Source: Bacteroidia bacterium
GTDB taxonomy: Bacteria > Bacteroidota > Bacteroidia > B-17B0 > Aurantibacillaceae
Length of the DNA stretch: 64,000 bases
Assembly (NCBI GenBank): GCA_018000995.1
Contig: JAGNIU010000017.1
Location: forward strand, 1-64,000
Direction: 5' to 3'
In this document: positions 1-64,000 of the stretch, piece by piece
How positions within the stretch are numbered: position 1 is the first letter of the stretch
Layout of the letters: each line of letters starts with the position of its first letter
Program-made: the position numbers and the translations under genes
Notes under the pieces: generated by a model
Databases searched by the model: none
Seen by the model: the letters and a program-made list of their open reading frames with translations, nothing else
What the model was told of the DNA's origin: nothing

Positions 1-783
1 CATTAATTTTTTTAAGATAATTCTATCCAAAGTTTCATTTACCATTCCTGCTAATCCCAAAATAATTAAGGGCCAGGTGTATTTAAGCATTTGGTTTAAA
101 AGTTCTTTGTTGATTTTTAGTTTTAGTTCTGCGAATTGTTTCCCAATAAATAATAGTGTTACCACATTAGCAATTAACATCGAGAGAAAACAATAACCAA
201 TACCAATTTCAGGATTGTAAAGTGTAGCAAAGAAAGTAGTTTCCCCATTTTCAAAAGCAGGTTTGCAAATCATTACAAAAAAAACAGTGAGCCCCGCGTT
301 GATAAGTACATTCGCGATTTTAAGAATGGAAAATTTTAATGGTTGATTATCAGAACGCAACTTTGCAAATGGAATGGCCATGATAGCATCAGAAACAATA
401 ATCAAAGCGCACCAGGTAATAAATTGCGGAAGATAAGTTACGCTCGGAGTAGATAAATTTTCGGCTATTGATGGGGCTAACAAAATTAATATCAAACCGA
501 GTATTGCTGAACTTCCTAACAACATTAGTAAGGCCGTGTTGTATACTTCCTGTTTATTTTTATTCTTAGTATAGAAATTAAAAAAGGTAGTTTCCATGCC
601 ATAAGTAAAAATGATATTCAGAAATGAAATGTAAGCAAACAATTCGCCATTAATCCCATACTCTGCTGCCGCAAAAGCGTAAGTTAAAACTGGCGTAAGA
701 AAATAATTTAAAAATCTTGGCAATATGGTTCCCAAGCCATAAATAGCCGTTTGTCCTGCCAGTTTTTTTAAAGGATTACTCAC
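1..783 (-). CDS. Oligosaccharide/polysaccharide flippase (Wzx/MATE-like), 3' end missing
   Basis: The reading frame is open from a GTG at 783 to the window edge (261 codons, no stop), so the C-terminus is cut off. The start reads MSNPLKKLAGQTAIYGLGTI, and the KxAxxTxxYxxGxxxxRxxxF-like N-terminus followed by repeated hydrophobic segments is typical of the polysaccharide biosynthesis/Wzx flippase superfamily of the inner membrane. Charged loops such as FAKLRSDNQPLKF separate the membrane spans. The family moves lipid-linked sugar units across the cytoplasmic membrane; the substrate cannot be read from the sequence. I see no in-frame ATG near the N-terminus that would suit better than the GTG. 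It is transcribed divergently from the repeat protein at 975. Confidence 0.78.
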   Translation of the reverse strand, partial: MSNPLKKLAGQTAIYGLGTILPRFLNYFLTPVLTYAFAAAEYGINGELFAYISFLNIIFTYGMETTFFNFYTKNKNKQEVYNTALLMLLGSSAILGLILILLAPSIAENLSTPSVTYLPQFITWCALIIVSDAIMAIPFAKLRSDNQPLKFSILKIANVLINAGLTVFFVMICKPAFENGETTFFATLYNPEIGIGYCFLSMLIANVVTLLFIGKQFAELKLKINKELLNQMLKYTWPLIILGLAGMVNETLDRIILKKLM

Positions 784-837
784 GTTTTTTTCTTAAACAA
801 TAAAGTTATAGAATAGCCTAAAAGCTAATTGTGAATA

Positions 838-857
838 ATGGTTAAGATATTAACCAT
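838..857. promoter_or_regulatory. 20-bp palindrome in a divergent intergenic region
   Basis: ATGGTTAA-GATA-TTAACCAT is a perfect 8-bp inverted repeat between two divergent genes. Its position suits an operator, but no regulator is known. A weak promoter-like TTTA-N19-TATCTTTA lies further on at 926-956, upstream of the gene at 975. Confidence 0.3.
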
Positions 858-974
858 CTTATTAGGAAAACACGGCGAAACCTCTTTTAAACTTATTAAA
901 CCTCCCCTTTGGGTTATTTTAAACCTTTAAGGCTCACATCATTTTAGATATCTTTATCAGCAAATCAACATTTT

Positions 975-3725
975 ATGAAAAATATTTTCCTATCAGCAAT
1001 TCTCGCTCTCACTTTCAATTTTATTAATGCGCAACCCGAATTATGGGGAGTGGCCGGCGCAGGCGGAGATGATTTTGGTGTTTTATATTCTATGACTCCC
1101 GGTAATACTTTTTTTAATCAACAGTATAACCACACAGGAAATACCGGTGAAAATGGATGGGGTGATTTAGTGGAAGCGCCGAACGGAAAATTATATGGTA
1201 TGACTTGGCTTGGCGGTGCTCTTATTGGAGGCACCGGAGTTCTTTATGAATACGACCCTTCAACCGGACTATATACAATAAAGAAAAATCTTTTTTGGCC
1301 AACCGGTGGTCAGCCATCCGGCAAGTTAGTTGTTGGTCCAAGTGGTAATCTTTATGGCATGACAAATACTAAACTTTTCGAATACAATATTCCCACAGAT
1401 AATATCACCATCCTGCACACATTTATTGCAACCACCGGAAGCGCTCCTTATGGTTCGCCAGTTTTTGCTAGCAATGGAAAAATTTACGGATTAACCCGAG
1501 GTGGTGGTACAGCAAACATGGGTGTAATTTTTGAATATGATTTGTCAACAAGCACCTACACCAAAAAATTCGATTTCACCAACATAACCGGCACCATGCC
1601 ATTTGCTGATTTCATTCAAGCCAGTAACGGCAAACTGTATGGCTTAACACAATATGGAGGATTAAGCAACTTTGGTACTTTATTTGAATATGACATTCCT
1701 ACCAATACATTTTTAAAACTTCGTGATTTTAATACTAGTTCGGGAGGCCGTCCGCAAGGCACTTTGTTAGAAGAAAGCGGGAAATTATACGGTTTAAATT
1801 CTACATCAGGACCTGCAACATGGGGAACTTTGTTTGAATATAATATTGCAACAACCAGTTATTCGGTGCGGGCAAATTTTAATAATGGTGCAAATGGCGG
1901 ATCTCCTTTAGGTTCGCTAATAAAAGCAACTAATGGAAAACTATATGGCTTAACCAATGGCGGCGGTACAAACAACAATGGCGTAATTTTTGAATTTGAC
2001 ATGGCCACAAATACTTATGTGAAAAAAATGGATTTAGGTGTTCTTACAACAGGCACAAAACCTTATGGTTCATTTATGCAAGCTTCCAACGGAAAATTAT
2101 ATGCCTCTACTTTTTTTGGTGGGAAAAATAATGCAGGCACACTTTTTGAATATGATTTTGCAACTAATACGGCGAGCATTATTGTTCATTTAGGTGGTGA
2201 TGCAAAAACCCCAAGAGGAACATTATTACATGCAAGTAACAATAAATTGTATGGCATGACGGCGTCCGGCGGCGCTGATAATAATGGTGTCATTTATGAA
2301 TACGATCATCTTACTAATGTGTACACAAAAAAATTCGACTTCATTACATCAACTGGAACGGGACCTTATGGCTCTTTAATAGAAGCTACTAATGGTAAAT
2401 TTTATGGGTTTTGTCGTAGCGGTGGTGTAAATAATATGGGAACTATTTTTGAATACAATCTTACAACCAACACCTGCGTTAGTAAATATGACTTTGCTAT
2501 GAATGCATCAGGATGTGTACCTATGGGCTCACCCTTGCAAGCTGCTAACGGAAAAATTTACGGATTAACTGTTAGTTGGGGCGCCAATTCAGGTGGAGTG
2601 CTTTTTGAATACGATATAGTGTCAAATACCTACACCAAAAAATTTGATTTCTCTGCAGCAATAGGTCAATATCCTTATGGGTCACTAATAGAAACTAGTC
2701 CTGGAAAATTATACGGCATGACACAAAGTGGTGGTGCTAATAATTTAGGAACCATTTTTGAATACGATTACATAACCGGAACACACACAAAGAAATTTGA
2801 TTTCAATTCAACATCTGGTAGTGGTCCGCAAGGTTCGTTGATAAAAGCTACTAATGGTAAACTCTACGGCATGACCTATCAAGGTGGCACAGTTAACGGC
2901 GGTGTTCTTTTTGAGTATGATATTGCAACATCTACCTACACCAAAAAATTCGACATCGGAACTTCCGGTACCGGTGTAAGTCCAACAGGTTCTTTATTTC
3001 AATCTGTGAATGGAAAATTATACGGACATACATTTGGTGGTGGTTTAGGATTTAGTTTGGATGGTTATGGTATTTCTGCCGGAACTATTTTTGAATATGA
3101 TATCGCAACGAATACAGCCGTTAAAAAAACAGACTTTCAACGCTATAACGGTGCAGGACCAGATTACGCACAGTTCATTGAAATTTGTACTTTACCTCAA
3201 ACACCATCTACAGTTAGTGCTGCAAATATTATGTGTGTTGGAGATGTTGCAATAAAAAACTTAAGCATTTCAGCGGTAAGCAATGCAACTGCTTATGCAT
3301 GGACACTACCTGCGGGGGCAACTATTTTAAGCGGAAACACAACCAATAGCATTACTGCGGATTTTAGTTCGTTGGCAGTTGGTGTTTATACTTTAGGTGT
3401 TAACGGAATTAATATTTGCGGCAATGGTCCGGCTAGTATTGCCACATTAAGTGTTTCGGCGTGTACAGGTATTAAAGATTTGGAAAAAGGAATTCTGATT
3501 TCAAACTATCCTAATCCTTTTTCAGATTTCTTAATGATAAATTCTGCATTAACAGATTCGAAAGGCATTATTTCTATTTACAATAATCTAGGACAAATAG
3601 TTTCTAAAACTAATGGTGTAAGTTTAGAAAATAAAATAAACACATCGCATCTTTCGGCAGGCGTTTATTTATTAGAAGTTAAACTGGACGGGAAATTAAT
3701 TTCAGAAAAAGTAATTAAGCAATAA
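975..3725 (+). CDS. Secreted T9SS type A protein with 13 GloVer-type tandem repeats
   Basis: Signal peptide at residues 1-19 (cut near INAQ). Residues about 60-740 are 13 imperfect repeats of about 52 residues, each built around NGKLYGMTxxGG...GTIFEYD...YTKKFDF; this matches the choice-of-anchor tandem repeat known as the Gloeo/Verruco (GloVer, TIGR03803-like) repeat, expected to fold as a beta-propeller or solenoid. An Ig/PKD-like module follows (about 750-835), then a T9SS type A sorting domain (about 840-916) with NYPNPF near its start and a final GVYLLEV...EKVIKQ. Cargo of this class is exported through T9SS and anchored on, or released from, the cell surface. The function of the repeats is unknown. 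The stop codon ends at 3725 and the convergent neighbour's stop begins at 3726, so the two genes abut with no spacer. Confidence 0.85.
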   Translation: MKNIFLSAILALTFNFINAQPELWGVAGAGGDDFGVLYSMTPGNTFFNQQYNHTGNTGENGWGDLVEAPNGKLYGMTWLGGALIGGTGVLYEYDPSTGLYTIKKNLFWPTGGQPSGKLVVGPSGNLYGMTNTKLFEYNIPTDNITILHTFIATTGSAPYGSPVFASNGKIYGLTRGGGTANMGVIFEYDLSTSTYTKKFDFTNITGTMPFADFIQASNGKLYGLTQYGGLSNFGTLFEYDIPTNTFLKLRDFNTSSGGRPQGTLLEESGKLYGLNSTSGPATWGTLFEYNIATTSYSVRANFNNGANGGSPLGSLIKATNGKLYGLTNGGGTNNNGVIFEFDMATNTYVKKMDLGVLTTGTKPYGSFMQASNGKLYASTFFGGKNNAGTLFEYDFATNTASIIVHLGGDAKTPRGTLLHASNNKLYGMTASGGADNNGVIYEYDHLTNVYTKKFDFITSTGTGPYGSLIEATNGKFYGFCRSGGVNNMGTIFEYNLTTNTCVSKYDFAMNASGCVPMGSPLQAANGKIYGLTVSWGANSGGVLFEYDIVSNTYTKKFDFSAAIGQYPYGSLIETSPGKLYGMTQSGGANNLGTIFEYDYITGTHTKKFDFNSTSGSGPQGSLIKATNGKLYGMTYQGGTVNGGVLFEYDIATSTYTKKFDIGTSGTGVSPTGSLFQSVNGKLYGHTFGGGLGFSLDGYGISAGTIFEYDIATNTAVKKTDFQRYNGAGPDYAQFIEICTLPQTPSTVSAANIMCVGDVAIKNLSISAVSNATAYAWTLPAGATILSGNTTNSITADFSSLAVGVYTLGVNGINICGNGPASIATLSVSACTGIKDLEKGILISNYPNPFSDFLMINSALTDSKGIISIYNNLGQIVSKTNGVSLENKINTSHLSAGVYLLEVKLDGKLISEKVIKQ

Positions 3726-4241
3726 TTACTTTTTCATTTTTTCTATTAAACCGGTTGTAGAAAAGCCAGATGTTAAATCAATAGTGACTGCTTGACCACC
3801 CTTTGCTTTTACAATATCTGAACCGACAATGTATTTTTTACTTGACTTATCTGTTTCGTTGGCATCATAATCTGCACCTTTTACCAAAACATCAGGCTGA
3901 ACTAAGTTTATTAATTCTAATGGGGTGTCCTCATCAAACAACACAATATAATCTACACACTCTAAAGCAGCTAGAATAATTGCTCTTGTTTCTTGATTAT
4001 TTATGGGACGCTCGGGTGATTTATTCTGACGCTTTACAGATGCATCCGTATTCAAGCCCAACACCAAAACATTTCCTAAATCGCGAGCTTTGGTTAAATA
4101 CTCAACATGACCACGGTGTAAAATATCGAAACAACCATTTGTAAAAACTATTTTCTTACTAAAGAAACGATCCAAATTCAGCAAACGCGAAATCTTATCG
4201 GCTTCAATAATTTTTTTAGAAAGTTTACTGTTGTACGACAT
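3726..4241 (-). CDS. rfaE2: D-glycero-beta-D-manno-heptose 1-phosphate adenylyltransferase
   Basis: Cytidylyltransferase-fold nucleotidyltransferase of 171 residues. FTNGCFDILHRGH at residues 33-45 carries the nucleotide-binding HxGH motif (HRGH, 42-45), followed by LGLNTDASVKR and DVLVKGADY. This is the layout of the C-terminal half of E. coli HldE, encoded here as a stand-alone RfaE2 protein without the kinase half, as is common in Bacteroidota. It makes ADP-heptose for the lipopolysaccharide inner core in the cytoplasm. The ATG overlaps the end of the upstream membrane protein gene by 17 bp, indicating co-transcription from panD downward. Glycerol-3-phosphate cytidylyltransferase is a less likely alternative, since the ERPINNQETRAIILAALECVDYI stretch fits RfaE2 better. 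Confidence 0.88.
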   Translation of the reverse strand: MSYNSKLSKKIIEADKISRLLNLDRFFSKKIVFTNGCFDILHRGHVEYLTKARDLGNVLVLGLNTDASVKRQNKSPERPINNQETRAIILAALECVDYIVLFDEDTPLELINLVQPDVLVKGADYDANETDKSSKKYIVGSDIVKAKGGQAVTIDLTSGFSTTGLIEKMKK

Positions 4242-5235
4242 TTTTATTTTTGTTTATGATGGGTAATAAAACCAAACTTAATAGTCCGAAAAAACTAATC
4301 ATGATGAAAGAGGATGTCCAAACTAACCACGGATATGCAATGGCCGGCACTTTATCAATACCATAAAACATTAAAATCTGCATAATAATAACGTGATACG
4401 CACCTAAACCACCGGGCGCAAAAACAATTCCTAAAGTTCCGAATAACATAATCGTTAAACAAGCTTTGTGTCCAACGTCCTGAGTTTCGGGTAAAGCCTT
4501 CAAACAAAAATAACTCGAATAAAAATACATAGCCCAAATGAGCGCGCTTAAAAATGAGAAGGCCCAGAAATTTTTTATTTTACGAACCGATAATAACCCT
4601 TCCAGAAAACCTTTAATTAAGTTTCCGAATTTTCCTTTCAATTTACCGGCAATCTTTTTTCTGTATAATACAAATCCTAATAAAGAACCGAATGCTACAA
4701 TTCCAAGAATAATAATTTTAATGTGCGACATGGAAGCGAAAGATCTTCCCATCGGACCAAAAATATATTCATCACTCAATCCTACTAATTCCGTGAATTG
4801 AAACAGAAGCGTAAGGCCAAAAATAATGAGCAACAAAATTGTATCTACAATCCGTTCTGTTATCACAGTTCCAAAACCTACTTGGAAAGGGATTTTTTCA
4901 TAGCGATCAAGAATTGTACAACGGGTTATCTCTCCCATTCGGGGAATTGGAGCGTAATTTCCAAAATACCCAACAAAAACAGCAGCGCAAGCATTCCAAA
5001 AAGAAATCTTGTAGCCTAATGGTTCTAATAAATAATTCCAGCGATATGCCCTTACAATATGACTTAAAAAACCAATGAAAGCACAAATAAAAACCCAAAA
5101 ATAATTAGCATTAGCAAAAGCAGAAAGAATCTCTGTTTTTTTATCTTTTACCTGACTGTAAGCAAACCAAACAAATAATACAGCAAGTCCTGTTAAAACA
5201 ACAAACTGTATTATGGACTTGGTTTTTGGTTTCAA
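4225..5235 (-). CDS. Lysylphosphatidylglycerol synthase TM-domain / UPF0104 family membrane protein
   Basis: 336 residues with about eight hydrophobic segments. The motifs RAYRWNYLLEPLGYKISFWNA, VGYFGNYAPIPRMGEITRC and GTLGIVFAPGGLGAYH are hallmarks of the flippase-like/LPG-synthase transmembrane domain (UPF0104, YbhN) family of the inner membrane. No C-terminal aminoacyl-transfer domain is present, so this is the membrane half only; such proteins are thought to move or handle lipids, but the substrate is unknown. It lies 3 bp after panD and overlaps rfaE2 by 17 bp. The RfaE2 neighbour makes an envelope role plausible, but that is inference. Confidence 0.85.
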   Translation of the reverse strand: MKPKTKSIIQFVVLTGLAVLFVWFAYSQVKDKKTEILSAFANANYFWVFICAFIGFLSHIVRAYRWNYLLEPLGYKISFWNACAAVFVGYFGNYAPIPRMGEITRCTILDRYEKIPFQVGFGTVITERIVDTILLLIIFGLTLLFQFTELVGLSDEYIFGPMGRSFASMSHIKIIILGIVAFGSLLGFVLYRKKIAGKLKGKFGNLIKGFLEGLLSVRKIKNFWAFSFLSALIWAMYFYSSYFCLKALPETQDVGHKACLTIMLFGTLGIVFAPGGLGAYHVIIMQILMFYGIDKVPAIAYPWLVWTSSFIMISFFGLLSLVLLPIINKNKNVVQQ

Positions 5236-5238
5236 GAA

Positions 5239-5592
5239 CTATTTTTTTAATGTATTGGTATTCGTATCAGGAAAAACCACCCAAGGTTTGAAAGTCTTTG
5301 CCTTTTCAAAATCCATGTCGGCATAAGATATTACTAAAACCACATCCCCCTTTTTAAACTTTAAGGCTGCGGGTCCGTTAAGACATATTACTGCACTACC
5401 TCTATCGCCTTTTAATACGTAAGTAATAATACGCTCACCATTATTCTTATTTAATACGTGAACCTGTTCGTTTTCGATTAAATTGGCGGCATCCATTAAA
5501 TCTTCATCAATGGTTATACTTCCAATATAATCTAAGTCAGCCTGAGTAACTGTAACACAGTGAAGTTTAGATTTTAATACTTGAATTTGCAT
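5239..5592 (-). CDS. panD: Aspartate 1-decarboxylase proenzyme
   Basis: 117 residues, normal family length. The pyruvoyl proenzyme cleavage site is visible as YIGS with Gly24-Ser25, preceded by the N-terminal [16 protein letters not shown] block (catalytic Lys9) and followed by [19 protein letters not shown] and [12 protein letters not shown]. After self-cleavage the enzyme converts L-aspartate to beta-alanine for pantothenate and coenzyme A synthesis in the cytoplasm. First gene of a three-gene minus-strand cluster (panD, UPF0104 protein, rfaE2) with spacings of 3 bp and a 17-bp overlap. Confidence 0.95.
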
Positions 5593-5676
5593 AGCGTCGT
5601 AAAGGTACTATTTATTCATAAATAATCGCATTGAGCTATATTGGTTTATTTGGCCCTAATTTGTTATTTTTGGTTA

Positions 5677-6207
5677 ATGCGTAAAGCTACTTTTATAATT
5701 GCCCTCTCTCTAATAACGGTTTTTTTAACCGGGCATTATTTTATTTATAAAAGTGTATTAAAATCCCATAAAAAGGAGTTCAAAGCCTATATCCGCACCC
5801 ATTTTGCTAAAATTGAACAGCTCGAAATAAATCCAAGTCAGCTCTATAACGATAATACCGAAATGCAATGGCTGGACGAAAATAAAGAAGTTTGCCTTAA
5901 TGGTGTTATGTATGATATTGTGAGTATTAAAAGTGCGGGAACAAAAGTGATTTTAAATGTGGTGAAGGATAAAGACGAAAAAGAATTAATGAACCGCTAC
6001 AACAAACAGTTTAATGATATTTACGAAAACGGAACTAGCGGAAAGAAAAATAATAATCTGCTAAAAGATTTTTTGTCGCTTAAATATTTTCAAAACAGCA
6101 ATAGCTCTATTGTTGTATTTTCGGGAGAACATAAATATGGGTGCGAACAACAACCTTCGCTTGCTTTTGCTTCTCTTGGGATTTCCACTCCCCCACCTAA
6201 AGCCTAA
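5677..6207 (+). CDS. Small membrane-anchored protein upstream of a TonB receptor, unknown function
   Basis: The frame is open from a TTG at 5641, but the ATG at 5677 is the better start: it yields a normal N-terminal hydrophobic anchor (MRKATFIIALSLITVFLTG), 176 residues in all. The rest is polar and ends in a cysteine and a proline cluster (HKYGCEQQPS ... STPPPKA). The N-terminal helix, a cytosine-poor middle and a terminal PPPK are reminiscent of the short HYC_CC_PP-type proteins found just upstream of TonB receptors in Bacteroidota, but the similarity is only loose. It lies 44 bp before the receptor gene and is probably co-transcribed with it. A -7-like TATTTTTG at 5665-5672 is too close to the ATG to be trusted. 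Confidence 0.6.
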   Translation: MRKATFIIALSLITVFLTGHYFIYKSVLKSHKKEFKAYIRTHFAKIEQLEINPSQLYNDNTEMQWLDENKEVCLNGVMYDIVSIKSAGTKVILNVVKDKDEKELMNRYNKQFNDIYENGTSGKKNNNLLKDFLSLKYFQNSNSSIVVFSGEHKYGCEQQPSLAFASLGISTPPPKA

Positions 6208-6251
6208 GTACATTTAATTGCTGCTTAAGTTTTATTGATCAAAATTATTTT

Positions 6252-8693
6252 ATGAAGAAAATACTATTCATGCTATTGGCGTGCATTTATTTGCATTCAA
6301 CAGCACAACATATAACCGTACTCGATATGGTAACGCGACAACCTATTCCGGGTGTTGTGGCGCATACATCCGATTCAAAAATATCATCCACATCAAATAG
6401 TAAGGGTGAAATACAACTTTCTCTATTCAAAAATACCGATACAATTCATTTTCTACATATTGGTTATACTAAAAAATCCATTGGCTACGCACAACTTGAA
6501 AATTCAAAATTTAAAGTTGAACTTAAAGAATCAAACATTTCCTTAAGCGAAATTGTTGTGTCGGCCAATCGTTGGGAAGAAAACAAAACTGAAAATCCAA
6601 ATCGTGTTGAAAAAATAAACATGAAGGATATGGCGTTTCAAAATCCACAAACTGCTGCTGATTTATTAGGTGCGGGTTCTAGTGCTTTCGTGCAAAAAAG
6701 TCAGCAAGCCGGCGGCTCTCCTATGCTTCGTGGTTTTGCTACTAACCGTGTTATGATTGTTGTGGATGGTGTAAGAATGAACAACGCTATTTTCCGTTCG
6801 GGAAATGTGCAAAATGTAATTTCTGTAGATCCCAATGCGCTCGATGAAGCCGAAGTTTTATTTGGTCCTGGCGCAGTTATGTATGGCAGCGATGCCATTG
6901 GTGGTGTTATGGATTTCCATACAAAAGACGCTCGCTTATCAGATACAAATAAAATACGTTTCAATGTAAATGCAATGGCGCGTTACGCAACAGCGAATAA
7001 AGAAAATACAGGGCATCTCGATTTTAATATTGGATTTAAAAAAGTGGCGCTACTGAGTTCATTTACTTTCGCCAAATACGATGATTTAATGGCAGGAACA
7101 AATGATGGCGATACTTCCTACTTAAGACCAACTTATCAAATTGTAAAAGATAATAAAGATACGCAAGTAGTAAATAGTAATCCTTCGCTACAGGTTAATT
7201 CAAAGTACAGTCAGATTAATTTTATGCAGAAAATTATTTTCTCACCAAGTAAACGAATTAAAATTGATTATGGATTCCATTATTCTGAAAGTACAGATGC
7301 TCCGCGTTACGACCGACTAATTACCGATGCCGATAAAAATGGGAAATTGGATTTTTCGGAATGGTATTATGGTCCGCAAATTTGGCAAATGCACCGTTTA
7401 GGTTTTATGCATAATGGCGATAATATTTTGTATAATAACTTAAGAATAGTTGCGGCTTATCAGTATTTTGAAGAAAGTAGGCACGACCGTCGTTTTAATT
7501 CAACAGGTAGTACAACAAGTGGTGCTGCCAGACTTCGTCACCAATTTGAAAAGTTAGATGCTTATTCGTTGAATATTGATCTTGATAAAAAAATCGGAAC
7601 ACGAACAACTTTATTTTACGGAGGCGAATTTGTATTAAATAAAGTAGGTTCTAATTCTTACCGTGAAAATGTTTATACAGGGTTTGAAGAAAAATTAAAT
7701 CCACGCTATCCTGATGGTTCAACTTGGCAAACTGCCGGTGCGTATTTAAGTATGAAGCATAAGGTGAATGAGAAAATTATTTTAAGTGCAGGTGTACGTT
7801 ATAGCTATTATAATATTACCGCCAAATTTGATACTACATTGTTTAAATATCCGATGACAGAAGCGAAAATGAGTAACGGCGCTGTAAATGGAAGTATGGG
7901 ATTTGTGTACACGCCTATTAAAACATTTCAGGTATACTTAAACGCTTCAACAGGCTTCCGTTCACCAAACATTGATGATGTAGGAAAAGTTTTTGATTCG
8001 CAACCCGGAATTGTTGTAGTTCCTAATCCTAATTTAAAACCTGAGTACGCTTATAGTGGTGAGTTAGGTTTTGCAACAACAGTAAAGAACTTTTTAAAGT
8101 TGGATGCTGCATTTTACTATACATACTTATCAAATGCATTAGTTCGCCGTCCGTACAAATTAAATGGTGCTGACAGCGTTTTATATAATAATCAGATGAG
8201 TCAGGTGCAAGCTTTACAAAATGCGAGTCATGCTTACGTTTATGGTATTCAAAGTGGAATAGAAATTTATTTTGGATACGGTATCTCTATTCGCAACAAC
8301 ATTACCTGGCAAGTAGGAAGAGAAAATAGTTTAGATAGTTCGAGATATTATCCTCTCACTCATTCTTCACCTTTATTTGGGAATACACATTTAACTTATT
8401 CGCGTAAAATGATTAAGGCTGATTTTTATGTGAACTATAATGGCGCTATGACTTACGAAGATTTGGCTTTGTCTGAAAGACTTGAACCTACTGTTTATGC
8501 AAAAGATGCAAGTGGCAAACCTTATGTGCCTTCGTGGTATACTTTAAATTTTAAATTGGCTTTTTATGCAAGTAAATATTTAGCGATAAGTGCGGGTGTA
8601 GAAAATATCACCGACAATTTATACCGTCCTTATGCTTCGGGCATATCTGCACCAGGACGAAATTTTATTTTGAGTTTGAGATTTAAATTATAG
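6252..8693 (+). CDS. TonB-dependent outer-membrane receptor, heme/transferrin-receptor type
   Basis: 813 residues: signal peptide 1-18 (STAQ), a carboxypeptidase-regulatory-like beta-sandwich (about 20-105), a plug domain (about 110-225) and a 22-strand-type barrel to the C-terminus ending in aromatic-plus-charged residues (FILSLRFKL). The plug has the signatures GSPMLRGFATNRVMIVVDG and VLFGPGAVMYGSDAIGGVM, as in the hemoglobin/transferrin/lactoferrin receptor group; the barrel has TGFRSPNIDD and NLKPEYAYSGELG. It would import a large iron- or heme-like ligand with TonB-ExbBD energy. The real ligand is not readable from sequence. The small anchored protein 44 bp upstream may be a partner. Confidence 0.87.
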   Translation: MKKILFMLLACIYLHSTAQHITVLDMVTRQPIPGVVAHTSDSKISSTSNSKGEIQLSLFKNTDTIHFLHIGYTKKSIGYAQLENSKFKVELKESNISLSEIVVSANRWEENKTENPNRVEKINMKDMAFQNPQTAADLLGAGSSAFVQKSQQAGGSPMLRGFATNRVMIVVDGVRMNNAIFRSGNVQNVISVDPNALDEAEVLFGPGAVMYGSDAIGGVMDFHTKDARLSDTNKIRFNVNAMARYATANKENTGHLDFNIGFKKVALLSSFTFAKYDDLMAGTNDGDTSYLRPTYQIVKDNKDTQVVNSNPSLQVNSKYSQINFMQKIIFSPSKRIKIDYGFHYSESTDAPRYDRLITDADKNGKLDFSEWYYGPQIWQMHRLGFMHNGDNILYNNLRIVAAYQYFEESRHDRRFNSTGSTTSGAARLRHQFEKLDAYSLNIDLDKKIGTRTTLFYGGEFVLNKVGSNSYRENVYTGFEEKLNPRYPDGSTWQTAGAYLSMKHKVNEKIILSAGVRYSYYNITAKFDTTLFKYPMTEAKMSNGAVNGSMGFVYTPIKTFQVYLNASTGFRSPNIDDVGKVFDSQPGIVVVPNPNLKPEYAYSGELGFATTVKNFLKLDAAFYYTYLSNALVRRPYKLNGADSVLYNNQMSQVQALQNASHAYVYGIQSGIEIYFGYGISIRNNITWQVGRENSLDSSRYYPLTHSSPLFGNTHLTYSRKMIKADFYVNYNGAMTYEDLALSERLEPTVYAKDASGKPYVPSWYTLNFKLAFYASKYLAISAGVENITDNLYRPYASGISAPGRNFILSLRFKL

Positions 8694-8703
8694 AAGGAAA
8701 AAT

Positions 8704-8727
8704 AAAGGGCTAGGAAACTAGCCCTTT
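8704..8727. terminator. Bidirectional terminator between convergent genes
   Basis: AAAGGGCTAG-GAAA-CTAGCCCTTT is a 10-bp perfect stem with a GAAA tetraloop directly after the TonB receptor stop; it is T-rich on the + side (TGTTATTT) and A-rich on the other. It overlaps the last codons of the bestrophin gene. Confidence 0.8.
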
Positions 8728-9590
8728 GTTATTTCATCGAGACTAGCTTTTATCTTTTCAGATAGTTCTTGCGTTGGTAAATCATTGGCATCATCACCAA
8801 ACGGATCTTCAATTTCTTCTGAAATTAATTCGAGAGAAGCAAAAGCATAAAAAACAAACATTACAATTGGTATCGACCAATACCCAAAATCAATGGCAAA
8901 GGCGAATGGCATGGAGATGATGTAAATAAAAATAATCTTTTTTAGGAATAAACTATAAGAATAAGGAATAGGAGTGTTTTTAATACGTTCGCAGGCACCG
9001 GTAATATCGAGAAAAGAGCGAACCTCTTCATCAAAAATCAACATATGTGTATCACTAAATACGCCTTGCTTATTCAGATTATAAACATGCTGAGAGATAA
9101 GTTTTACCACATAAGATGGTTTGTGTTTTGCTTTCAAGAACTCCGCCTTATCAAAACCTTCAAAAGATTCTATTTCTGATGAATCTTGTTGGTCTTTTAA
9201 ATGATTCTTTAAAGTGAAAACAAAAGTGGTGATTAACTTTCGTAACATCAATTTATCCTTTATGTTCCCGGCTGGCAATAAGGTTTCAATTTTAATTTGC
9301 AGATTACGTGTATTGTTAACCAAACTCCCCCAATTTTTTCTTCCTTCCCACCAACGATCGTACGCCGAGTTGATACGGAAAACTAATAAAGTAGATAATA
9401 CGAAACCTAAAATCTGATGAAAAACAGTTGACGATTTAATCTTCAAATGAAAATAATCATCCTCTAAAAAAACAACTACACCTGTAAAAAGAGCAACAAC
9501 AAGCATGGTTGGAAATAAACGTCTCGCTGTATCACTTTTATGAAACTCAAAAATTAATTTGAGCCAGTCTTTTGGGTTGTATGTTATCAT
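8718..9590 (-). CDS. Bestrophin/UPF0187 family membrane channel protein
   Basis: 290 residues. The N-terminal block YNPKDWLKLIFEFHKSDTARR, the membrane segments that follow, FRINSAYDRWWEGRKNWGSLVNNTRN, and the C-terminal ISEEIEDPFGDDANDLP are the conserved signature of bacterial bestrophin homologues. These are pentameric inner-membrane anion or cation channels; the ion carried here is unknown. The gene starts 1 bp downstream of hppD, so the two form a minus-strand operon. A functional link with tyrosine breakdown is not obvious. Confidence 0.9.
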   Translation of the reverse strand: MITYNPKDWLKLIFEFHKSDTARRLFPTMLVVALFTGVVVFLEDDYFHLKIKSSTVFHQILGFVLSTLLVFRINSAYDRWWEGRKNWGSLVNNTRNLQIKIETLLPAGNIKDKLMLRKLITTFVFTLKNHLKDQQDSSEIESFEGFDKAEFLKAKHKPSYVVKLISQHVYNLNKQGVFSDTHMLIFDEEVRSFLDITGACERIKNTPIPYSYSLFLKKIIFIYIISMPFAFAIDFGYWSIPIVMFVFYAFASLELISEEIEDPFGDDANDLPTQELSEKIKASLDEITKG

Positions 9591-9591
9591 A

Positions 9592-10752
9592 CTATAAAGT
9601 TCCGCGTAAAGCTTGTTCGCGTTCTATGCTTTCAAATAATGCTTTAAAATTTCCTGCTCCAAAACCTTTTGCACCCATACGTTGAATTACCTCGTAAAAT
9701 AAGGTTGGACGATCCTCAACAGGTTTTGTAAAGATCTGTAATAAATAACCTTCCTCGTCAGCATCTACTAAAATAGAAAGCCGTTGCAATTCCTTTATAT
9801 CTTCCTTCATCATATCACGATGTGCACCTAAACGTTTTGGAATTTCATCGTAATACGTTTGTGGTGGTGGTGGTAAAAATTCAACACCACGCGCTTTTAA
9901 TTCGGCAACTGTTTTAATAATATCATCAGTTGCTAAAGCTAAATGCTGCACGCCTGCTCCTTCGTAAAAATCAATATACTCTTCAATCTGCGATTTCTTT
10001 TTTCCTTTAGCCGGTTCGTTAATCGGGAATTTGATACGACCATTACCGTTACTCATTACTTTACTCATTAAAGCAGAGTATTCGGTTGTAATTTGTTTAT
10101 CATCGAAACTTAAAAAGTTTACGAAGCCCATTACATCTTCATACCATTTTACAGTCACATTCATTTGATCCCAACCCACATTACCAACCATATGATCAAT
10201 AAATTTCAAACCAACAGGTGTTGGGTTGTAATCACTTTTCCAAGCTTTAAAGCCTGGTAAAAATTCACCTTTATAATTTTTTCGTTCAACAAACATGTGA
10301 ACGGTTTCACCGTAAGTGTAAATTCCTGCTCTTACAACTTCACCATTTTCATCTTTTTCAACGGTTGGTTCCATGAATGGTTTTGCACCACGCTTTGTAG
10401 TCTCTTCGAATGCTTTGCGTGCATCTTCCACCCAAAGTGCAATAACTTTTACACCATCACCATGCTTTTTTACATGCTCGCCAATTGGAGAATCACTTTT
10501 TAATGCGGTAGTTAAAACTAAACGGATTTTATCTTGCTTTAAAACATAAGATGTTCTATCGGTTAAACCCGTTTCTAATCCTGCGTAAGCATACGACTGA
10601 AAACCGAAAGCTGTTTTATAATAGTGCGCAGATTGTTTTGCATTACCAACGTAAAACTCAACGTAATCTGTTCCTAATAAAGGGAGGAAATCTTGTGCGC
10701 CTTCAAATATTTTTTCTAAACCGTATTCAACGTTTTTTACTTCTTTTGCCAT
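9592..10752 (-). CDS. hppD: 4-hydroxyphenylpyruvate dioxygenase
   Basis: 386 residues with two vicinal-oxygen-chelate domains. The 2-His-1-Glu iron site is visible: His187 in FIDHMVGNV, His270 in GVQHLALATDDI and Glu354 in LFYEVIQRMG, with spacing close to the family's; the C-terminal GAGNFKALFESIEREQ is the usual capping helix. It converts 4-hydroxyphenylpyruvate plus O2 to homogentisate in tyrosine catabolism. No homogentisate dioxygenase or fumarylacetoacetase lies in the window. The bestrophin gene follows at 1 bp. Confidence 0.95.
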   Translation of the reverse strand: MAKEVKNVEYGLEKIFEGAQDFLPLLGTDYVEFYVGNAKQSAHYYKTAFGFQSYAYAGLETGLTDRTSYVLKQDKIRLVLTTALKSDSPIGEHVKKHGDGVKVIALWVEDARKAFEETTKRGAKPFMEPTVEKDENGEVVRAGIYTYGETVHMFVERKNYKGEFLPGFKAWKSDYNPTPVGLKFIDHMVGNVGWDQMNVTVKWYEDVMGFVNFLSFDDKQITTEYSALMSKVMSNGNGRIKFPINEPAKGKKKSQIEEYIDFYEGAGVQHLALATDDIIKTVAELKARGVEFLPPPPQTYYDEIPKRLGAHRDMMKEDIKELQRLSILVDADEEGYLLQIFTKPVEDRPTLFYEVIQRMGAKGFGAGNFKALFESIEREQALRGTL

Positions 10753-10946
10753 TTTTTTAATTTTAGATTTTTTGAATTAATGATTTTTAGATTTGTTTAT
10801 TTTTCGATTACCCGAGTTTCAATTCCAAAATTCAGGCAATCTACAATTCTAAAATTGTTGCGATAATTGCGCCATGTGTTGGGCCAGAATTGCTATCGTT
10901 ACGTAGTTGCTCATTACTCTGCTAAGATATGAAAAAAGGGTATTAT

Positions 10947-13775
10947 TTAATAGTCTTTGGGCTTATCAGGGGTTTTTTGGAAGTATTTCTTGATATTATA
11001 GGTAAAAGTTAACATAAAATACCGCTGAAGGATGTTGGTTTGGGTATCCTCAATATAAGTTTCAGTGATATTGCGCTGGATACTGTTGTTTTGCCCAAGA
11101 ATATCGAATACAAATAAACGGATATCAGCGCGCTTGTCCTTTAAAAATTTATAGCCAATTGCAGCATTAAGCAAAGAAATATTCTGATTAAAAGCATCGC
11201 TTAATCCTGCATAATATTGGTTGTTATACTCAGCACTAAAAACAAAACCACCTTTTGGATTGAAATTTAATTTCACTTTAGAGTTTTGTTGTAAATAAGA
11301 GGAATTTAAATCCGGCTGAATAGAATTGACAACATCATTATAAGAAGAGTTAGATGAAATAGTAAAATCAATTTGCTCGCTAACATTACTACTCAACACC
11401 AAACCAAGCGAAGGAGCTGTTGTATTTGAATAATTAGTTTCATTATTAATTAAAGCAGGAACGTTATTGTAATTACAGCCCGCATTAATATTTAAGTTAG
11501 ATTTTAACTTTTTTAGAGAAAAGCTGTAATTGAAAAAGAAACGCAAATTATAATAGCCATCTAAGTTAACCGGCCGCGTAATTTGTGAACCCTTTGCCAA
11601 GGCGATATCATTAAACACAACCGTATCCTGGTTGGCAATAATGGTGCTGTTACCAATATAGTCGTTTGTGAAAGTTCCTCCCAATAAAACAAATAGTGAA
11701 GTTGATTTTGCTGTATTTACACCAGAATAGCGCATAAAAAGATTATTCTGGAAGTTTTGATTCAAATCCGGATTTCCTGTGCTTAACTGTAAACTATTAC
11801 TGTTATTCAAAACATCCTGCAACTGATCTACCGAAGGCGGCGTGTTATTTGTACGGTAATTAAGTCTTATATTTTTACTTTTATCAAAACGGTATTGAAA
11901 CTGTGCATTTGGTAACAGCGACTGAAAAGTTCGTCCGCCGCTAAAAGCACTTGGAAATGTTTGTTTTTTATACAATTCTGCTTGCTGTGCATTTACACCA
12001 AGAGAGAAATTAAATTTTTCTTTGTTATATCTGTAAGTTAATCCTGCTGCATGCGCTAAATAAGTATTATCAAATACATTCGACAGTGAAGTGTCTTGCA
12101 GTGAATAATCGTAATTAATTAAACTACGGTTGTAAGTGTTTTTTTCGGAAGTAGAATAATTGTAAGTGAAAATATAGTTTACCGATAAGAAACTTGTTTT
12201 ACTCAAAGGCTCAGTGTATGTAATATTAGAAGTAGAATTTAATCCCGATTTATTTAAAAGCGAACGCTGATCAAGCGAATCGACGTAAAGTGAATCGGCA
12301 TAATAACTATTAAAGGTTTGCATTTTACTATTTCCCTTACTGCCATTGTAACTTGGATTTAAATCTACCGAAAAAGTTCTTCCCTTTTTTGCAAATGAAT
12401 GCCTAAACGAAACCGGAAAAGCAATGGTGTAACCTTCTAAATTTGATTTGTAACTATTATCTGTAGAGCTGATAACAACCGAGCGCGTGTTTTCACCAAT
12501 TAATTTATTTAATCCTTCATTGGTTTGTAACGATAAACGCGGTTGTAGTGTAATAGTGTTAAGTGAATCCATTTTACATTCGAATTTCAAATTCAGGCGA
12601 TGATTGTAATTATTACTTCTCGAAACATTATTTTCATCATACTGCAAACCATTGTTGCTTCCTACAATATAATCGCGTAGTATTACTGAAGTCGCTTTGT
12701 TATCCGTCCAATTAAAAAAATATGCTGCCGATACACTTGCTTTCTTTCCCCAACTATCACTGTAATTGAATCCGGCGGCATTGGTATTTATAATTCCATT
12801 TTTTATGTCCACCAAAAAACTTTCTGAGCTTCCTCCTGAAGATCCGCCTCTACTTCTGCCACCGCCTCTATTACCTCGATTCCCACTATTTCCTCCACCT
12901 GAACTCATTACACCTAACAAATCTTCGCTTGAAAAATTTTGTTCGTTAATGTTATTACTCAAAACTAAAATTGTAAACCGTTGCTTTTCCTTAAAGCGAT
13001 TTAAAACTAAACCTGCTTTATATTTATCTAAATAACCATAACCACCATAAGCTTTTCCAAAAATTCCATTTCTGAATTGTGTTTTGGTGACAATATTTAT
13101 TGTTTTACTACTATTGCCATCATCAAATCCGGTAAACTGTGACTGATCACTTTTTTTATCAAACACCTGAACTTTATCAATTATTTCCGCAGGCAAATTT
13201 TTCAAAACCGAATTCGCATCATCACCAAAAAAAGGTTTTCCGTCCACAAATACTTGTTTCACATCCTCTCCTTGCGCTTGTACTTTTCCATCAACAATAG
13301 TTACGCCTGGCATTTTTGTTACTAAATCTTCAGCAGTGGCATCTTTATTTACTTTAAAAGCTTTTGAATTGTAACTGGTGGTATCACCACTTTGAGTTGC
13401 CATTATAGCTTCTGTTTCTATTTTAATCTCATCCAGCTTTTTAACTGTAGAGGTTAGCTTGATATTTTCAATTGTCTTGTTTTCGTTTACTGAAATACTT
13501 TTGTAATAATCTGTAAATCCTAAATAAGAAATTTTTAAAAGATAATTACCAAGAACCACATTCTCGATTTTAAAATTCCCGGTCTCATCAGTTGTTGTTC
13601 CTTTTAAAAAAGAAGAATCGTTTTTTAAAACAATTACAGAAGCCCCAATAGCAGGGGCGTTCTTTTGTTCAGTAATCTTCCCTTCAATAATAAAAGTTTG
13701 ACTAAAACCAAAGGATACAAAGCCGCTAAAAAAAAGTATGTAAAGGATACGAGACAAACTACAAGAAACTACCAA
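10947..13775 (-). CDS. Outer-membrane beta-barrel protein with carboxypeptidase-regulatory N-domain
   Basis: 942 residues. Hydrophobic signal peptide (about 1-25, SFGFSQ), CarboxypepD-regulatory-like domain (about 27-110, EGKITEQKNAPAIGASVIVLK), a TonB-plug-like region (about 130-230, VTKMPGVTIVDGKVQAQGEDVKQ broken up by VFVDGKPFFGDD) and a long barrel typical of Bacteroidota OMP_b-brl families. It belongs to the TonB-receptor-like group, but without a recognisable TonB box or ligand signature. A Gly/Ser/Arg/Asn-rich tract (SSGGGNSGNRGNRGGGRSRG and on, roughly residues 285-315) interrupts the early barrel as a flexible extracellular or periplasmic loop. It starts 7 bp after the sensor gene upstream, so it is probably co-transcribed with it. 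Confidence 0.8.
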   Translation of the reverse strand: MVVSCSLSRILYILFFSGFVSFGFSQTFIIEGKITEQKNAPAIGASVIVLKNDSSFLKGTTTDETGNFKIENVVLGNYLLKISYLGFTDYYKSISVNENKTIENIKLTSTVKKLDEIKIETEAIMATQSGDTTSYNSKAFKVNKDATAEDLVTKMPGVTIVDGKVQAQGEDVKQVFVDGKPFFGDDANSVLKNLPAEIIDKVQVFDKKSDQSQFTGFDDGNSSKTINIVTKTQFRNGIFGKAYGGYGYLDKYKAGLVLNRFKEKQRFTILVLSNNINEQNFSSEDLLGVMSSGGGNSGNRGNRGGGRSRGGSSGGSSESFLVDIKNGIINTNAAGFNYSDSWGKKASVSAAYFFNWTDNKATSVILRDYIVGSNNGLQYDENNVSRSNNYNHRLNLKFECKMDSLNTITLQPRLSLQTNEGLNKLIGENTRSVVISSTDNSYKSNLEGYTIAFPVSFRHSFAKKGRTFSVDLNPSYNGSKGNSKMQTFNSYYADSLYVDSLDQRSLLNKSGLNSTSNITYTEPLSKTSFLSVNYIFTYNYSTSEKNTYNRSLINYDYSLQDTSLSNVFDNTYLAHAAGLTYRYNKEKFNFSLGVNAQQAELYKKQTFPSAFSGGRTFQSLLPNAQFQYRFDKSKNIRLNYRTNNTPPSVDQLQDVLNNSNSLQLSTGNPDLNQNFQNNLFMRYSGVNTAKSTSLFVLLGGTFTNDYIGNSTIIANQDTVVFNDIALAKGSQITRPVNLDGYYNLRFFFNYSFSLKKLKSNLNINAGCNYNNVPALINNETNYSNTTAPSLGLVLSSNVSEQIDFTISSNSSYNDVVNSIQPDLNSSYLQQNSKVKLNFNPKGGFVFSAEYNNQYYAGLSDAFNQNISLLNAAIGYKFLKDKRADIRLFVFDILGQNNSIQRNITETYIEDTQTNILQRYFMLTFTYNIKKYFQKTPDKPKDY

Positions 13776-13782
13776 CGAAAAA

Positions 13783-16700
13783 TTAAACTTTTACGCCAAT
13801 TACACAAACGTCGTCCACTTGTTCATGCTTTCCGCGCCAGCTAATAAAGGCTTCCTCTAATAAATCGTGTTGGTCGGCCATGCTCATGTGAGCTATTGAT
13901 TGAATCAATTTTTGAAGTTTTTTAAATTTAAATTTTTTGCCACTTTCTCCACCAAACTGATCGGAATACCCATCCGTTAAAATGTAAACACTATCTCCTT
14001 TTTGTAACTGGATAGTATTATCCTCAAACATTTTATGACCACCAACATAACCTCCAATAGAATGTTTACTTGGTTTGTAATCTTTCAATTCGCCATTGCG
14101 GATAAGTAATAATGGTCTGTGTGCCCCTGCAAATTGCAGCATCATATTCTTAGGATGATAAGCGCATAAAGCAATGTCCATACCATCGTTCGCCGAATGG
14201 TCGGAACTTTTGTTTAGCATAGCGCGTAAACGCTCATCTAGAGTTGTTAAGGCGTGTCCCGGTGTAGTAATATTTTGATCTTTTATAATCTGATTCATCA
14301 AATCGTTACAAATTAACGACATAAAGGCCCCCGGTACACCATGACCTGTACAATCGGCTGCTGCAAAAACAGTAATATTATCTCTAAAGGTTTCAATCCA
14401 ATAAAAATCACCACTCACAATATCTTTCGGACGGTAATAAACAAAACTCTCAGTAAATGCTTTTTTCAATAAATCGGTATCCGGCATTAATGCTTGTTGA
14501 ATCTTTTTTGCATACTTAATACTATCGGTGATGTCTTTATTTTTTTCTTCAATAATTGCTTTCTGACTAATCACCTCCTCTGTTCTTTCTTTCACTTTCT
14601 CCTCAAGGTTTTCGTAAAGACTTGCATTATCTAATGCGATCGCGATTGATAAAGCAAGATTTCTCAAAATATTTACTTGATACTCTGAATACGCATTTTT
14701 AGAAAAACTTTGTACCGTTAATACACCAATTTTTTTGTCTTTGGTAAATAATGGGAGGTAAATTAATGACTCCGGTGATTGACCTGCAATTGGCGCTTTA
14801 AGTACTTTAATATATTTGCTGTACTCTAATTTATTGTCATTGATAATGATTTCTCTTTCTTTATCAAAACACCAAACGGCATAACGGTCCTTATCACTAC
14901 AATGAAATTCGAAGAACGGCATTTTTTCGGCACGCTCAATAAATCCCGGGAACTGTAAGCTGTGCGACACCGGATTATATAAACCAATACCGAATGATTC
15001 GGATTTCATTAAGGTGTTAATGTTTTGATACACTTTTGAAACGATTGTTTCAACTGAAAGTGATGAAGAAATATCTTTTGTTATTTGAGCAATTAATTTT
15101 GTGTCAGAGAAATTTTTCTCTAACAATTCTTTTTGTCTGGTTACTTCAACAGTCCTGCGTTGAACGCGTTCTTCCATATTTTCATAAAGCGATGCGTTAT
15201 CAAATGCGATACCGATGTGAACTGCTAAGTTTTTTAAAATACTTAAGTGATACTCGCTGTAGGCATTCTTTTTAAAACTTTGTACTGTTAAAACGCCAAG
15301 TTTTGCAGTTTTACCATAGATAGGTAAAAAAATCATCGACTCTGTATCTTCGCCTTCAGTAGCGGTATAAAACGTTTGAATGTATTTAGAATGTTCAACG
15401 CTGTAATCATTTATAAATACTTCCTGATCATTATTAAAACATAAAACAGAAAGTGTTTCATCAGTTAAGCCATAAGAGAAATCGGCTAACTTCTCACCTT
15501 TCTCCATTGAACCGGAAAAAACTAATTTCTTTTGATCCTCCTTATGAATACCAATTGCAAAAACTGAAGCATCCATTAAAGAGTTAATATTTGTATACAC
15601 TTTCTCTACAATTTCACTTGCCGATAAAGTTGATGTAATGTCTTTTCCAATTTGTCCGAGTAGCCTTGTGTTTTCGTATGTCTTTTCAACTTCTTCCTTT
15701 TGCTTCACAACTTCCAACGTTCTTTCTTTTACTTTATCCTCCATATTTTCATAGAGAGAAGCATTTTCAAGGGCAATAGCAATATATGAAGCTAAAGATT
15801 TAAGAATATCTAAATGATGTGGTTTGTAAGCAAATTTCTCGAAACTCTGAATTGTTATAACACCCAATACGCGTTCCCCAATCATAATTGGATAGAAAAT
15901 CAGGGAGTGAGGTAAGTCACCACTCACTACACGAATTTGTTTTACGTACTTACTATACTCAACAAGATTATCATTTAAGAAAATCTCCTTTTTATTTTTA
16001 ATGCACCATACCGAATAATTATCATCATCATCCATAGAGATAGATGCAATGTTCGAATATTTTTCTCCACGTTCTATCCCGTACTTATAATCCACAACAT
16101 TACGTACTGGATCATAAAGACGAACTCCAAAACATGCAGCGTCCATAACCTGACCAACATAATGATGAAGTTTCTCGAATATCTCTTCGAAGTTAAGAGT
16201 AGAAGTAATTTGCTGCCCTACTTCACTTAACAATTTACTGTTTTGATATGCTTTTTCAATTTCTTCTTTTTGAACTAATACTTCTCGTGTACGGGCGAAA
16301 ATTATTTTTTCCTGAAATTCATATAGCTCCGCATTATCTAATGCAATAGCTGTATACGAAGCCAGGTTCCTTAAAATATTAATATGATAATTGCTGTAAG
16401 CATTTGCTTTAAAACTTTGAACAGTAATAACACCCAATACTTTATCCTTTAAAACTAAAGGCAGATAAATAATAGAGTTTACTGTTTTTCCAAAAGAAGG
16501 AATCGTTTTTTGTTTCACAAACAAATGAAACTCCTTTTCAAAATCGTTAATGATAATTTCCTTCTTCTCTAAAAAACATTTTACTGGAACTTTGTCTGTA
16601 TCATTTAAATTATGAATTATATCTTTAAACTGCTCATTCCCCTCTATAAACAAAGGAAAAACAAGTTGATTCTCTTTTGATTTGTGTAACCCAATACCAA

Positions 16701-17907
16701 AACCTGTCGCATCCATTAATCTGTTCACGTGATCGTAAACCGTCTCCACAATATCAGAAACCGAATGATGTGAAATGATTTGTTGTCCGATTTTTCCTAA
16801 CAAAACCAAATTATTAGAATAGTTTTCTAACTCTTTAGCTTTTTCCTCAAGTAATAATTTTTCGGCTTGCGATTGAAGAACTTTATGTTGCAATTCAACA
16901 CTCTTAACTAATTGATTTGTTTTTTCGTTACGAACTTCCTCTCGGGTAACCTGAAATATTTTGTAATACTTTATAGATTCCTCGAAGCGGCTTAAGCTTT
17001 CGTAAAGTTGAGCTAATTTTTCGCTGGCTTTATAAACTCCCTCTTTTGAATTAATACTTTCTGATAATTTAAAAGATTGCTCCAGATATTTAATCGCTTC
17101 CTGAGAATCGTTTTTATCAATTAGCAAACAACCAATATTAAACATGGTCATTACTTCGCCGGCTTTAAAACCTAATTCGCGACGAAGATTTAAACTCTCA
17201 TTAAATTTTGAAAGTGCCTCAGTATAATTTTTTGTAGCCGAATAAGTCCGACCCAATCCGTCTAAAGCAAATGCGGCTACTTGTTTATTTCCTATTTCAG
17301 AACAAATGGAAGCGCATTTTGTATAATATTCAGAAGCTAAATCATATTGTTTTAAATTGTGATACGTTTCGCCTAAACCATCTAATACCTTAACGTAAAT
17401 TTCAGTGTCGTTATGTTTAATACATAATTTTTGACTTTCTAATAAAACATTAAGAGCTTTCTCATTTTGTTCAATTGAATAATAAACGGTTCCTAATCCG
17501 TTTAAACCATCGGCCATTCCTATTTCATTTCCGATACTATTATTAATATTATAACATTCGTTGTAATATTTTATAGCTGAGTCGTAATCGGATAAATATC
17601 TGAAACTGGCACCAACATAATAATAAGTTTCTGCTTCATTTATTTTATCATCTATTTCTTTGAAAATAGAAATGGCATCAAAAGAATATTTAAGTGCTTC
17701 TTCGTTTTTTGAAATCCAAATGCTTGCCGTGCCTAAAGTTTTATAAGCAAGTGCTATTCCTTTTTTATAATTTTCTTTTTGAGATTTTTCGAGAGCTTTT
17801 GAACTTAGTTCAATAGATTTATAGGCGTCTTTACGATTAATACTCCAAGCTTCTTTATTAAGCTTGTCTATTTCTGAAGTATCAATATGTTCTAAAGTAT
17901 CCTGCAT
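13783..17907 (-). CDS. TPR + four tandem GAF + SpoIIE-type PP2C phosphatase
   Basis: The frame extends to a TTG at 17919, but the ATG at 17907 (MQDTLEHIDTSE) is the likelier start, giving 1374 residues. Order: tetratricopeptide repeats (about 10-330, e.g. AIKYYNECYNINNSIGNEIG), four GAF domains (about 370-540, 560-735, 755-925 and 945-1115) joined by near-identical coiled-coil linkers (NMEDKVKERTLEVVKQKEEV), and a PP2C/SpoIIE serine phosphatase (about 1140-1374). Phosphatase metal motifs are present: SGDFYW, ADCTGHGVPGAFMS, DGMDIAL, LTDGYSDQFGG and DDVCVIG. A cytoplasmic stress or metabolite sensor that would dephosphorylate an anti-sigma-antagonist-like partner, by analogy with RsbU. No partner genes are in the window. 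Confidence 0.88.
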   Translation of the reverse strand: MQDTLEHIDTSEIDKLNKEAWSINRKDAYKSIELSSKALEKSQKENYKKGIALAYKTLGTASIWISKNEEALKYSFDAISIFKEIDDKINEAETYYYVGASFRYLSDYDSAIKYYNECYNINNSIGNEIGMADGLNGLGTVYYSIEQNEKALNVLLESQKLCIKHNDTEIYVKVLDGLGETYHNLKQYDLASEYYTKCASICSEIGNKQVAAFALDGLGRTYSATKNYTEALSKFNESLNLRRELGFKAGEVMTMFNIGCLLIDKNDSQEAIKYLEQSFKLSESINSKEGVYKASEKLAQLYESLSRFEESIKYYKIFQVTREEVRNEKTNQLVKSVELQHKVLQSQAEKLLLEEKAKELENYSNNLVLLGKIGQQIISHHSVSDIVETVYDHVNRLMDATGFGIGLHKSKENQLVFPLFIEGNEQFKDIIHNLNDTDKVPVKCFLEKKEIIINDFEKEFHLFVKQKTIPSFGKTVNSIIYLPLVLKDKVLGVITVQSFKANAYSNYHINILRNLASYTAIALDNAELYEFQEKIIFARTREVLVQKEEIEKAYQNSKLLSEVGQQITSTLNFEEIFEKLHHYVGQVMDAACFGVRLYDPVRNVVDYKYGIERGEKYSNIASISMDDDDNYSVWCIKNKKEIFLNDNLVEYSKYVKQIRVVSGDLPHSLIFYPIMIGERVLGVITIQSFEKFAYKPHHLDILKSLASYIAIALENASLYENMEDKVKERTLEVVKQKEEVEKTYENTRLLGQIGKDITSTLSASEIVEKVYTNINSLMDASVFAIGIHKEDQKKLVFSGSMEKGEKLADFSYGLTDETLSVLCFNNDQEVFINDYSVEHSKYIQTFYTATEGEDTESMIFLPIYGKTAKLGVLTVQSFKKNAYSEYHLSILKNLAVHIGIAFDNASLYENMEERVQRRTVEVTRQKELLEKNFSDTKLIAQITKDISSSLSVETIVSKVYQNINTLMKSESFGIGLYNPVSHSLQFPGFIERAEKMPFFEFHCSDKDRYAVWCFDKEREIIINDNKLEYSKYIKVLKAPIAGQSPESLIYLPLFTKDKKIGVLTVQSFSKNAYSEYQVNILRNLALSIAIALDNASLYENLEEKVKERTEEVISQKAIIEEKNKDITDSIKYAKKIQQALMPDTDLLKKAFTESFVYYRPKDIVSGDFYWIETFRDNITVFAAADCTGHGVPGAFMSLICNDLMNQIIKDQNITTPGHALTTLDERLRAMLNKSSDHSANDGMDIALCAYHPKNMMLQFAGAHRPLLLIRNGELKDYKPSKHSIGGYVGGHKMFEDNTIQLQKGDSVYILTDGYSDQFGGESGKKFKFKKLQKLIQSIAHMSMADQHDLLEEAFISWRGKHEQVDDVCVIGVKV

Positions 17908-18008
17908 ACAATTACCCAATATACGGCAATTTTTTTACAAAAAGGAGAATCGAAAACCTATTTAAATAACTGATTTACATATAGTTAAAAACGAATTTAT
18001 AAACTCAA

Positions 18009-18044
18009 TAAAAAAGCCCTTACGAATACATTTCGCAAGGGCTT
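18009..18044 (-). terminator. Rho-independent terminator of gcvP
   Basis: On the minus strand AAGCCCTTGCGAA pairs with TTCGTAAGGGCTT (13-bp stem, one G-T wobble) and is followed by a T-run. The stem is 18014-18026/18032-18044, 23 bp past the gcvP stop. Confidence 0.85.
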
Positions 18045-18066
18045 CTTAAAATTTAATTATTTGAGT

Positions 18067-20940
18067 TTATGCGTTTACTTCTTCTTCCATGTACGCTTCA
18101 ATTGGCGCGCATGAACAAACTAAATTCCTGTCGCCATAAGCATTATCAACACGTGCAACACTTGGCCAGAATTTATTTGCTCTTACCCATTTTAATGGGA
18201 AAGCCGCCTTTTCACGAGCGTAAGGTTTCGTCCAATTATCAGCAACAACTAACTTTGCAGTGTGTGGTGCATTTTTAATTACGTTATCCGTTTTGTCGTA
18301 TTTACCATCTATAATTTCCTGAATTTCTTTTCTGATAGAAATCATGGCATCACAAAAACGATCTAACTCTGCTTTGTTTTCACTCTCTGTTGGTTCTACC
18401 ATTAATGTATTTACAACCGGAAACGCAACAGTTGGTGCATGAAAACCATAATCCATTAAACGCTTTGCCATATCAGCAACTTCAACACCACTTGCCATTT
18501 TAAAATCATTACAATCTAAAATCATCTCGTGGGCGCATCGTCCGCTTTTTCCTGTATATAAAATTTTGTAATGGTCTTTTAAAACTTCTTTCATATAGTT
18601 AGCGTTAAGGATTGCAGTTTCTGTTGCTGCTTTTAATCCTTCTCCACCTAACATTTTTATATAACCATAAGAGATTAATAAAATTAATGCGCTTCCGTAA
18701 GGTGCTGCTGATACCGCAGAAATTCCTTGCTCACCACTTGTATTTATTATTGTGTGAGATGGTAAAAACGGAACTAATTTATCTACCACACCAATTGGGC
18801 CCATGCCGGGACCACCACCGCCATGAGGAATAGCAAATGTTTTGTGTAAGTTTAAGTGACAAACATCCGCACCAATATTACCCGGAGAAGTTAAACCAAC
18901 TTGAGCATTCATGTTCGCACCGTCCATATAAACTAAGCCGCCGTTTTCATGAATGATTTTTGTAATTTTTTTAATTCCCTCTTCATAAACACCGTGCGTA
19001 CTTGGATACGTTACCATTAAACATGATAAATTATCTTTATGTAAATCGGCTTTTTCTTTAAGGTCTTTAAGATCGATATTTCCTTTAGCATCACATTTTG
19101 TAACAACAATTGTCATACCTGCCATTGCAGCACTCGCCGGATTTGTTCCGTGTGCTGATTGAGGAATTAAGGCAACATTACGGTTAGCATTTCCGTTTGC
19201 AATATGATAAGCACGGATTACCATTAAACCAGCGTACTCACCTTGAGCACCGGAGTTAGGTTGCATACTCATTTTTGCAAAACCTGTGATGTTACTTAAA
19301 TCTTTATCTAATTCTTTAATCATTAACGTGTATCCCTTTGCTTGTTCAACAGGAACAAACGGATGCATGTTAGCCCACTCAGGCCATGTTAAAGGAAGTA
19401 ATTCAGAAGCAGCATTTAATTTCATGGTGCAAGAACCTAATGAAATCATACTGTGCACTAATGATAAATCTTTATTTTCTAAACGTTTTATGTAACGCAT
19501 CATTTCAGTTTCGCTGTGGAAACTATTGAAAGTTGGATGTGTTAAGTAAGGAGATTTACGATCAGCAAATGAACCTTTAATTTTAGAAACAAAATTCGGC
19601 TCTTTGTTTTCGCGCTTGTGATTAACTGCATTCGAGAAAATAGTTAGGATATCCAACAAATCATCAATACCAATAGTTTGATCGATGGCAATACTTACCG
19701 TTGAAGCATCAACATAACGGAAATTGATTTCGTTTTTCTCTGCTAACTCTTTTATTTTTCCGGAATTGGTTGATGAAGGTAATTTTACTGTTATGGTATC
19801 GAAGAATAATTTATTCGTAACAGTGTAACCCATTCCTTTTAATTCTTCTGCAATATAATTAGTGAAACCATGAACATGATTTGCAATTCCTTTAATTCCA
19901 TCCGGACCATGATAAACCGCATACATACTTGCCATGATTGCAAGAAGTGCTTGTGCAGTACAAATATTTGAAGTGGCTTTATCGCGTTTGATATGCTGCT
20001 CGCGAGTTTGCAACGCCATACGTAATGCTTGATTGCCTTCAGCATCTACACTCACACCAATAATACGTCCCGGAATTAATCTTTTGTAATCTTCTTTACA
20101 AGTGAAAAATGCTGCGTGTGGTCCACCATACCCTAACGGCACACCAAAGCGTTGTGAATTTCCTACTACACAATCAGCACCCCACTCGCCCGGAGGAGTT
20201 AGTAATGCTAATGCTAAAAGATCTGATGCAACAACAATTTGAATTTCTTTTGCTTTCGCATTTTGAACGAAAGCTTTGTAATCATTTACTTCTCCATTAA
20301 TATCCGGATACTGAATTAATGCACCGAAAAATGAATCATCTGCTTTAAAAGAATTTACATCACCAACAACCACTTCAATATTCATTGGAGCAGAACGTGT
20401 TTTTACAACGTCGATCGTTTGAGGGAAACAGGTATTACTAACGAAAAATTTATTCGCGCCTTGCTTTGTTTTACTTCTATTATTATGGAACATGAACACT
20501 GCTTCAGCTGCTGCAGTCGCTTCATCCAATAAAGATGCATTTGCAATTGGCATGGCTGTTAAATCCATTACCATAGTCTGGAAATTTAAAATCGCTTCTA
20601 AACGACCTTGTGCAATTTCTGCTTGGTAAGGAGTATACGCTGTGTACCAACCCGGATTTTCTAAAACGTTTCGCTGAATAACAGCGGGCATAATATTATT
20701 GTAATATCCCAATCCGATATACGAACGGAATACTTTATTTTTTTTACCTAAAGCTTTTAAGTGTTTATGATATTGAAACTCCGTCATGGCCTTTGCAACC
20801 TTTAACGGTTTTTTCAAACGGATGCCCGAGGGAACAGTTTGTTCAATTAATTCATCAACAGAAGAAACGCCAATTTTTGCAAGCATTTCTTTAACTTCAT
20901 TTTCGCGGGGGCCGTTGTGGCGTGACACAAATTTGTCCAT
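18067..20940 (-). CDS. gcvP: Glycine dehydrogenase (P protein of the glycine cleavage system)
   Basis: 957 residues, the fused full-length form. Starts MDKFVSRHNGPRENEVKEML, as is usual. Both halves are present: N-terminal GLGYYNNIMPAVIQRNVLEN and YTPYQAEIAQGRLEAILNFQ (each under 21 residues), and the C-terminal PLP-lysine region LNLHKTFAIPHGGGGPG near residue 700. It decarboxylates glycine and loads the methylamine group on the lipoyl H protein. gcvT and gcvH are not in the window. No glycine riboswitch is visible in the 120 bp upstream; a -7-like TAAATTTG lies at 20974-20967 on this strand without a good -33 partner. Confidence 0.97.
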   Translation of the reverse strand: MDKFVSRHNGPRENEVKEMLAKIGVSSVDELIEQTVPSGIRLKKPLKVAKAMTEFQYHKHLKALGKKNKVFRSYIGLGYYNNIMPAVIQRNVLENPGWYTAYTPYQAEIAQGRLEAILNFQTMVMDLTAMPIANASLLDEATAAAEAVFMFHNNRSKTKQGANKFFVSNTCFPQTIDVVKTRSAPMNIEVVVGDVNSFKADDSFFGALIQYPDINGEVNDYKAFVQNAKAKEIQIVVASDLLALALLTPPGEWGADCVVGNSQRFGVPLGYGGPHAAFFTCKEDYKRLIPGRIIGVSVDAEGNQALRMALQTREQHIKRDKATSNICTAQALLAIMASMYAVYHGPDGIKGIANHVHGFTNYIAEELKGMGYTVTNKLFFDTITVKLPSSTNSGKIKELAEKNEINFRYVDASTVSIAIDQTIGIDDLLDILTIFSNAVNHKRENKEPNFVSKIKGSFADRKSPYLTHPTFNSFHSETEMMRYIKRLENKDLSLVHSMISLGSCTMKLNAASELLPLTWPEWANMHPFVPVEQAKGYTLMIKELDKDLSNITGFAKMSMQPNSGAQGEYAGLMVIRAYHIANGNANRNVALIPQSAHGTNPASAAMAGMTIVVTKCDAKGNIDLKDLKEKADLHKDNLSCLMVTYPSTHGVYEEGIKKITKIIHENGGLVYMDGANMNAQVGLTSPGNIGADVCHLNLHKTFAIPHGGGGPGMGPIGVVDKLVPFLPSHTIINTSGEQGISAVSAAPYGSALILLISYGYIKMLGGEGLKAATETAILNANYMKEVLKDHYKILYTGKSGRCAHEMILDCNDFKMASGVEVADMAKRLMDYGFHAPTVAFPVVNTLMVEPTESENKAELDRFCDAMISIRKEIQEIIDGKYDKTDNVIKNAPHTAKLVVADNWTKPYAREKAAFPLKWVRANKFWPSVARVDNAYGDRNLVCSCAPIEAYMEEEVNA

Positions 20941-21062
20941 AGTAAAGCGGGTTTTAAAAAGAGGAACAAATTTAATAAAATTGAGGGGTTTTTCCTCGAA
21001 AAGCCAAGCTTTTTAAGAGATTTTGGGCTTAAACTATAAACAGGCTGTTAATTACTTTTCTG

Positions 21063-23633
21063 TTAACGCATTATAAGAAGCTTGTTTGTATATACCATAT
21101 TGCTTCCGTAAAGCTTAATAAAATAAAGTCCATCACTTAAATTCGGAATCTCAATTGAGTATTCTTCTACCTCACCATTGATTAAATTTGATTGAATTAA
21201 GTGCCCTGCTATGTCGTAAAGCTCAACCTTCTTGACAAACCCATCATACTTAATACTGAAATTGCTTGAGGTAGGATTTGGAAATATTGTAACCCGATTT
21301 AAAATCTTATAATCTATTTCTTTTATTCCTATGGTGGTTTGCTTAATAATATTCAATGTTGTTCCTGTTATTACTGCCGGATTACGATCAAATAAAATAT
21401 AGGCTCTGTTTGTTATTCTACTACCTAAAGGACACCCTTTATTAGGCTTTATAGAGTAAACAAATTCCCCGTGACTTCCAGGTTCGTTACTTGCACTATC
21501 CGGCAAATTAATTCCCTGATATTTAAAAATCACCCTATTTCCTGGATACCAATTCACTTTAAGATTTGAATGTTTAGAATATAAAAGCCTGAATGTTGAC
21601 ATATCTAAATAAGAACTTAACGTATCTACTATTGAAATATTTTTTGCCATATAATTCCCTTTGTTCTGAAATTGAATAGTGTAAACGAGTTCTTCCGATT
21701 CGTTAATCAGCGAATCTTTACTAACTGTTTTTTCATTAGGGTCAAATGAACTTCTTATGATTGAAACAACTGTATCACTATTGTTCGATACATCTATGTC
21801 ATTAATAAGATTCGAATACGCGAATAGCTTCACGCTACTTCCAATAGGTTGTATTGTGTCAACACTCAAATAAATCAACACAGCAATGCTACTATCAGGT
21901 TTTAGGTTTGATATTGTATAAGTTAATATACTTGGGCTAATTGAATCTGGCGCAGGATATGATGAAACAAAAGCAAAACATGAATCAATATTTAACTTCA
22001 TTACTGAATTTACATTCGTAGTTCCAATATTTTGGAAAAAAGCCAGTATTGAAATAGTATCTCCTCTAACAAATTGAGCCGAACTTAAATTTATTTTTAT
22101 GTCATTAATGTTCGGTATAAGAGTATCGAAAAAATTCAAATTAGTTATTGTATTACTTGTTGTTGATATAGTATATGTTCCGCTTGAAGGACACTCATAA
22201 TTTTTATAACCTGGCAACGTATGACTAACTGTATATGTTCCAACAGGCACACTACCATTATAGGTTCCATTTAAATTGGAAAACACATAAAAGGAATTAT
22301 TTGTGATATCGGTAAGTTTAATTACTGAGTTTTTAATTAGATAATCATTGGTGTTTTTAACACAATCCTTATTATTATCGAGTATAACTTCTGAATTCAA
22401 AACTAAAGGGTATGGATTTAACAAACTATCAAAATTCACTGCGTGTAAATTAGGACCTGTAGATCCTAAATTATCCCCATTATAAGCAATAAATGCACCG
22501 CCATAAGCATTTGCCTTAATATTAACTCCAAAAGCAAAATTATTTTGTTGAAAAGGGTAAGCCTGACTTGAAATTAAATTAAATTGATTGTCCATAAACA
22601 ATACACCTTGCGAAGTAAATATGTTATTAGAATAAATAACATAAGTAAATAATAATTTATTATCGATTGTTTCAACACCTTTACCAATTGAATAGCCTGT
22701 ATAACTAAGGGAATCGACTAAAATTCCATTTTTATTAAATCTAAGTAAATATGATTTGCTAAATTTATTAGCAGGAGGAGCCATTATTGTACTATAAACT
22801 GCGCAACTAACAATATAATTAGTGTCTGATGTACAAATAATTTCGCCAATTCCACTATCAGCATAAGGATTTGATCCATAACCCAGAACATTTTTTAAAG
22901 ATATAGACCAGTGAATATTTCCTGCTAAATCCAATTTTTCTAAAATACACTTATTATAAGGTGGATTAATAACATACAATCTATTAAATATTACTCCATC
23001 ATCCAGGGTAGGCTTAACTACCCCAATTGAAACAGCTGTGTCATTTTTGCTATAAGATTTTTGCCAAAGACAATTATTCAGATTTTGATAACGGCGTAAA
23101 CTAATCTTATAAGTATGCGAAGGTCCAGGCACACTATCCCTGCTATGATGAGTGAAAAAGCCATTTTTATTAATTGTTTCAACAACATTATACTCCCGCA
23201 TTGAAATGTGGACTTTTTCAATTTTCTTATTTATAATCAATCCATTTGGATCTATTTCTACAAGACAAAAATGATTTACACCAGTGTAAACAGTATCTAT
23301 ACCACGTGCAGCTAAAATATAATTAGAACCATTTTTGACAATTCCCGAAGAATACATTGATTTTCCGTTAGTATTATAAATAGATATATCCTTTATCAAA
23401 ACTGTATCTCCCTTATTGTCAATTTTTACCAAAGTTGTTTTAGGATGCGGAATATTAAATAATTGTGGTTGATTTAAGAGTAGAAACCCACTCGTAAAAT
23501 CATAACTTGACCCCGCAAACCTACTTTCTTGAGGAATTCTTATTCCATCAACGTAATAAGGTTTTTCCCACGCTTGCGAAAAAGTCAAACTAGATAAAAA
23601 TCCCAAAAATAAAATATATACTACCTTCTTCAT
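21063..23633 (-). CDS. Secreted T9SS type A protein with DUF7619/DUF11-like domains
   Basis: 856 residues. Signal peptide 1-19 (LTFSQ). The N-terminal 400 residues look like a beta-propeller with WxxxY-rich strands but no clear repeat. Then a prealbumin/Cna-like module (about 415-500, VILDNNKDCVKNTNDYLIKN), a DUF11-like adhesin module (about 515-620), a DUF7619-type module (about 640-760, SFDPNEKTVSKDSLINESEE ... RAYILFDRNPAVITGT), and a T9SS type A sorting domain (about 780-856, IFPNPTSSNFSIKY ... NLSDGLYFIKLYGSN). Surface-exposed or secreted, function unknown. A -7-like TAGATTTG lies at 23654-23647 on this strand, but the -33 box is poor. Confidence 0.82.
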   Translation of the reverse strand: MKKVVYILFLGFLSSLTFSQAWEKPYYVDGIRIPQESRFAGSSYDFTSGFLLLNQPQLFNIPHPKTTLVKIDNKGDTVLIKDISIYNTNGKSMYSSGIVKNGSNYILAARGIDTVYTGVNHFCLVEIDPNGLIINKKIEKVHISMREYNVVETINKNGFFTHHSRDSVPGPSHTYKISLRRYQNLNNCLWQKSYSKNDTAVSIGVVKPTLDDGVIFNRLYVINPPYNKCILEKLDLAGNIHWSISLKNVLGYGSNPYADSGIGEIICTSDTNYIVSCAVYSTIMAPPANKFSKSYLLRFNKNGILVDSLSYTGYSIGKGVETIDNKLLFTYVIYSNNIFTSQGVLFMDNQFNLISSQAYPFQQNNFAFGVNIKANAYGGAFIAYNGDNLGSTGPNLHAVNFDSLLNPYPLVLNSEVILDNNKDCVKNTNDYLIKNSVIKLTDITNNSFYVFSNLNGTYNGSVPVGTYTVSHTLPGYKNYECPSSGTYTISTTSNTITNLNFFDTLIPNINDIKINLSSAQFVRGDTISILAFFQNIGTTNVNSVMKLNIDSCFAFVSSYPAPDSISPSILTYTISNLKPDSSIAVLIYLSVDTIQPIGSSVKLFAYSNLINDIDVSNNSDTVVSIIRSSFDPNEKTVSKDSLINESEELVYTIQFQNKGNYMAKNISIVDTLSSYLDMSTFRLLYSKHSNLKVNWYPGNRVIFKYQGINLPDSASNEPGSHGEFVYSIKPNKGCPLGSRITNRAYILFDRNPAVITGTTLNIIKQTTIGIKEIDYKILNRVTIFPNPTSSNFSIKYDGFVKKVELYDIAGHLIQSNLINGEVEEYSIEIPNLSDGLYFIKLYGSNMVYTNKLLIMR

Positions 23634-23784
23634 TATTCTGTTTGTTCAAATCTATACTATATATTCAAGCGAAAATCACTATTCCTCTAGATAGTATAAT
23701 TTATCGCACAAATGGAGGTTTTAATCTCATAAGTGGTACGGAGAAACGATAATAATAGTGCCGAGAAAAAGATTCCTGTTAAAA

Positions 23785-24120
23785 CTAATTACTTTTTTCT
23801 ACGTCACTCAATTCAACCATCACACCTTTTTCACATCCGTCGCGCATTGGCATTCTTAATTTGCGGTAAGTGAACTTAATAGATAAGCCATCCACATCAA
23901 AACTTTTATCGAGAGCAGGATAAGGAACTAAAACTATACCCGGACCGGCTGCTTTTACAACCACAACAGTACCGCACATCCCATGTTTATGAGAAACGGT
24001 TCCGAGCGTTAATTGATCGTCAGCTATTGAAGGCCTTGTATTAATCGCCTCCGGTCTTTTTGCTTTACAAAACGAAAACAAAATCAGAATCGCTAAAGAA
24101 AATAGTCCTGTTCTCAGCAT
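23785..24120 (-). CDS. Small putative lipoprotein, unknown function
   Basis: 111 residues. The N-terminus MLRTGLFSLAILILFSFCKA has a lipobox-like LFSFC, so the mature protein probably begins with lipidated Cys18. The rest has the conserved-looking stretch TLGTVSHKHGMCGTVVVVK and a second cysteine in MRDGCEKG. I do not recognise a family. It starts 4 bp after the T9SS protein gene upstream, so it is its operon partner. Confidence 0.6.
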   Translation of the reverse strand: MLRTGLFSLAILILFSFCKAKRPEAINTRPSIADDQLTLGTVSHKHGMCGTVVVVKAAGPGIVLVPYPALDKSFDVDGLSIKFTYRKLRMPMRDGCEKGVMVELSDVEKSN

Positions 24121-24124
24121 AAAA

Positions 24125-25942
24125 TTAATTGATTGACACCTTCACTACTTTCTGAAATTTCTCGTTTCCTATTCTTACCAAATAAGTTCCTTTGGCAAAA
24201 CCCGAAATATCAATTGTAGTTTCAAGAGAGTTTGCAACAGGACTTACAACCTTCGCTGAAATTAATTTTCCCAAAATATCAAATACATCAACTTGTGTTT
24301 GATTGTCGTTTGGTAATCTCACCCCTTTAATATTCAAACTGTTTTCATTCTGAAACACTAATACATCAGGTTTATTATTTAATTCATTTATACCTGTAGC
24401 TAAAGGAATTTGCCAAGAAAAAATCCGTGTCTTACCACCACTCGACATATATTCTCCTGTATGCCAAAATGTAATTCCATCCGGATCCATTGATGTTTGT
24501 GAGTAATCACCGAATCGGTTAAAGCCGGTTTGAGAACTTGTTCCTGCAATGGCTGTTGTTTCGGTAAAAGTTAATTGTCCTAAGGGATCTCCTGCTAATC
24601 TACCAGTGTATCTAATAGAAGGAAAAATTGTTCCACTAGAAACTGCATAGGCAATTCCAATACTTCCGTTATCATCCATCGCCATACTTCCCATAAATCT
24701 ACTATGTAAATCAGGCGCGTAAGTTCCCGATTGATAAATACTCCATACACCTGTTGTTGTATTTTGTCTCAATTCATACCAACGTAATCCGGTTTGTTTT
24801 GTAGTTGCATTTACAATTACTGCATGATTAAGGACAACAGAATTATATCCTGTCCAACGACGATATTGTGCTCTGTAAGTAAACACACCACCAATGGCAT
24901 CAATTTTTTGAGAAGTGCCCGGTTGTGTTACATCATCATAATTTACATTAAACATTGCATTGATAGATGCTGTTGGAATAGTTTGGTCAAGAATTAAAGT
25001 TGAACTTAAAGGTGTTGTCCAATTAGCAGTTAATTTAAAAATTCGTAATTGGTCAACTCCTCCGGTTGTTGACCAAGCATCATCTTCATAACAAAAAATC
25101 GGACACGGTGTACCATAAGGCGGTAAAGTTCCATCTGCATCGGCTGGTAATGGAGAAAAGAAAAAATAATTTGGAGTTGGTGGTACAGTTAATGAAATCA
25201 TTCCTGCAGTTGGATTTCCTGTTAGCATTTTTGTACGGTCGAACACTGCAAATTTTTCTGTTCCGCCAATATTACTGGTACAATAATAACCATCGGCCCA
25301 AATAGAAAATTTAGGATAATCCGGAAAATTACCCGGAGAAGGAACGAATGTATACGTATAATATGTACCTAATGGATTTGATGAAGTTGAAATGGCAACT
25401 AAAATTTTATCTGCGCCATTAAATTGAGAAACAAACCAACGGTCGGCATACTTATCATACAATACAATAGGATCGCCCATGTTTGTACTGCCAGCCCATA
25501 AAGTATTTAATGAATAAGGACCACCTAAACTTGTTCCCGTTTTATTGTAAACATTGTACCGAACATTAACTGCTTGTACATAATGCCCGGGACCAGCAGC
25601 ACCGGATGGATCAGGAGGAGCCCCTGTGCCGGTAACGCCTTGCCAATTTACAATTGGGGGCGACATTAATTTAGACCCCATTTCATTTTGTGCAATGGGG
25701 TCGTTTATTGGCTGAGCGCTTTTATTTAGAACAGGAGATAATGGAGATGATCTTCTTCTTGGCACAATTTGTTTTTCGGAATCGTCTTTTTCTTCATCCA
25801 CCATCACAGGCATTTCGCCTAATGGTTTAGAAATTGCAAAACCATTGTTGGGTTTATAATCTACAGAAACGTTAGTTGCTTTTTGAGCTTGCAATCCGAA
25901 AGATAGAGCAAAGCTTAGGAGTGTTAAATTTAGTGCCTTCAT
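24125..25942 (-). CDS. Secreted T9SS type A protein, unknown function
   Basis: 605 residues with a signal peptide (1-19, FGLQAQ), a low-complexity region with a basic patch (IVPRRRSSPLSP, about 60-70), a central domain with GVTGTGAPPDPSGAAGPGHY and YDKYADRWFVSQFNGADKIL (a beta-propeller-like set recurring in Bacteroidota secreted proteins), and a T9SS type A sorting domain (about 525-605, ending GTYLVRIGNEKFQKVVKVSI). No catalytic motif is visible. The small lipoprotein gene follows at 4 bp. Confidence 0.78.
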   Translation of the reverse strand: MKALNLTLLSFALSFGLQAQKATNVSVDYKPNNGFAISKPLGEMPVMVDEEKDDSEKQIVPRRRSSPLSPVLNKSAQPINDPIAQNEMGSKLMSPPIVNWQGVTGTGAPPDPSGAAGPGHYVQAVNVRYNVYNKTGTSLGGPYSLNTLWAGSTNMGDPIVLYDKYADRWFVSQFNGADKILVAISTSSNPLGTYYTYTFVPSPGNFPDYPKFSIWADGYYCTSNIGGTEKFAVFDRTKMLTGNPTAGMISLTVPPTPNYFFFSPLPADADGTLPPYGTPCPIFCYEDDAWSTTGGVDQLRIFKLTANWTTPLSSTLILDQTIPTASINAMFNVNYDDVTQPGTSQKIDAIGGVFTYRAQYRRWTGYNSVVLNHAVIVNATTKQTGLRWYELRQNTTTGVWSIYQSGTYAPDLHSRFMGSMAMDDNGSIGIAYAVSSGTIFPSIRYTGRLAGDPLGQLTFTETTAIAGTSSQTGFNRFGDYSQTSMDPDGITFWHTGEYMSSGGKTRIFSWQIPLATGINELNNKPDVLVFQNENSLNIKGVRLPNDNQTQVDVFDILGKLISAKVVSPVANSLETTIDISGFAKGTYLVRIGNEKFQKVVKVSIN

Positions 25943-26027
25943 TGTAAAAATACTTATTACTAAGTAACACTTTTTTATTTAATAAATCAAATGCTTTTGG
26001 TATCTTAGTAGCTGTTTACACTACTAA

Positions 26028-26681
26028 ATGTTTAGATTTCTTCCAGTACTTATTTTTTTGATTGTTTTTAGCAATCTGCAAAGTTTTTCGCAAAAAAAAG
26101 ACACCATCATGTTAATGAATGGACAGGTTGTAGTTGAAAGAGTTGTTGATACTTCTTTCAATTCAGTTACCGTTTTTCATCCCACCAAAGTAAAAAAGAA
26201 ATTACATTATGATTTTGAAGATGTATATGGTATCTTTTATGCTGATGGAAATAAAAAATATTTTTACCAACAAGATACAGCACGTTACATGTGGTTTAGC
26301 AGAGATGAAATGTATTATTTTGTTAAAGGTGAGCAAGACGGTCGTAAAGGTTTTAAAGCCAATGGTGCAATGATTGGTGCCGGATTATTAGGATTTGTTG
26401 GTGGCGCTACCGGAAGTTTTTTTGCACCCCTTCCGCCTTACGGATTTATGGCATTAAGTGGCATTACTAAAGTACGAATCAAACACAAAACAATTTCTAA
26501 TCCTGCTTATATTGATAGTGATGCTTATATTCTAGGTTATGAAAGAAGTGCGCGTTACAAACGTAAACTTAAATCATTATTAGGAGGAACAGTTGGACTC
26601 GCTTTAGGATATGCCGTCTATTTTATCTTTAACGATTTCTACCCAACAGACTATCAAAACGGAAAATTAATTTACAAATAA
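26028..26681 (+). CDS. Secreted or membrane protein with C-terminal glycine-rich TM hairpin, unknown
   Basis: 217 residues. Signal peptide 1-21 (LQSFSQ), a small beta-rich region (MLMNGQVVVERVVDTSFNSV, resembling a Lsm/PDZ-like short sheet that describes a converted unit), then two hydrophobic glycine-rich segments (GAMIGAGLLGFVGGATGSFF and LLGGTVGLALGYAVYFIF). Similar architectures recur in Bacteroidota proteins with no assigned role. It lies 9 bp before the metalloprotease gene, which suggests co-transcription. Confidence 0.55.
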   Translation: MFRFLPVLIFLIVFSNLQSFSQKKDTIMLMNGQVVVERVVDTSFNSVTVFHPTKVKKKLHYDFEDVYGIFYADGNKKYFYQQDTARYMWFSRDEMYYFVKGEQDGRKGFKANGAMIGAGLLGFVGGATGSFFAPLPPYGFMALSGITKVRIKHKTISNPAYIDSDAYILGYERSARYKRKLKSLLGGTVGLALGYAVYFIFNDFYPTDYQNGKLIYK

Positions 26682-26690
26682 AATTAAAGT

Positions 26691-28826
26691 ATGAAAGCAA
26701 AATTTATAGTGTTATTGTTTATTGCATTGACAGGAAAGTTATTTTGTCAGCAAGCGTTTAATTGCATCGCTGATGAAATTTTTCAGCAACAGCTAAATAG
26801 TAATCCGCAATACAAACTAAATCAACAAAATTTAGAAAAAGAAACTGAGGCATTTATTAAACAGCATCAACAAAATAAAGGAGCGGCTTTACCTCCACCC
26901 TTAATTCTTCCCATAGTATTTCATGTTATTCATACAGGTGGCGCCGGAAATATTTCGGATGCACAAATTATTGATCAGGTAAATATTTTAAATAAAGAAT
27001 TCATTCGGATGCAAGCTGATACTATAAATACACCCGCGGCTTTTAAACCACTTGTTGGAAAATTAAATGTGGAGTTCCGCTTACCAACACTTGATCCTTC
27101 AGGAAATTGCACAAATGGTATCGACAGAATTTATAGCAACCTTGCTCAATGCTCTTTTACCTGGGATGATGTAAAAGCACTTTCGTATTGGCCGAACAAT
27201 AAATACATTAATATTTGGTTAATTGAAACCATGCATTACCCGGGCAATATGAGTTGCAACGGAGGAGGTTATTCTTCTTTTCCGGGCGGACCAAATAATT
27301 TAGATGGTATTGTAATGCGTAGTGATTTAATTGGAAGTATTGGAACTGCATTAACAACAAGCTGGGGAAATTGGAGAGGCCGTTACCTAATTCATGAATT
27401 GGGTCACTGGTTTAATTTACGTCACATTTGGGGTGATGCTACTTGCGGAACTGATTTTGTTACCGATACTCCTCCTGCTGTTACAAGTAATTCAGGTTGC
27501 CCGCCTTTCCCGCGCAATCCAAATAATTCGTGTGGTGCTAATTCAAATGGTGAAATGTTTACCGATTACATGGATTATACCAATGGTTCTTGTTTAAATA
27601 TGTTTAGCGCAGGACAAGCTGTACGAATGGATGCTTGTATTAATTCATCTACATCCGGAAGAAATAATTTATGGAGTACAACAAATTTAAACGCCACAGG
27701 AACTAACGACCCTTACACCTACCCCGCTAATTGCGCTGCAACGCCTGATATTTTACCTTACGGACCAATTGTTGCTTGTGCCGGTGATTCAGTTCAGTTT
27801 ACAGATAATTCTTATGGCGGCGTTGTTACATCTCGTACTTGGAATTTTTTCGGAAATCCTGCCTCAAGTTTAACAAACTCCATAGTTAAAGTAAAATATA
27901 ATACTCCCGGTGTTTATAATGTAGCGCTCACCACTTCAAATGGTCTTGCTTCAAAAACAACAACTTTCACCAATAAGGTTTATGTTTTAGCAAATACTAC
28001 TAATACAAACTATGTTGTTCCGTTTACCGATAGTTTTGAAAATGCAACTAACTATAATAATGATTGGGTGCGGGTGAATCACGATAATGATACAACGTGG
28101 AGACGATTTACCAATACTGCTTTTACCGGAAGTGCTTGCGTTGGAATAAAAAACTTTGATAACATGGCACCATTGAGAGATGAATTAATTTCTCCGGCTT
28201 ATGATTTAAGTGCACTTTCAACTGCTACATTAAATTTCCGTTTACATTTCACTACCCAAACTGCAAATGATTATGACAAATTAGAAGTATTTATGAGTAC
28301 TAATTGCGGACAAACATGGACTATCAAATACACCAGAGTAGCTTCGGTACTTAAAACAGTTACAGGAAATTTCACCACTAATCATATTCCGCCCGTAGCT
28401 TCAAGTGAATGGCGACAAGAAACTATTACTATGGCCACTAATACTTGGGGAACAAATCCGGTGCGTTTTAAATTTAAGTTTACAAGTGGTGGTGGTAATA
28501 ATATTTTTATTGATGACATCAATATTTTTGGCGCAACGGCAACCGGCATTAGTAATGAAGTTATAAATGAAAATAGTGTTAGTGTTTATCCTAACCCTGC
28601 GCAAAATAATTTAAATGTTCAGCTACAACTATTAAAAAATTCGGATGTTGAGATTAATATTAAAGATGTAACCGGAAAAACAGTTCTGAATAAAAATAAT
28701 AAATTACAAAAAGGAGAAAATAAATTACAACTAGAAACTACGCATTTAGCATCAGGATTATATTTTGTACAAATCAATACTGATGGCAATCTCATCACCA
28801 CTAAAAAAATTGTTATTTCTAAATAA
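26691..28826 (+). CDS. Secreted zinc metalloprotease, M43 (pappalysin/cytophagalysin), T9SS type A
   Basis: 711 residues. Signal peptide 1-19, short propeptide, catalytic domain with the extended zinc motif [15 protein letters not shown] (ligands His235, His239, His245; catalytic Glu236), a Cys-rich stretch ([20 protein letters not shown]) and a met-turn-like FTDYMDY. After it come a PKD domain (about 350-440), an MAM/CUB-like jelly-roll (about 445-620, [20 protein letters not shown]) and a T9SS type A sorting domain (about 625-711). It is expected to degrade protein outside the cell. The purT gene starts 2 bp after the stop, but a functional link is unlikely. Confidence 0.92.
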
Positions 28827-28828
28827 TC

Positions 28829-29998
28829 ATGCAAAAGAAAGTTTTACTATTAGGCAGCGGAGAATTAGGTAAAGAATTAGTTATTGCTTTACAACGTTTA
28901 GGACAATATGTAATTGCGGTTGATAGTTATGAAGGCGCTCCCGCTATGCAAGTAGCACATTCCTTCGAAGTTATTAATATGTTAGATGGCGATGCTTTAG
29001 ATAAAGTAATTGCTAAACATAAACCCGATTTAATTGTCCCTGAAATTGAAGCCATCCGTACAGAACGTTTTTACGATTACGAAAAACAAGGTATTACTGT
29101 TGTGCCAAGCGCAAAGGCGGCCAACTTTACTATGAACCGAAAAGCAATCCGTGATTTAGCTTCAAAGGAATTAAATTTAAGGACTGCAAATTATCAATAC
29201 GCAACTACATTAGAACAATTTACAAAAGCCGTTAAAGAAATTGGAATCCCCTGTGTAGTAAAACCTTTAATGAGCAGCAGCGGTAAAGGACAAAGCGTTG
29301 TGAAAACAGAAAACGACATTGAAAAATCATGGAATTACGCAATGGAAGGTTCACGTGGCGATTATAAAGAAGTGATTATTGAAGAGTTTATAAAATTTAA
29401 TTCTGAAATTACTTTACTAACTGTTACTCAAAAAAACGGCAACACTTTATTTTGTCCACCAATTGGTCACCGACAAGAACGTGGTGATTATCAAGAGAGC
29501 TGGCAGCCTTGTGCAATTAGTGATAAAGATTTAAAAGATGCACAAGAAATGGCTGCGAAAGTTACAAAAGCATTAAGCGGTTCTGGACTTTGGGGCGTTG
29601 AATTTTTCTTAACCGATAAAGGAACCTATTTTTCAGAGTTATCACCACGTCCACACGACACAGGTATGGTAACATTAGCAGGCACACAAAATTTAAGTGA
29701 ATTTGAATTACACGCGCGTGCTATTTTAGGTTTACCAATTCCTCAAATCACGATGGAAAAAGCCGGAGCTTCTGCAGTAATATTAGCTTCTCAAGATGGA
29801 ACTGTAAAATCATACAATGGTGTTGAAGCTGTATTGAACAATGAAAAAACAGATGTTCGCATCTTTAATAAGCCTACAACCCGTCCGTATAGAAGAATGG
29901 GTGTTGTATTGACGTACGATAAAGTTGGAAGCGATGTAAATGCCGTGAAACAAAAAGCTATTGATTTAGCAAAACAAATTCAAATACATTATAATTAA
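28829..29998 (+). CDS. purT: Formate-dependent phosphoribosylglycinamide formyltransferase
   Basis: 389 residues, ATP-grasp fold, full length. Signatures: [20 protein letters not shown] (N-terminal domain), [32 protein letters not shown] (ATP-grasp glycine loop), [15 protein letters not shown] (metal-binding Glu and substrate loop). It makes formyl-GAR from GAR, formate and ATP in purine synthesis. It begins 2 bp after the metalloprotease gene and is followed by a palindromic repeat. Confidence 0.96.
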
Positions 29999-30006
29999 AT
30001 AGAAGC

Positions 30007-30063
30007 GGTCACCCTGAACTTGATTCAGGGTCTTTAAGATGCTGAAATAAATTCAGCATGACC
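30007..30063. repeat. Composite palindromic repeat (REP/cruciform-like)
   Basis: Outer arms GGTCA (30007-30011) and TGACC (30059-30063) enclose two perfect 8-bp hairpins, ACCCTGAA/TTCAGGGT and ATGCTGAA/TTCAGCAT: a three-way-junction shape. The first hairpin resembles the half-element at 43171. Confidence 0.7.
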
Positions 30064-30071
30064 AAGACAAA

Positions 30072-30629
30072 ATGAAAAAACTACTTTACATACTTTTCTT
30101 CTTTGCGACTGTTGCCACAGCGCAAGAATCTGTTGCTGTAAAATTTCCTGAACATTTGCTAAAGACAAGTGTTGTTAATTTAAAAGCAGGAGATTCCTTA
30201 ACCTATTATCAATGTCACGTAAGTGAAGGGCAAAGTCAGCTAGTTAAAGAAAACGGAGAAGTAATTACAGGAGCTAAAAAAGCAATTACTGTTACCGAGA
30301 AATTTATTTTAATAAACGAAAATGGTAAATACCATTTAAAATATTTCACTACTACTTATAGCAATATGCCCAATCGTAAGTTTGCTTATTTAAAATTGGT
30401 AGAGAAAAAATATTGGGACTTTAAAAAAGAAAAAGATATTTATTTAAGCGAACACGATGTATTAATGTTTGCGGCTATCGAAAATAAAAGTCATGAGGCT
30501 ATTGAATATGATTTTCCTATAAACAAATACAACACCAATGCGCTTATTATTACTAATAAAAAAGTAATGAAGCATGTTATTGTGGAAGGAGATTATTTAT
30601 TGAAGAAGAATTTGGAAGGATTGAATTAG
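30072..30629 (+). CDS. Secreted protein, unknown function
   Basis: 185 residues. Signal peptide 1-17 (ATVATAQ). The mature protein is rich in Lys and aromatic residues and predicted mostly beta (NLKAGDSLTYYQCHVSEGQS, KFAYLKLVEKKYWDFKKEKD). I do not recognise a family. The parvulin gene follows after 3 bp, so the pair may act together in the periplasm; that is inference from position only. Confidence 0.55.
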   Translation: MKKLLYILFFFATVATAQESVAVKFPEHLLKTSVVNLKAGDSLTYYQCHVSEGQSQLVKENGEVITGAKKAITVTEKFILINENGKYHLKYFTTTYSNMPNRKFAYLKLVEKKYWDFKKEKDIYLSEHDVLMFAAIENKSHEAIEYDFPINKYNTNALIITNKKVMKHVIVEGDYLLKKNLEGLN

Positions 30630-30632
30630 TTC

Positions 30633-31043
30633 ATGAAAAAATTCGTTTTCATATTAGCCTGTTTCTTTACAATTAATTTAGTTAAAGCTCAAAACCAAAT
30701 TAAAAAAGATTCTATTGAAACAAAAAGCAATGCTTTAGGAAGAACAAAAGATGAAGCTAAATTATTAGCTGAAAGTTATCGTGTCCGTGTACTTAATGGT
30801 GAGAATTTTAGTGTATTAGCCGCACTATATAGTGAAGATCCGGGTTCAGCCAAAATTGGCGGACAACTTCCCCCATTCGGAAAAGGGCAAATGGTTCCCG
30901 AATTTGAAGAAGTAGCTTTTAAATTAAAATCTGGGGAAATTTCTGATGTCTTTGAAACTAAATACGGCTTTCACTTTATTCAGCTTTTAGCAAGAGAGGG
31001 AGAAAAAGTTGTAGCTAGACATATTCTAATATCAGGAAGATAA
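30633..31043 (+). CDS. Secreted parvulin-type (PpiC) prolyl isomerase with displaced first strand
   Basis: 136 residues with a signal peptide (1-19, LVKAQ). The rotamase core is clear: GENFSVLAALYSEDPGSAK, GGQLPPFGKGQMVPEFEEVA, LKSGEISDVFETKYGFHFIQ. In ordinary parvulins the strand motif ARHILI comes first; here the N-terminus has no such strand and ARHILIS sits at the very end (residues about 127-133) after LLAREGEKVV. The order is what one sees at the junction of two parvulin domains in SurA-like proteins. The protein could be a truncated relic of one, or a working circularly permuted domain in which the last strand fills the first position. No second domain remains downstream, since the next gene's stop is 3 bp away. 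Confidence 0.75.
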   Translation: MKKFVFILACFFTINLVKAQNQIKKDSIETKSNALGRTKDEAKLLAESYRVRVLNGENFSVLAALYSEDPGSAKIGGQLPPFGKGQMVPEFEEVAFKLKSGEISDVFETKYGFHFIQLLAREGEKVVARHILISGR

Positions 31044-31045
31044 AT

Positions 31046-31264
31046 CTATTTTGTGCTTTTCTTATGCGTTTCAATGTGATGTTGCAATTGCGATTTTAAA
31101 GTGGCCAAATATTCTTTCAAATCATCCGAACAAATTGTTTTTTGAGGGGTGTCACAAATATCGACAGGTGTTTCACTTAAATATTTATAAAGTTCCGGAT
31201 AGTTTGTTTCGATTTCAGTGGTGAGCTGAATTATTTCCTGCATTAAATTATTGAGTGTTTTCAT
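31046..31264 (-). CDS. Small acidic protein, unknown function
   Basis: 72 residues, no signal peptide; predicted mostly helical (MQEIIQLTTEIETNYPELYK, LKSQLQHHIETHKKST). DTPQKTICSDDLKEYLATLK gives two cysteines. It overlaps the end of the upstream small secreted protein gene by 17 bp; an ATG at 31243 is an alternative start without overlap. No family recognised. Confidence 0.5.
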   Translation of the reverse strand: MKTLNNLMQEIIQLTTEIETNYPELYKYLSETPVDICDTPQKTICSDDLKEYLATLKSQLQHHIETHKKSTK

Positions 31265-31598
31265 ACTTTGGCTTTTCCTTTTCTTCTATTAATTTTTTAT
31301 ACTCTTCATCACTTCCCGCTCTCATCACGATCCAAACATTAAAACGTTTATGCAAGTTATCTTCCATTCTACAGAACATTGGCTTTTTTACTGGTTGGGC
31401 TTGTTTCAAAAAAGAATTATTTGCGATTGCAATGGATTGCGGCTTTGAAGAAAAATTTAATTTCTGATATTTCGGACCCGGCTTTAATATCTCGCTTTTA
31501 CATTCAAAAAATATCCTTCGCGAAGTTTGGGAATATCCAAAACAACAACTTAAAATAAGCAGACAAAAAATAAATTTCTGAATTTGAATTTTGAACAT
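31248..31598 (-). CDS. Small secreted protein, unknown function
   Basis: 116 residues with a clear signal peptide (about 1-24, SCCFGYSQ). The mature part is basic, with two cysteines (FFECKSE, MFCRMED) and a charged C-terminus (LIEEKEKPKYENTQ). No family recognised. It overlaps the 72-residue gene downstream by 17 bp, so the two are probably translated together. Confidence 0.5.
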   Translation of the reverse strand: MFKIQIQKFIFCLLILSCCFGYSQTSRRIFFECKSEILKPGPKYQKLNFSSKPQSIAIANNSFLKQAQPVKKPMFCRMEDNLHKRFNVWIVMRAGSDEEYKKLIEEKEKPKYENTQ

Positions 31599-31637
31599 TA
31601 ATCTAAGTTAGAGGAAATAATTTGCAAGCGCAACTAT

Positions 31638-31991
31638 TTAACCTTTCACCTCAACACTCACCTTTTCCACATCACCGTTCATTGGAGGAACGAGCTTGGT
31701 AACCTTTACGTGCAGTGTTTTTATGCCTTTTAGATCAGCTTTTATTTTGTCGTAAATTCTTTGACAAACCTGTTCAATTAGCTTAGAACGAATAGCCATT
31801 TCGGCTTTAGAAATTTCGTACACCGCGCAATAGTCAACTGTTTTTTTTAAGTCGTCGGTTTTTGCAGCTTCCAAAAAATCTGTTGTGATGTAAACATCTA
31901 CAATATAATTACCGCCAATCTTAGCTTCTTCTTCTAAGCAACCATGATAAGCGTAAAGCTTTATTCCTTCTATATTAATACTGTGTTGCAT
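31638..31991 (-). CDS. folB: Dihydroneopterin aldolase
   Basis: 117 residues, normal length. IEGIKLYAYHGCLEEEAKIG gives the YHG-x-x-x-E substrate motif, followed by VDYCAVYEISKAEM, and a C-terminal VKVTKLVPPMNGDVEKVSVE with the K-x-x-P-P block. It cleaves 7,8-dihydroneopterin to 6-hydroxymethyl-dihydropterin in folate synthesis. Its ATG overlaps the TAA of the upstream barrel gene by one base (TAATG), consistent with translational coupling. Confidence 0.95.
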   Translation of the reverse strand: MQHSINIEGIKLYAYHGCLEEEAKIGGNYIVDVYITTDFLEAAKTDDLKKTVDYCAVYEISKAEMAIRSKLIEQVCQRIYDKIKADLKGIKTLHVKVTKLVPPMNGDVEKVSVEVKG

Positions 31992-34522
31992 TAGAAACCT
32001 CCGCCCATTCCATCGCCACCATTCATATCCTGGTTGGTACTATTTTTCTTACCACGCATTTTAAAGATAGATGAATCGAACTTACCAAATAAATACGTTA
32101 CGCTTAACCTAACAAAACGAGTTTCGCGGCGACGTGAAAGATCCTGAGTGAAAAATTCAGTTTCTAAACTTGTCCCCATTCGTTTTGTGTTAAACACATC
32201 ACTTACTGTTGCATTAAAAACCCATTTTGTGCTTACCATCTTATTTAAAGAAATATCCATAAAGTAATAATCTAATGTGCGTCCATTAATTATAACCTTA
32301 GGCGCTTCGTAAGTACCGTTTACCTGAGCAGTTAATTGCCAAGGGAGTTGATAGCTTAACGTTAATTTTCCTTTATAACTCCAGCCTTCAGTAACAGTTG
32401 ATGGTTGATCCTGAATAATTCCACTTGTAAGGTAAACGTAGAACACATCAAAGTTTGCAGTAGCTGTTAATTTTTTAAAGAAAGTATAACGAAGCGTGTT
32501 TTCCATTCCGTAACGTAAACTATTTTTTCCATTTACAAAAGTATTAACTAAGACTGTTGAATCGGCTTCAGAGGGGTAAGCAGCATTTGTGATTGGTTGT
32601 TCAGAATATCTGCCATAAGCAGAAACCAACCAATTTCCTTTATCAAAAACATTATTGTAATTAATTTCAGCAATATTTATAAACTCAGGTCTTAATTCAG
32701 GATTACCGATTCTGTAGTTTTTCTTATCTGCAAACATTACAAAAGGCATAGCCTGAAAGAAATTAGGTCGCTCGATTTTTCGTGAAACATTAAACTGAAT
32801 TTCATGTTTAGTCCCAATTTTCTTTGATAAATATATTGCAGGGAATAAGCTGTTTTGCAAAGTATTTAAGCTACCCGGATAATTATATTCAAATGAACGC
32901 TTTTTATCAGTTAACGTTCCTCTGAAATAAGTTTGTTCGAAACGTAAACCAACTTGATAACCTATATCCCAAAAAGTTTTACTTATATAATTAATATAAG
33001 CAGCATTAACCATATCATCAATCACATAGTTATTACTCATTATAGTATCCTTCTCGTAATCATTTATAAATGGGTTAAAGTTTGATGTTCTGTTATAGCT
33101 GTTAGTTTTCTTGTAAAAACCACGCAACCCCACTTCCAGTTTTTTAGTTTCTGAAATAGGGTTTACATAATCAACTTGTAATATCCATTGACTTGCATCA
33201 GTACCACCTTTGTTCTTTTGTTTAATTGGTGAAAAAGGCATGTCGTTACCTGCTGTATCCTTGTCGTACGAGTTAAACTGATACTCATTACCTGAATTAC
33301 TGGTGTTATTATTTAAATCGATAGTTAACTCTTTTCCTGCCTTCGGATATGTTTTACGATACATTAATTGTGAAGTCAGATTAATAAAACCCGCTTTAGA
33401 ATCATTGATGCGGTATCCGCCCATTATCGGCACTTTCTTTCCATTCAAGTATTCATAATCCTGCACATCGCTGGTTTTAAACTCTCCTTTTACCAAATTG
33501 CCGGCAATAGTAATTGTGTTCCTGTTATTAATACTATAATCAACACTTAGTCTTCCAAAATGAAACTGATTGCTCATTAAGCTTCTGTTGTCTTGGTTGA
33601 AATAATCAACAATTGTATCATTATATAAATCGACACGATTTGTAAAACCATTTGTATTATTAATTCCTGAATTAAAATTATACATCAACGAAAAATTCCA
33701 TGGTTTTTCTTTCACATTTATATTTCCCATTCCACCATAGCGATCGCCGGTGCCAATATTACCCATGATTATACCATTGTATCCGGGTTTGTTGCTCTTT
33801 TTTAGCACTACATTAATGATACCACCGGTAGCATTTGCTTCGAACTTAACTGATGGATTTGAAATAACTTCTATACGGTCAATTTGATCTGAAGGGATTT
33901 GTTGCAAAGTTAATGTAGTTGGTTTTCCATCAACATAGATTCGAGTTGCGCTCTCACGTAAAGTGGCGTTACCATCAGCATCTACTGAAACAGTAGGAAT
34001 GTTTTTTAAAGCGTCGAGTGCGGTTCCGCCCCTAACTGATAAGTCCTTATCCACATTATAAATTTTACGATCAACACCCATTGTGAAAGTAGCTTTCTCG
34101 CCGGTCACTTCAACCTCTTTCAACATTTTCTCGTCTTGCTCCAATTTTATATCTCCTAAATCCTGATCAATTTTATTCGGCGGAACGATGTAAACTTTTT
34201 GCTCGTAATTTTTGTAACCGATAAATGTGATTTTTAAACGATAACCTCCGTAAGGTGGCAACCCTTCTAAAGAGAACTCTCCGTTTTCTTTAGCTAAACC
34301 TCCGGCAATTAAACTGTCTTTATTAAACCATAATAAAACAACTGAAGCATACTCAACAGGCCTTTTGGTTTTGGCATCAATCACCTTTCCGTAAAAGCGA
34401 CCAATGTTCATGTTTTTGGCGTTTTTGAGCATTTTGCCCATATCACCACCTTGAGGCATTTGGGAAAAAATAGGACTGTAAGTTAACAGTGCAAGACTAA
34501 GTAATATAAAAATTTTTCTCAT
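31991..34522 (-). CDS. TonB-receptor-like outer-membrane barrel (OMP_b-brl_3 type)
   Basis: 843 residues. Signal peptide 1-20 (SPIFSQ), a carboxypeptidase-regulatory domain (about 40-135, RFYGKVIDAKTKRPVEYASV), a plug-like domain (about 140-245, SVRGGTALDALKNIPTVSVD, RIYVDGKPTTLTLQQIPSDQ, NPSVKFEANATGGIINVVLK) and a large barrel. The last residues are glycine-rich (DMNGGDGMGGGF) rather than an aromatic beta-signal. This class lacks a known TonB box and ligand. A -7-like TAAATTTG on this strand at 34543-34536 is near the ATG at 34522, with no good -33 partner. folB follows with a 1-bp overlap. Confidence 0.83.
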   Translation of the reverse strand: MRKIFILLSLALLTYSPIFSQMPQGGDMGKMLKNAKNMNIGRFYGKVIDAKTKRPVEYASVVLLWFNKDSLIAGGLAKENGEFSLEGLPPYGGYRLKITFIGYKNYEQKVYIVPPNKIDQDLGDIKLEQDEKMLKEVEVTGEKATFTMGVDRKIYNVDKDLSVRGGTALDALKNIPTVSVDADGNATLRESATRIYVDGKPTTLTLQQIPSDQIDRIEVISNPSVKFEANATGGIINVVLKKSNKPGYNGIIMGNIGTGDRYGGMGNINVKEKPWNFSLMYNFNSGINNTNGFTNRVDLYNDTIVDYFNQDNRSLMSNQFHFGRLSVDYSINNRNTITIAGNLVKGEFKTSDVQDYEYLNGKKVPIMGGYRINDSKAGFINLTSQLMYRKTYPKAGKELTIDLNNNTSNSGNEYQFNSYDKDTAGNDMPFSPIKQKNKGGTDASQWILQVDYVNPISETKKLEVGLRGFYKKTNSYNRTSNFNPFINDYEKDTIMSNNYVIDDMVNAAYINYISKTFWDIGYQVGLRFEQTYFRGTLTDKKRSFEYNYPGSLNTLQNSLFPAIYLSKKIGTKHEIQFNVSRKIERPNFFQAMPFVMFADKKNYRIGNPELRPEFINIAEINYNNVFDKGNWLVSAYGRYSEQPITNAAYPSEADSTVLVNTFVNGKNSLRYGMENTLRYTFFKKLTATANFDVFYVYLTSGIIQDQPSTVTEGWSYKGKLTLSYQLPWQLTAQVNGTYEAPKVIINGRTLDYYFMDISLNKMVSTKWVFNATVSDVFNTKRMGTSLETEFFTQDLSRRRETRFVRLSVTYLFGKFDSSIFKMRGKKNSTNQDMNGGDGMGGGF

Positions 34523-34641
34523 GACAAATCGATGACAAATTTACCTAAGAAATTCCAATGTTTTAGAAAATAGTATGAGTGGTCGTACCCCATTTAGGGT
34601 GGTTTTTAGGGAGGCCTTAACCTAATTTAACAGGGAAACGC

Positions 34642-37600
34642 TTAACGGATGAGGGTAATATTACCTTTTTTGAAATTCTCTTGACCACTTACACAGGTAT
34701 ATTTCACATAATAACCAAATACACCAACATCGGCAGGGCGACCTTTATAATTGCCATCCCAACCGGTTTTTATATCATTTGTTTCAAAAACCATTTCTCC
34801 CCAGCGGTTGTAAATGGCGAAGTAAATCGTTGTTAGTTTATGTCCGCGGGCATACATAATATCATTAACACCATCGCCGTTTGGTGTGAAAGTGTTTGGC
34901 ACAAATACATCGGTATCAAAACAACCATCTTCAATAACTTCAACTCTAACTAAAGTTGTATCGGTACATGGTCCGCGTTGTATTACCACTGTGTAAGTTG
35001 TAGTATGAGGCGGTGTGGCATTAACGGTATAACCATTTATTGGCGCAGTTGAACCAATAGGATACCAAGTGACGCTTGCGTTTGGACTGGCTGATAAAGT
35101 AAGCACTGAAGAATTACCTAAATTAACAACGCTTGGATTAGCAGTGGCACTTATTGGGAAAGCTGATGCTTGGGTAACAATAACATCTGTTGTTAACATA
35201 ATGGTACAGGTACCAATAGAATTAGTAGTGGTAATTACAACTGAATATTGTGTTGATATAGTAGGTGTTGCAATTGGACTTGCGGCTGTTGGATTAATTA
35301 AGCTTACGGTTGGCGACCATTGATAAGCAATACCACCTGTTGCATTTAAGGTAACAAAACCACCTAAACAAATGGTTTGAGTTGAACTAACCGATACAGG
35401 AGGAGGGCTACCAACCGTTACTGGCTTGACAATTGTATCATAACAATTAAAAACATTGCCTGCAATTAAACTAACGTTAAAAGTTCCACCGGGACTATAA
35501 AACTGATATGGATTTTGTATTGTTGAAGTTTGTAAGTTGCCAAAATTCCAGAACCATTGTGTAATATTTGCAGCAGAATTATCAGTGAAGTTTACACCAC
35601 CACCACAAGGATTTGTTATAAAGGTAAAATCAGCTGTTGGTTTTGGGTTTACAGTTACAACTGTGGTTAATGTTCTTGTACAACCGGTAAGTGTATTTGT
35701 AACAACAACTGAATAAGTAGTAGTAATAGTTGGATTAGCAATTGGATTGGCAATAGTTGTGTTACTTAAACCTGTAGCAGGAGTCCACGAATAACTTGTG
35801 CCTCCTCCGGCTGTAATACCACCTGATGCACCTTGACATATTGTATTTGATGTGACTGTTGGAACGAGAGTATTAATATTTACAGAGACTATCGCACTAT
35901 CCCGACAACCAAAATTATTTATTGCTAAAAGTTGTGCGGTATAGGTACCAGAACTTGTATAAGAATTTATCGGCGCATTAATTGTGCTTGTAGTAATTGC
36001 TCCGCCCGGTTGAAAATTCCATTGAAATGTATTTAGTGTTGCAGTAGTTGTTGCACTTCCATTATATTGTAACGTATCACTACATGGAACTTGTGATGCT
36101 GTTGCTGCTACAGTTACCGAAGGATAAACTGTAATAAAAGTTAAAGTGCTGTCTATTTTATTACAACTACTTGTATCGTTCACCACTAATGTAACAGTAT
36201 AAGTTCCCGGATTTGTAAATGTATAACTTGGATTAATTGTTGTTGTATTGGTATTTCCTCCGCCAAAATTCCAGGTAAATGTTCCACCTGCATAAGTTGA
36301 GTTTGAAAAATTAACTAATAAAGGCTGACAACCGGTAATAGTGTTAGTGGCAATATTTACGTTTGTTATTTTAATTTGGAAATCGAATTTAAAAACACCG
36401 TTGTTACAATTGTTTGATTTGTTATTGTTACCTGGAGAGTTTGGCCAAGCACCCGGACTCACAGGAAAATCTTCATTGTTTTGACAACCTGCACAAACCG
36501 ATTGATAAATAATTCCTTTTGGATCGAAACGGGAAGTGCCACCATCTACGTGTTCAGAAGTACAACTGCCGCCAAAGTATGTTCCATATAATTGTGAAGT
36601 TGCATTTGCAGAAAGAACACATAAATAAAAATCGAACCCGTTAGCTGTATTCACTTGAAATGCGCCCGGCGTTGTTGGCATATTAGTAGTTGGAGCACCA
36701 CCAATAATATTTCCTCCCCATCCTGATAAATAAATATTTCCACAATTATCTACAGAGAAGGCTGATGGTGATATGTCAATTTTATTAAACGTACTTCCTA
36801 TTACAGTTCCCATATTTACATTATTCAACTGACCATCTAATCTTGTGATAAATTGATGGGAGCCCGCATTTGAATAAACACCTGGGGTTACTGTCATGCT
36901 GCCTAAAGATTGTCCATATACATAAACATCATTTTTCGTTTTCTCTTTAGCAATAAAATAACTTTGATCGTAATCGCTAGTGCCCAAATAAGTTCCTTTT
37001 AAAATTGCATTACCTGTAGGATTTATTTTTACAATATATCCATCAGCTTTACCACCGTTGTATGCAGTATTATAACAACCGGGTTGTGTTGGGAAATCGG
37101 TACTAAATGTTCCGCCTGTAACATATGTAAATAATGAATCTGTTACAATTAAAGAATAGCCGGCATCATTTTGACTACCTCCTAAATAACTACTCCATAC
37201 TACACCCGTAAGCGTTGGATTAAATTTAATAATAACAGCGTCTTGCTTTCCACCTAACGTGTTATCAAAACCACCTACAATTGGGAAATTTGCAGAGCGT
37301 GATGAACTCGCTATATAAACGTTACCAAATTTATCCAGTTGAATTTCCCCTCGGTATTGATCGCCATAATTATATTGTAATGAATCTGCTTTATATTCAG
37401 TAATCGAAAAAGCTGCGCTAGTTGCAACACAAGGCCCGGTAGCTGTAGACGAACCAGGAGTGTAAGTTGCGGTATAAGGGGTGGTATATGTAATAACTGC
37501 ATTAGTGTGATTTACCCCATCATTATCACTTCCGCCAATATAAGTTGAACCTGCTAAACTGGTTCCTGTAGCATTAAACTTGGCCACATAGATGTCAGTA

Positions 37601-38745
37601 CCATTTGTAAATTGAGTACCGTTAAACATAAAATTTATAAAGTTACCGCCGTTAAAAGTAGCGTCGTATGCTCCGGCACTTATCGGAAAATCTGATGAGC
37701 CGGTAGCGCCATATAAAAACAAATTATTATTTACGTCAACAATTAAGCTGGTAACAATTTCACTTCCGCTTCCACCTAAATAAGTTGAAAATAATAAACC
37801 TGTTCCGCTGGGATTGTATTTAGTAACTACAACATCTGTATTTCCTGCCGCCGGAGTTCCGTTAAATAATATATCGTATGCTCCGGTTGTTGTAGGAAAT
37901 CCATTGTCAAAAACCGTTCCGCCAGAATATAAATTTCCGCCATTATCATAAGTCGCAGTCATACCAAAATTATCAGCAAACGATCCCGATTGTGCGGCAA
38001 AAACTAAAATGGGATCAATTACTAATTCGTAAGCTTTATTATATCCATTTGGGAACTCGAAAGAAACAATATTGTTTTTCAATTTATACTTACAAAGCAC
38101 TTCGGTAATTTTCCCGTTAATGTTTTGATAAGCATAAGGTTTTCCTTCCATTATAGAATCAATGCTGGTGCGGATTACTAATTCCCCTTTTACCAATTTC
38201 ATTCTGTCAACCCCATTGTACTTTAATTGAATTTTTGATGGGTCTCCCGCTGGGTTCACATAAAAATTATATTTCAATCCTCTTATGGTAGTGATGGCTT
38301 CATAATCAATTCCATTATACAAATTACGATACCATACCTTATGAAAATTCTTTACCCCACCCTTCCACTTAGTGCGATCGCTACCCAAATAATAGTTTTC
38401 GTAAAAATCACCTTCATCTTCCGACTGAATTTTAAGGTTTTGATTACATCCTAAAAATTCAACTTTAATAGCGTGAGCTTTGAGCTTCGGGTTCTTATCC
38501 TTGGCTAAGCCACCCATGTGAAAATTGATATATTTCTTTTTATCGAAAAAAGCATAGGTGATCCCATCATTTTCCATATAAAGTGTTCCGCCATCAAAAC
38601 GGGCACGATAATTAATTTTAGAATCCCATTGTCCTTTATTTTGAGTGAAAAATAAAGTTGGATCAACTTTTGGGGTCACTACATTATCTTGTGCGTAAGA
38701 CACAACTGAAAGTACGATGAAAATGTATAGTAAAGCTTTCCTCAT
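34642..38745 (-). CDS. Large T9SS type B (gliding-motility C-terminal) surface protein with SBBP and PKD repeats
   Basis: 1367 residues. Signal peptide 1-18 (VVSYAQ); a DUF7948-like N-domain (about 25-245, FFTQNKGQWDSKINYRARFD); seven-bladed SBBP beta-propeller repeats (about 250-760, e.g. VVVTKYNPSGTGLLFSTYLG); several PKD domains (about 790-1240, FTWNFGGGNTN, TYTVTLVVND, TFNVSLIAGN); and a CHU_C/type B sorting domain (about 1285-1367, FVPNTFTPNGDGVND ... FAIYNRWGEMVFETND). Exported by T9SS and held at the surface with SprP/PorE-like helpers by family knowledge. The coding region is rich in Thr, Asn and Gly. It has its own promoter at 38756-38786. Confidence 0.9.
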   Translation of the reverse strand: MRKALLYIFIVLSVVSYAQDNVVTPKVDPTLFFTQNKGQWDSKINYRARFDGGTLYMENDGITYAFFDKKKYINFHMGGLAKDKNPKLKAHAIKVEFLGCNQNLKIQSEDEGDFYENYYLGSDRTKWKGGVKNFHKVWYRNLYNGIDYEAITTIRGLKYNFYVNPAGDPSKIQLKYNGVDRMKLVKGELVIRTSIDSIMEGKPYAYQNINGKITEVLCKYKLKNNIVSFEFPNGYNKAYELVIDPILVFAAQSGSFADNFGMTATYDNGGNLYSGGTVFDNGFPTTTGAYDILFNGTPAAGNTDVVVTKYNPSGTGLLFSTYLGGSGSEIVTSLIVDVNNNLFLYGATGSSDFPISAGAYDATFNGGNFINFMFNGTQFTNGTDIYVAKFNATGTSLAGSTYIGGSDNDGVNHTNAVITYTTPYTATYTPGSSTATGPCVATSAAFSITEYKADSLQYNYGDQYRGEIQLDKFGNVYIASSSRSANFPIVGGFDNTLGGKQDAVIIKFNPTLTGVVWSSYLGGSQNDAGYSLIVTDSLFTYVTGGTFSTDFPTQPGCYNTAYNGGKADGYIVKINPTGNAILKGTYLGTSDYDQSYFIAKEKTKNDVYVYGQSLGSMTVTPGVYSNAGSHQFITRLDGQLNNVNMGTVIGSTFNKIDISPSAFSVDNCGNIYLSGWGGNIIGGAPTTNMPTTPGAFQVNTANGFDFYLCVLSANATSQLYGTYFGGSCTSEHVDGGTSRFDPKGIIYQSVCAGCQNNEDFPVSPGAWPNSPGNNNKSNNCNNGVFKFDFQIKITNVNIATNTITGCQPLLVNFSNSTYAGGTFTWNFGGGNTNTTTINPSYTFTNPGTYTVTLVVNDTSSCNKIDSTLTFITVYPSVTVAATASQVPCSDTLQYNGSATTTATLNTFQWNFQPGGAITTSTINAPINSYTSSGTYTAQLLAINNFGCRDSAIVSVNINTLVPTVTSNTICQGASGGITAGGGTSYSWTPATGLSNTTIANPIANPTITTTYSVVVTNTLTGCTRTLTTVVTVNPKPTADFTFITNPCGGGVNFTDNSAANITQWFWNFGNLQTSTIQNPYQFYSPGGTFNVSLIAGNVFNCYDTIVKPVTVGSPPPVSVSSTQTICLGGFVTLNATGGIAYQWSPTVSLINPTAASPIATPTISTQYSVVITTTNSIGTCTIMLTTDVIVTQASAFPISATANPSVVNLGNSSVLTLSASPNASVTWYPIGSTAPINGYTVNATPPHTTTYTVVIQRGPCTDTTLVRVEVIEDGCFDTDVFVPNTFTPNGDGVNDIMYARGHKLTTIYFAIYNRWGEMVFETNDIKTGWDGNYKGRPADVGVFGYYVKYTCVSGQENFKKGNITLIR

Positions 38746-38755
38746 TTCTGTTAAC

Positions 38756-38786
38756 CAAATATAATGAAAGGAAAGCTGAAATGAAA
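38756..38786 (-). promoter_or_regulatory. Candidate promoter of the 1367-residue T9SS gene
   Basis: Minus strand: TTTC (38786-38783), 19-bp gap, TATATTTG (38763-38756). The -7 box is a perfect TAnnTTTG and the -33 box matches 3 of 4. The distance to the ATG (38745) is 10 bp, so the mRNA leader would be only a few bases. Confidence 0.6.
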
Positions 38787-38797
38787 CCTAAAATGGT

Positions 38798-39166
38798 CTA
38801 TTTTTTGAAGAAAAAGTAAAGGGCTGCGATAAGGAAGGCAAAACCAACAACATGATTCCAGCGAAAGTTATCATGTTTGAAGAAAATAAGGGTGAAAATG
38901 ACAAAAACCGAGATAGAAATTACTTCCTGAATCATTTTTAACTGCCACATGTTAAAAGGACCACCATTTATATTGCTTCCCAATTTATTGGCGGGCACCA
39001 TTAAGGAATATTCAACTAATGCTATTAACCAACTGATTAAAACCGCCCCCACTATACCAACATTTTTTAAAAAGGAAATATCCTTAAATTTTAAATGACC
39101 ATACCAGGCAATAGTCATGAAGGTGTTAGAAGCAATAAGAAGAAGTATTGTATAAAGAGGGCGCAT
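38798..39166 (-). CDS. DMT-superfamily small membrane protein (DUF486)
   Basis: 122 residues with four transmembrane segments. FMTIAWYGHLKFKD, ISWLIALVEYSLMVPANKLG and FNMWQLKMIQEVISISVFVI are the conserved parts of the DUF486 DMT-like family. Function unknown; the family is predicted to transport a small molecule. Its ATG at 39166 coincides with the first base of marC's stop, so the pair overlap by one base and are co-transcribed. Confidence 0.9.
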   Translation of the reverse strand: MRPLYTILLLIASNTFMTIAWYGHLKFKDISFLKNVGIVGAVLISWLIALVEYSLMVPANKLGSNINGGPFNMWQLKMIQEVISISVFVIFTLIFFKHDNFRWNHVVGFAFLIAALYFFFKK

Positions 39167-39738
39167 TACAAACCGGTGTATTTTCTGAATAATTTAATAG
39201 CGAGTGCCAATAAAACAATTCCGAATACTTTTTTAAGAATGGCAATTCCACCTGCTCCTAAAAATTTCTCGAGAAGATTAAGGTGTTTTAAGACAAAATA
39301 AACAACAATTACATTTATAACAATAGCGACTAAAATAGACACAATATTATACTCTGCCCTAATGGAAAGCAATGTGCTCAAAGTACCTGTTCCTGCAATT
39401 AAAGGAAAGGCTAAAGGCACAACAGAAGCTGTGTTCGTCATTTCATCTTTCGAAATCTTAATTCCCAAAATCATTTCGAAGGCAATAATGAATAATAAAA
39501 TTGAACCCGCAATGGCAAAATCCCCAATCTGAATACCAATGATATCCAAAATATAATTTCCTAAAAATAAAAACACTACCATAATACCAAACGATACCAT
39601 CGAAGCTTTGGCTGCATCAATATACCCGGTTTTTTCTTTCAGACTTATTATTACAGGAATTGAACCAATAACATCAATTACTGCGAAAAGTACCATTGTT
39701 ACTTTAAGTATTTCTATTATGTCAAACTTTAATTCCAT
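39166..39738 (-). CDS. MarC family integral membrane protein (UPF0056)
   Basis: 190 residues from the ATG at 39738 (MELKFDIIEILKVTMVLFAV); an upstream ATG at 39786 would add 16 residues read from the palindromic repeat at 39747 and is unlikely. Six hydrophobic segments and the signatures VIDVIGSIPVIISL, ISKDEMTNTASVVPLAFPLI and AGTGTLSTLLS fit MarC. The family was once linked to multiple antibiotic resistance in E. coli but that has been withdrawn, and the substrate is unknown. It lies downstream of pheS and a TPR gene and overlaps the DUF486 gene. Confidence 0.88.
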   Translation of the reverse strand: MELKFDIIEILKVTMVLFAVIDVIGSIPVIISLKEKTGYIDAAKASMVSFGIMVVFLFLGNYILDIIGIQIGDFAIAGSILLFIIAFEMILGIKISKDEMTNTASVVPLAFPLIAGTGTLSTLLSIRAEYNIVSILVAIVINVIVVYFVLKHLNLLEKFLGAGGIAILKKVFGIVLLALAIKLFRKYTGL

Positions 39739-39746
39739 GTTCCTTT

Positions 39747-39814
39747 TGTCAGGTCGAGCGTAGTCGAGATTCCTGTTTATTTTCATTCACTTCTCGACTC
39801 CGCTCGAAGTGACA
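39747..39814. repeat. Palindromic repeat of the TCGAGCG-AGTCGAGA type
   Basis: Left arm TGTCA-GG-TCGAGCG-T-AGTCGAGA and right arm TCTCGACT-C-CGCTCGA-AG-TGACA form a long nearly perfect inverted repeat filling the whole gap between the TPR gene and marC. The same core recurs at 57795-57835. Confidence 0.75.
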
Positions 39815-40132
39815 TTAATCCTCCAACATCCAAATCGCTTCGTTTATTTCGTTTACGGCTTTTTGGTTGTTTTGTTTTTGCGCGAGTGCTAATCCTTTTT
39901 TATAATATTCTAGAGCTTCTTTTTCCTTATTTAATTTTTCTGCTACTTGTCCGAGTTGATAATAACAAGGTAAATAGTCAGCATCTAATTTATTTGTTTT
40001 TAAAAATTGTTTTTCAGCCTCTTCGTATTTTCCTTCTCCAACAAATTCAACCGCTAAAGCATAATTCAAAAAAACATCTTCAGGTTCTTCCTTCAACATT
40101 CCGATTAAATTATCTATTCGTGAATTCTTCAT
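39815..40132 (-). CDS. Small tetratricopeptide-repeat protein
   Basis: 105 residues, all alpha. Two to three TPRs are visible: DVFLNYALAVEFVGEGKYEE (about 17-36), YLPCYYQLGQVAEKLNKEKE and ALEYYKKGLALAQKQNNQKA. No signal peptide; a cytoplasmic protein-interaction adaptor of unknown partner. It follows pheS by 29 bp. Confidence 0.8.
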   Translation of the reverse strand: MKNSRIDNLIGMLKEEPEDVFLNYALAVEFVGEGKYEEAEKQFLKTNKLDADYLPCYYQLGQVAEKLNKEKEALEYYKKGLALAQKQNNQKAVNEINEAIWMLED

Positions 40133-40161
40133 GTCTAATCAGAAACTGGAAACCGGAAATA

Positions 40162-41187
40162 TTATGCAGGCGTAAATTGCTTCAAGAAGCGAACATCGTT
40201 CTCGAAAAACAAGCGTAAATCTTTTACCTGATATTTCAACATCGCAATGCGTTCTATTCCCATTCCAAAGGCAAAACCTTTAAATTTATTCGGATCGATA
40301 CCGCAATTTTCTAATACCTGAGGATCTACCATTCCACAACCTAAAATCTCAACCCAGCCACTGTATTTACAAACGTTACAGCCTTTTCCTTTACAGATAG
40401 TACAACTGATATCCACCTCAGCACTTGGCTCTGTGAACGGGAAATAACTCGGACGCAAACGAATTTGCGTATCGTTACCAAACATTTCCTGAGAAAAATA
40501 TAAAAGTGTTTGCTTTAAATCGGCAAACGAAACATTACTATCAATATACAAACCTTCTACTTGGTGAAACTGACAATGCGCTCTTGCACTGATGGCTTCA
40601 TTACGGTAAACACGCCCCGGAGAAATAGTTCTGATGGGCGGTTTTTGTTGTTCCATAATATGAACTTGCACACTCGATGTTTGTGTACGCAAAACCATTT
40701 CGGGATTTAAACTCACATAAAATGTATCCTGCATATCACGTGCCGGATGATTTTCCGGTGTGTTTAATGCTGTAAAATTATGCCAATCATCTTCAATCTC
40801 TCTTCCTTCACTAACCGTAAAACCAATCTTTGAAAAAATATCGATAATCTGATTTTTTACAATACTTAATGGATGACGAGAACCTACAGAAATGTTTGGG
40901 TCGCCGGGCAAAGTTAAATCAACATCTGAAGAAGTATTTGAATCACTAGCCGCTTCAAATTTTTCCTTTAAGTGATTTATTTTTTCTTGCGCTTTATTTT
41001 TAAGGTCGTTTAATTTCTGACCTAATTCCTTTTTTAATTCAGGTGTAACTGTTTTAAACTCATCAAACAACACGGTAATCTCCCCTTTTTTACTCAACCA
41101 TTTAATACGGTATTCTTCCACCTGCTCTTTTGTGCCAAGTGCCAGCCCCTCTACTTCTTGTAATAAGTTATTTATTTTTTCGAGCAT
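40162..41187 (-). CDS. pheS: Phenylalanine--tRNA ligase alpha subunit
   Basis: 342 residues from the ATG at 41187 (MLEKINNLLQEVEGLALG); an upstream ATG at 41208 would add seven residues. The N-terminal coiled-coil is present, then class II motif 2 (PPIRTISPGRVYRNEAISAR with FHQVEGLYID) and motif 3 (FAFGMGIERIAMLKY). A zinc-ribbon-like CTICKGKGCNVCKYSGW is present, as in many bacterial PheS. It charges tRNA-Phe together with PheT, which is not in the window. Transcribed divergently from the MORN/VWA gene, 48 bp away. Confidence 0.96.
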   Translation of the reverse strand: MLEKINNLLQEVEGLALGTKEQVEEYRIKWLSKKGEITVLFDEFKTVTPELKKELGQKLNDLKNKAQEKINHLKEKFEAASDSNTSSDVDLTLPGDPNISVGSRHPLSIVKNQIIDIFSKIGFTVSEGREIEDDWHNFTALNTPENHPARDMQDTFYVSLNPEMVLRTQTSSVQVHIMEQQKPPIRTISPGRVYRNEAISARAHCQFHQVEGLYIDSNVSFADLKQTLLYFSQEMFGNDTQIRLRPSYFPFTEPSAEVDISCTICKGKGCNVCKYSGWVEILGCGMVDPQVLENCGIDPNKFKGFAFGMGIERIAMLKYQVKDLRLFFENDVRFLKQFTPA

Positions 41188-41235
41188 ATTATTTGCTAAT
41201 GACTGCAAAATTAAGCAATTTTAATTTGTCGCTAT

Positions 41236-42378
41236 ATGTTTAAAACCTACTATATCCTGTTATTCTTTGTTTTTACCATGGGTTTTATGAAAGCTCAGTA
41301 TAAACGATACGAAATTCAGGATAAAGACACCGTAAATATTATTGATAACAACGATCTCAAACAAGGGATTTGGCGCGAAAATTGGTCGAATGGCGATTTA
41401 AAACTGGAAACTTCTTATAAAGATGGAAAAAAACACGGGCTGGAAATAACCTGGTACGATCACCCGGATTGTGTTGAACAGGAAGCTTTTTATAAAGACG
41501 GAAAACTAGATGGTTCGGTAACACATTATTCTAAAAAATGCCGTAAAGATTTTTACGAAATGTATAAAAACGGTGTTAAACATGGACCGGAAGTTGAATA
41601 TTACAATAACGGATACCTTAAAGCAGAAGGGGTTTATAAAAACGGAAGTTTAGACGGTTATTACAGTGTATACGACCGCCGAGGTAGATTCAGTTTTGAG
41701 AGCCGAAGTACAAATGCAGAAGCCGATTTAAAACCAAATAAAGACACCATAAACAACATTGTTTTTAACGTTCTGAAACGAAATAATAAATGGAAAAAGA
41801 CTTTAATAGTAGCAGATTTAACAGGAAGTATGTATCCGTTTGCGCAACAAGTGAGTACTTGGCTAAGTCTTCATTTTACGCGCGATTCGTTACGACAAAG
41901 TTTTGCTTTTTTTAATGATGGTGACCGGAAAAAAGATGCTGATAAAAAAGTTGGTATTACAGGCGGGGTGTATTTTTGCACTGCTACAAATGCCGATCAG
42001 TTGATTAATGCCATGAACCTTTGCATCCGCAACGGACAAGGTGGCGATGCTCCGGAAAATGTTGTTGAGGCCATACTTTACGGACTTAAAAAAACAAGAA
42101 ATATTGAGAATATTATTTTAATTGCCGACAATTGGGCAAAGGTTAGGGACATTAACTTAATAACAAAAGTTAAAGTGCCTGTGAGGGTTTTACTTTGCGG
42201 CGTTACTGAAGGCATGGAAATACATCCCGATTATCTGAACATTGCCTACAAAACAAAGGGGTCTATTCACACTATTGAACAAGATATCACTGACTTAATG
42301 CAACAATCCCCCGGAAAAAAATTCAGCATTAATGGCGTAGATTATATCATTAAAAACGGAAACATACGCGCTTATTAA
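41236..42378 (+). CDS. Secreted MORN-repeat + von Willebrand A-like protein
   Basis: 380 residues. Signal peptide 1-20 (GFMKAQ). Residues about 40-160 are MORN/YwqK-type antitoxin-like repeats (GIWRENWSNGDLKLETSYKD, GKKHGLEITWYD, YKNGSLDGYYSVYD). Residues about 185-350 are a VWA-like fold with the metal-ion-dependent adhesion site DLTGSM (Asp194) and a later GQGGDAPENVVEAI loop. The combination of MORN and VWA in one secreted protein is unusual; I know of no named family for it. VWA sites bind divalent metal and protein ligands, so it may be an envelope adaptor. No obvious operon partner. Confidence 0.75.
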   Translation: MFKTYYILLFFVFTMGFMKAQYKRYEIQDKDTVNIIDNNDLKQGIWRENWSNGDLKLETSYKDGKKHGLEITWYDHPDCVEQEAFYKDGKLDGSVTHYSKKCRKDFYEMYKNGVKHGPEVEYYNNGYLKAEGVYKNGSLDGYYSVYDRRGRFSFESRSTNAEADLKPNKDTINNIVFNVLKRNNKWKKTLIVADLTGSMYPFAQQVSTWLSLHFTRDSLRQSFAFFNDGDRKKDADKKVGITGGVYFCTATNADQLINAMNLCIRNGQGGDAPENVVEAILYGLKKTRNIENIILIADNWAKVRDINLITKVKVPVRVLLCGVTEGMEIHPDYLNIAYKTKGSIHTIEQDITDLMQQSPGKKFSINGVDYIIKNGNIRAY

Positions 42379-42393
42379 AATAAGTTTAGGCAG

Positions 42394-42414
42394 TTTGTCA
42401 GAGTTTATGACAAA
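42394..42414. promoter_or_regulatory. Inverted repeat upstream of clpP promoter
   Basis: TTTGTCA-GAGTTTA-TGACAAA is a perfect 7-bp inverted repeat with a 7-bp spacer, 30 bp before the clpP -33 box. It is followed by A7, not T, so it is not a + strand terminator. It may be an operator or upstream element of this stress gene. Confidence 0.4.
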
Positions 42415-42443
42415 AAAAGGTTGAAAACTCATTTAGCATAGTA

Positions 42444-42474
42444 TTTGCATAATTAACTTGTACAATTAACTTTG
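42444..42474 (+). promoter_or_regulatory. clpP promoter
   Basis: TTTG (42444-42447), 19-bp gap, TAACTTTG (42467-42474): a perfect match to the Bacteroidota -33/-7 consensus. Transcription should start near 42480, with the ATG at 42497. Confidence 0.85.
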
Positions 42475-42496
42475 AAACAATCTAAAACACACAATT

Positions 42497-43168
42497 ATGT
42501 TCGACAATAATGAATTTAAAAAATATGCTACCAAGCATATGGGTATTAATAGCCTTACTTATGATAGCTATTCTTCCCGCATAACCTCTTCTCTAACTCC
42601 ATACATTATAGAAGAACGTCAGTTAAACGTTGCACAAATGGACGTTTTCTCGCGTTTGATGATGGATCGCATTATATTTTTAGGAACCGGTATCAATGAC
42701 CAAGTTGCTAATATCGTGCAAGCTCAATTATTATTTCTAGAATCAGTGGATGCTAAAAAAGACATTCAGATCTACATCAATTCACCGGGTGGTTCTGTTT
42801 ATGCAGGATTAGGTATTTACGATACTATGCAAATTGTTCGTCCGGATGTAGCTACTATTTGTACAGGTATGGCAGCCAGTATGGGTGCTGTATTACAATG
42901 TGCAGGTGCAAAAGGAAAACGTACTGCTTTAAAGCATGCACGAGTTATGATTCACCAACCAATGGGTGGTGCAGAAGGACAAGCTTCTGATATCGAAATC
43001 ACAGCCCGTGAAATTCAGAAATTGAAAAAAGAATTATATGAAATCATTTCCCTTCACAGCGGACAAACCTACGAAAAAGTGTGGGCCGATTCAGACCGTG
43101 ATTGTTGGATGATTGCCGAAGAAGCAAAAGCTTACGGTATGATTGACGAAGTTCTTTTGAAGAAATAG
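42497..43168 (+). CDS. clpP: ATP-dependent Clp protease proteolytic subunit
   Basis: 223 residues. The Ser-His-Asp triad is Ser128 (GMAASMGAVL), His153 (RVMIHQPMGG) and Asp202 (DSDRDCWM). INSPGGSVYAGLGIYDTMQ is the oxyanion region. It forms a tetradecamer that degrades proteins fed by ClpX/ClpA-type ATPases. The N-terminus is about 25 residues longer than E. coli ClpP before ERQLNV; part may be a propeptide. It is monocistronic: own promoter, and a repeat plus strong terminator follow. clpX and tig are not in the window. Confidence 0.97.
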   Translation: MFDNNEFKKYATKHMGINSLTYDSYSSRITSSLTPYIIEERQLNVAQMDVFSRLMMDRIIFLGTGINDQVANIVQAQLLFLESVDAKKDIQIYINSPGGSVYAGLGIYDTMQIVRPDVATICTGMAASMGAVLQCAGAKGKRTALKHARVMIHQPMGGAEGQASDIEITAREIQKLKKELYEIISLHSGQTYEKVWADSDRDCWMIAEEAKAYGMIDEVLLKK

Positions 43169-43170
43169 TC

Positions 43171-43191
43171 ATTCTGAACTTGTTTCAGAAT
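43171..43191. repeat. Short palindromic repeat, CTGAACTTG-type
   Basis: ATTCTGAA-CTTGT-TTCAGAAT, a perfect 8-bp hairpin in the clpP 3' region. Its core TCTGAACTTG.TTCAGA is the same kind as the first hairpin of the element at 30007. Confidence 0.6.
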
Positions 43192-43203
43192 CTTTTAAAA
43201 CTT

Positions 43204-43232
43204 AGCCCTTTCTTTTTGAAAGGGCTTTTTTA
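43204..43232 (+). terminator. Rho-independent terminator of clpP
   Basis: AGCCCTTTC-TTTTT-GAAAGGGCT: 9-bp stem 43204-43212/43218-43226 followed by TTTTTTATTTT. Confidence 0.9.
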
Positions 43233-43264
43233 TTTTCCTACTTTTAATCTATTAATTCAAAACT

Positions 43265-44530
43265 ATGAACCGTCGCAATTTTTTAAGAACAACAGGCATT
43301 GCATCAACAGTTGCATTAACATCAACGCAATTATTTGCAAATACAATCGCAAAACATGAGCCAAGCAAGGGGTTAATTAATCCTGATATCATAAAAAAAT
43401 TAACCGATAGAATAAAACCAATTACTAAAGAAGAACGCGCACAACGTTTAGAACAAGCCCGCAAATTAATGACTGAAAATAAAATCGATGCTATTTTCAT
43501 GGAGGGCGGAACTTCTTTAGATTATTTTACCGGAATACATTGGGGAAGATCGGAACGCTTGTTCGGAATGTTACTGCCGAAAAACGGCGCGCCATTTTTT
43601 ATCTCACCAAAGTTTGAAGAAACACGTGCACAAGAACAAACAGGAAATGGAAAATTATATTGCTGGGAAGAAAATGAAAGTCCGTTTGAACTGATTACAA
43701 AAATTTTAAAAGAAAATGGTTTAGCTAACGCTACAATTGGTTTAGAAGAAACTACACGTTATTTTATAACGGAAGGATTTCAGAAAGCCATGCCATCTGC
43801 AAAAATTGTTAGTGCAACAGCTATTACTGCAGGATGCAGAGGTTTAAAAACCGAACACGAAATTGAATTGATGCAAATTGCCAATGATATGGCCATGGAA
43901 GTTTACAAAGTGGCCGTTACACAATTAAAAGAAGGTATGAGTGAAAGTGAATTTGGAAAGATAATTACACAATTGTTTGCTGAGTTTGGAGTTGGAGGCG
44001 GAGCTTTAGTTTTATTTGGAGAAGCAAGTGCGCATCCACATGGTTTAGTAAAAGAAGTTCGTTTAAAACAAAACGATATTGTATTAATGGATGGAGGTTG
44101 TTCTGTTGAAGGTTATGAATCGGATATTACCCGCACAGTTGTATTTGGAAAATCAACACAAAAAATGAATGATGTGTTTAATATTGTTTTAAAAGCACAA
44201 CAAGATGCTTTAAAATTTGCAAAACCAGGCGTAAGTTTCGAATCGGTTGATGCAGTTGCCAGAAAAGTAATTAGCGATGCGGGTTACGGTCCGGGTTACA
44301 AATATTTCACACATCGTTTAGGACATGGCATTGGCATGGACGGTCACGAATGGCATTACGTAGTTGGTGGCAATAAACGCTTAATGGAAAAAGGAAACAT
44401 GATGAGCAATGAACCCGGCATTTATATTTTGGGTGAATTTGGAATCAGAATTGAAGATGAAATGTTGATTACAGAAAACGGCGCTAAAATTTTATTGCCG
44501 AAGCAACAAAGTTTGGAAGTGATGTTTTGA
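43265..44530 (+). CDS. Xaa-Pro aminopeptidase (M24), Tat-exported
   Basis: 421 residues. The N-terminus NRRNFLRTTG is a twin-arginine (Tat) signal, with a hydrophobic stretch ending near LFAN (about 25). Creatinase N-domain about 50-180, then the pita-bread peptidase. Metal ligands: Asp in MDGGCSVEGYESDITR (two Asp), His in HRLGHGIGMDGHE, Glu in NEPGIY and Glu in RIEDEMLI. It removes N-terminal residues from peptides with proline second, in the periplasm. Secretion through Tat implies the metal is loaded in the cytoplasm. Confidence 0.9.
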   Translation: MNRRNFLRTTGIASTVALTSTQLFANTIAKHEPSKGLINPDIIKKLTDRIKPITKEERAQRLEQARKLMTENKIDAIFMEGGTSLDYFTGIHWGRSERLFGMLLPKNGAPFFISPKFEETRAQEQTGNGKLYCWEENESPFELITKILKENGLANATIGLEETTRYFITEGFQKAMPSAKIVSATAITAGCRGLKTEHEIELMQIANDMAMEVYKVAVTQLKEGMSESEFGKIITQLFAEFGVGGGALVLFGEASAHPHGLVKEVRLKQNDIVLMDGGCSVEGYESDITRTVVFGKSTQKMNDVFNIVLKAQQDALKFAKPGVSFESVDAVARKVISDAGYGPGYKYFTHRLGHGIGMDGHEWHYVVGGNKRLMEKGNMMSNEPGIYILGEFGIRIEDEMLITENGAKILLPKQQSLEVMF

Positions 44531-44533
44531 TTG

Positions 44534-44612
44534 GAACGCTGATGACGCAGATTGGTATGATTTACGCTTATAAAATCATATTTAATCTTACTAATCAGCG
44601 CTATCTGCGTTC
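44534..44612. repeat. Long imperfect inverted repeat between convergent genes
   Basis: Arms 44534-44553 and 44593-44612 match at 16 of 20 positions as inverted copies; inside, TATGATTT (44556-44563) and AAATCATA (44573-44580) add a perfect 8-bp stem. It fills most of the gap between the M24 peptidase and mqnC stops and may also serve as a terminator in both directions. Confidence 0.6.
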
Positions 44613-44638
44613 TATACTTGCGGAATAATTTTCAAAAA

Positions 44639-45766
44639 TTAATAATCAATAACCTGCTCTGTAATATTTTCAGGAATAGCTCTGTCTTCGTATTGCTGAT
44701 TTCTTAATTGTGGTTCAAAGCCTGCTTCACGTATAGAATCCTGAATAGTTTTGTATGTGAAACGGTGCGGGGCTCCTGCAGCACTCACCACATTTTCTTC
44801 AATCATAATACTGCCAAAATCATTTGCGCCGGCGTGCAGACAAATTTGCGCAGTTGCTTTTCCAACCGTTAACCATGAAGCTTGTATATTCTCAATATTC
44901 GGCAACATAATTCTGCTTAATGCTAACATGCGGATGTATTCATCTGAAGTCACATGATTTTTAATTCCCTTAACGCGTTTCAATAAAGTTCCGTCATCCT
45001 GAAACGGCCATGGAATAAATGCTAAAAATCCTTTTGCTTCTTTTGGCTTTAATTCTTGCACATCACGTAACCAAACTAAATGTTCGAAACGCTCGTAAAT
45101 AGTTTCAACATGACCAAACATCATTGTTGCTGATGTTGTTAAATTTAATTGGTGAGCGGCTTTCATTACTTCCAACCACTCTCTTCCTGTACATTTTCCC
45201 TTCGAAATTAAACGGCGAACTCTGTCATTTAAAATTTCTGCTCCCGCTCCGGGCAAACTATCTAAACCCGCTTCCTTTAATGCTTTTAAAACTTCAGTAT
45301 GGGTTGATTTTTCAAGTTTAGTGATGTGTGCAATTTCGGGCGGACCCAATGCATGCAATTTTATACTCGGGAATAAAGCTTTTATCTCCTTAAATAAGTT
45401 CACATAATAGCTCAATCCTAAATCAGGATGATGACCACCTTGTAATAACAATTGCTCTCCACCATACTTAATGGTTTCTTCAATTTTACGTTTGTAAGTA
45501 GCAATATCAGTTATATAAGATTCAGCATGACCGGGAATTCTATAAAAATTACAGAACTTACAATTGGCAATACAAACATTGGTGGTATTGAGGTTACGGT
45601 CGATAATCCAAGTCACCTTTTTCGAGTTGCTCTTTTTAATGTTACGGATTTCGTTAGCCGCGAACATTAACTCAGTTGTAGGAGCATTTTCAAATAGAAA
45701 AACACCTTCTTCAATCGTTAAAAATTCAAGGTTTATCGCCCTTTTTAATAATGCCTCAACATTCAT
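44639..45766 (-). CDS. mqnC: Cyclic dehypoxanthinylfutalosine synthase (radical SAM)
   Basis: 375 residues. The radical SAM cluster motif is CIANCKFC (Cx3Cx2C); GGEQLLLQGGHHPDLGLSYY, HALGPPEIAHI and LPGAGAEILNDRVRRL are MqnC signatures, as is ATMMFGHVETIYERFEHLVW. It cyclises dehypoxanthine futalosine in the futalosine route to menaquinone. MqnE has a similar cluster but its sequence differs in these blocks; MqnC is the better fit. The other mqn genes are not in the window. Divergent from pepA by 78 bp. Confidence 0.9.
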   Translation of the reverse strand: MNVEALLKRAINLEFLTIEEGVFLFENAPTTELMFAANEIRNIKKSNSKKVTWIIDRNLNTTNVCIANCKFCNFYRIPGHAESYITDIATYKRKIEETIKYGGEQLLLQGGHHPDLGLSYYVNLFKEIKALFPSIKLHALGPPEIAHITKLEKSTHTEVLKALKEAGLDSLPGAGAEILNDRVRRLISKGKCTGREWLEVMKAAHQLNLTTSATMMFGHVETIYERFEHLVWLRDVQELKPKEAKGFLAFIPWPFQDDGTLLKRVKGIKNHVTSDEYIRMLALSRIMLPNIENIQASWLTVGKATAQICLHAGANDFGSIMIEENVVSAAGAPHRFTYKTIQDSIREAGFEPQLRNQQYEDRAIPENITEQVIDY

Positions 45767-45844
45767 GGTTCAAAATTACGATTTAACCCCGAAATATTAG
45801 GTTAATTAATTGAAAATTATAATATTCGTACATCCCAATTTACT

Positions 45845-47278
45845 ATGACTACTATAAAGAAAACAAACACGGTTACTAAAGGTTCTAATATTGCCATCAT
45901 CACCGAAAAATGGAAAAACAAGCCTAACTACAACTTAAGTAACGATTTAGCGGATTATTTAACTTCTCAATTCAGCGATCCTGAAAAGAAATTCGTTTCT
46001 ACTACACATTTAGGTCAGTTAGTGACTGTTATTTTAGTTGACCCTAAAAAAGATGCAAATGCAACTCATGAAGGTTTACGCAAAAACGGTTGTGGAATTT
46101 GTGATGCAGTTAATGCTTCGAAAGGTAAAACAGTAACTGTTGTAAACGATACTTTAAAAAATTCGAATAGTTTAGCTTTAGCAGAAGGTATTGCTTTAGC
46201 GAATTACCAATTTGCACATCACAAACCAAGCGCGAAGAAAAATTTAAACACGCTTGATACAATTAACGTTGTTGATGGCAGATTAAAAGATGCTCAATTA
46301 AAAAATTTAAATATTACCGTTGATGCTACTTGTAAAGCACGCGATTTAGTTAACGAGCCTGTAAATATTTTAAATGCAACAGGTTTAGCAAATGCTTTTA
46401 AAGAGATGGGCAAACAAGCCGGTTTTAAAGTAGAAGTATTTAATAAAGCGAAAATCGTTCAACAAAAAATGGGCGGTTTGCTTTCTGTAAATGCCGGAAG
46501 TGTTGATGAACCGACTTTCACCATAATGGAATACAAAGGTCGCGGTTCAAAAAATAAAAAACCTTATGTACTAGTTGGAAAAGGTGTTGTTTACGACACT
46601 GGCGGATTAAGCTTGAAGCCAACGCCAAACAGTATGGACTTAATGAAATGTGATATGGCAGGTGCCGCTGCAGTTGGTTGTACGATGTACGCGATTGCAA
46701 AAGCAAAATTACCGGTTCATGTTATTGGATTAGTTCCTGCTACAGATAATCGTCCGGGCTTTAATGCATTTGCTCCCGGAGATATTATTACGATGATGGA
46801 TGGTAGCACAGTTGAAATGTTAAACTCAGATGCTGAAGGCCGAATGATTTTAGCAGATGCTTTACACTTCGCTAAAAAATATACACCTGAATTAACTATA
46901 GATTTAGCAACCTTAACAGGAGCTGCTGCCGCCGCTATCGGACAATACGGAATTGTTGCCATGGGAAATGCTCCAGTAAAACATAAAACTAAATTAAGCG
47001 ACAGCGGTTTCAGAACTCACGAACGTTTAGCAGAGTTTCCGTTTTGGGATGATTATTATGAGTTAATGAAATCGGATATTGCTGATATGAAAAATATTGG
47101 CGGCCCATATGGCGGTTCGATTACTGCCGGAAAGTTTTTAGAGAAGTTTACAAATTACCCTTACATACATTTAGATATTGCAGGTCCTGCCTTTGTAACC
47201 GGAAAAGATAGTTACCGAGGAAAAGGCGGCACGGGTGTTGGTGTAAGGTTACTGTTTGATTTTTTTGCTAATAAATAA
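45845..47278 (+). CDS. pepA: Leucyl aminopeptidase (M17)
   Basis: 477 residues. Metal and active-site motifs are clear: VGKGVVYDTGGLSLKP, SMDLMKCDMAGAAAV (Lys and Asp ligands) and NSDAEGRMILADAL (Asp, Glu). The C-terminal domain ends GPAFVTGKDSYRGKGGTG. It removes N-terminal residues from peptides in the cytoplasm. The hypothetical gene downstream (47301) begins 23 bp after the stop. Confidence 0.95.
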   Translation: MTTIKKTNTVTKGSNIAIITEKWKNKPNYNLSNDLADYLTSQFSDPEKKFVSTTHLGQLVTVILVDPKKDANATHEGLRKNGCGICDAVNASKGKTVTVVNDTLKNSNSLALAEGIALANYQFAHHKPSAKKNLNTLDTINVVDGRLKDAQLKNLNITVDATCKARDLVNEPVNILNATGLANAFKEMGKQAGFKVEVFNKAKIVQQKMGGLLSVNAGSVDEPTFTIMEYKGRGSKNKKPYVLVGKGVVYDTGGLSLKPTPNSMDLMKCDMAGAAAVGCTMYAIAKAKLPVHVIGLVPATDNRPGFNAFAPGDIITMMDGSTVEMLNSDAEGRMILADALHFAKKYTPELTIDLATLTGAAAAAIGQYGIVAMGNAPVKHKTKLSDSGFRTHERLAEFPFWDDYYELMKSDIADMKNIGGPYGGSITAGKFLEKFTNYPYIHLDIAGPAFVTGKDSYRGKGGTGVGVRLLFDFFANK

Positions 47279-47300
47279 AAACTATAAACGCGTTTCGTTA

Positions 47301-48428
47301 ATGAAATTAAAAGCACTTCTTGTTTTATTTATTGTTACATTTTTATGTAGTGGGAAACTCTTTTCTCAAAACACCACCTACTCTCTTATTGTTATTCACT
47401 ACGATCCTGCTAGTAAAGGCGAATTCAAACAATTAGTTTACAGCTACCGTTTTTTAAATGGTCACTACCAAGGACGCGAAGAACTAATGTCGTTTAAAGG
47501 AAGAGTTAAAGAAGGAAAAACAGAAAAAGATTATATCCGCACCGATTTAGGCACAAACATTCTTTACAAAAACCGTTACCTAATTACAGGCATTGGAAAC
47601 ATTATTGATTTAAAAGAAAAAAAAGTTCTATTCGATCAGAAGGCTAATTTAGTAAGATGCAGTAACGACAGCGCTATTTATTATACTAACGATGCCTTCA
47701 AAGGAAAGTTCTACTCTGTATATAATTTCACAACCAAAACTTATACCGAAGTAAAAGCCTTATTGTTTAAAGCAATGCCCGGACAAGATATTGAGTTCGA
47801 TCGTTCTGTCCAGCCTTATAAATTAAATTTTTATCCTGAAAGTAAACCTAAAGTTGTGTTAAGTAACGATGCAGGTTACGGACAAACTAATACTGAATTA
47901 AAAAAACCGGATGTATCGGTTTGGTGGTTGGATAAAAATAATTTTGTGTATCCAAACTTTAATAAAGACAATACTGAAATTACCTTTGTGAAAGTTAGCA
48001 TCGATACAAAGGCTTCGGTTCCTGTTGGTAAAGCAGCTATCAAACAACAAAACGAAGCAGCGAGTTTTACAAAAATCAGTAAAACCCAAGCACAGTACAA
48101 TTTTGGCGAAAAGAAATTTTTAGTGGATGTAGAGAAAAATACAGTTACTGAAATGCTATTTACAAATCCGGAAAATGGATTTAGCGCTGAATGTAAAACC
48201 AATCCTTACGGACATATCATTAAATTAAACGGGAAAGAAGTAGGTAAATATCATTTTCAGGTTAAAAATTTAAGAACAGAGCAAAACATAGCCGCTATTG
48301 TAAAAGAACTGGTAGTTGGTACTGAATCCTACCAACAAGGACTTTCCGTTTGGAATAACAGCAAACAAGCCTGGGAAAGAGTTGATGCCGAAGAGGTAAT
48401 TGCCTTAATTGGCTGGATAAAAGAATAA
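47301..48428 (+). CDS. Secreted protein, unknown function
   Basis: The frame is open from 47256, but the ATG at 47301 gives a proper signal peptide (MKLKALLVLFIVTFLCSGKL, cut at about FSQ). 375 residues from there. The mature part is beta-rich with repeated short segments (LGTNILYKNRYLITGIGNII, KVLFDQKANLVRCSN, FVYPNFNKDNTEITFVKVS) that look like propeller blades. I do not recognise a family. Possibly co-transcribed with pepA; pdxA follows after 30 bp. Confidence 0.55.
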   Translation: MKLKALLVLFIVTFLCSGKLFSQNTTYSLIVIHYDPASKGEFKQLVYSYRFLNGHYQGREELMSFKGRVKEGKTEKDYIRTDLGTNILYKNRYLITGIGNIIDLKEKKVLFDQKANLVRCSNDSAIYYTNDAFKGKFYSVYNFTTKTYTEVKALLFKAMPGQDIEFDRSVQPYKLNFYPESKPKVVLSNDAGYGQTNTELKKPDVSVWWLDKNNFVYPNFNKDNTEITFVKVSIDTKASVPVGKAAIKQQNEAASFTKISKTQAQYNFGEKKFLVDVEKNTVTEMLFTNPENGFSAECKTNPYGHIIKLNGKEVGKYHFQVKNLRTEQNIAAIVKELVVGTESYQQGLSVWNNSKQAWERVDAEEVIALIGWIKE

Positions 48429-48443
48429 TCCCAAACTTATACG

Positions 48444-48451
48444 TACTTTTG
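48444..48451 (+). promoter_or_regulatory. Possible -7 element upstream of pdxA
   Basis: TACTTTTG matches TAnnTTTG and is 7 bp from the ATG at 48459, but no -33 TTTG at 19-21 bp is visible. Confidence 0.35.
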
Positions 48452-48458
48452 TACCCTC

Positions 48459-49511
48459 ATGTCAGACGAGAAAATTAAAATAGGTATTTCACAAGGTGAC
48501 ATCAACGGCGTTGGTCTTGAAGTTATTTTGAAAACATTAATGGAGCCTTCCCTTATCGAAATCTGTACACCTGTTTTATTCTCTTCACAAAAAACGGTTT
48601 CATATTACCGCAAAGTTTTAGGTCTCGAAGAATTAAATTTTCAAGTCATCCGTGATTTCAATCAATTCAATAATAAAAAAGTAAACCTTTTCAGTTGCTA
48701 CGAAGAAGAAGTAAATATTGAAATGGGAAAACAAAATGAAATTGGCGGCAAGTACGCTTTACTTTCATTAGAAAAAGCAACAGAATCTTTATTCACTAAA
48801 AATATTGATGCTTTAGTTACAGCTCCTATCAACAAACAAAATATACAAGGACCGAATTTTAATTATCCCGGCCACACCGAATATTTAGCTGACAAATTAG
48901 GTGGCGAACCTTTAATGTTATTGTGTTCAGATGAATTAAGAGTGGCTGTTGTAACAGGGCATGTTGCATTAAAAGATGTGTCCGAAAAAATATCTGCAGA
49001 ACAAATCACCAAAAAAATAAATCAATTACATAAATCACTAGTTGAAGATTTCGGAATCCGTAAACCAAAAATTGCAGTGTTAGGATTAAATCCTCATGCC
49101 GGAGATAATGGTGTAATTGGTGATGAGGATAAAAATGTTATTCTTCCTGCCGTTGAAAAAGCTTTTAATGAAAACAAATTAGTTTACGGTCCTTATAGTG
49201 CCGATGGTTTTTTCGGCAACGCTACCTACAAACAATTTGATGGCGTTTTAGCTATGTATCACGATCAAGGATTAGTACCATTTAAAACCCTCTCCTTTAA
49301 TAACGGAGTGAATTTTACAGCGGGCTTAAATTTTGTAAGAACCAGTCCGGACCATGGAACAGGTTTTGATATTGCCGGTAAAAATTTGGCTAACGAAGCT
49401 TCCTTTAAAAAAGCTATCTATACAGCCATCGATGTTTTCAAGAACCGTAAATTATACGGCAAAGTGTACGAAAACCCGCTTCAGCACACCACGATTCGTA
49501 AAGAAAGATAA
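48459..49511 (+). CDS. pdxA: 4-hydroxythreonine-4-phosphate dehydrogenase
   Basis: 350 residues. Starts MSDEKIKIGISQGDINGVGL. Signatures: VTAPINKQNIQ, FNYPGHTEYLADKLGG (conserved His), LGLNPHAGDNGVIGDEDK (metal-binding His), YHDQGLVPFK (metal His) and RTSPDHGTGFDIAGK. It oxidises 4-phosphohydroxy-threonine in pyridoxal 5'-phosphate synthesis. pdxJ is not in the window. The methionine-operon promoter begins 48 bp after its stop. Confidence 0.96.
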   Translation: MSDEKIKIGISQGDINGVGLEVILKTLMEPSLIEICTPVLFSSQKTVSYYRKVLGLEELNFQVIRDFNQFNNKKVNLFSCYEEEVNIEMGKQNEIGGKYALLSLEKATESLFTKNIDALVTAPINKQNIQGPNFNYPGHTEYLADKLGGEPLMLLCSDELRVAVVTGHVALKDVSEKISAEQITKKINQLHKSLVEDFGIRKPKIAVLGLNPHAGDNGVIGDEDKNVILPAVEKAFNENKLVYGPYSADGFFGNATYKQFDGVLAMYHDQGLVPFKTLSFNNGVNFTAGLNFVRTSPDHGTGFDIAGKNLANEASFKKAIYTAIDVFKNRKLYGKVYENPLQHTTIRKER

Positions 49512-49559
49512 GATTTTTCACCCTCTAACTTCTTGGAATACAATTTTAAACCAAAAAAA

Positions 49560-49592
49560 TTTGGAGCTAATTAAAATTATGCCTTATATTTG
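49560..49592 (+). promoter_or_regulatory. Promoter of the met leader
   Basis: TTTG (49560-49563), 21-bp gap, TATATTTG (49585-49592): both boxes match the Bacteroidota consensus. The transcript should begin near 49599, just before the leader's first hairpin. Confidence 0.8.
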
Positions 49593-49600
49593 CCCCAGAT

Positions 49601-49625
49601 TAATTACCCACCTGGTGCGTAATTA
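49601..49625 (+). ncRNA. 5'-terminal hairpin of the met leader
   Basis: TAATTAC/GTAATTA arms with an inner CAC-CTG-GTG stem form a strong hairpin at the very start of the transcript. Its last three bases overlap the 5' strand of riboswitch P1. Confidence 0.55.
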
Positions 49626-49759
49626 GTTTATTAAGAAGTGGCGAGAGAATAGGCTCATTGACCCACTGGCAACCAACTAAAAGTAGCGAGTTTTTATCGA
49701 GCTATTGGAAAACAGGTGCCAACTCCTACTCTGATGAAAAACAGAGGCAAATAAATTAA
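49623..49759 (+). promoter_or_regulatory. SAM-I riboswitch aptamer
   Basis: All SAM-I parts are present: P1 TTAGTTTATT (49623-49632) with AATAAATTAA (49750-49759), ten pairs with one G-U; P2 AGTGG (49637-49641) with CCACT (49663-49667); the invariant CTGGCAACC; a P2-loop TAGG (49650-49653) able to make the pseudoknot with CCTA (49725-49728) in J3/4; P3 through TAGC/GCTA and CCAA/TTGG; the core AGGTGCCAACTCCTAC; and P4 CTCTG/CAGAG (49729-49733/49742-49746). SAM binding stabilises P1. The genes downstream (metX, hom) make the methionine precursor, which fits. P1 ends 10 bases before the leader ORF's ATG, so P1 could control access to that start. Confidence 0.93.
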
Positions 49760-49769
49760 ATACGAAATA

Positions 49770-49892
49770 ATGAAAACAGAAATTCAAAACAAAAAAATCG
49801 GTGGCGGCGTAACCTGCGCTCGTTCTAGTATTAAATCTATTTTCCATCACGCCTTCATGTGTTGTATGTGCTGCTGTTGCTGCATGTGCTAG
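49770..49892 (+). CDS. 40-codon leader peptide with C-terminal Cys/Met run
   Basis: ATG at 49770 and stop TAG at 49890. The peptide starts MKTEIQNKK, has GGGVTCARSS in the middle and SIFHHAFM near the end; its last ten residues are CCMCCCCCMC (eight Cys and two Met). It is 10 bases after the riboswitch P1. Such a cluster of two sulfur amino acids, placed between a SAM riboswitch and met genes, is what a ribosome-mediated sulfur sensor would look like: stalling at Cys codons when Cys-tRNA is short. A metal-binding or toxic micropeptide is the alternative. Too short for a domain search; not a chance run, since eight of ten adjacent codons are TGT/TGC. Confidence 0.75.
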   Translation: MKTEIQNKKIGGGVTCARSSIKSIFHHAFMCCMCCCCCMC

Positions 49893-49901
49893 TGTTTTAA
49901 A

Positions 49902-49963
49902 AACTTTTATCTCAAAAGTTAAAACCCGGCACGCAAGCCCGGGCTTTAGGTGTATTATGCACC
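49902..49963 (+). terminator. Three hairpins after the Cys-rich leader, middle one terminator-like
   Basis: AACTTTT-ATCTC-AAAAGTT (49902-49920); CCCGG(C)/(G)CCGGG (49925-49943), GC-rich but followed only by CTTTAGG, a poor U-tract; GGTGTA-TTA-TGCACC (49949-49963). The middle stem is the best terminator candidate for attenuation. I do not find a clear antiterminator strand in the leader ORF. Confidence 0.45.
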
Positions 49964-49975
49964 ATCAAAAAATTA

Positions 49976-50044
49976 AACCGTAGGATACTTTATTCTATCG
50001 GCTAAAAAAAACAAACTCACTAAGGATAAAGTATCCAACGGGTT
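49976..50044. repeat. Long stem-loop upstream of the 73-residue gene
   Basis: GGATACTTTATTCT (49983-49996) pairs with AGGATAAAGTATCC (50023-50036), 14 pairs with one G-U. Flanking AACCG and ACGG(G)TT extend it to about 20 pairs with an A-A mismatch and one bulge. Loop about 26 nt, A-rich. No T-run follows, so not a terminator. Confidence 0.6.
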
Positions 50045-50067
50045 AAAAACATTTAAAATTTAAAACC

Positions 50068-50289
50068 ATGAACAAAATTAAAATAGATACCAAAACAAAT
50101 TTAATAGGCGACATCAACCACAAAGGGTTTTTAGAGTTGCAATCAGCATACGGCATCGCACAAAGAGGCGGTTCCATTATTTCAAACTTATCAAACAATC
50201 ACGCTAAGCGTATTTCGACTGATGTGAATTTGTTGAGTAAAGATGAAACAAGAAAATTAATTTTTAACGAAACCATTTATAGTAACTAA
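50068..50289 (+). CDS. 73-residue orphan protein in the met operon
   Basis: 73 residues, no signal peptide, basic, mixed alpha/beta. MNKIKIDTKTNLIGDINHKG, then LELQSAYGIAQRGGSIISNL and NLLSKDETRKLIFNETIYSN. It is 2 bp before metX and 176 bp after the leader ORF. I do not recognise a family; it does not resemble a fragment of MetX, MetY or homoserine dehydrogenase. Codon use is like its neighbours, so it is probably a real small gene, perhaps a regulator or subunit in methionine synthesis. Confidence 0.6.
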   Translation: MNKIKIDTKTNLIGDINHKGFLELQSAYGIAQRGGSIISNLSNNHAKRISTDVNLLSKDETRKLIFNETIYSN

Positions 50290-50291
50290 CC

Positions 50292-51350
50292 ATGAGCTCT
50301 AAAACTTTTAAATACAATAAAGTGTTTACGTTAGAAAGTGGTATTTCATTGCCTTCACTTGAAATTGCTTACAATACTTACGGCACACTTAATAAAGAAA
50401 AAAATAATGTTGTTTGGGTAAGCCATGCCCTTACCGCCAACAGCGATGTGTTTGATTGGTGGAAAGGTTTGTTTGGCGACAATGAGTTATATAATCCAAA
50501 CGATTATTTTATTGTTTGTGCTAACAACTTAGGTTCTTGCTACGGAACAACCGGACCATTAAGTATTAATCCGGATACCACTCAACCTTGGTTTAGTTTC
50601 TTTCCGCATATTACTGTTCGTGATCAAGCTAAAACTTTGGATGTGTTACGTCAACATTTAGGCATTGAAAAAATTCATACACTAATTGGCGGTTCTTTGG
50701 GTGGACAAATTGCACAAGAATGGGTTTTTGAAAAACCAACTTTGGTTGAAAATTTAATTATTGTGGCTACGAATGCAAAACATTCTCCTTGGGGTGTTGC
50801 CTTTAATGAATCGCAACGTTTGGCAGTGAAAGCTGACAGAACGTATTATGGGAACAGCGAAGATGGCGGACAAAAAGGACTATCAGCTGCACGCAGCATT
50901 GCCTTGTTGAGTTACAGAAATTACAATACTTATAATGCAACACAACAAGAAACGAATTTGAATAAGGTAAATGATTTTGCTTCTTCTTCTTATCAACGTT
51001 ATCAAGGTGAGAAATTAGTGAAACGTTTCAATGCATACTCGTATGTTCGCTTATCGGAAGCGATGGATTCACACAATGTGGCAAGAAATCGTCATGAAGC
51101 TGTGGAGCATTCTTTAGCAACCATCAAAACAAAAACTTTAGTAGTTGGAATTAGCTCTGATATTTTATTTCCTCCTGCTGAACAACAGTTCTTAGCGAGA
51201 CATATTCCAAATGCTCAATACAGCGAAATTGATTCGTTTTATGGCCATGATGGATTTTTATTGGAAACAAAACAATTAACAGACGTTATCAAACAATTTT
51301 ATTCAACAACAAAAAAAGAAACATTAAAAAATAAATTAGCATTAATATAG
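50292..51350 (+). CDS. metX: Homoserine O-acetyltransferase
   Basis: 352 residues, alpha/beta hydrolase fold. The nucleophile elbow is GGSLGGQIAQEW (Ser), the His-loop is FYGHDGFLLE, and the acid is likely Asp in SSDILFPPAEQQF. The N-terminal ANSDVFDWWKGLFG and NNLGSCYGTTGPLSI blocks match MetX. It acetylates L-homoserine with acetyl-CoA, the first committed step to methionine. hom follows at 2 bp. O-acetylhomoserine sulfhydrylase is not in the window. Confidence 0.95.
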   Translation: MSSKTFKYNKVFTLESGISLPSLEIAYNTYGTLNKEKNNVVWVSHALTANSDVFDWWKGLFGDNELYNPNDYFIVCANNLGSCYGTTGPLSINPDTTQPWFSFFPHITVRDQAKTLDVLRQHLGIEKIHTLIGGSLGGQIAQEWVFEKPTLVENLIIVATNAKHSPWGVAFNESQRLAVKADRTYYGNSEDGGQKGLSAARSIALLSYRNYNTYNATQQETNLNKVNDFASSSYQRYQGEKLVKRFNAYSYVRLSEAMDSHNVARNRHEAVEHSLATIKTKTLVVGISSDILFPPAEQQFLARHIPNAQYSEIDSFYGHDGFLLETKQLTDVIKQFYSTTKKETLKNKLALI

Positions 51351-51352
51351 TT

Positions 51353-52606
51353 ATGGGACAAACATTAAAAATAGGATTATTTGGTTTTGGCTGTGTAGGT
51401 CAAGGCTTATACCACGTATTAAAAAACAGCAAAGGCTTTAAAGCTGATATCGTAAAAATTGTTGTCAAAAATAAAAGCAAAGAAAGACCTTTGGATAAAG
51501 GCGTCTTCACATTCGATAAATACGAGATTTTGGATAATCCCGAAATCAACGTGATCGTTGAATTAATTGATGATGCCGAAGAAGCTTTCAATATTGTGAG
51601 TTATGCTTTAAGTAAAGGCAAACATGTTGTGACTGCCAATAAAAAAATGGTCGCACAACATTTACAAGAACTTTTTGATTTACAACACAAAAACAATGTG
51701 TCGTTATTGTATGAAGCGTCGAGTTGTGGAAGTATTCCAATTATCAGAACATTGGAAGAGTATTTCGATAATGAGCAAATAGAAAAAGTGAGTGGTATTT
51801 TTAATGGGACTACAAATTACATTCTCACAAAAACCATTAACGAAAAACTATCTTATCCTGAAGCCTTAAAACAAGCGCAGGAAAAAGGTTTTGCTGAAAG
51901 TGATCCAACCAATGATGTGGAAGGCTTTGATGCGAAGTTTAAAGCTATCATTATCGCCTTACATGCTTTTGGAATATTTGCTAAGCCTGAAGACGTTTTA
52001 AATATTGGGATTACTACATTACATCCAAATGATATTACTTACGCCAACGAAAAGAATCTGAAAATTAAATTAGTTCCTACAGTTAAAAAATTAAATGACA
52101 AACAGGTTTCTGTTTTTGTATTACCAAAATATGTAAACGCAGATAATCATTTATATAGTGTGGATAATGAATTTAATGGTGTTATTGTTGATGGTGAGTT
52201 CTCCGGTGAACAGTTTTTAAAGGGTAAAGGCGCCGGAGGCCACCCAACAGGAGCTGCAGTTCTTTCTGACATTTCTGCTTTATCATACGGTTATAAATAC
52301 GAATACAAAAAACAGAAACAAAGTCCGCATTTGGAGTTTACGAATGACGTAACCTTAAAAGTTTATTTCCGTTACAATAAACAAACAGACTTGGAGAAAT
52401 TAGATTTCCTAAAAGTGACAGAGCGCTATTCAGGAACAGATTATAATTATGTAGTTGGATATGTTGCCTTAGAAAACATTACTGCTAATAAAGAACACAT
52501 TCTAAAGAACAACTTATTCATTGCTTTAATTGGAGAAGAAATTCAACAAACGTTAAAATCCGAAAAGCAGGAGAAAAAAGGATTATCTTTAAGTATAAAT
52601 GCGTAA
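51353..52606 (+). CDS. hom: Homoserine dehydrogenase
   Basis: 417 residues. Rossmann N-domain GLFGFGCVGQGLYHVL, then VVTANKKMVAQHL, the catalytic-domain signature FNGTTNYILT, and AESDPTNDVEGFDAKFKAII. The C-terminal 60-70 residues (KVTERYSGTDYNYVVGYVAL) may be a small ACT-like regulatory module. It reduces aspartate semialdehyde to homoserine. It overlaps the SGNH hydrolase gene by 8 bp (ATGCGTAA). It is stand-alone, not fused to aspartokinase. Confidence 0.93.
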   Translation: MGQTLKIGLFGFGCVGQGLYHVLKNSKGFKADIVKIVVKNKSKERPLDKGVFTFDKYEILDNPEINVIVELIDDAEEAFNIVSYALSKGKHVVTANKKMVAQHLQELFDLQHKNNVSLLYEASSCGSIPIIRTLEEYFDNEQIEKVSGIFNGTTNYILTKTINEKLSYPEALKQAQEKGFAESDPTNDVEGFDAKFKAIIIALHAFGIFAKPEDVLNIGITTLHPNDITYANEKNLKIKLVPTVKKLNDKQVSVFVLPKYVNADNHLYSVDNEFNGVIVDGEFSGEQFLKGKGAGGHPTGAAVLSDISALSYGYKYEYKKQKQSPHLEFTNDVTLKVYFRYNKQTDLEKLDFLKVTERYSGTDYNYVVGYVALENITANKEHILKNNLFIALIGEEIQQTLKSEKQEKKGLSLSINA

Positions 52607-53279
52607 AACAATTCTGATATTCTTAAGTTGTACAACAGCAATCTTGTTTTTGTGCTTTAAGAATATGGATGAAGGAGTTGTTAAATATGTTGCCCTAGGC
52701 GATTCTTACACAATTGGAACAGGCGCCAACGAAAATGAAGCCTGGCCGGTTTTGTTGACTAAACATTTAAATGATGCGGGTATTAAAACTGAATTAGTAG
52801 CTAATCCTTCTAAGAACGGTTTCAGTACGCAAAATTTAATTGATATGGAGTTGCCAGTTTTTGATAAATCGGGTGCAACTTTTGTTACTTTATTAATTGG
52901 TGTGAATGATTGGGTGCGTGAAGTGAATGCAACAACGTATACCAAAAATCTAATTTATATTCTGGATCACGTTCAAAAAAAGCTCACAAATAAAAACAAT
53001 ATCCTTTTAATTACCATACCCGATTTTGGTGTAACACCACAAGGCGCTTATTTTAGTAACGATAGAGATGTATCAAAAGGAATTACGGAATTCAATAATA
53101 TCATTAAAGCTGAGGCTAAAAAAAGAGGTCTGCCTTTGGTGGATATTTTCGAAATTTCGAAGCAAATGAAGGATAATACAGAGCTAACAGCCAAGGATGG
53201 GCTTCACCCTTCAGCCAAGGAATATGCCATTTGGGAGACCTTAATCCTGCCGGAGGCCAAAAAACTACTCTCAAAATAA
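52599..53279 (+). CDS. Secreted SGNH/GDSL hydrolase
   Basis: 226 residues. N-terminal hydrophobic segment (about 1-21). Catalytic blocks: GDSYTIGTG (block I Ser), LLIGVNDW (Gly/Asn), and DGLHPSAKEY (Asp and His). It is an esterase or acylhydrolase acting at the envelope; substrate unknown. Its overlap with hom puts it in the met operon, although the activity has no obvious methionine role. The his promoter starts 1 bp after its stop. Confidence 0.85.
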   Translation: MRKTILIFLSCTTAILFLCFKNMDEGVVKYVALGDSYTIGTGANENEAWPVLLTKHLNDAGIKTELVANPSKNGFSTQNLIDMELPVFDKSGATFVTLLIGVNDWVREVNATTYTKNLIYILDHVQKKLTNKNNILLITIPDFGVTPQGAYFSNDRDVSKGITEFNNIIKAEAKKRGLPLVDIFEISKQMKDNTELTAKDGLHPSAKEYAIWETLILPEAKKLLSK

Positions 53280-53280
53280 T

Positions 53281-53311
53281 TTTGGACTTTCTAAAAAATA
53301 CAGTACTTTTG
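53281..53311 (+). promoter_or_regulatory. his operon promoter
   Basis: TTTG (53281-53284), 19-bp gap, TACTTTTG (53304-53311): exact match to the Bacteroidota consensus. Start near 53318, a few bases before the leader ATG. Confidence 0.88.
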
Positions 53312-53320
53312 ACAGCACAA

Positions 53321-53398
53321 ATGAAAACAACAGCTCAAATACATCATCATCATACTTACTCCAACAAGGTAAGCGTGGGTGAATTTTGTACTTTATAA
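53321..53398 (+). CDS. His-rich leader peptide (hisL-like)
   Basis: 25 residues: MKTTAQIHHHHTYSNKVSVG and EFCTL, stop TAA at 53396. Four consecutive His codons (CAT, 53342-53353) follow Ile-7. The ORF sits between a perfect promoter and a rho-independent terminator in front of hisG, the arrangement of hisL in enterobacteria. The ATG is about 3-4 bases from the inferred mRNA 5' end, so translation begins almost without a leader. Confidence 0.9.
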   Translation: MKTTAQIHHHHTYSNKVSVGEFCTL

Positions 53399-53455
53399 AG
53401 ACTAATACAAAACTAATTTATACGAAGGCTTACCATTACGGTAAGCCTTTTTTAT
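53355..53455 (+). promoter_or_regulatory. his attenuator with alternative RNA pairing and terminator
   Basis: Segment 1 CTTAC (53355-53359), just after the His codons, can pair with segment 2 GTAAG (53369-53373). Segment 2 as GGTAAGC (53368-53374) can also pair with segment 3 GCTTACC (53428-53434), which is the left arm of the terminator. The terminator itself is AAGGCTTACC/GGTAAGCCTT (53425-53434/53440-53449), loop ATTAC, then TTTTTTATTT. Low His-tRNA: ribosome stalls, masks segment 1, 2 pairs with 3, transcription continues. High His-tRNA: 3 pairs with 4, termination. Confidence 0.88.
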
Positions 53456-53479
53456 TTAACTTAATAACAGCTAAAAAAT

Positions 53480-54334
53480 ATGAAACTAAGAATAGCAATA
53501 CAAAAATCTGGCCGCCTAAGCGAAGAGAGTCTTCGTTTATTAAAAGAATGCGGTATTAATATCAATAATGGTTTAGGAAAACTAAAAACCGAAGCCGATA
53601 ACTTTCCGTTAGAAATATTTTTCTTACGCGATGATGATATTCCACAATATGTTGAAGATGGCGTTGCCGATATTGGCATTGTTGGTGAAAATGTATTGTT
53701 AGAGAAAAACAAACAAGTTAAAACTATTGATCGCTTAGGGTTTGGAAAATGCCGTCTATCTATCGCTTTCCCAAAGGAAAAAAAATACAAATCAGTTAAA
53801 GATTTAAATGGTTTAAGAATAGCAACTACCTACTCTACCATTTTATCAAAATACCTTAAGGAACAAAAAGTAAAAGCGGAAATCCACGAAATAAGCGGCA
53901 GTGTTGAAATTGCACCCGGAATTGGATTGGCAGATGCTATTTGCGATTTAGTAAGTTCAGGAAGTACTTTACTAAGCAATGGTTTGAAAGAGGTTGAAGT
54001 GATTCTAAAATCAGAAGCAGTATTAGTAGCTAGTAAAAAACTAAGTAAAGAAAAAACTGAAATATTAAACAAGTTAATGTTCCGTATTAAAGCTTTGCGA
54101 AGTGCTAAGAGCAATAAATACATTTTACTAAATGCACCGAATAACAAACTAGACGCTATTTGTAAAGTATTACCCGGAATGAAAAGTCCAACTATTTTAC
54201 CTTTGGCAGAAAAAGGCTGGAGTTCTGTTCACTCTGTAGTTGAAGAAAATAAATTTTGGGAAATAATTGAAAAATTGAAATTAAACGGCGCCCAAGGAAT
54301 ACTTGTTGTGCCAATTGAAAAAATGATTTTATAA
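53480..54334 (+). CDS. hisG: ATP phosphoribosyltransferase, long form
   Basis: 284 residues: the catalytic half (about 1-205: IAIQKSGRLSEESLRLLKEC, DDIPQYVEDGVADIGIVGEN, ISGSVEIAPGIGLADAICDL) and a C-terminal ACT-like domain (about 210-284, GMKSPTILPLAEKGWSSVHS, ILVVPIEKMI). The long form does not need HisZ and is feedback-inhibited by histidine through the C-domain. First enzyme of histidine synthesis. 146 bp separate the leader's ATG-to-gene interval from its start; the stop abuts hisD at 1 bp. Confidence 0.96.
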   Translation: MKLRIAIQKSGRLSEESLRLLKECGININNGLGKLKTEADNFPLEIFFLRDDDIPQYVEDGVADIGIVGENVLLEKNKQVKTIDRLGFGKCRLSIAFPKEKKYKSVKDLNGLRIATTYSTILSKYLKEQKVKAEIHEISGSVEIAPGIGLADAICDLVSSGSTLLSNGLKEVEVILKSEAVLVASKKLSKEKTEILNKLMFRIKALRSAKSNKYILLNAPNNKLDAICKVLPGMKSPTILPLAEKGWSSVHSVVEENKFWEIIEKLKLNGAQGILVVPIEKMIL

Positions 54335-55624
54335 ATGATACAGGTAATAAAATATCCAAATAAAGATTCTTGGAAGGAACTTCTTAAGCGACCTACTATC
54401 GATTCTGCTTCATTAGAAGGTACTGTAAGTACTATTCTGAAAAAGGTAAAAGAGACTGGCGACTCTGCTTTAAAAGAATATGCCTTACAATTTGACAAAG
54501 TGAAATTAGATTCATTACAAGTTTCAGAAGAGGAAATAAATAAAGCCGCGAGTTTGGTTAGTGATGAGTTAAAGAAAGCAATCCAAACTGCAAAAAGTAA
54601 CATTGAGAAATTCCACACTTCACAAAAAGAAGAAGTAAAAGTGATTGAAACTTCAAAAGGGGTTTTATGTTGGAGAAAATCAATCGGAATCGAAAAAGTT
54701 GGTTTATACATTCCCGGAGGTACAGCCCCACTCTTTTCCACTGTACTAATGCTTGGTGTTCCTGCACAATTAGCAGGATGCAAAGAAATTATTTTATGTT
54801 CACCTTGTGATAAAAACGGGAACATTAATCCTGCCATTTTATTCACTGCTAAATTAGTTGGCATAACAAAAATATTTAAAGTTGGAGGCGCTCAAGCAAT
54901 TGGGGCTTTGACTTATGGTACAGAAAGTATACCTCAGGTTTACAAAATATTTGGTCCGGGTAATCAATATGTCACTTGTGCCAAACAATTAGTGAATAAA
55001 GAAGGTATAGCCATTGACATGCCGGCAGGTCCTTCAGAAGTTGCGGTTTTAGCAGATGAAACTTGTGTTCCTGAATTTGTTGCTGCTGATTTACTATCAC
55101 AAGCTGAACACGGAATTGACAGTCAGGTTATTTTAGTGAGCGACAATGAAAAAGTAATTGAAAAAATAAATATTGAAATTGAAAAGCAACTGAATCAATT
55201 ACCAAGAAAGGAATTAGCAGCTGCCGCATTAAAAAACAGTAAAGCAATTTTGGTAAATAATTTAAATGAAGGACTTGACTTACTTAATCAATACGCATCA
55301 GAACACTTAATCATTGCTTGTAAAAATGAAGAAGAATTAGCCTCAAAAGTTATTAATGCGGGCTCCGTGTTTTTAGGAAATTATTCTTGCGAAAGTGCTG
55401 GTGATTATGCTTCCGGTACAAACCATACCTTACCAACTAATGGGAATGCAAAAGCTTATAGCGGTGTTTCCCTGGATAGTTTCGTGAAAAAAGTTACTTT
55501 TCAGAGATTAACAAAAGATGGAATAAATACAATTGGAAGAACTATTGAATTAATGGCCGAGGCCGAAGGTTTATATGCACACAAAAACGCAGTAAGTATT
55601 AGAATGATGAATGTTGAATTATAA
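54335..55624 (+). CDS. hisD: Histidinol dehydrogenase
   Basis: 429 residues, normal length. Signatures: IPGGTAPLFSTVLMLGVPAQ, GGAQAIGALTYGTESIPQVY, SQAEHGIDSQVIL (zinc-region Gln/His), YASEHLII (catalytic Glu-His) and GDYASGTNHTLPTNGNAK (zinc Asp/His). Oxidises histidinol to histidine in two steps. Starts directly after hisG's stop. Confidence 0.97.
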   Translation: MIQVIKYPNKDSWKELLKRPTIDSASLEGTVSTILKKVKETGDSALKEYALQFDKVKLDSLQVSEEEINKAASLVSDELKKAIQTAKSNIEKFHTSQKEEVKVIETSKGVLCWRKSIGIEKVGLYIPGGTAPLFSTVLMLGVPAQLAGCKEIILCSPCDKNGNINPAILFTAKLVGITKIFKVGGAQAIGALTYGTESIPQVYKIFGPGNQYVTCAKQLVNKEGIAIDMPAGPSEVAVLADETCVPEFVAADLLSQAEHGIDSQVILVSDNEKVIEKINIEIEKQLNQLPRKELAAAALKNSKAILVNNLNEGLDLLNQYASEHLIIACKNEEELASKVINAGSVFLGNYSCESAGDYASGTNHTLPTNGNAKAYSGVSLDSFVKKVTFQRLTKDGINTIGRTIELMAEAEGLYAHKNAVSIRMMNVEL

Positions 55625-55640
55625 ATGATGAATTAAAAAT

Positions 55641-56690
55641 ATGTTTGATTTAGACAATATAACAAGAGAGAATATCAAAAGTCTAAAACCTTATTCATCG
55701 GCACGTGATGAATATAAAGGGAAAGAAGGGGTGTTTTTAGACGCGAATGAAAATTCATACGGCTCACCATTGGACACGAATTACAATCGTTATCCTGATC
55801 CTTTGCAATTGGACGTGAAAGAAAAATTGGGTAAGATTAAAGGTTTACCAATCCAAAATATTTTTCTAGGTAACGGTAGCGATGAGGCGATTGACATTTT
55901 ATTCAGAGCTTTTTGTAATCCTTCGCTTGACAATATCATCATTTGTCCGCCCACTTATGGCATGTATGAAGTGTCGGCTAATATCAATAATGTCAAAATT
56001 CAAAAAGTTCCGCTAACTCCCGAAGAATTTCAATTAGATACTGAAGCAATAATCAGCGCCATTAATCCCAATACAAAACTCATTTTTATTTGTTGTCCGA
56101 ATAACCCAACTGGAAACGGAGTTAAGTGGGAATCAGTAAAACGCATCCTTGAAAACTTTAAAGGTATTGTTGTAATTGATGAGGCCTATATCAATTTTGC
56201 ACGTTATAGAAGTTTAATACCTGAATTATTGAATTATCCGAACTTAGTAATTCTTCAAACCTTATCGAAAGCATGGGGCTTGGCAGGATTAAGACTGGGT
56301 ATGGCCTTCGCTTCTGAACCCATCATTGATATATTCAATAAAATAAAACCACCATACAACATTAATTCAGTTACACAAAAACTCGTAATTGAGGCTTTAA
56401 ATAATACCAATAAAATTAATGATTGGATTAAAACTATTGTTAAGGAAAGAGAATTATTAAGTGCAGAGATTTCAAAACTAGACTTCGTACTTAAAGTTTA
56501 TCCTAGCGAAGCTAATTTTATTCTAATCAAAACAACAGACGCTCTTGCTATCTACAATTATTTAACATCAAAACAAATTATTATCCGCGACAGAAGTAAG
56601 GTTGAACTTTGCGAAGGTTGTTTACGCATTACTGTTGGGACTAAAGAAGAAAATCAATCATTACTAAATACATTAAAACAATACAAATGA
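55641..56690 (+). CDS. hisC: Histidinol-phosphate aminotransferase
   Basis: 349 residues, PLP fold type I. N-terminal [31 protein letters not shown]-lysine in [14 protein letters not shown], and [13 protein letters not shown]. Converts imidazole acetol phosphate to histidinol phosphate. Overlaps hisB by 4 bp (ATGA). Confidence 0.95.
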
Positions 56691-57787
56691 AAAAAGTCTT
56701 ATTTATAGATCGTGATGGAACGGTAATTTGGGAACCACCCGATACTTTTCAAATTGATAGTTTTGAGAAATTGAAATTTTTACCGGGTGTCTTCAATTAC
56801 CTTGGAAGAATTGCGAAGGAGTTGGATTACGAATTAGTGATGGTAACCAATCAAGATGGTTTAGGAACGGATTCCTTTCCTGAAAATACATTTTGGCCGG
56901 TACAGAATTTTATCATTGAAGCCTTAGAAAAAGAAGGAATTTCATTTTCTGAAGTGTGCATTGATAAAAGTTTTGAATCAGAAAATAAACCAACTCGCAA
57001 ACCAAATACCGGAATGTTGACAAAATATTTGAATGGCAATTACGATTTAAAAAACTCATTTGTAATTGGCGATAGATTAACGGATGTGAAACTAGCTGCT
57101 AATCTTGGTTGCAAGTCTATTTTTCTAAAGAATTTTGACACCCCAACAGAAAACATTGACAAAATAGTTTCCAATTGGGAAGAAATTTATTCCTTTCTAA
57201 AATTACCATCGAGAACTGCTGAGTATTCAAGAAAAACTAACGAAACCGACATCTCTATTAAATTGAATTTAGATGGAACAGGTAAAGCAGAAATCAATAC
57301 AGGTTTAAATTTCTTTAATCATATGTTAGAGCAAATTGCCCGTCACGGTTCCGTTGATTTAAACATTCAGGCAAAAGGCGATTTGCACATTGATGAACAC
57401 CACACTATTGAAGATGTTGGTATTGCTTTAGGTGAATGTTTCTCAAAAGCCATTGGCAATAAAAAAGGAATCGAACGTTATGGTTTTTGTTTACCAATGG
57501 ATGATTGTTTAGCACAAGTGGCGATTGATTTTGGAGGAAGAAACTGGATAGAATGGAAAGCAGAATTTAAAAGGGAAAAAGTTGGAGATATGCCAACGGA
57601 AATGTTCTTTCATTTTTTTAAATCCTTCAGCGACTCCTCAAAATGTAATTTAAATATTAAAGCAGAAGGCGAAAACGAACACCATAAGATAGAAGCTATT
57701 TTTAAAGCTTTTGCGAAGGCGATTAAATTTGCGTTGAAGAGAGATGCTAATAATAATGAACTACCAAGCACAAAGGGATTACTATAA
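56687..57787 (+). CDS. hisB: Bifunctional histidinol phosphatase / imidazoleglycerol-phosphate dehydratase
   Basis: 366 residues. N-domain HAD phosphatase with IDRDGTV (nucleophile Asp8, acid Asp10) and [16 protein letters not shown]-domain IGPD with [29 protein letters not shown] and [19 protein letters not shown] (metal His pairs). The two-domain fusion is the enterobacterial-type HisB. Stop at 57785-57787 overlaps the repeat-derived ATG of hisH. Confidence 0.96.
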
Positions 57788-57794
57788 TGTCAGT

Positions 57795-57835
57795 TCGAGC
57801 GAAGTCGAGAACCGTAATGTCTCGACTTCGCTCGA
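57795..57835. repeat. Palindromic repeat between hisB and hisH
   Basis: TCGAGCGAAGTCGAGA (57795-57810) and TCTCGACTTCGCTCGA (57820-57835): perfect 16-bp inverted repeat, loop ACCGTAATG. Same family as 39747-39814. Confidence 0.85.
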
Positions 57836-57852
57836 CAGGACAATCTAATAAT

Positions 57853-58473
57853 ATGAAAGTTGCACTCATAAAATATAACGCAGGAAACATTCAATCCGTA
57901 AAATTCGCTTTGAACCGAATTGGCATTGAACCTATATTAACTGATTCTATTGCGGAAATTCAATCGGCTGATAAAGTTATATTCCCCGGCGTTGGTGAAG
58001 CTTCAAGTGCAATGATGTATTTAAAAGAAAAAGGACTTGATTCCGTTATTAAAAACTTAAAACAACCGGTACTTGGGATTTGTTTGGGCATGCAACTGAT
58101 GTGCAAGTATTCTGAAGAAGGAAATACGAATTGTCTTGGAATATTTAACTCTTCTGTAAAGCGGTTCAATTCTCCCTTTGAAGGGAGACAGACCGAAGGT
58201 CAGAGGGATGTCACGTTCAAAATCCCACAAATTGGCTGGAACAACATTTACAATTTGAAAAGTAATTTGTTTAAAGGTGTTTCAGAAAATGAGTTTCAAT
58301 ACTTCGTTCACGGTTATTATGTTGAACTAGGTCAGAACACTATAGCTACAACAAATTATATTACAGAATATAGCTCTGCTTTACAAAAAGATAATTTTTA
58401 CGGTGTACAATTTCACCCCGAGAAATCAGCTAAAGCAGGAGAACAAATTTTAAAAAACTTTATTAATTTATAA
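57853..58473 (+). CDS. hisH: Imidazole glycerol phosphate synthase, glutaminase subunit
   Basis: 206 residues from the ATG at 57853 (MKVALIKYNAGNIQSVKFAL); an open frame to 57787 would add 22 residues read from the palindromic repeat. Class I glutaminase: catalytic Cys in GICLGMQLM, His and Glu in GVQFHPEKS, and the PGVGEASSAM loop. Between VKRF and KIPQIGWNNI lies an extra stretch (NSPFEGRQTEGQRDVTF), where homologues have only a short loop; it is encoded by a palindrome at 58171-58213. It supplies ammonia to HisF. The glutaminase motifs are intact, so the gene is probably functional. Confidence 0.93.
   Translation: MKVALIKYNAGNIQSVKFALNRIGIEPILTDSIAEIQSADKVIFPGVGEASSAMMYLKEKGLDSVIKNLKQPVLGICLGMQLMCKYSEEGNTNCLGIFNSSVKRFNSPFEGRQTEGQRDVTFKIPQIGWNNIYNLKSNLFKGVSENEFQYFVHGYYVELGQNTIATTNYITEYSSALQKDNFYGVQFHPEKSAKAGEQILKNFINL
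58171..58213. repeat. Palindromic element inside the hisH coding region
   Basis: TCTCCCTT-TG-AAGGGAGA (58171-58188) followed by GACC-GAA-GGTC (58191-58201) and AGAGGGATGTCA. Same order of parts as the intergenic element at 58487: hairpin, hairpin, GAGGG-type tail. It is in frame. Confidence 0.75.
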
Positions 58474-58486
58474 ATACGCAAAATAA

Positions 58487-58547
58487 CTCCTCCCCTTTTT
58501 TAAGGGGAGGTGGATTCTCCGCTTTTCGCGGAGAAGACGGAGGGGTC
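58487..58547. repeat. Composite palindromic repeat between hisH and hisA
   Basis: CCTCCCCTT-TTTT-AAGGGGAGG (58489-58510), TTCTCCGC-TTTTC-GCGGAGAA (58515-58535), then GACGGAGGGGTCA. It fills the gap before the hisA ATG at 58551. Confidence 0.85.
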
Positions 58548-58550
58548 AAA

Positions 58551-59297
58551 ATGAAGAACACGGCTAATAAAATAGAAATAATTCCGGCGATAGACATCAT
58601 CGATGGTAAGTGCGTACGCTTAACGCAGGGCGACTATTCTCAAAAAACAATCTATAATGAGAATCCACTGGAAGTAGCTAAAGAATTTGAAGCCTTAGGA
58701 ATTAAACGGTTGCATTTAGTTGATTTAGATGGCGCTAAAAAAGGTGAGGTTGTTAATTTGAAAGTTTTAGAAAGCATTGCATCCCAAACGAAATTAATTA
58801 TTGATTTTGGTGGCGGAATAAAAAACGATGTTTCTATCGAAAAAGTATTTAATGCCGGCGCTGAACTCGCTACCATTGGGAGTTTAGCTGTTAAACAACC
58901 CAATATTTTATTTAGTTGGGTGAAAAAATATGGCGCGAATAAAATTATGCTTGGCGCTGATGTGAAAAACGAAAATATTGCGATTGGCGGTTGGCTGCAA
59001 TCAACAGACATAAACGTGATTGATTTTATTAAAATTAATTTTTTCGAAGGAATTACAAATGTTTTTTGTACTGACATTTCAAAAGATGGTTTATTACAAG
59101 GGCCCTCGCTTGACCTGTATAAAAAGATAATGACGGAGATTCCGGACTTAAAATTAGTTGCTTCGGGTGGAGTTTCGAATATGAAGGATGTTTTAGAACT
59201 TGATAAAATTGGTTGCGGAGGAGTGATTATTGGTAAAGCCATTTACGAAGGACGAATAACAATGGATGAATTAAAAAATTACATCAATGCTAACTAA
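58551..59297 (+). CDS. hisA: ProFAR isomerase
   Basis: 248 residues, TIM barrel. [20 protein letters not shown] (catalytic Asp), [50 protein letters not shown] (second Asp), [12 protein letters not shown]. Opens the aminoaldose ring of ProFAR. Overlaps hisF by 11 bp. Confidence 0.96.
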
Positions 59298-60042
59298 ACG
59301 AATAATTCCTTGTCTGGATATAAAAGATGGTCGCACTGTTAAAGGTGTGAACTTCGAAAATATACGTGATGCCGGTGACCCTGTTGAATTGGCCATTCGC
59401 TATTGTGAAGAAGGTGCCGATGAATTGGTATTTTTAGATATTACGGCAACAAATGAAAAACGTAAGACATTATCTGTATTGGTTACTAGAATCGCTTCTA
59501 CAATAAATATTCCATTTACTGTAGGCGGTGGCATTAATTCAATTGAAGATGTCTCCATTTTATTAAATGCCGGCGCCGATAAAATTTCAGTCAATACCTC
59601 AGCATTTAAGAACCCACAACTTATAAAAGAATTATCTTCCCGTTTTGGTAGTCAGTGTATTGTTTTAGCAATTGACACAAAATTTGAAGACGGTGATTGG
59701 TTTGTGTATTTAAATGGTGGAAAAGTAAAAACAGAAAAGAAGGCATTAGACTGGGCGAAAGAAGGAGTTGCTCTTGGTGCGGGAGAAATACTACTCACTT
59801 CCATGAATAATGATGGTACAAAAAATGGTTTCGCGAACGATATAACTAAATTGATTTCTGAAAACGTAAATGTTCCTGTTATCGCAAGTGGTGGTGCGGG
59901 TTCCATTCAACATTTTAATGATGCATTTGTAAAAGGAAGAGCCGATGCAGCTTTAGCGGCCAGCGTTTTCCACTTTAATGAAATAAATATTAAAACATTA
60001 AAACAAGAATTAAGAAAAAATAAAATAAACGTAAGATTATGA
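59287..60042 (+). CDS. hisF: Imidazole glycerol phosphate synthase, cyclase subunit
   Basis: 251 residues, TIM barrel. [20 protein letters not shown] (Asp), [48 protein letters not shown] (second Asp) and [13 protein letters not shown]. Cyclises the intermediate with HisH-derived ammonia into IGP and AICAR. Overlaps hisIE by 4 bp. Confidence 0.97.
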
Positions 60043-60632
60043 CTATAGATTTCTCAAAATATAAAGATGGATTAGTTCCTGCAATTATTCAAGATGCACA
60101 AACCAAAACAGTTCTGATGCTTGGCTTTATGAATAACGAAGCTTTAGAAAAAACGAAAGAAATAAAAAAAGTTACTTTCTTTAGCAGAAGTAAAAATCGT
60201 TTATGGACTAAAGGCGAAGAAAGCGGAAACTTTTTAATGGTTGAATCTATTGTAGCTGATTGCGACAACGACACCCTCCTAATAAAAGTAAATCCTGTTG
60301 GTCCTGTTTGTCACACCGGAACTGATACTTGTTTTAAAGAAAGTAACACCGGTGATTTCTTACTAGAGCTGGAAAAAACTATTGAGGATAGAAAAAATAA
60401 TCCTAATGATACATCTTATACCTCTTCCTTATTCGCTAAGGGCATTAATAAAATTGCTCAAAAAGTTGGTGAGGAAGCCACAGAAATAATTATTGAAGCG
60501 AAAGATAACAATGATGGTTTGTTTTTAGGAGAGGCTGCTGACTTACTGTTTCACTACTTAATACTATTACAAGCAAAAGGAAAAACGTTGAATGACGTTA
60601 CAGAAGTATTAAAATCCAGACATAAAAAGTGA
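60039..60632 (+). CDS. hisI: Bifunctional PRA-CH / PRA-PH
   Basis: 197 residues. N-domain phosphoribosyl-AMP cyclohydrolase with [20 protein letters not shown] and a third Cys in TCFK (zinc Cys residues); C-domain phosphoribosyl-ATP pyrophosphatase with [19 protein letters not shown] and [14 protein letters not shown] fused HisIE; last gene of the his operon, with no terminator seen right after the stop. Confidence 0.96.
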
Positions 60633-60671
60633 TTATACAATTCCAAAATAAATTATTACTTTTAGTATGGA

Positions 60672-62618
60672 ATGAAAAAAGCACAAATCGGTTTAATACT
60701 TTTTTTGGCCTTTTGGTTGTGTAATTCTTATGCGCAGGAATATACCGGAAATAATCCTGATGTATTACAAGTAAACAAACTTCACAAAAACGACCAATTC
60801 TTTAAAGCACTTGAAATTTGCAACCGCGCTATTAATTTAGCGGGAAAAAAAAACGATACGCAAAATCTGGCTCTCTTTACTTCTCTTAAAGGTTTTATTT
60901 ATCTGGATACCATTAATCAGGATAGCGCCCTGATGTTTTTTGATTTCTCATTTAGAAAAGGGTTAAGTGTAATGGATTATCATTCCATTTATTATTCTCT
61001 TTATGGTTTAGGGAAATATTATTATCGCAACAGTAATTTCACTTTATCGAATAAATATTTCTACCTGCTTAGTTACTACGCCGAAAAACAGAAAAATAAA
61101 TATTACCAACTTGTCGCCTGCTATTACTTAAGTGCGAATTACAATTTATTAATGTCGACCAGCCGAGCTATGCATTATGCGCGACTCGCCTCTCAATTAG
61201 CTTTGGAATTAAAGGACACGACAAGTTATATAAAGTCACTTATTTCAATTGGAGGGAGACATCTTTTGCTGGAAAATTCAGATCCTTTAAATAAGAATTT
61301 TGATTCATCCGATTACTACTTTAATTTATCAGAACAATTTTATAATCAATTTAGCGCAAAGAAAAAAGGATTAGGTTCTGATATCTACAACGGGCTCTTA
61401 AGATCAAATCTTGAAAAGAGAAACTATGACAAAGCCATATACTATGGAAAATTAGCAATTGCTGATGCAAGCAATAGTACTTACGAGCAAAACCTGAATG
61501 TTTTTTACGACAACATTTCGATGGCCTTTACCGATAAAAAGCAATATGATTCCGCTATATATTACTTAGAAAAAGCGATGGTATTAGCAAAAAAACACAA
61601 TTATGTGGATGAATACAAAATGGACTTAAAAGAACTTTCGCGTATTTATCGGCTCACCGGTAAAAACGAAAAAGCTTTTGAGTATCTGGATAAATACATG
61701 CGTGCTGACTCTATGTACAGAACAGATAATAGTCCGCTTATTGATAGTTTAAAAACGGCTTTTGAAGCTGAGAAAAATGCACTCACTATAAAAGCAGAGA
61801 AAGAAAAAATTGAAGATCGCTACGAACAAAAGCAAAAATATTACACGCTTACAGTAACTATTATAGTTCTATTGATTTTGATGTTGATTTATATTCTTTA
61901 TTCGCGTTACAAATTTAAAAAGGAAAAAGAAAAACAAGAGTTGTTTGTTCAGATAAAAGAATCAGAAATTAAAGCTCTGCAAGCTCAAATAAATCCACAT
62001 TTCATTTTTAATTCATTGAATTCAATACTTGAGTTTATTCGTAAATCAGAAAAAGAACAAGCCGCTGCTTATCTGGTAAAATTTACCAAGCTTATTAGAA
62101 TGGTATTGGAATACTCCGACAAAAAAAATATTCTTCTTAAGGATGAGATTGAACTCTTAAAATTATATGCTGAATTAGAAAATTTCAGGTTTAATAATAA
62201 TTTCGTCTGCAAAATTACCACTTCACCGGGTTTGGATATTTACTCAACAGAAATACCATCTATGATTACTCAACCGTTCATCGAGAATGCTGTATTACAC
62301 GGTTTACAAAATAAGTATAGCCTTTTAAACGAACAGGGTATTAAATTTATTGGCGAGCTCAGTATTCATTTTGAAGAACAAGACGAGTATGTAAAATGTA
62401 CTATTGAAGACAACGGTATTGGAAGGGAAAAAGCCGAGGAAATAAAAAAAGCCAAACTCATGAGCCATCAATCGATGGGCATGCGTATAACCAAAGACAG
62501 ATTAAATTTGTTAAGTCAGAATAAATGTAAAATAGATTTTATAGATTTGAAGAACGAAAAGGGAGAAGCTGCAGGAACACGTGCTGAAATATTAATACCG
62601 ATAACAAACGATTTTTAA
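60672..62618 (+). CDS. LytS-type membrane histidine kinase with TPR sensor
   Basis: 648 residues. Signal peptide 1-21, periplasmic TPR-like region (about 25-380, e.g. YYSLYGLGKYYYRNSNFTLS), one transmembrane helix (about 395-415, VTIIVLLILMLIYILYSRYK), a coiled-coil, and a His_kinase domain with QAQINPHFIFNSLNSILEFI (His443) and an HATPase with PFIENAVLHGL and DNGIGREKAEEI. The LytTR regulator follows at 1 bp. Stimulus unknown. A weak TACTTTTA at 60657-60664 could be its -7 box. Confidence 0.92.
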   Translation: MKKAQIGLILFLAFWLCNSYAQEYTGNNPDVLQVNKLHKNDQFFKALEICNRAINLAGKKNDTQNLALFTSLKGFIYLDTINQDSALMFFDFSFRKGLSVMDYHSIYYSLYGLGKYYYRNSNFTLSNKYFYLLSYYAEKQKNKYYQLVACYYLSANYNLLMSTSRAMHYARLASQLALELKDTTSYIKSLISIGGRHLLLENSDPLNKNFDSSDYYFNLSEQFYNQFSAKKKGLGSDIYNGLLRSNLEKRNYDKAIYYGKLAIADASNSTYEQNLNVFYDNISMAFTDKKQYDSAIYYLEKAMVLAKKHNYVDEYKMDLKELSRIYRLTGKNEKAFEYLDKYMRADSMYRTDNSPLIDSLKTAFEAEKNALTIKAEKEKIEDRYEQKQKYYTLTVTIIVLLILMLIYILYSRYKFKKEKEKQELFVQIKESEIKALQAQINPHFIFNSLNSILEFIRKSEKEQAAAYLVKFTKLIRMVLEYSDKKNILLKDEIELLKLYAELENFRFNNNFVCKITTSPGLDIYSTEIPSMITQPFIENAVLHGLQNKYSLLNEQGIKFIGELSIHFEEQDEYVKCTIEDNGIGREKAEEIKKAKLMSHQSMGMRITKDRLNLLSQNKCKIDFIDLKNEKGEAAGTRAEILIPITNDF

Positions 62619-62619
62619 G

Positions 62620-63375
62620 ATGATTAATGCAATTATAGTTGATGATGAAATTAATAACTCTAATTATTTAAAGGGTTTATTGGAAAGTCATTTACCTGAA
62701 GTAAGATTAATTGGTGTTGCTTCCAATATTAGTGAGGCTACAAAACTAATCACAAGCTTAAAACCTGATTTGGTTTTTTTAGATGTTGAGTTACAAACCG
62801 CAACAGGTTTTGATTTATTAAATAATTTACCGGAAATAAATTTCTCTGTTATTTTTACAACTGCTCACCAACACTACGCCTTAAAAGCTATAAAATTCGC
62901 AGCTATTGATTTTTTACTAAAACCTGTGGATGCGGAAGAATTAAAACAAGCTGTGGAGAAAGTAATTAAACTACAAAGTAAAAACAGCCTTAAAGATAAT
63001 ATGAGCGTGTTACTGGAAGGCATTCGCCTACAAAACCGCTTGACTAAAATAGCCATCTCTACACTGTCAAGTATTTTGGTAATTGAAATTAAAGATATTG
63101 TGTATTGTCAGGCTGATGGGCCTTATACCCACTTCTTTTTAAAGGATTCGAAAATAACCAGCTCAAAACATTTAAAAGAATACGAATTGCTTTTAGAAGA
63201 GTACGGTTTTTACCGCATTCATAAATCTTTTTTAGTAAACCTATCTGAAATAAAAAAATACTCCCGCTCCGACGGCGGATTTGTTATTATGAGTAATGGC
63301 GATAAAGTGGATGTGTCGGAAAAAAAGAAAGAAGAGCTTATTACTAAGCTCTCCTCTCATATAATTTTTACCTAG
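62620..63375 (+). CDS. LytTR-family response regulator
   Basis: 251 residues. Receiver domain with DD at 8-9, phospho-acceptor Asp55 (FLDVEL) and Lys in FLLKPVD; C-terminal LytTR DNA-binding domain (about 145-250, DIVYCQADGPYTHFFLKDSK, YGFYRIHKSFLVNLSEI). It pairs with the kinase upstream. Target genes unknown. Confidence 0.95.
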   Translation: MINAIIVDDEINNSNYLKGLLESHLPEVRLIGVASNISEATKLITSLKPDLVFLDVELQTATGFDLLNNLPEINFSVIFTTAHQHYALKAIKFAAIDFLLKPVDAEELKQAVEKVIKLQSKNSLKDNMSVLLEGIRLQNRLTKIAISTLSSILVIEIKDIVYCQADGPYTHFFLKDSKITSSKHLKEYELLLEEYGFYRIHKSFLVNLSEIKKYSRSDGGFVIMSNGDKVDVSEKKKEELITKLSSHIIFT

Positions 63376-63384
63376 AAATTCTTA

Positions 63385-64000
63385 TTAAGCTTCAACAGAT
63401 TTCGAAGCGCGTTTTCTTTCGTTCTCGTCAAGAATAATTTTACGCATACGGATATGGTTAGGAGTAATTTCTACATATTCATCACCTTGAATGTATTCCA
63501 TTGCTTCTTCTAAACTGAAACGAACTTTTGGTGCAATACGAACTTTATCATCTGTACCACTGGCACGCATGTTAGTTAATTTTTTCTCACCACAAAGGTT
63601 AATTACTAAATCGTCAGGACGAATATGTTCACCTACAACCATACCAGGATAAATTTCCTCACCCGGTTCGATAAAAAACTTTCCGCGATCTTGTAATTTG
63701 TCGATACTGTAAGCAACTGAAGTTCCTTTTTCTTTACTTAACAAAACACCTGCAATACGATTAGGAATAACACCCTTCCACGGTTCAAATGATTTGAAAC
63801 GGTGAGCCATGATGGCTTCACCTGCAGTTGCTGTTAAAATATTGTTACGTAAACCAATGATACCACGAGATGGAATTTCAAATTCAATATGAATTAAATC
63901 TCCTTTTGGTTCCATCACTAACATATCACCTTTACGTTGAGAAACTAAATCAATAACACGACTTGATGATTCTTGCGGCACATCAATAGTTAAAACCTCA
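63385..64000 (-). CDS. typA: Translation GTPase TypA/BipA, C-terminal part (5' end outside window)
   Basis: The frame is open to the window edge (upstream residues EVLTIDVPQES), so the GTPase domain is missing. Visible: SRGIIGLRNNILTATAGEAI, GEEIYPGMVVGEHIRPDDLV, KKLTNMRASGTDDKVRIAPK and EAMEYIQGDEYVEITPNHIR, the C-terminal domains of TypA/BipA, a ribosome-associated stress GTPase. The stop lies 9 bp after the convergent LytTR gene. Confidence 0.95.
   Translation of the reverse strand, partial: EVLTIDVPQESSSRVIDLVSQRKGDMLVMEPKGDLIHIEFEIPSRGIIGLRNNILTATAGEAIMAHRFKSFEPWKGVIPNRIAGVLLSKEKGTSVAYSIDKLQDRGKFFIEPGEEIYPGMVVGEHIRPDDLVINLCGEKKLTNMRASGTDDKVRIAPKVRFSLEEAMEYIQGDEYVEITPNHIRMRKIILDENERKRASKSVEA

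Follow-up and report, generated by a model that had tools for sequence, protein, structure and literature searches.

A SAM-I riboswitch in series with a cysteine/methionine-run leader peptide upstream of methionine genes in Bacteroidota

Introduction

To our knowledge, very few cases are known in which a riboswitch and a leader open reading frame (ORF) jointly control gene expression, the example being the Mg/Pro systems of Salmonella. Poly-Cys leader ORFs were reportedly described in mycobacteria by Canestrari in 2020. In Salmonella, the mgtA and mgtCBR leaders combine a Mg riboswitch or an ATP element with an ORF containing Pro codons, and mgtA uses Rho (PMC3641672). Actinobacterial poly-Cys leaders are short ORFs with a Cys run at the stop codon, located before sulfur genes (Seliverstov, 2005, PMC1262725). 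In Firmicutes, tandems of SAM-I and T-box(Met) elements precede metX and metY (PMC9481103), and clostridial ubiG is controlled by an S-box plus a T-box(Cys) (PMC2940859). A Cys-codon attenuator, uORFC-8-2, lies before cysS in Rhodobacterales (PMC8632094), and B12 riboswitches associated with upstream ORFs (uORFs) were found in Mycobacterium tuberculosis (PMC11260477). The passages searched of the tandem-riboswitch review PMC9481103 contain no leader-peptide case. A survey of premature terminators, in the passages searched, gives leader-peptide systems as known only in Proteobacteria, in Actinobacteria and in the Firmicutes case that it reports itself, and Bacteroidota go unmentioned there. Within the open-licence literature, no published description was found of a SAM-I riboswitch associated with a leader peptide or a poly-Cys sequence in Bacteroidota.

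Such an association was proposed by a sequence-only reading of a genome of the class Bacteroidia. We report here its analysis in the window, i.e., the whole stretch of 64,000 nucleotides that was analysed, and its comparison with related genomes.

Results

The window contains a SAM-I (S-box) aptamer at 49623-49759 on the forward strand, with a P3 of the GAG/CTC subtype and a P1 made of A/U pairs only. The Rfam model RF00162 is matched end to end at 49625-49757 (+) with 66.2 bits, against a gathering threshold of 44.4, and two further A-U pairs lengthen P1 to 49623-49759. This aptamer is the sole Rfam match of the window, where no T-box RNA was detected by the same search. The aptamer core columns (AGA, GA, GGCT, GCAACC/CAACC, GGTGC and TCC) are invariant in 23 relatives. 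On sequence grounds, the RNA at 49623-49759 belongs to the SAM-I riboswitch class, and SAM binding is predicted. A candidate promoter lies at 49560-49592 (+), with TTTG at 49560-49563 and TATATTTG at 49585-49592 separated by a 21-nt gap; it fits what we take to be the Bacteroidota consensus, TTTG / TAnnTTTG. A second SAM-I aptamer is present in the source genome, without such a leader ORF.

The aptamer is followed by a leader peptide ORF of 40 codons at 49770-49892 (+, stop codon included), identified by ORF reading and by the conservation of its position, frame and tail composition. Its translation is MKTEIQNKKIGGGVTCARSSIKSIFHHAFMCCMCCCCCMC, ending in CCMCCCCCMC, that is, eight Cys and two Met in the final ten codons. 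Its AUG lies 10 nt past the extended P1 and 12 nt past the end of the Rfam match. The sequence-only reading had announced a complete aptamer with this P1 and, 10 bases further on, a 40-codon ORF with this tail, and both descriptions hold. The 3' strand of P1 and the A-rich initiation region of the leader (positions -16 to -10) together occupy 49750-49769 (+), as placed by the P1-AUG spacing; P1, if closed, would lie within the stretch covered by a ribosome at the leader AUG. The genes found in order after the leader are an orphan ORF of 73 amino acids (50068-50289, +), which is the first protein gene, metX for homoserine O-acetyltransferase (50292-51350, +; TIGR01392 at 1e-104, under the curated cut-off, and PF00561) and hom for homoserine dehydrogenase (51353-52606, +; PF00742 at 5e-53, NF004976 over its cut-off). 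The orphan ORF is conserved in the family, with 12 homologues aligned; it had no match in Pfam or NCBIfam, and its predicted structure, with a pLDDT of 51, was too poor for use. Its homologues (loci L020-L030, L044, L064, L065 and L095) are 71-81 amino acids long, share YGxAQRGG ... DVNxL and lie, in the source family, downstream of the leader and ahead of metX or metY.

Association of the leader with one aptamer subtype was clear-cut. The leader was present behind 25 of the 31 GAG/CTC-subtype aptamers and behind none of the 118 other SAM-I aptamers (Fisher p=4.5e-23), these 149 scorable aptamers of Bacteroidia being drawn from 41 relatives and from 129 class genomes picked irrespective of the leader. 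In this independent sample of 129 genomes, 14 GAG aptamers had the leader and six did not, against 0 of the 105 other aptamers, and the leader occurred in 12 genomes belonging to six families. In the 41 relatives, GAG/CTC-subtype aptamers carry the leader with two exceptions, and the common GGG/CCC subtype never does. In one exception (L016), the leader region falls in an assembly gap. The other (L040, on contig G008:C34) is the second GAG-subtype aptamer of its genome, lies before a GH18-like gene and is possibly a stray duplicate. One of the 25 leaders (L281) starts with GTG, and one short ORF (L223) has only CC. In family f15 (genomes G117 and G148, loci L230 and L243), the GAG aptamer is kept, but the ORF is Cys-free or absent, the aptamers without ORF standing before cystathionine-synthase-like genes; a GAG-subtype aptamer can therefore work without a Cys run.

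Scanning named genomes for the pattern yielded at least 120 stretches, with about 70 true members among the 80 matches listed. These include Mucilaginibacter, Pedobacter, Pontibacter, Fulvivirga, Chitinophaga, Cyclobacteriaceae, Saprospiraceae, Flavobacteriales, Thermoflexibacter and others, and the leader was absent from the non-Bacteroidota matches inspected among the matches listed. In a control scan of 395 genomes, the reversed pattern gave 0 matches versus 21 for the true one. A strict pattern applied to 296 genomes of the phylum gave four matches, all in the class Bacteroidia, and overlooks many true members, so that it bounds the spread within the phylum only loosely. A low-complexity TGY repeat fallen by coincidence behind an ordinary riboswitch would explain the repetitive codons and nothing else; it is ruled out by conservation, by the contrast of 25/31 with 0/118 and by the reversed-pattern control, and its probability is negligible. 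Both the small ORF and its Cys run are conserved in frame, in 92 distinct leaders, and the proposed serial arrangement of a SAM-I aptamer and a Cys/Met-run leader before met genes comes out of this comparison strongly supported. Many Bacteroidota appear to guard methionine and sulfur genes by a SAM switch together with a Cys/Met leader. The leader-bearing aptamers form a distinct subtype with an A/U-rich P1, the GC content of P1 being 10%, versus 34% in leaderless SAM-I aptamers.

The 92 distinct leaders, 28-54 codons long, have a diverged N-terminal part and a Cys-rich tail that abuts the stop codon, and 83 of them start with ATGAA. Cys accounts for 50% of the last twelve codons and for 1.2% of the rest of the leader, and is encoded by TGT (344) and TGC (240), near the ordinary usage of the window genes (18:8). 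Met is also enriched: among non-Cys residues, it represents 22.7% in the tail versus 1.4% before it (p=3e-63), and 34.8% versus 1.5% in the subset that was not pattern-selected (p=9e-31); shared descent of the leaders makes these p-values overstate independence, yet separate families, with residues that differ, show this pattern again. Because Met is enriched along with Cys, this is probably a sulfur-amino-acid tail in which both Cys and Met are read. The short ORF with its run of pathway codons is conserved in orthologues, as in ribosome-mediated attenuators. That the leader gauges the charging of Cys (or Met) tRNA, as first suggested, is thus favoured by the composition of its tail as regards what is sensed; the effect on the downstream genes is a prediction.

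Cys- and Met-rich peptides bind Cu and Zn, and Cys-rich upstream ORFs responding to metal exist. The tail might by analogy be a metal- or thiol-sensing arrest peptide, and not a sensor of tRNA charging. We consider this very improbable: the spacing of the Cys residues is not fixed, the N-terminus has diverged, both Cys codons are used and the genes downstream are those of sulfur amino acids. Between the near-identical genomes G007 and G005, the leader differs by a 42-nt insert, a multiple of three that keeps the frame of the tail, as expected of a translated ORF; translation of the leader is accordingly predicted from the alignment. Inserts of this kind were seen in frame inside the leader ORF of G007 (locus L043, about 42 nt) and of G001 (L026, about 39 nt); they contain palindromes (GGCGATG..CATCGC), are single-copy in each genome and are absent from G005.

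These Bacteroidota start translation without Shine-Dalgarno use. From the end of P1 to the leader AUG, the distance was 6-14 nt, with a median of 8, in most of the 84 loci with a placeable P1; in leaderless SAM-I, the first long ORF begins at a median of +78. Since P1 ends 6-14 nt before the AUG and supplies its A-rich upstream region, a closed P1 should hinder translation of the leader, which fits the near-constant spacing. Two independent attenuators in series could alternatively be envisaged, the SAM aptamer acting alone, for example by affecting elongation or the stability of the RNA, while the Cys/Met leader would act separately, with no gating by P1. Tandem SAM-I/T-box(Met) leaders were indeed described as separate logic inputs (PMC9481103), and the mgtCBR attenuators act independently (PMC3641672). 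Against such independence, the P1-to-AUG spacing is nearly constant, the A/U content of P1 is unusually high, part of P1 coincides with the A-rich initiation region, and the aptamer and the leader have no terminator of their own between them; we regard it as unlikely, with some weight left to it.

The genes that follow the aptamer and leader in relatives are mostly metY, metX and hom, and also sulfhydrylase genes. Sulfite/nitrite-reductase-type proteins are encoded early downstream at four loci (L073, L100, L119 and L130) and, at L117, after a Cys/Met PLP enzyme; such a PLP enzyme also occurs at L054. TonB-dependent receptors (L053, L114, L116 and L293), an OsmC protein (L075) and an NhaC-type antiporter (L122) are encoded at other loci. 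The unit of aptamer and leader thus resembles a cassette that serves sulfur assimilation and uptake, found as it is before genes of several such kinds. In two unrelated families, RimK-like ATP-grasp genes were also observed downstream of it (L120 and L281), one of them adjoining a luciferase-like monooxygenase.

The region past the leader (49893-50067, +) has no U-tract terminator and contains more C than G. It folds much better than shuffled sequences (z -6.3), partly through a hairpin of 13-14 bp. Three short hairpins are predicted there by folding and sequence comparison: T1, directly past the leader stop (49902-49920, +), T2 (49925-49943, +; CCCGG/CCGGG) and T3 (49949-49963, +; GGTG/CACC), the arms of T1 and T2 being kept paired in relatives by different sequences. 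The 13-14 bp hairpin, GGATACTTTATTC..GGATAAAGTATCC, spans about 49983 or 49988 to 50037, and close relatives are without it. Across relatives, the post-leader RNA shows a moderate degree of structure; its hairpins are clade-specific, and their arms are maintained by differing sequences. When a ribosome was placed at the stop codon in folding predictions, it covered the 5' arm of T1, and the first hairpin was lost in the clades examined; in such modelling this loss is largely geometry and would be compatible with several models.

U-tract terminators followed 5 of the 92 leaders, where 3.7 were expected from shuffles, and 41 of the 84 leaderless SAM-I platforms, where 2.9 were expected. The leader type thus lacks the expression platform with an intrinsic terminator, which is usual though not strictly defining for SAM-I. 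Attenuation of the classical kind, by an intrinsic terminator and an antiterminator, could draw on the post-leader hairpins kept in several clades by different sequences, and on the His leader of the same window, which has such a terminator. By contrast, the terminator counts given above and the high frequency found in leaderless platforms make it improbable, and no classical terminator/antiterminator pair was found after the leader. Pairing by the Cys run, examined as a general trp-like antiterminator, was rejected (mean z -0.51 versus -0.27 for an N-terminal control, not significant). Pairing of the aptamer 3' strands with downstream RNA gave no signal in the leader type, and none in the positive-control set either. 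The His-run leader peptide of the window, MKTTAQIHHHHTYSNKVSVGEFCTL (53321-53398), is followed by a perfect U-tract terminator at about 53424-53455, before hisG. For a Bacteroidota genome, this is a his attenuator of textbook form, and the lineage therefore uses such terminators elsewhere.

The start of the next gene usually lies about 100-150 nt past the leader. This bears on a translational attenuation of the mycobacterial poly-Cys style, in which a stalled ribosome opens a structure hiding that start. The anatomy of the tail is alike, with a Cys run at the stop codon (PMC1262725; Canestrari et al., 2020, as cited in PMC9031893); such a mechanism is nevertheless rather unlikely here, given this distance and a start that is mostly unpaired in predictions. 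Sequestration of the next gene start was rejected on the latter ground.

Base composition also sets the post-leader RNA apart, with C at 0.223 and G at 0.143, versus 0.16 and 0.17 in leaderless platforms and 0.172 and 0.160 in ordinary upstream regions. C minus G is +0.079 after the leader, as opposed to -0.009 for leaderless platforms (p=3e-20), with a higher frequency of YC dinucleotides (p=4e-15). A rho gene was found in the source genome. The features of a Rho-dependent attenuator, i.e., no intrinsic terminator, a rut-like RNA with C above G, and a rho gene, are thus found together, the rut-like composition being only suggestive of Rho.

Discussion

The conserved anatomy of the locus, the sulfur-amino-acid tail, the spacing, the biased base composition and the lack of intrinsic terminators are observed features, on which we base a model that we hold with a probability of about 0.58. 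It describes a two-stage cis-acting leader RNA in which P1 gates the leader, stalling at Cys/Met codons permits expression, and Rho most likely stops transcription. When SAM is bound, the closed P1 would deny ribosomes access to the leader ORF. At low SAM, the leader would be translated, and its Cys/Met-rich last codons would report the supply of charged tRNA-Cys and tRNA-Met. With ample charged tRNAs, the ribosome would reach the stop codon, depart and expose the C-rich, G-poor RNA, on which transcription would be stopped, most likely by Rho. With a shortage of charged tRNA, the ribosome would stall against the stop codon and cover the start of this region, and transcription would enter metX, metY or hom. 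Expression would thus be ON only if SAM is low and either Cys-tRNA or Met-tRNA is short. This polarity, with the stall as the ON state, seems the natural one because Met codons sit in the sensor of a met operon. The proposed part of Rho is suggested by base composition and by the missing terminators. Two results speak against the model: the Cys run shows no significant pairing with downstream RNA, and family f15 retains the GAG aptamer with no Cys run behind it.

A more far-reaching reading seems to us somewhat less likely than not. The leader itself would be the expression platform of the riboswitch, integrating SAM, Cys-tRNA and Met-tRNA and acting via Rho, and the whole would be a cassette movable across Bacteroidia, placed ahead of metY/metX/hom, of sulfite reductase genes and of genes for uptake.

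In terms of significance, a design comparable to the Mg/Pro control would be spread over much of the class Bacteroidia, with a contrast inside genomes between leaderless SAM-I, often provided with intrinsic terminators, and leader-bearing SAM-I without them. These Bacteroidota are predicted to sense SAM, Cys and Met through a single transcript. The cassette makes it possible to test clearly whether a riboswitch controls how a sensor peptide is translated where Shine-Dalgarno sequences are not used, and leads to dozens of small genes in species already sequenced, for example of Mucilaginibacter, Pedobacter and Pontibacter.

Compared with the described systems, the aptamer is a member of SAM-I (RF00162) with met genes downstream as in this class, and differs from it by a leader ORF 6-14 nt past P1 in place of an intrinsic terminator/antiterminator. 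The SAM-I/T-box tandems and ubiG take a similar decision on met or cys genes, from low SAM and uncharged tRNA; there, tRNA is sensed by RNA, the T-box, whereas in the proposed model it would be sensed by a translating ribosome. Cys codons in a uORF are shared with uORFC-8-2, which has two Cys codons, an intrinsic terminator and no riboswitch. In M. tuberculosis, B12 riboswitches are coupled to translation of a short ORF, as is proposed here, with another ligand and with amino-acid-run sensing not described (PMC11260477). The actinobacterial poly-Cys ORFs have in common with this leader a Cys run at the stop codon before sulfur genes and no obvious terminators. The mycobacterial ones are leaderless, their AUG being the 5' end of the transcript, and have no riboswitch; by contrast, the present ORF begins past a complete aptamer, and Met is mixed into its run. 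The tail at the stop codon, the absence of a terminator and the C-rich RNA directly behind recall Rho attenuation of the tnaC/mgtA type, and also what was suggested for mycobacterial cys leaders (PMC1262725). The likeness extends to mgtA and mgtCBR, with a signal element, an amino-acid-run ORF, no intrinsic terminator, and Rho shown or proposed (PMC3641672), whereas here the ligand is SAM, the codons are Cys and Met, and the RNA, the genes and the phylum are others. Judged by this comparison, the principle of a ligand element joined to an amino-acid-run ORF is known from mgtA and mgtCBR, and its form as a SAM-I aptamer with a Cys/Met leader would be new.
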